A stretch of 10,231 nucleotides of DNA from Butyrivibrio sp. UBA3740. GTDB taxonomy: Bacteria > Bacillota > Clostridia > Lachnospirales > Lachnospiraceae. A model generated the notes under the pieces. It did no database searches, had not been told where the DNA came from, and saw only the letters and a program-made list of their open reading frames with translations. Numbering within the stretch: the stretch's first letter is position 1; each line of letters starts with the position of its first letter. The DNA lies in assembly GCA_002372465.1 (NCBI GenBank), contig DFGW01000154.1:1-10231 (forward strand). Reading direction: 5' to 3'. A program made the translations under genes and the position numbers. Positions 1 to 10,231 of this stretch are shown here, piece after piece.

Positions 1-4
1 CCTT

Positions 5-817
5 TTATCCAAGCTTTATTGGTGTCCCTTCGACTGTTACAGGTCCGCTGCTCTTTGCCTTAAGCATTGAGTTTCCTGCCACTGTGACATTTCCGCCCTC
101 CACATTGACGCGGTTGTTACAGTTGATCTCGAAGGTATTGCTGGCTTCCATCTTTACCTTTGTGGCTTCTAAGGAAACCGTTCCGTTGGAGCCATTCATA
201 AAGAGCTTTATGTTGTCACCGACCTTGATGGTGAGCTTTTGCTTTGCCAGTATTTCCATCTGGCCGTTTTCTGTCTTTATCTCTATCTTGTTTTCCCCAT
301 CCTTGTCGGAGATGAGGATCTTCTTTTTCTCGTTATCAAGCTCAATCTTGTGGAGTTCCTTGGAGGTTGTAACGGTTATCTTGTCGTTGTCCCCCTCTCC
401 CTCCTTGTTGTCTATGATGTCAATGGTGTTTCCGTTTCTGGTCTTTATTCTTTTTATCTTGTTGTCCTCATCAAAGGCGCCCTTCATGAAGCTTGAATTG
501 TTCTTGGGAACTGCGCCGATGATGAAGGCCCTGTCGATAATACCCTGTTCAAACACCACAAGGACCTGATCCCCGATCTCGGGATTGAAATAATCTCCCC
601 ACTTATCCCCGCCATAGGGAAGAGCTATCCTGGCCCACACCAGCTTATTTTCCTCATAGTCTCTGGTGTTGATGTTGACCTGGACAAAGCCCTGCTTATC
701 CTTGTCGTAGTTCTTTACAACCGTACAGACCATTACGCCGTTTATACGGTTATCCCACATTTCAGTTTTATCAAGCTGATGCCTGGCGACATCATCCACA
801 ATATCGAATAAAGGCAT
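5..817 (-). CDS. Baseplate spike, gp5/VgrG C-terminal type (gpV-like)
   Basis: A 270-aa spike protein that plugs the hub and forms the puncturing needle. Residues 25-104 are the OB-fold: INGVMVCTVVKNYDKDKQGF, then VWARIALPYGG (60-70), WGDYFNPEIGDQVLVVFEQG (73-92) and AFIIGAV (97-103). Residues 125-270 are short alternating strands (KITVTTSK, KILISD, KIEIKTENGQMEIL, LTIKVG, TVSLEA, KMEAS, VNVEGG, VTVAG) typical of the gp5 beta-helix, ending GTPIKLG. There is no toxin or enzymatic extension, so a separate PAAR tip and effector are expected elsewhere. The ATG has GGGAGG five bases upstream. Only 4 bp of the window follow the stop; their complement reads AAGG, possibly part of the next gene's ribosome site. 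Confidence 0.9.
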   Translation of the reverse strand: MPLFDIVDDVARHQLDKTEMWDNRINGVMVCTVVKNYDKDKQGFVQVNINTRDYEENKLVWARIALPYGGDKWGDYFNPEIGDQVLVVFEQGIIDRAFIIGAVPKNNSSFMKGAFDEDNKIKRIKTRNGNTIDIIDNKEGEGDNDKITVTTSKELHKIELDNEKKKILISDKDGENKIEIKTENGQMEILAKQKLTIKVGDNIKLFMNGSNGTVSLEATKVKMEASNTFEINCNNRVNVEGGNVTVAGNSMLKAKSSGPVTVEGTPIKLG

Positions 818-843
818 CTTATCCTCCCGGCTTTATTGTAAGA

Positions 844-2007
844 TCAAAGGGTTGCTGCCTTACCCACGATCTTCGTGGTGTAAAGGCCTCCCATACTGTA
901 CTCATGGATCACATCCGTAATATAGAACTTATTGGAAATAGCAGCGCCAAATCCTTTAAGTATTACGAATCTGCCCGGAACAAGTTCAGGCATTCCACAG
1001 AGCTTCATCTCCAGGTGTCCTAATCTGTAGGAAATGTCCTCCAGAATGTAGTTTGCTCTGTTATCTGCATCCGCCTGGGTCTCTATGGAAGAATCAATAT
1101 ATACGAAAGACTGACCTGAGACCAGTGGCTTTGCCTTGGAGCCAATGGAAAACTTTCCGGTGTTTTTCTTCTTTACCTCTACTTTGCTGGCCTTTCCTAT
1201 GTCCAGTGTTCTTACCTTTACCTCACCTACAAGACCGGTGATGTCATAACCTATATCGTAGGAAAGGATCATGCTGGAAGGATAAATCTCCGCCAGCTCC
1301 TGGGTGTTGGATTTGGCCTGTCTGAAGGCTATGTTTCCACCCACGGTAAAGAACTCGAAATTGAATTTCCTTGCAGCCTTGACCACAAAGTCGTAATCAC
1401 TTTCTGCCACCATCTCGATCCTGTTGTCAGGACTCTCTCCTGCGCCTCCTGCCGGAGCGCCTCCCGGCGGCTTATCAGGGGTATCGGATATGGTGATGGA
1501 ATCTATTATGTTGTTGTTCTTAAGGGTCTGATAGGTGCTCTGATCCAGTATCTCTTTTACTGCATCGGAGTAATAGTTGGCCTTTAGTCTTTTGGAATTA
1601 TTATTGGCCATCATAATTCCCTTTACGTCCATGGCCGTGATCCTTATGACCGTATCTCCCGCAAAAGATGCGTCATAAACGAAATCCACCTTGGCGATGT
1701 AGCCCTTAAAAACTACCGTTGCATTTGTAGAGTGTCCAAGGTATATAGTTACATCCGTGCCCAGGGCCACATATTTCTTCAGGTCGTCTACCAGAAATGC
1801 TCCACTGCTTGTATCGTAGGCATACAGTATCGAAAAGGTAGCTATTCCTGCCTTGAGTTCACTGGTGGTTTCCACCATAATGTCTGTGACGGCAACCTTG
1901 ACTTTCTTATTCTCCTCCGGGTCATTACCTCCTAAAAGGACTCTTCCCAGAGGCTGATGAAAGGCCTCATATTTTTCATATAGTTGGTTAAGATCTATAG
2001 CAGCCAT
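844..2007 (-). CDS. Baseplate hub protein, gpD/gp27-like (VgrG N-terminal type)
   Basis: A 387-aa hub protein of the phage late control D family, the trimer that links tube to spike. Supporting features are the N-terminal barrel strands (35-110, ending VFKGYIAKVDF), DVKGIMM (127-133), the conserved ESDYDFVVKAARKFNFEFF (202-220), and a C-terminal GMPELVPGRFVILKGFG (338-354) with FYITDVIHEYSMGGLYTTKI (361-380). The length fits a stand-alone gpD rather than a full VgrG; the spike is a separate gene 26 bp downstream. An odd Pro/Gly/Ala linker (176-196) is inserted just before the ESDYDF motif. The ribosome site is weak and the upstream gene ends 3 bp away, so expression is probably coupled to it. 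Confidence 0.9.
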   Translation of the reverse strand: MAAIDLNQLYEKYEAFHQPLGRVLLGGNDPEENKKVKVAVTDIMVETTSELKAGIATFSILYAYDTSSGAFLVDDLKKYVALGTDVTIYLGHSTNATVVFKGYIAKVDFVYDASFAGDTVIRITAMDVKGIMMANNNSKRLKANYYSDAVKEILDQSTYQTLKNNNIIDSITISDTPDKPPGGAPAGGAGESPDNRIEMVAESDYDFVVKAARKFNFEFFTVGGNIAFRQAKSNTQELAEIYPSSMILSYDIGYDITGLVGEVKVRTLDIGKASKVEVKKKNTGKFSIGSKAKPLVSGQSFVYIDSSIETQADADNRANYILEDISYRLGHLEMKLCGMPELVPGRFVILKGFGAAISNKFYITDVIHEYSMGGLYTTKIVGKAATL

Positions 2008-2010
2008 AGT

Positions 2011-2913
2011 TTATACGCCAATTCCCATCTTTACGCCACCGGGTATAGAAGGTGTCGGTGAATAGAAGTATTTGTTGTACATGGATTTGAAGTTATCAAT
2101 ATTCTTACCATACTCACTCTGATCATAGAGAACCATGTTGATGGAGACCACAGCTCTGCAGGGCTCACCGTTAACATTAAACATGGTATATTCAGCGTTT
2201 ACGGAGTTTAACAGCCCCTCATATTTCATATCGCCCCAGACAAAGATACACATTCGTTTATTTGGGTCTCTTACAACGGCATTGAGGGCCTCAACTTCCT
2301 TCTGAACTGAAGTTTTCTTATTACCCGTTGCTGCAAGTCCTACATTAACAGCTCCCTTTATAAGGCTTGACTGACCTAAGGTAAACTTATCAGAATAGAA
2401 TGCATCCTGTGGATCAGTTGTGTCGAAGTAAACCTTGAAATTCATATCAATACGGGTATCGGTGGAAGCCATATGTGAACCCGGTATCAGGCTCTTTAGT
2501 CCATCCTCTCCCGGGTTTTTTGAAGCATTCTTGGGGTCCAATGATGGCTGCCTGTGATTCGTATAGTTCTGGACAGGCAATTCCTCACCACCGTAACCGT
2601 TTATAGTGATCTCGTCCGGGTTGAATTGAACTTCAAATCTGTAGGATTTGATCTTACCGGAATAAGTAAAATGCTCATCATCTATGTCGCTGGAAAAACC
2701 AGCAGATCTTGCTGCATAACCCATAACAGACTTGGTATTAAACTCTCCAACGTCGGCTACATTGCCCATTCCGCCGCCCATTCCGGAACTTGGTTTGGGC
2801 GCTTCCTGGTATTCCACCTTATATTCTGATTTATCACCGATGATAAGAACGGCTTTTTTTACTGCTCCAAGATATGAGGCGGCAGTATCTTTTACGACAT
2901 CCATTACTCCCAT
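2011..2913 (-). CDS. CIS tube-adaptor (Afp7/gp53-like), second copy
   Basis: A 300-aa paralogue of the preceding gene with the same core: RFEVQFNPDEITI (92-104), RIDMNFKVYFDTTD (154-167), MCIFVWGDMKYEGLLNSVN (221-239) and YTMFNVNGEPCRAVVSINM (242-260). It differs by a Gly/Met-rich loop (43-50) in the leader and a Pro/Gly-rich C-terminal tail (285-300). It too lacks LysM. The ATG follows CGGAGA at about 9 bases; a second Met at residue 4 is possible. The stop lies 3 bp from the next gene. That tight junction, with only a weak ribosome site for the hub gene, indicates translational coupling. It likely sits between the first adaptor and the hub. Confidence 0.85.
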   Translation of the reverse strand: MGVMDVVKDTAASYLGAVKKAVLIIGDKSEYKVEYQEAPKPSSGMGGGMGNVADVGEFNTKSVMGYAARSAGFSSDIDDEHFTYSGKIKSYRFEVQFNPDEITINGYGGEELPVQNYTNHRQPSLDPKNASKNPGEDGLKSLIPGSHMASTDTRIDMNFKVYFDTTDPQDAFYSDKFTLGQSSLIKGAVNVGLAATGNKKTSVQKEVEALNAVVRDPNKRMCIFVWGDMKYEGLLNSVNAEYTMFNVNGEPCRAVVSINMVLYDQSEYGKNIDNFKSMYNKYFYSPTPSIPGGVKMGIGV

Positions 2914-2930
2914 ACGCTAAAATCTCCGGA

Positions 2931-3899
2931 TCAAAAACTGATATTTACCAAACTGTTATTTGTCCATGTGCTGGCAGAACTGTGAACTCCTTCAAAACCT
3001 GGCATATCGCTCTTTGCCTCGAAACAGTCGTTGAAAGCCTTGTCCCAGTAGGAATCGTCATAGCCCTGATCAACCTTCTTCTTATCCTGAGTCAGTTCCA
3101 GGTGCATCTCACCTCTTACGGGATTTCCCTTGCTGTTAAACATTGTAAATCTGTTGCTTACGTCTGTTATGGTGCCTCGAAATACCATCTTCGACCAGAA
3201 GAACACAACTTCCTGTGTAATGTTGGAACAAAGAAGTGATAAAATGGCATCCATCTTGGGCTTTACACTGTAGTCTCCGGTAAGAGATTCTTTTCCCTTT
3301 AATAAAGAGCTGCCGGCCTTGTTGAGTGCCGAAGTAACGTTCATATTTGAAAGCTCGTTAAGTCCGAAAGCATTCATATTGTCAGTGTCATCAAAGATCA
3401 GGTCGAAGGAAAGCTTGCTCTTTCCTGAGAAGTTGTAGACCTTCAGGTTATCAATACCTTCATCAGCTCTTCTGGACTGAATCCTACCATTTACTGAGGA
3501 AAGCCTTATGGTGGCCGGATTGTACTGAACCTTGAACTTGAAGAAGGTGTTCATTCCCTCCTCCAGGTCTCCTGCCAGGCTCTCATCCTCCTGTCCCAGA
3601 TAATTGATAGTCTCCTTGTAGGTGGCGCCAAGCTTATCACCTGCACCCGATCCGATTACGCTCATAAGAGTATCCAGTATTCCGCTCTTGGCACCCTCAG
3701 CAACATCATTGATGCTGAGTTTAGAATTAACCTTTTTCATAAGACCTTTTTCCAGGTTTTTGATGGCAGTAATCTCATCCTTCATAACTCCCATCTTATT
3801 AAAATCTGCAAGGTAGATGTACAGGATTGCCTTTTCACCGGCGCCATCCATAAACATTCCCTTTATGCTGGTAGACAAATTGCTAAGTGCTCCGGCCAT
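2931..3899 (-). CDS. CIS tube-adaptor (Afp7/gp53-like), first copy
   Basis: A 322-aa protein of the contractile-injection-system tube family that caps or initiates the inner tube at the baseplate (Afp7-like). The family core is clear: KVQYNPATIRLSS (123-135), KLSFDLIFDDTD (162-173), EVVFFWSKMVFRGTITDVS (230-248) and RFTMFNSKGNPVRGEMHLEL (250-269). Residues 1-115 are a longer, helix-rich leader than I recall for the family, and the C-terminus (275-322) has no LysM domain, which the common eCIS versions carry. The ATG has AAAGGAGA about 6 bases upstream. A paralogue follows 17 bp later. The two together probably build successive rings between tube and hub. Family assignment is solid; which ring it forms is inferred. 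Confidence 0.85.
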   Translation of the reverse strand: MAGALSNLSTSIKGMFMDGAGEKAILYIYLADFNKMGVMKDEITAIKNLEKGLMKKVNSKLSINDVAEGAKSGILDTLMSVIGSGAGDKLGATYKETINYLGQEDESLAGDLEEGMNTFFKFKVQYNPATIRLSSVNGRIQSRRADEGIDNLKVYNFSGKSKLSFDLIFDDTDNMNAFGLNELSNMNVTSALNKAGSSLLKGKESLTGDYSVKPKMDAILSLLCSNITQEVVFFWSKMVFRGTITDVSNRFTMFNSKGNPVRGEMHLELTQDKKKVDQGYDDSYWDKAFNDCFEAKSDMPGFEGVHSSASTWTNNSLVNISF

Positions 3900-3923
3900 G
3901 GCTGGTCTCCTTTCCTAAGCTTT

Positions 3924-5816
3924 TCAGGTATATCCCCGTCTCGCCTTTTCGTTTTTCATTTGGCGCTCGAGCCTTGTCATTACCTGATTGCTTATGGTGT
4001 TCATTTCATGCTTTACGCCGTTTTCGATGAGTTTCTGAATATCGTAGGCGCTGATATTTGATTGGGTGGTCTGATTTGTTACCACCTGCTGTTTGTTTAT
4101 TACCTGGTCCTGAGTAATCGACTCAGATCTGATCTCCTTGTTTATCTGTCTGGAGATATTATTCTGCAGTTCATTTATCTGGTCGTTTAATTCTTCTGTG
4201 GTAAGACTCTCTGTCCTTCTGTGAATGGTCTCCACCGGATGATCAAAGGCTTCTTTTCTCTGTCTAGGCTTTCTTTCTTCCTCTCTGGCTTCCTTAAGGG
4301 ATTTAAGGAATTCCTCAGCCTCCTTTGACCTCTTTACCGTCTGCTGATTCCCGGCTTCACTTGCTACTCTTTCCGCTTCATTGATGTCGTAGATAAGCTC
4401 ACCTACTTCAGCGGGACGAATGTAGTTGTTGGAAACCAGTGTGGTATCTCCCTGATAGTACTCATTTATCATCTGATAGATCTCTGCTGCCTGATCAGGG
4501 AAAAGAGTCTGCATCTCCTTCATAATGAGTTCCTGACGCTTTTGCTTTTTCTCAGATCTTTCAGCAAGAACTGCCTTAAGCTGCTCGGGGTTATTAAGAG
4601 CCAGGGCTCCGTCCTGTATTGTCTTTTCCATTCCACCGCCGGCTTCCCGGTCGATGTGTTTAAGTCTTATCTTCTCGAAGGCTCTCTCGTAATCCAGCCT
4701 TCTCTTTTCATTCTGGACATTGATGGCATTGATGGTCTCCGTGATCCTAAGAACCTCTTCCTCTGACATCTGTCCATCTTCGGGTTTTTGCAAAAGCTCT
4801 ATCTCTGTCTGACTTAAGTTGTTGGTCTCTTCAAGATACTCCTGACTTTCAAAGTAGTTTGCTATGCTCTCCTCGGTATTGTTCATGATGCGAAGGAAGG
4901 TGTGATCCGAAGATTTAAAGAAGGTGTCCTCAAATCTGAAGTAATTTTCGCTCCTTCCGTAGAACCTGTCATAGCCCACATGGTATATGTTCTTTAGCAT
5001 GTCCATGAGAACCGCAGAAGTGATCTCATTTCTTACACTGCTTATCTCACTTTCATTGTTCTCTATATTCTCTTCATATATGTTGCTGTTTAGGAATACC
5101 AGGTTCTCTCCCGGAACTCCCGCCTGCTGCCTTAGCATGGACAAAAGAATATGCTGAGCGGTGTAGGACTGGTCTGAGAGTGAATATTCACTGCTCTCTA
5201 TCTCGTTCTCGGTAACAGATCTGTTGTAGTTTGAAACTATCTGGTAAATAGCTCCTGTCCCAAGCCTGTCCATCACCTTGGTGTAGAGGTAGTTCTCCCT
5301 CTCTCTTTCGGTCCTTTCCATCTCAGAGCTTGTGATCTCTTTTTGCCTTTGCTCAACGGTTTCTATCAGCTCTTTAAGTTCTCCGCCCCTTTGAAGGTAA
5401 AGGCTTATGAGAGTATTGGTGTTTCTGGTCTCCTCAGCCATGCGGTAAAAGGCGTTCATGAACTTCCTATCGTCCTTAACTCCCAACCTGTATAGGGCAT
5501 CTGTAATAAATACCTTATCCTGGTAGGTTAGATTGACTTCTGCGGAAGCAACAATCCTGTTGAGGACATTATTTAATATCTCCACCTTCTGAAGATTGGT
5601 CTCATTCCTCTGACTCTGATTGATGATGCTGGTCATCCCTTCACCTTCGGAAACATATATCTCCGGCGGTGTTGCAGAGATATGGAGCAGATCCTCTTCC
5701 TCGATCCTTGTCTCCATGAGGGAGTAGTTGCCTATGATCCTCTCATAGAAGGCTTCCGGGTCTCTTATGTATGTAGTTTTTGCCTTTATCTCTATAGGAG
5801 CTGTTATGGTAAGCAA
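3924..5816 (-). CDS. Large charged, coiled-coil-like CIS protein of unknown function
   Basis: I do not recognise this 630-aa protein. It is hydrophilic and mostly helical by eye, with very charged segments at 150-176 (RQKEI..ERTERERE), 340-390, 415-435 and 495-525 (KEAEEFLKSLKEAREEERKPRQRKE). A heptad-like region follows at 540-562, then a Gln/Asn/Thr-rich linker (565-588). It appears to lack cysteine and tryptophan, with no signal peptide or membrane span. The C-terminus, YDIQKLIENGVKHEMNTISN then QVMTRLERQMKNEKARRG, resembles the short V-x-x-LE-x-x-x-x-x-E-x-x-RRG tail I recall from other CIS proteins. The chosen start is TTG with AGAGGTGAC just upstream; no in-frame ATG or GTG precedes it. 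Its place between the second tube protein and the adaptors, 24 bp after one and followed 24 bp later by the next, argues for a structural or assembly role. It is smaller than most tape measures and lacks their hydrophobic segments. Confidence 0.6.
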   Translation of the reverse strand: MLTITAPIEIKAKTTYIRDPEAFYERIIGNYSLMETRIEEEDLLHISATPPEIYVSEGEGMTSIINQSQRNETNLQKVEILNNVLNRIVASAEVNLTYQDKVFITDALYRLGVKDDRKFMNAFYRMAEETRNTNTLISLYLQRGGELKELIETVEQRQKEITSSEMERTERERENYLYTKVMDRLGTGAIYQIVSNYNRSVTENEIESSEYSLSDQSYTAQHILLSMLRQQAGVPGENLVFLNSNIYEENIENNESEISSVRNEITSAVLMDMLKNIYHVGYDRFYGRSENYFRFEDTFFKSSDHTFLRIMNNTEESIANYFESQEYLEETNNLSQTEIELLQKPEDGQMSEEEVLRITETINAINVQNEKRRLDYERAFEKIRLKHIDREAGGGMEKTIQDGALALNNPEQLKAVLAERSEKKQKRQELIMKEMQTLFPDQAAEIYQMINEYYQGDTTLVSNNYIRPAEVGELIYDINEAERVASEAGNQQTVKRSKEAEEFLKSLKEAREEERKPRQRKEAFDHPVETIHRRTESLTTEELNDQINELQNNISRQINKEIRSESITQDQVINKQQVVTNQTTQSNISAYDIQKLIENGVKHEMNTISNQVMTRLERQMKNEKARRGYT

Positions 5817-5840
5817 CCTGTCACCTCTTCAATACTTTTT
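5800..5840 (-). promoter_or_regulatory. Ribosome site and TTG start of the 630-aa gene
   Basis: The minus strand reads GAAGAGGTGACAGG then TTG (5816-5814). AGAGGTG lies at normal distance, and no ATG or GTG exists in frame upstream before the previous gene's stop. A TTG start usually lowers initiation and fits a low-copy component. Confidence 0.55.
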
Positions 5841-7526
5841 TTATTTCTTGAGAGCATCTGCCATGAGAGCTCTTCTTGTGGGCGGATATGTCACAGCCTC
5901 CGGCTTTTCACCGTCCTTAGGGGACTTGGCTGCCCACTTGGGATTTGGGCCGTCCTTAGGGCTGTAGGGCTCATGAGCTTCCGGCTTTTCACTGTCCTTT
6001 GGTGACTTTTTTGCCCATTTTGGATCAGGGCCGTCCTTGGGACTATAGGGCTCATGAGCTTCCGGCTTTTCATCGTCCGTAGGGGACTTAACTGCCCACT
6101 TTGGTGTTGCTCCATCATTGATATCGTATGGATCCTTTGCCTCCGGCTTTTCCTTATCCTTAGGAGAAACCTGGGCGTATTTATTATTTGCCCTGTCTTT
6201 ATTCATTGTGTAAGCTGGCTTATTCACCTCTGATTTATCATTTCTGACTACGGTGTTGCCCTTCTTCTTGTAGATAGGCTGAGCAGCATTCTTATCAACG
6301 TATGCAACCGTGGAGTACTTCTGCTTCTCCTTATCCTTGGCAAGTTCGTACTGAACTCTGTTGAAGTCTCCGGAATCGGTTCTTTCAACTATGCTTGAGC
6401 CGTCCTTGGTAGTAACCTTATAGGTGTTGCCTGACTTATCAGGACCACTTGGCTTAGCCCACTGATTGACGGTTCCGCTCTTTCCATCCCAGGCGGGTTT
6501 ATTGACCTCTGCGTGGTCAATTCTCTTGGTGTGGTTCTTTCCGTCTTCTCCGGCCACCTGATCATAGATCTTTTCTCCGGAGTTCTGATCAAGATAGGCC
6601 TTCTGTGCATATTTCTCTTTGTCCTTATCCACCTTGATCTCGTACTGGGGCTTGTTGTACTGGGAAGTGTCCTTTCTGACCATTGCAGGCTTTCCATCAA
6701 CCTCCCCCATCTCGTAGGTTTCATCTGCAATATCGGGCTTTGCTCTCGAAGCATATTTGCCCTTGACATCCGAGCCGTCCCACATGGGCTTGTTGACATC
6801 GTTCTGGATGGAATCCTTGATCTTCATGGAACCGTTCTGATCCCACTCATACCAATAAGTATCCTGCGCAGTATCATCGTAAGGACTTCTGGCAGCATAC
6901 TTGTATTTGAGTCTGTTCTTTGAATCTTTTTCGGCTTTCCACTCCTCCTGCTCTGAGGATGACTGGAAAGGATTGGTAACTGCGATAAGCTCTCTGTAAG
7001 CTATCGTGGTGGTCTCGGTAAGGAGTCCGCTTCTCTCGGCATTTAATTCTCCGTACTCCTTACTCATTACGGTACAGCCTGTAAAGGTGTAAATTCTGGC
7101 GGGCCATGCCGGTGGTCCGGCGGTAAAGCCCTGAATGGATTTATGTCTGAATACGTAGAGGATAAGGGGAAGAATAAGCTCTGTTCCGTTTGCCAGAGGA
7201 TCCAAAAATCTCTCGGTTCCCACATATCTTTCTATCTGGAAAGTAAAGGGCTTGGAAATGGGCTTACGCTTTAAATGGATATAGTCGTTTACACCGCCCT
7301 CTCTTATGTACTCATACTCGTTTTCCTTGGTGAAGGCCCTTACAGTCTTTATAGGCAGAAAGTATAAGGCTTCAACCTCCAAAACGAAATTGAAGGCGGG
7401 AGTCGGATTATATATGGCGTCAAAGTCGGTATTGCCAAGGAGGGCCGCTTCGGTGCTGCTGTAGGCCTCGTCCTCGTTTACGAACTTGACGGATCCGTCT
7501 TTTTTGGTGATATACTTTCTTGCCAT
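5841..7526 (-). CDS. Second tube-family protein with long repeat extension
   Basis: A 561-aa protein with two parts. Residues about 40-185 form a gp19-like tube domain: NPTPAFNFVLEVEAL (40-54), the block REGGVNDYIHLKRKPISKPF (75-94), DPLANGTELILPL (109-121), RIYTFTGCTVMSKEYGELNAERSGLL (144-169) and ETTTIAYRELIAV (171-183). Such second tube proteins occur in eCIS loci and are thought to form a specialised ring rather than the bulk tube. Residues 209-561 are an added extension of nine degenerate units, each opening K-Y/W-A. The first five are 46-50 residues, the next three exactly 27, and the last is a half unit ending in a basic tail. No signal peptide or membrane segment is seen. The ATG has GTGAGGT about 7 bases upstream. 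Known second tube proteins I recall lack this extension, so roles such as exposed decoration, length gauge or cargo binding are open. The tube-domain call is firm; the extension's role is unknown. Confidence 0.85.
   Translation of the reverse strand: MARKYITKKDGSVKFVNEDEAYSSTEAALLGNTDFDAIYNPTPAFNFVLEVEALYFLPIKTVRAFTKENEYEYIREGGVNDYIHLKRKPISKPFTFQIERYVGTERFLDPLANGTELILPLILYVFRHKSIQGFTAGPPAWPARIYTFTGCTVMSKEYGELNAERSGLLTETTTIAYRELIAVTNPFQSSSEQEEWKAEKDSKNRLKYKYAARSPYDDTAQDTYWYEWDQNGSMKIKDSIQNDVNKPMWDGSDVKGKYASRAKPDIADETYEMGEVDGKPAMVRKDTSQYNKPQYEIKVDKDKEKYAQKAYLDQNSGEKIYDQVAGEDGKNHTKRIDHAEVNKPAWDGKSGTVNQWAKPSGPDKSGNTYKVTTKDGSSIVERTDSGDFNRVQYELAKDKEKQKYSTVAYVDKNAAQPIYKKKGNTVVRNDKSEVNKPAYTMNKDRANNKYAQVSPKDKEKPEAKDPYDINDGATPKWAVKSPTDDEKPEAHEPYSPKDGPDPKWAKKSPKDSEKPEAHEPYSPKDGPNPKWAAKSPKDGEKPEAVTYPPTRRALMADALKK
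5844..6182 (-). repeat. 81-bp in-frame tandem repeat (about 3.5 copies)
   Basis: Successive units at 6182-6102, 6101-6021 and 6020-5940, with a partial unit from 5939, encode exactly 27 residues each in the pattern K-W-A-x-K-S-P-x-D-x-E-K-P-E-A-H-E-P-Y-S-P-K-D-G-P-x-P. The two middle copies are nearly identical at protein level and share long DNA stretches such as ctcatgagcttccggctttt; the outer copies have diverged. The composition (Pro, Lys, Glu, Asp, Ser) suggests an extended hydrophilic stalk. This is a site where copy number may vary between strains. Confidence 0.9.
6183..6902 (-). repeat. Five degenerate ~48-residue coding repeats
   Basis: Within the second tube protein, units begin at residues 209, 257, 305, 355 and 403 (spacing 48, 48, 50, 48, 46). 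Each opens with KYA or a variant (QWA in the fourth, KYS in the fifth), runs through a G-containing turn with an R/K-x-D segment, and reaches an NKPxW/Y signature (N245, N291, N342, N389 as NRVQY, and N435). The 27-residue units that follow keep the KYA/KWA-x-x-SP opening, so both arrays probably derive from one ancestral unit. A repeated beta-hairpin array is my guess for the fold. Confidence 0.75.
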
Positions 7527-7554
7527 GAAATTACCTCACTTAAAAGCTTTTTTA

Positions 7555-7803
7555 TTACCTGCTTGGCTTCATATCCAAAATACTTTTTTCTTTCTTCTTG
7601 TCAGAGGGATTAAGACTCTTGTTAATGGAGGATATCTCGCTGCACCACCTGCGCCTTGTGGCGTGGTCCATATTAAGGACTTCTTCCTGGCCCCAGTGGA
7701 AATAGTAGGAAATAAAGCTCATCTCCCTGTAGAGATCCTCCTTGGGATAAAGCCTTAGCCCTCCTGTGTAAAATTTAGCGGCACCTCGAAGGACCTTCCG
7801 CAA
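7555..7803 (-). CDS. DUF6760-like small CIS protein (start uncertain; possibly made by frameshifting)
   Basis: A small protein of a family I recall as DUF6760, found in eCIS loci just after the chaperone-like gene. The conserved part reads YPKEDLYREMSFISYYFHWG, then EEVLNMDHATRRRWCSEIS, then SINKSL, the helical YxxxxLYxExxxIxYxFHW...H..RRRWxxEIxxIN pattern. Its function is unknown to me. Start choice is the problem. The frame opens at TTG 7803 inside the upstream gene with no ribosome site. The only in-frame ATG (7722) would remove the conserved YPKEDLYRE. In-frame codons beside the AGGAGG are not standard starts. Homologues as I remember them begin just before the YP motif, so entry by -1 shift from the 120-aa gene (see 7744-7776) or reinitiation is likely. 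The C-terminal tail (DKKKEKSILDMKPSR) is basic. The next gene starts 28 bp on. Confidence 0.7.
   Translation of the reverse strand: MRKVLRGAAKFYTGGLRLYPKEDLYREMSFISYYFHWGQEEVLNMDHATRRRWCSEISSINKSLNPSDKKKEKSILDMKPSR
7744..7776 (-). other. Candidate programmed -1 ribosomal frameshift site
   Basis: In the reading frame of the 120-aa gene the codons CTA AAT TTT ACA place the heptamer A AAT TTT (7776-7770), an X XXY YYZ slippery sequence, five codons before the TAA at 7757-7755. The following frame is exactly -1. After an 8-base spacer comes a modest stem-loop at 7761-7744: three G-C pairs, one mismatch, three A-T pairs and a 4-base loop. An AGGAGG (7765-7760) overlaps its 5' side. A shift here would give about 116 residues of the chaperone-like protein joined to 71 residues of the DUF6760-like protein (about 187 aa), mirroring phage gpG/gpGT. 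The AGGAGG could instead serve reinitiation, but no normal start codon lies at a suitable distance. The site is visible; its use is inferred. Confidence 0.5.
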
Positions 7804-8117
7804 TCAGGGCAGATGCACTGCATTACCGGTGCTTCCACATCGTTGATCCTCTGATACATATCCTGAAGGAAGGCCAGATCAGCGGTAAAGAGCTGCTCAA
7901 TGGTTGTAGCTGTAACAGACTCCATTCCCTCAAGCTCAGTAACCACCTTGCTTAAGATAACGATTGTCAGATAGGAAGGATTGGCTAACACTCTGGGGTC
8001 TCTTGTAGCTGAGATCTCATCTCCGGCTGTAGCAAGTCTCATTCTTCCCCTTCTGTGTAATTCCCCCCGGGAATCCATATACCCCTTTGGCAGTGTGAAT
8101 TCATAAATTGTTTCCAT
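7755..8117 (-). CDS. Tail-assembly-chaperone-like protein with C-terminal Cys motif
   Basis: A 120-aa soluble protein in the slot that eCIS loci give to a small tail/baseplate assembly protein, between tube and the later structural genes. The N-terminal part (1-30: YEFTLPKGYMDSRGELHRRGRMRLAT) resembles the start of phage tail assembly chaperones and T4-like hub-assembly chaperones as I recall them. The middle (40-95) is predicted helical. The C-terminus has C101, C103 and C106 in CICPDCG, half of a zinc-ribbon-like site; a fourth Cys is absent from this product. The ATG has a strong AGGAGG five bases upstream (tctgt spacer). The gene ends in TAA, but a slippery A AAT TTT lies five codons before it and the DUF6760-like frame continues in -1. 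It is probably not part of the finished particle, acting in folding or assembly; that function is inferred from family and position. Confidence 0.7.
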   Translation of the reverse strand: METIYEFTLPKGYMDSRGELHRRGRMRLATAGDEISATRDPRVLANPSYLTIVILSKVVTELEGMESVTATTIEQLFTADLAFLQDMYQRINDVEAPVMQCICPDCGRSFEVPLNFTQEG

Positions 8118-8166
8118 ACAGACCTCCTGTTATATGACTTTTCGTTTTTCATTTATTTGCTTTATC

Positions 8167-8216
8167 GGGCGAAGGAGCTCTCCGCTCCCTCGTCCTGTAA
8201 ATAAAATAAATTACAG
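8167..8216 (-). promoter_or_regulatory. Further hairpins in the gap after the tube gene
   Basis: Beyond the stop-codon hairpins, the same 131-bp gap (8118-8248) holds an inverted repeat at 8195-8216 (6-bp arms ctgtaa and ttacag, 10-base AT loop). It also holds a strong GC-rich hairpin at 8167-8195 (12-bp arms gggcgaaggagc and gctccctcgtcc, 5-base loop, one mismatch and one G-U pair). No T-run follows on the minus strand. The rest of the gap, 8118-8166, is AT-rich leader ending in the AGGAGG ribosome site of the next gene. I see no convincing promoter or complete small gene in it. The dense structure suggests control of the ratio between the abundant sheath/tube and the following assembly proteins. 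Confidence 0.45.
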
Positions 8217-8217
8217 A

Positions 8218-8255
8218 AATTTGCACCTGCTGCAAATTAAGCGCAAGCTTAATTT
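8218..8255 (-). promoter_or_regulatory. Two overlapping, mutually exclusive hairpins at the tube-gene stop codon
   Basis: Two perfect inverted repeats share bases. The first spans 8234-8255, with 9-bp arms aaattaagc and gcttaattt around a 4-base loop, and contains the tube stop codon. The second spans 8218-8238, with 8-bp arms aatttgca and tgcaaatt around a 5-base loop. They overlap at 8234-8238, so an RNA can form only one at a time. Neither is followed on the minus strand by a T-run, so this is not a classical intrinsic terminator. Plausible roles are protection of the sheath/tube mRNA 3' end, processing, or reduction of read-through into lower-copy genes. The pairing is seen; the roles are inferred. 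Confidence 0.5.
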
Positions 8256-8749
8256 GGAATTACAAGTTCCTCGTATGCAATTTCTACTGACTCAATTGCG
8301 ATATCACTGTTCTTGGCATCCAGATCAGGTGCTGAGTACTTGGTTACCCATGCATTTGTAAGTGTCCACTGTCTTGCTCCGACAGAAGATGTAACTGCTG
8401 CAGTAGGTGCACCGGAATTGATATCAATGAGTTCGATAGTAACGTTCTGACGTGGGATCTGACCACGCATCTCGCTGACACACTCCATTACCCATGTCTT
8501 AAACGGACTTGATACGATATAGCCCATCTTAAGAGTAACGTTTCCGTGTTTAACGAGTCCAGGTACCTTTACAGGTGCAAGGGAACCGGAATTTCCCTGG
8601 CGGAACTCTATTACATCAACTGTAGCCTCGATGCCTGTAACCTCTGAAAATGCTGCTGTTCCTGCGATAGAATCAACTGTCACCAGGAAGTTCATTTTGG
8701 TTAAGGGATAAGCTGACCCTTTACCGTTATCATATGCTCCAGTAGCCAT
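8249..8749 (-). CDS. Inner tube protein, T4 gp19-like
   Basis: This is the major inner tube subunit, whose hexameric rings stack inside the sheath. Its 166 residues match the usual length. The fold signature is complete: MNFLVTVDSI (19-28), AAFSEVTGIEATVDVIEFRQG (32-52), KVPGLVKHGNVTLKMG (61-76), W86 in the helix, the V-T-I-E-L-I-D strand (103-109), WTLTNAWVTKYSAPDL (128-143) and the closing IAIESVEIAYEELVI (150-164). This is the conserved phage-tail region I know as TIGR02241, typical of eCIS and related tailocins. The ATG is preceded by AAAGGAGT about 7 bases upstream. It directly follows the sheath gene, the standard order for two proteins needed in hundreds of copies. The stop codon and the last Asn codon lie inside a perfect inverted repeat (described separately), which is unusual and may bear on expression of the downstream genes. 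Confidence 0.95.
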   Translation of the reverse strand: MATGAYDNGKGSAYPLTKMNFLVTVDSIAGTAAFSEVTGIEATVDVIEFRQGNSGSLAPVKVPGLVKHGNVTLKMGYIVSSPFKTWVMECVSEMRGQIPRQNVTIELIDINSGAPTAAVTSSVGARQWTLTNAWVTKYSAPDLDAKNSDIAIESVEIAYEELVIPN

Positions 8750-8784
8750 ATTCTATGACTCCTTTCTCTTAGTTTAGTCCCGTA

Positions 8785-10231
8785 TTATTCTTCTCCGCCG
8801 CCGGCTTCAGAAGTGTGCTGAGTTACTCTGAAGATTACGAATTCAGCAGGACGGGATGGTGCTATACCGATATTACAGATAAGTCTGCCGTTCATGATGT
8901 CATCTCTTGTCATTGTTGAAGGTCCAATCTCTACGAAGTAGCTGTCAGCAGCTGATTCGCCGGCGAGCATTCCGTTTCTCCAAAGTCCGTCAAGGAAGTT
9001 GGAAATTGTGAGATTAACTCTCTGCCACAATGTAGGATCGTTAGGCTCAAATACAACCCAGTTGGTATTTGCCTTGATACTCTCCTCAACGAAGATGAAG
9101 AGTCTTCTAACGTTGACATACTTGAATGCGGAGTTGCTGGAAGCGGTTCTTGCGCCCCAGATCCTGATACCCTGTCCGGGAAGCATCCTGATAAGGTTGA
9201 TTCCTTCAGGATTGAGGATATCCTGCTCATCCTTGGTATAGTTAACCGAAAGACCTGTACAGAATACAACTTCGTTAGCAGGTGCCTTATGAACACCTCT
9301 GTCGATATCTGTTCTGGAATATACGCCCATTACAGCGCCTGAAGGCGGGATGTAATCTGACTTGTTGGAAGATCTGTCAAATACCTGGATCCATGGATGA
9401 TACATAGCGCAGTATGTAGAATCAACCATCTGTCTGTATCCGATAAGATCTGCTGTCTTGTACATGTCTTTTGGCATATCCAGTACTGCAAAGCGGCTTC
9501 TGAGTCTCTCGCAGTGACCAACCAGGGCAACTACTACTTCCGGCATTGTGATTCCGGGGATTGCCAGCATGCTGACAATGTTGTTCTCAACGAATGCCTC
9601 AAGTCCTGTACGCTTGCCGGGGCCGTTGTCCTCACCGATAAAGGTTGAAGGATCAACCTTTGAAACTGATCCGTCTGAACCGCCTTCAAGGAAGAATACG
9701 CCGTCTGTTACGTCCTCACCCAGGATATCTGCAACAGGGTTAGCCGGTGTCTTCTGAGGATTAACCTCTACCTTGATGATGTCGCTGCCGGCAAGTCTTG
9801 ATCCGATGAATCTTGGAGACTGTGTATTAACAGAAAGCTCTCCGTAATTCTCAACATCGTCGCCGTAGCGAACTGACATGTCCATGGTTACAAGATAAAC
9901 AACTGACTTTGGAATGATATCTGTATCAACAGCTGTATCAGGAAGTTCATCCACAAATGTGATCTCTCTGTCGAAGATGGTCTTGATCGTTGTGTAGGTT
10001 CCCTCGAACTCTACCAGATCACCTTCTCTGAAGCCTTCTGTGCTCTTTGCAATAAATCCGGCATCTGTCTTCTCAATAAGTTGAAGTTTTCTCTTCTTAT
10101 TGGTTGAAAGCATAACCTGAATCTTGTTGCCCCAAGCACCCGGGCTTGTTGCGGTTACGTTAATGAGACCCTTCTTTGCTGATGCAGGCTTTGCATCTCT
10201 GGGAGCAACACGCATTACATAGCATCTTGTT
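8785..10231 (-). CDS. Contractile injection system sheath protein (5' end cut by window edge)
   Basis: This is the contractile outer sheath, which forms the sleeve around the inner tube and shortens to drive it into a target. The frame is open to the right edge: five codons (TRCYV) precede the first visible ATG without a stop, and they continue a typical sheath stretch (RCYV-MRVAP, compare RxYVVRVAP as I recall from the family). That Met is therefore probably internal, and the true start lies outside. In total 481 residues are visible. Counting from that Met, diagnostic family segments are GVYSRTDIDRGVHKAPAN (297-314), LNPEGINLIRMLPGQGIRIWGART (334-357), the FVEESIKANTNWVVFEPND block (375-393), LWQRVNLTISNFLDGLWRNG (396-415) and a C-terminal ICNIGIAPSRPAEFVIFRVTQ strand (446-466) that would dock with neighbouring subunits. 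The tail ends GGGEE. It is the first visible gene of the operon and is followed after 35 bp by the tube gene. Assignment is secure; whether phage, tailocin or eCIS is set by the neighbours. Confidence 0.95.
   Translation of the reverse strand, partial: TRCYVMRVAPRDAKPASAKKGLINVTATSPGAWGNKIQVMLSTNKKRKLQLIEKTDAGFIAKSTEGFREGDLVEFEGTYTTIKTIFDREITFVDELPDTAVDTDIIPKSVVYLVTMDMSVRYGDDVENYGELSVNTQSPRFIGSRLAGSDIIKVEVNPQKTPANPVADILGEDVTDGVFFLEGGSDGSVSKVDPSTFIGEDNGPGKRTGLEAFVENNIVSMLAIPGITMPEVVVALVGHCERLRSRFAVLDMPKDMYKTADLIGYRQMVDSTYCAMYHPWIQVFDRSSNKSDYIPPSGAVMGVYSRTDIDRGVHKAPANEVVFCTGLSVNYTKDEQDILNPEGINLIRMLPGQGIRIWGARTASSNSAFKYVNVRRLFIFVEESIKANTNWVVFEPNDPTLWQRVNLTISNFLDGLWRNGMLAGESAADSYFVEIGPSTMTRDDIMNGRLICNIGIAPSRPAEFVIFRVTQHTSEAGGGEE

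Follow-up and report, generated by a model that had tools for sequence, protein, structure and literature searches.

One gene of the window, i.e., the whole 10,231-nucleotide stretch analyzed here, encodes a 561-residue protein of a contractile injection system in which a gp19/Hcp-like tube domain is followed by a long repeat-built tail and a C-terminal peptide that is mostly conserved among relatives. We judge it about an even call that the protein forms a tube-initiator ring with flexible repeat tethers, each presenting a docking peptide to a partner. The tube initiator is a known kind of protein, of which this would be a variant with a repeat-built tether and a mostly conserved tip.

The window is the entire contig of an incomplete Butyrivibrio genome (3.19 Mb, 263 contigs, 77% complete) with close named relatives in Butyrivibrio, and is the middle part of an eCIS-type contractile injection system locus. 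Its main genes, all on the minus strand, run in the order sheath, tube, chaperone-like, DUF6760, repeat-tail protein, coiled-coil-like protein, two CIS_tube proteins, a gpD-like protein and a gpV-like spike protein, among them:

8785..10215, minus strand: sheath, 5' part cut by the contig end (565-573 residues in 16 long relatives)
8249..8749, minus strand: first (main) tube protein, 166 residues (Pfam gp19, 108 bits; Pvc1/Afp1 matches)
7755..8117, minus strand: tail-assembly-chaperone-like protein, 120 residues (phrog_508, E 6e-8)
7555..7803, minus strand: DUF6760 small protein, overlapping the chaperone-like gene (present in 78 of 80 loci)
5841..7526, minus strand: whole gene of the tube-initiator-like protein with repeat tail, 561 residues (ORF)
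3924..5816, minus strand: coiled-coil-like protein, 630 residues, adjoining the repeat-tail gene (position, variable middle)
2931..3899, minus strand: CIS_tube (PF19266) protein, first copy
2011..2913, minus strand: CIS_tube (PF19266) protein, second copy

The chaperone-like and DUF6760 reading frames share a 49-base overlap (7755-7803), an arrangement resembling phage tail-chaperone frameshift pairs. This gene order continues in most of the 21 relatives mapped; truncated contigs occur among them, as do genes that are broken or escaped ORF calling (e.g., the one for the coiled coil in G014). In the long locus of relative G006, the upstream part encodes a CIS13 match below cut-off, membrane proteins, a TolC/OEP-like protein, a 905-residue exported protein, Pvc16_N and DUF4280/PAAR, and the downstream part encodes gp25, two Baseplate_J, Tail_P2_I, STAS, ABC, HATPase, SH3 and AAA proteins. 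The eCIS gene set (sheath, tube, gp25, Baseplate_J, PAAR-type protein, Pvc16-type cap and AAA ATPase) thus occurs together in G006, and the window holds only part of it because its contig ends. The Pfam matches for the window and G006 include no capsid or other head gene, and we read the locus as an injection system rather than a prophage tail. The upstream membrane and CIS13-like genes would be compatible with a membrane-anchored mode. In most long relatives the locus comes with an upstream set of CIS13-like, multi-spanning, TolC/OEP-like and exported proteins (L033:524-11729), a hint that in this Gram-positive lineage the machine may be associated with a membrane. The 3' end carries STAS, ABC ATPase and HATPase genes (L034:14508-16383) that look like a signalling or partner-switch module. 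The coiled-coil protein has nothing above cut-off in Pfam or NCBIfam, no PDB match and, in PHROGs, only weak matches to families of unknown function; purely by position and elimination, it is a tape-measure candidate.

Homology searches with the 561-residue protein retrieved 404 proteins at E <= 0.001 (7994 candidates scored). By sequence, its tube domain falls short of the usual thresholds, with a Pfam gp19 score of 17.7 bits, below the cut-off of 28.2, and PDB profile searches gave a best E of 0.78 in one and no match in the other. Foldseek with the domain model, in turn, returned 6rao_F (Afp5, E 6.5e-6) as the top match, 6j0b_a (Pvc1, 7.7e-6) second and Pvc5 eleventh. These fold matches support the sequence-only reading of a second tube-type protein. 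The protein has the gp19/Hcp-like tube fold of the Afp5/Pvc5 initiators (literature on these includes PMC13277306, available in part), and its gene is a second tube-type gene, distinct from the main tube gene and near the CIS_tube genes in a CIS locus. We infer that it is a tube initiator of the Afp5/Pvc5 type rather than another tube ring. In one relative (L011/L081, genome G031), the tube-initiator gene carries an in-frame TAG just ahead of the tube domain. The parts of the window gene, from N to C terminus, are:

6969..7424, minus strand: gp19/Hcp-like tube domain, residues 35-186, model positions 1-152 (alignment; model pLDDT 72; Foldseek)
6903..6968, minus strand: linker from tube domain to first repeat, residues 187-208 (domain end from profile)
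6183..6902, minus strand: five long units (48, 48, 50, 48 and 46 residues), A and B types alternating
5940..6182, minus strand: three short Pro/Lys/Glu units, 27 residues each
5889..5939, minus strand: partial fourth short unit, residues 530-546
5844..5888, minus strand: conserved C-terminal peptide YPPTRRALMADALKK, residues 547-561 (leave-clade-out profile)

The repeat map first drawn from the sequence alone proved exact, with units of 48, 48, 50, 48, 46, 27, 27 and 27 residues and then a part unit. The units start at residues 209, 257, 305, 355, 403, 449, 476, 503 and 530, the final piece being 32 residues; the range first read holds as well, with base 6902 opening residue 209 and base 5844 closing the last sense codon. 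Self-alignment of the tail reaches a best score of 172 against a maximum of 92 across 200 shuffles, and the five long units alone also give 172 against 86 in shuffles. At the DNA level, a tandem array is seen for the short units only (period 81 bp, 5895-6104). Among the long units, unit 2 matches unit 4 (z 10.4) and unit 3 matches unit 5 (z 8.7), which argues that duplication acted on an A+B pair of about 96-98 residues; the tail autocorrelation peaks at 27 and 98. The short units, including the part unit, are 48-85% identical to one another. An origin of the short unit from the long one by internal deletion, as had been proposed, is plausible, with weak statistical support (z 0.1-4.2 for long-short pairs, median 2.5); in L075 and L074, where both kinds are present, such pairs give median z of 3.1 and 3.7. 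In a low-confidence AlphaFold2 model of the full-length protein (pLDDT 56), each long unit is predicted to form a β-hairpin and the short units none, as expected if the roughly 21 residues absent from the short units were the hairpin. Roughly 27-residue Pro/Glu/Lys units also make up the titin PEVK region, where they serve as an entropic spring, an analogy with no homology claimed. A search with residues 205-561, by a method that detects shared exact words only, found no such tail as a general repeat domain on other proteins, and this candidate was rejected, as all 45 tail matches are also among the 120 listed homologues of the whole protein.

To see how widespread the tail is, we measured 80 genes, 77 of them from named loci that had been fetched and the rest from the window, G054 and G033. 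Fetching took the best 80 of 231 matches, which biases the sample toward near relatives; in three fetched loci (L129, L130 and L144) no tube2 ORF was called, and G000, G054 and G033 were added. Leaving out six of the 80 genes that run off contig ends, a tail of 85-1054 residues is present in 70 of 74 complete genes, and the other four (G054, L103, G033 and L122) have 0-11 residues after the domain. The extension is therefore common but not universal in the family, and no known role for it was found in the open-licence literature. The tail-less loci keep nearly the same gene order, with L122 showing one CIS_tube gene only. Parsimony on a 63-locus tree gives four tail/no-tail changes with the root undecided; L122 and G054 are nested within tailed clades (support 0.99 and 0.94-0.98, respectively), and at least these two look like tail losses. 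Counting the window's own genome, matches at E 0.001, the weakest of which may be other tube proteins, occur in 22 of 99 near genomes, 24 of 397 of the family, 12 of 392 of the order and 5 of 391 of the class. Across the family, hits at E 1e-30 or better occur in 19 other genomes; in 7 of these the frame stays open for no more than 180 residues, and some of these frames are perhaps cut by contig ends. The tail belongs to the Lachnospiraceae form of this protein. The longest complete one (L083:5805-9464; 1054 residues) alternates 72- and 28-residue units and then continues as a run of 28-residue units, and its coiled-coil neighbor is 1210 residues long.

Comparisons of close pairs show how the tail changes. 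Relative to L071, the nearest relative compared locus-wide, the window tail has an additional 81-residue block, i.e., three 27-residue units, plus one end residue, so that the suggested copy-number change of short units is seen directly. L091 and L092 differ by one 60-residue block and gaps of 1-4 residues, their tube2 proteins being 85% identical where aligned, whereas ten other proteins are 98-100% identical. The tails of L074 and L075 (441 and 699 residues) are 258 residues apart in blocks of 75, 102 and 81, whereas nine other compared proteins are 96-100% identical and of equal length, including a coiled coil of 822 residues in both. Between L124 and L134, the tail (75+10 residues), the coiled coil (90) and the exported protein (58) all differ together. 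In 60 of 64 tails the periodicity exceeds that of each of 20 shuffles, and the top periods range from 20 to 118; L140, L115, L093 and L095 do not exceed their shuffles, and six of the 70 tails were left out of this test (five under 120 residues, plus L150). The tails are rebuilt from lineage-specific repeats, with periods that differ by lineage. Tail dN/dS is 0.05-0.42 in 14 of 15 close pairs, one pair being saturated, and domain dN/dS is 0.00-0.30 over the 15; the tail is under purifying selection.

Such values bear on a mostly neutral expansion, in which the domain and perhaps the tip matter and the tail simply drifts. The very fast turnover of length and period, the scatter of the four tail-less genes on the tree and a tail dN/dS above that of the domain in most close pairs all fit drift, but tail dN/dS is well below 1, and the open frame and mostly the tip are retained over 85-1054 residues, making this reading exceedingly improbable.

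The final 15 or so residues, which had gone unremarked in the sequence-only reading, are the best conserved part of the tail. Most tails end with the consensus WPPTRRALMAxxLxKK or a variant, and in the window a helix is predicted at residues 551-560 (low-confidence model). A profile of the last 30 residues was applied to each tail with its own clade (N-domain identity 72% or more) left out, covering 69 of the 70 tails (L150, with a masked run, was dropped). Its best match is the C-terminal end in 62 of 69 tails and also exceeds all 50 shuffles in 59, narrowly for L098, L114, L146 and L148. Among the remainder, the best match lies elsewhere in L101, L106, L112 and L115, lies 16-18 residues before the end in L124, L135 and L149, and is not above shuffles in L108, L109 and L137; some of the ten tails failing this strict test show tip variants by eye. 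In the tip alignment, one Ala is present in 69 of 69 and a Trp, Tyr or Phe in 67 of 69, and in 61 of 70 tails a tip regular expression finds a match no more than 45 residues from the end. Across 14 genomes (11 tailed, 3 tail-less), a tip profile matched strongly (E <= 1.1e-7) ten times, always at the end of this gene, once in each of ten tailed genomes and missing only tailed G048. Tail-less G054 and G025 have no match up to E 1, tail-less G033 has weak matches only (best 0.014), and the best match away from this gene is at E 0.003 (G002). The tip was also considered as a membrane helix, a weak candidate given the very low hydrophobic moment of 0.04 in the window; two other tips have 0.55 and 0.35.

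Where the tail goes can be approached from published structures. In the tube fold, the last strand lies in the outer sheet and C-terminal domains or arms lie outside the tube (available parts of PMC8718954), and in AlgoCIS the initiator Alg7 has a C-terminal LysM domain that extends to the wedges, with a cleaved linker (available parts of PMC8894135). Because of these structures, we favor an exit of the tail from the tube-initiator ring on its outer face, inside the baseplate, as would be expected by analogy. A lumenal position and a cargo tether had been among the earlier suggestions. As a cargo tether or lumen plug, the tails would sit in the tube lumen and hold effectors or fill the base. 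This reading draws on the lumenal position of eCIS cargo (accessible text of PMC8894135) and on the Alg6/Cis6 plug, which is partly lumen-exposed, and repeat number could set capacity. The outer-sheet position of the last strand disfavors it by analogy, and no widespread family tracks the tail among 16 long loci, where cargo genes were not identified, leaving the lumenal reading an unlikely one. If the tails instead emerged at the baseplate and touched the cell wall, a membrane or the target, the outer-face exit would fit by analogy; yet a conserved tip suits a specific partner more than a variable target, and the window tip helix is no obvious membrane helix, so that such exterior contact is rather unlikely.

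The same 16 loci (13 tailed, 3 tail-less; plus-strand ORFs of at least 60 residues, some contigs cut) contain no widespread gene family linked to the tail. One family of 286-291 residues occurs in 3 of the 13 tailed and none of the 3 tail-less loci. A gene gained or lost with the tail was therefore rejected, and since no family common to most tailed loci is missing from all tail-less ones, the partner, if encoded in the locus, would be a core protein. DUF6760 was rejected as an obligate partner, as it is present in all four tail-less loci.

Tail length was compared with that of other locus proteins. In independent contrasts over 59 tailed loci, tail and coiled-coil lengths covary (r 0.34, one-sided p 0.007; rank 0.36, p 0.003), although the tail was tested against 13 proteins and the p value is modest after correction; over all 63 loci, tail-less included, r is 0.28 (p 0.014), and the raw correlation is weak (rho 0.15). 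Against the exported protein, the contrasts give r 0.21 (p 0.066; rank 0.32, p 0.016; n 44). Eleven other locus proteins show no length covariation with the tail in contrasts, but these controls are less length-variable (sd/mean 0.03-0.11, compared with 0.21 for the coiled coil) and thus have less power to detect it; the tail, the coiled coil and the exported protein are the most length-variable, and shared repeat instability is possibly behind the covariation. As separate observations, the coiled coil covaries in length with the roughly 905-residue exported protein (contrasts r 0.43, one-sided p 0.002, n 44; raw rho 0.66, n 45) and negatively with both CIS_tube lengths (contrasts r -0.49 and -0.38). 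By hydropathy, a signal-like segment is present at the N terminus of the exported protein, whose gene lies ahead of the sheath gene (e.g., L033:9012-11729), and absent from that of the coiled coil.

These data weigh on a length gauge, i.e., a tail that, alone or with the coiled coil, measures the tube. Besides the covariation after descent correction, 15 of the 20 disjoint sister pairs that changed in both tail and coiled coil did so with the same sign, and L124 and L134 differ jointly in three proteins. However, the coiled coils of L074 and L075 are equal beside tails 258 residues apart, in 6 of the 25 pairs whose tails changed by at least 20 the coiled coil changed by less than 5, tails of 85-144 residues stand beside coiled coils of 686-768 residues (those of 101-144 beside 747-768), and loci without a tail exist. 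Moreover, the covariation could stem from lineage-wide repeat instability, and the tape-measure role of the coiled coil is itself presumptive. Taking the contrasts and the L074/L075 case together, coupling of the tail to the coiled coil is at most loose, and a ruler or gauge is very unlikely. Overall, of what had been proposed, the second tube protein and the copy-number change hold up, and the gauge and the lumen placement are disfavored.

In the preferred reading, that of a tethered tube-initiator ring, the gene would encode an Afp5/Pvc5-type initiator of a Lachnospiraceae contractile injection system, presumably with six subunits, each bearing a flexible repeat tail and the conserved end peptide. 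The tail would act as a tether or spacer between the ring and the C-terminal docking peptide, setting a distance that is loose and can evolve. The peptide would bind a partner, for which core proteins encoded in the same locus (baseplate, membrane module or coiled coil) are the most likely candidates. Six copies, flexibility and tip binding to a protein are all presumed, flexibility in particular because the full-length model is of low confidence. Against this reading, the four tail-less genes show that some lineages manage without a tail. A more specific version, in which six elastic tethers would link the initiator ring to a fixed partner, e.g., the upstream-encoded membrane module, with a reach evolving with particle size, as a positioning or recoil device of which we met no description for contractile injection systems, is distinctly unlikely.

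Several known systems resemble parts of this arrangement. With the initiators Afp5, Pvc5 and Alg5 the protein shares the gp19-like fold (Afp5 being the best structural match by a small margin) and the presence of a further tube-type gene next to those for sheath, tube and CIS_tube; however, the solved Afp5 and Pvc5 initiators are plain rings with chains of 149 and 152 residues, respectively, with no room for a tail, whereas the Butyrivibrio protein has 561 residues with repeats and a tip. Alg7 likewise joins a tube fold to a C-terminal extension reaching the wedges, but in the portion of PMC8894135 at hand this is one folded domain with a cleaved linker, whereas that of Butyrivibrio is a variable repeat tail on another ring. 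Phage tube proteins also carry C-terminal additions on the outside (Ig-like domains in T5, YSD1 and lambda; the C-arm in SPP1 and 80alpha), yet these, as far as PMC8718954 is available, consist of one domain or a short arm attached to the main tube protein and are not long repeat tethers on a second one. In thylakoid-anchored CIS, extensions of the base components Cis12 and Cis13 tie the CIS to another structure; these are different proteins, and the accessible sections of PMC8894136 mention no repeat tether or conserved C-terminal peptide. In the open-licence literature we found no published description of a repeat-tailed tube initiator, no contractile-injection papers on Butyrivibrio or Lachnospiraceae eCIS and no papers on DUF6760 or a disordered repeat tube protein.

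Tails of 0-1054 residues, including pairs of otherwise near-identical loci, form a natural length series that allows direct tests of particle length, cargo loading and anchoring, and the tip peptide is a handle for finding the partner. These systems occur in commensal gut and rumen bacteria.
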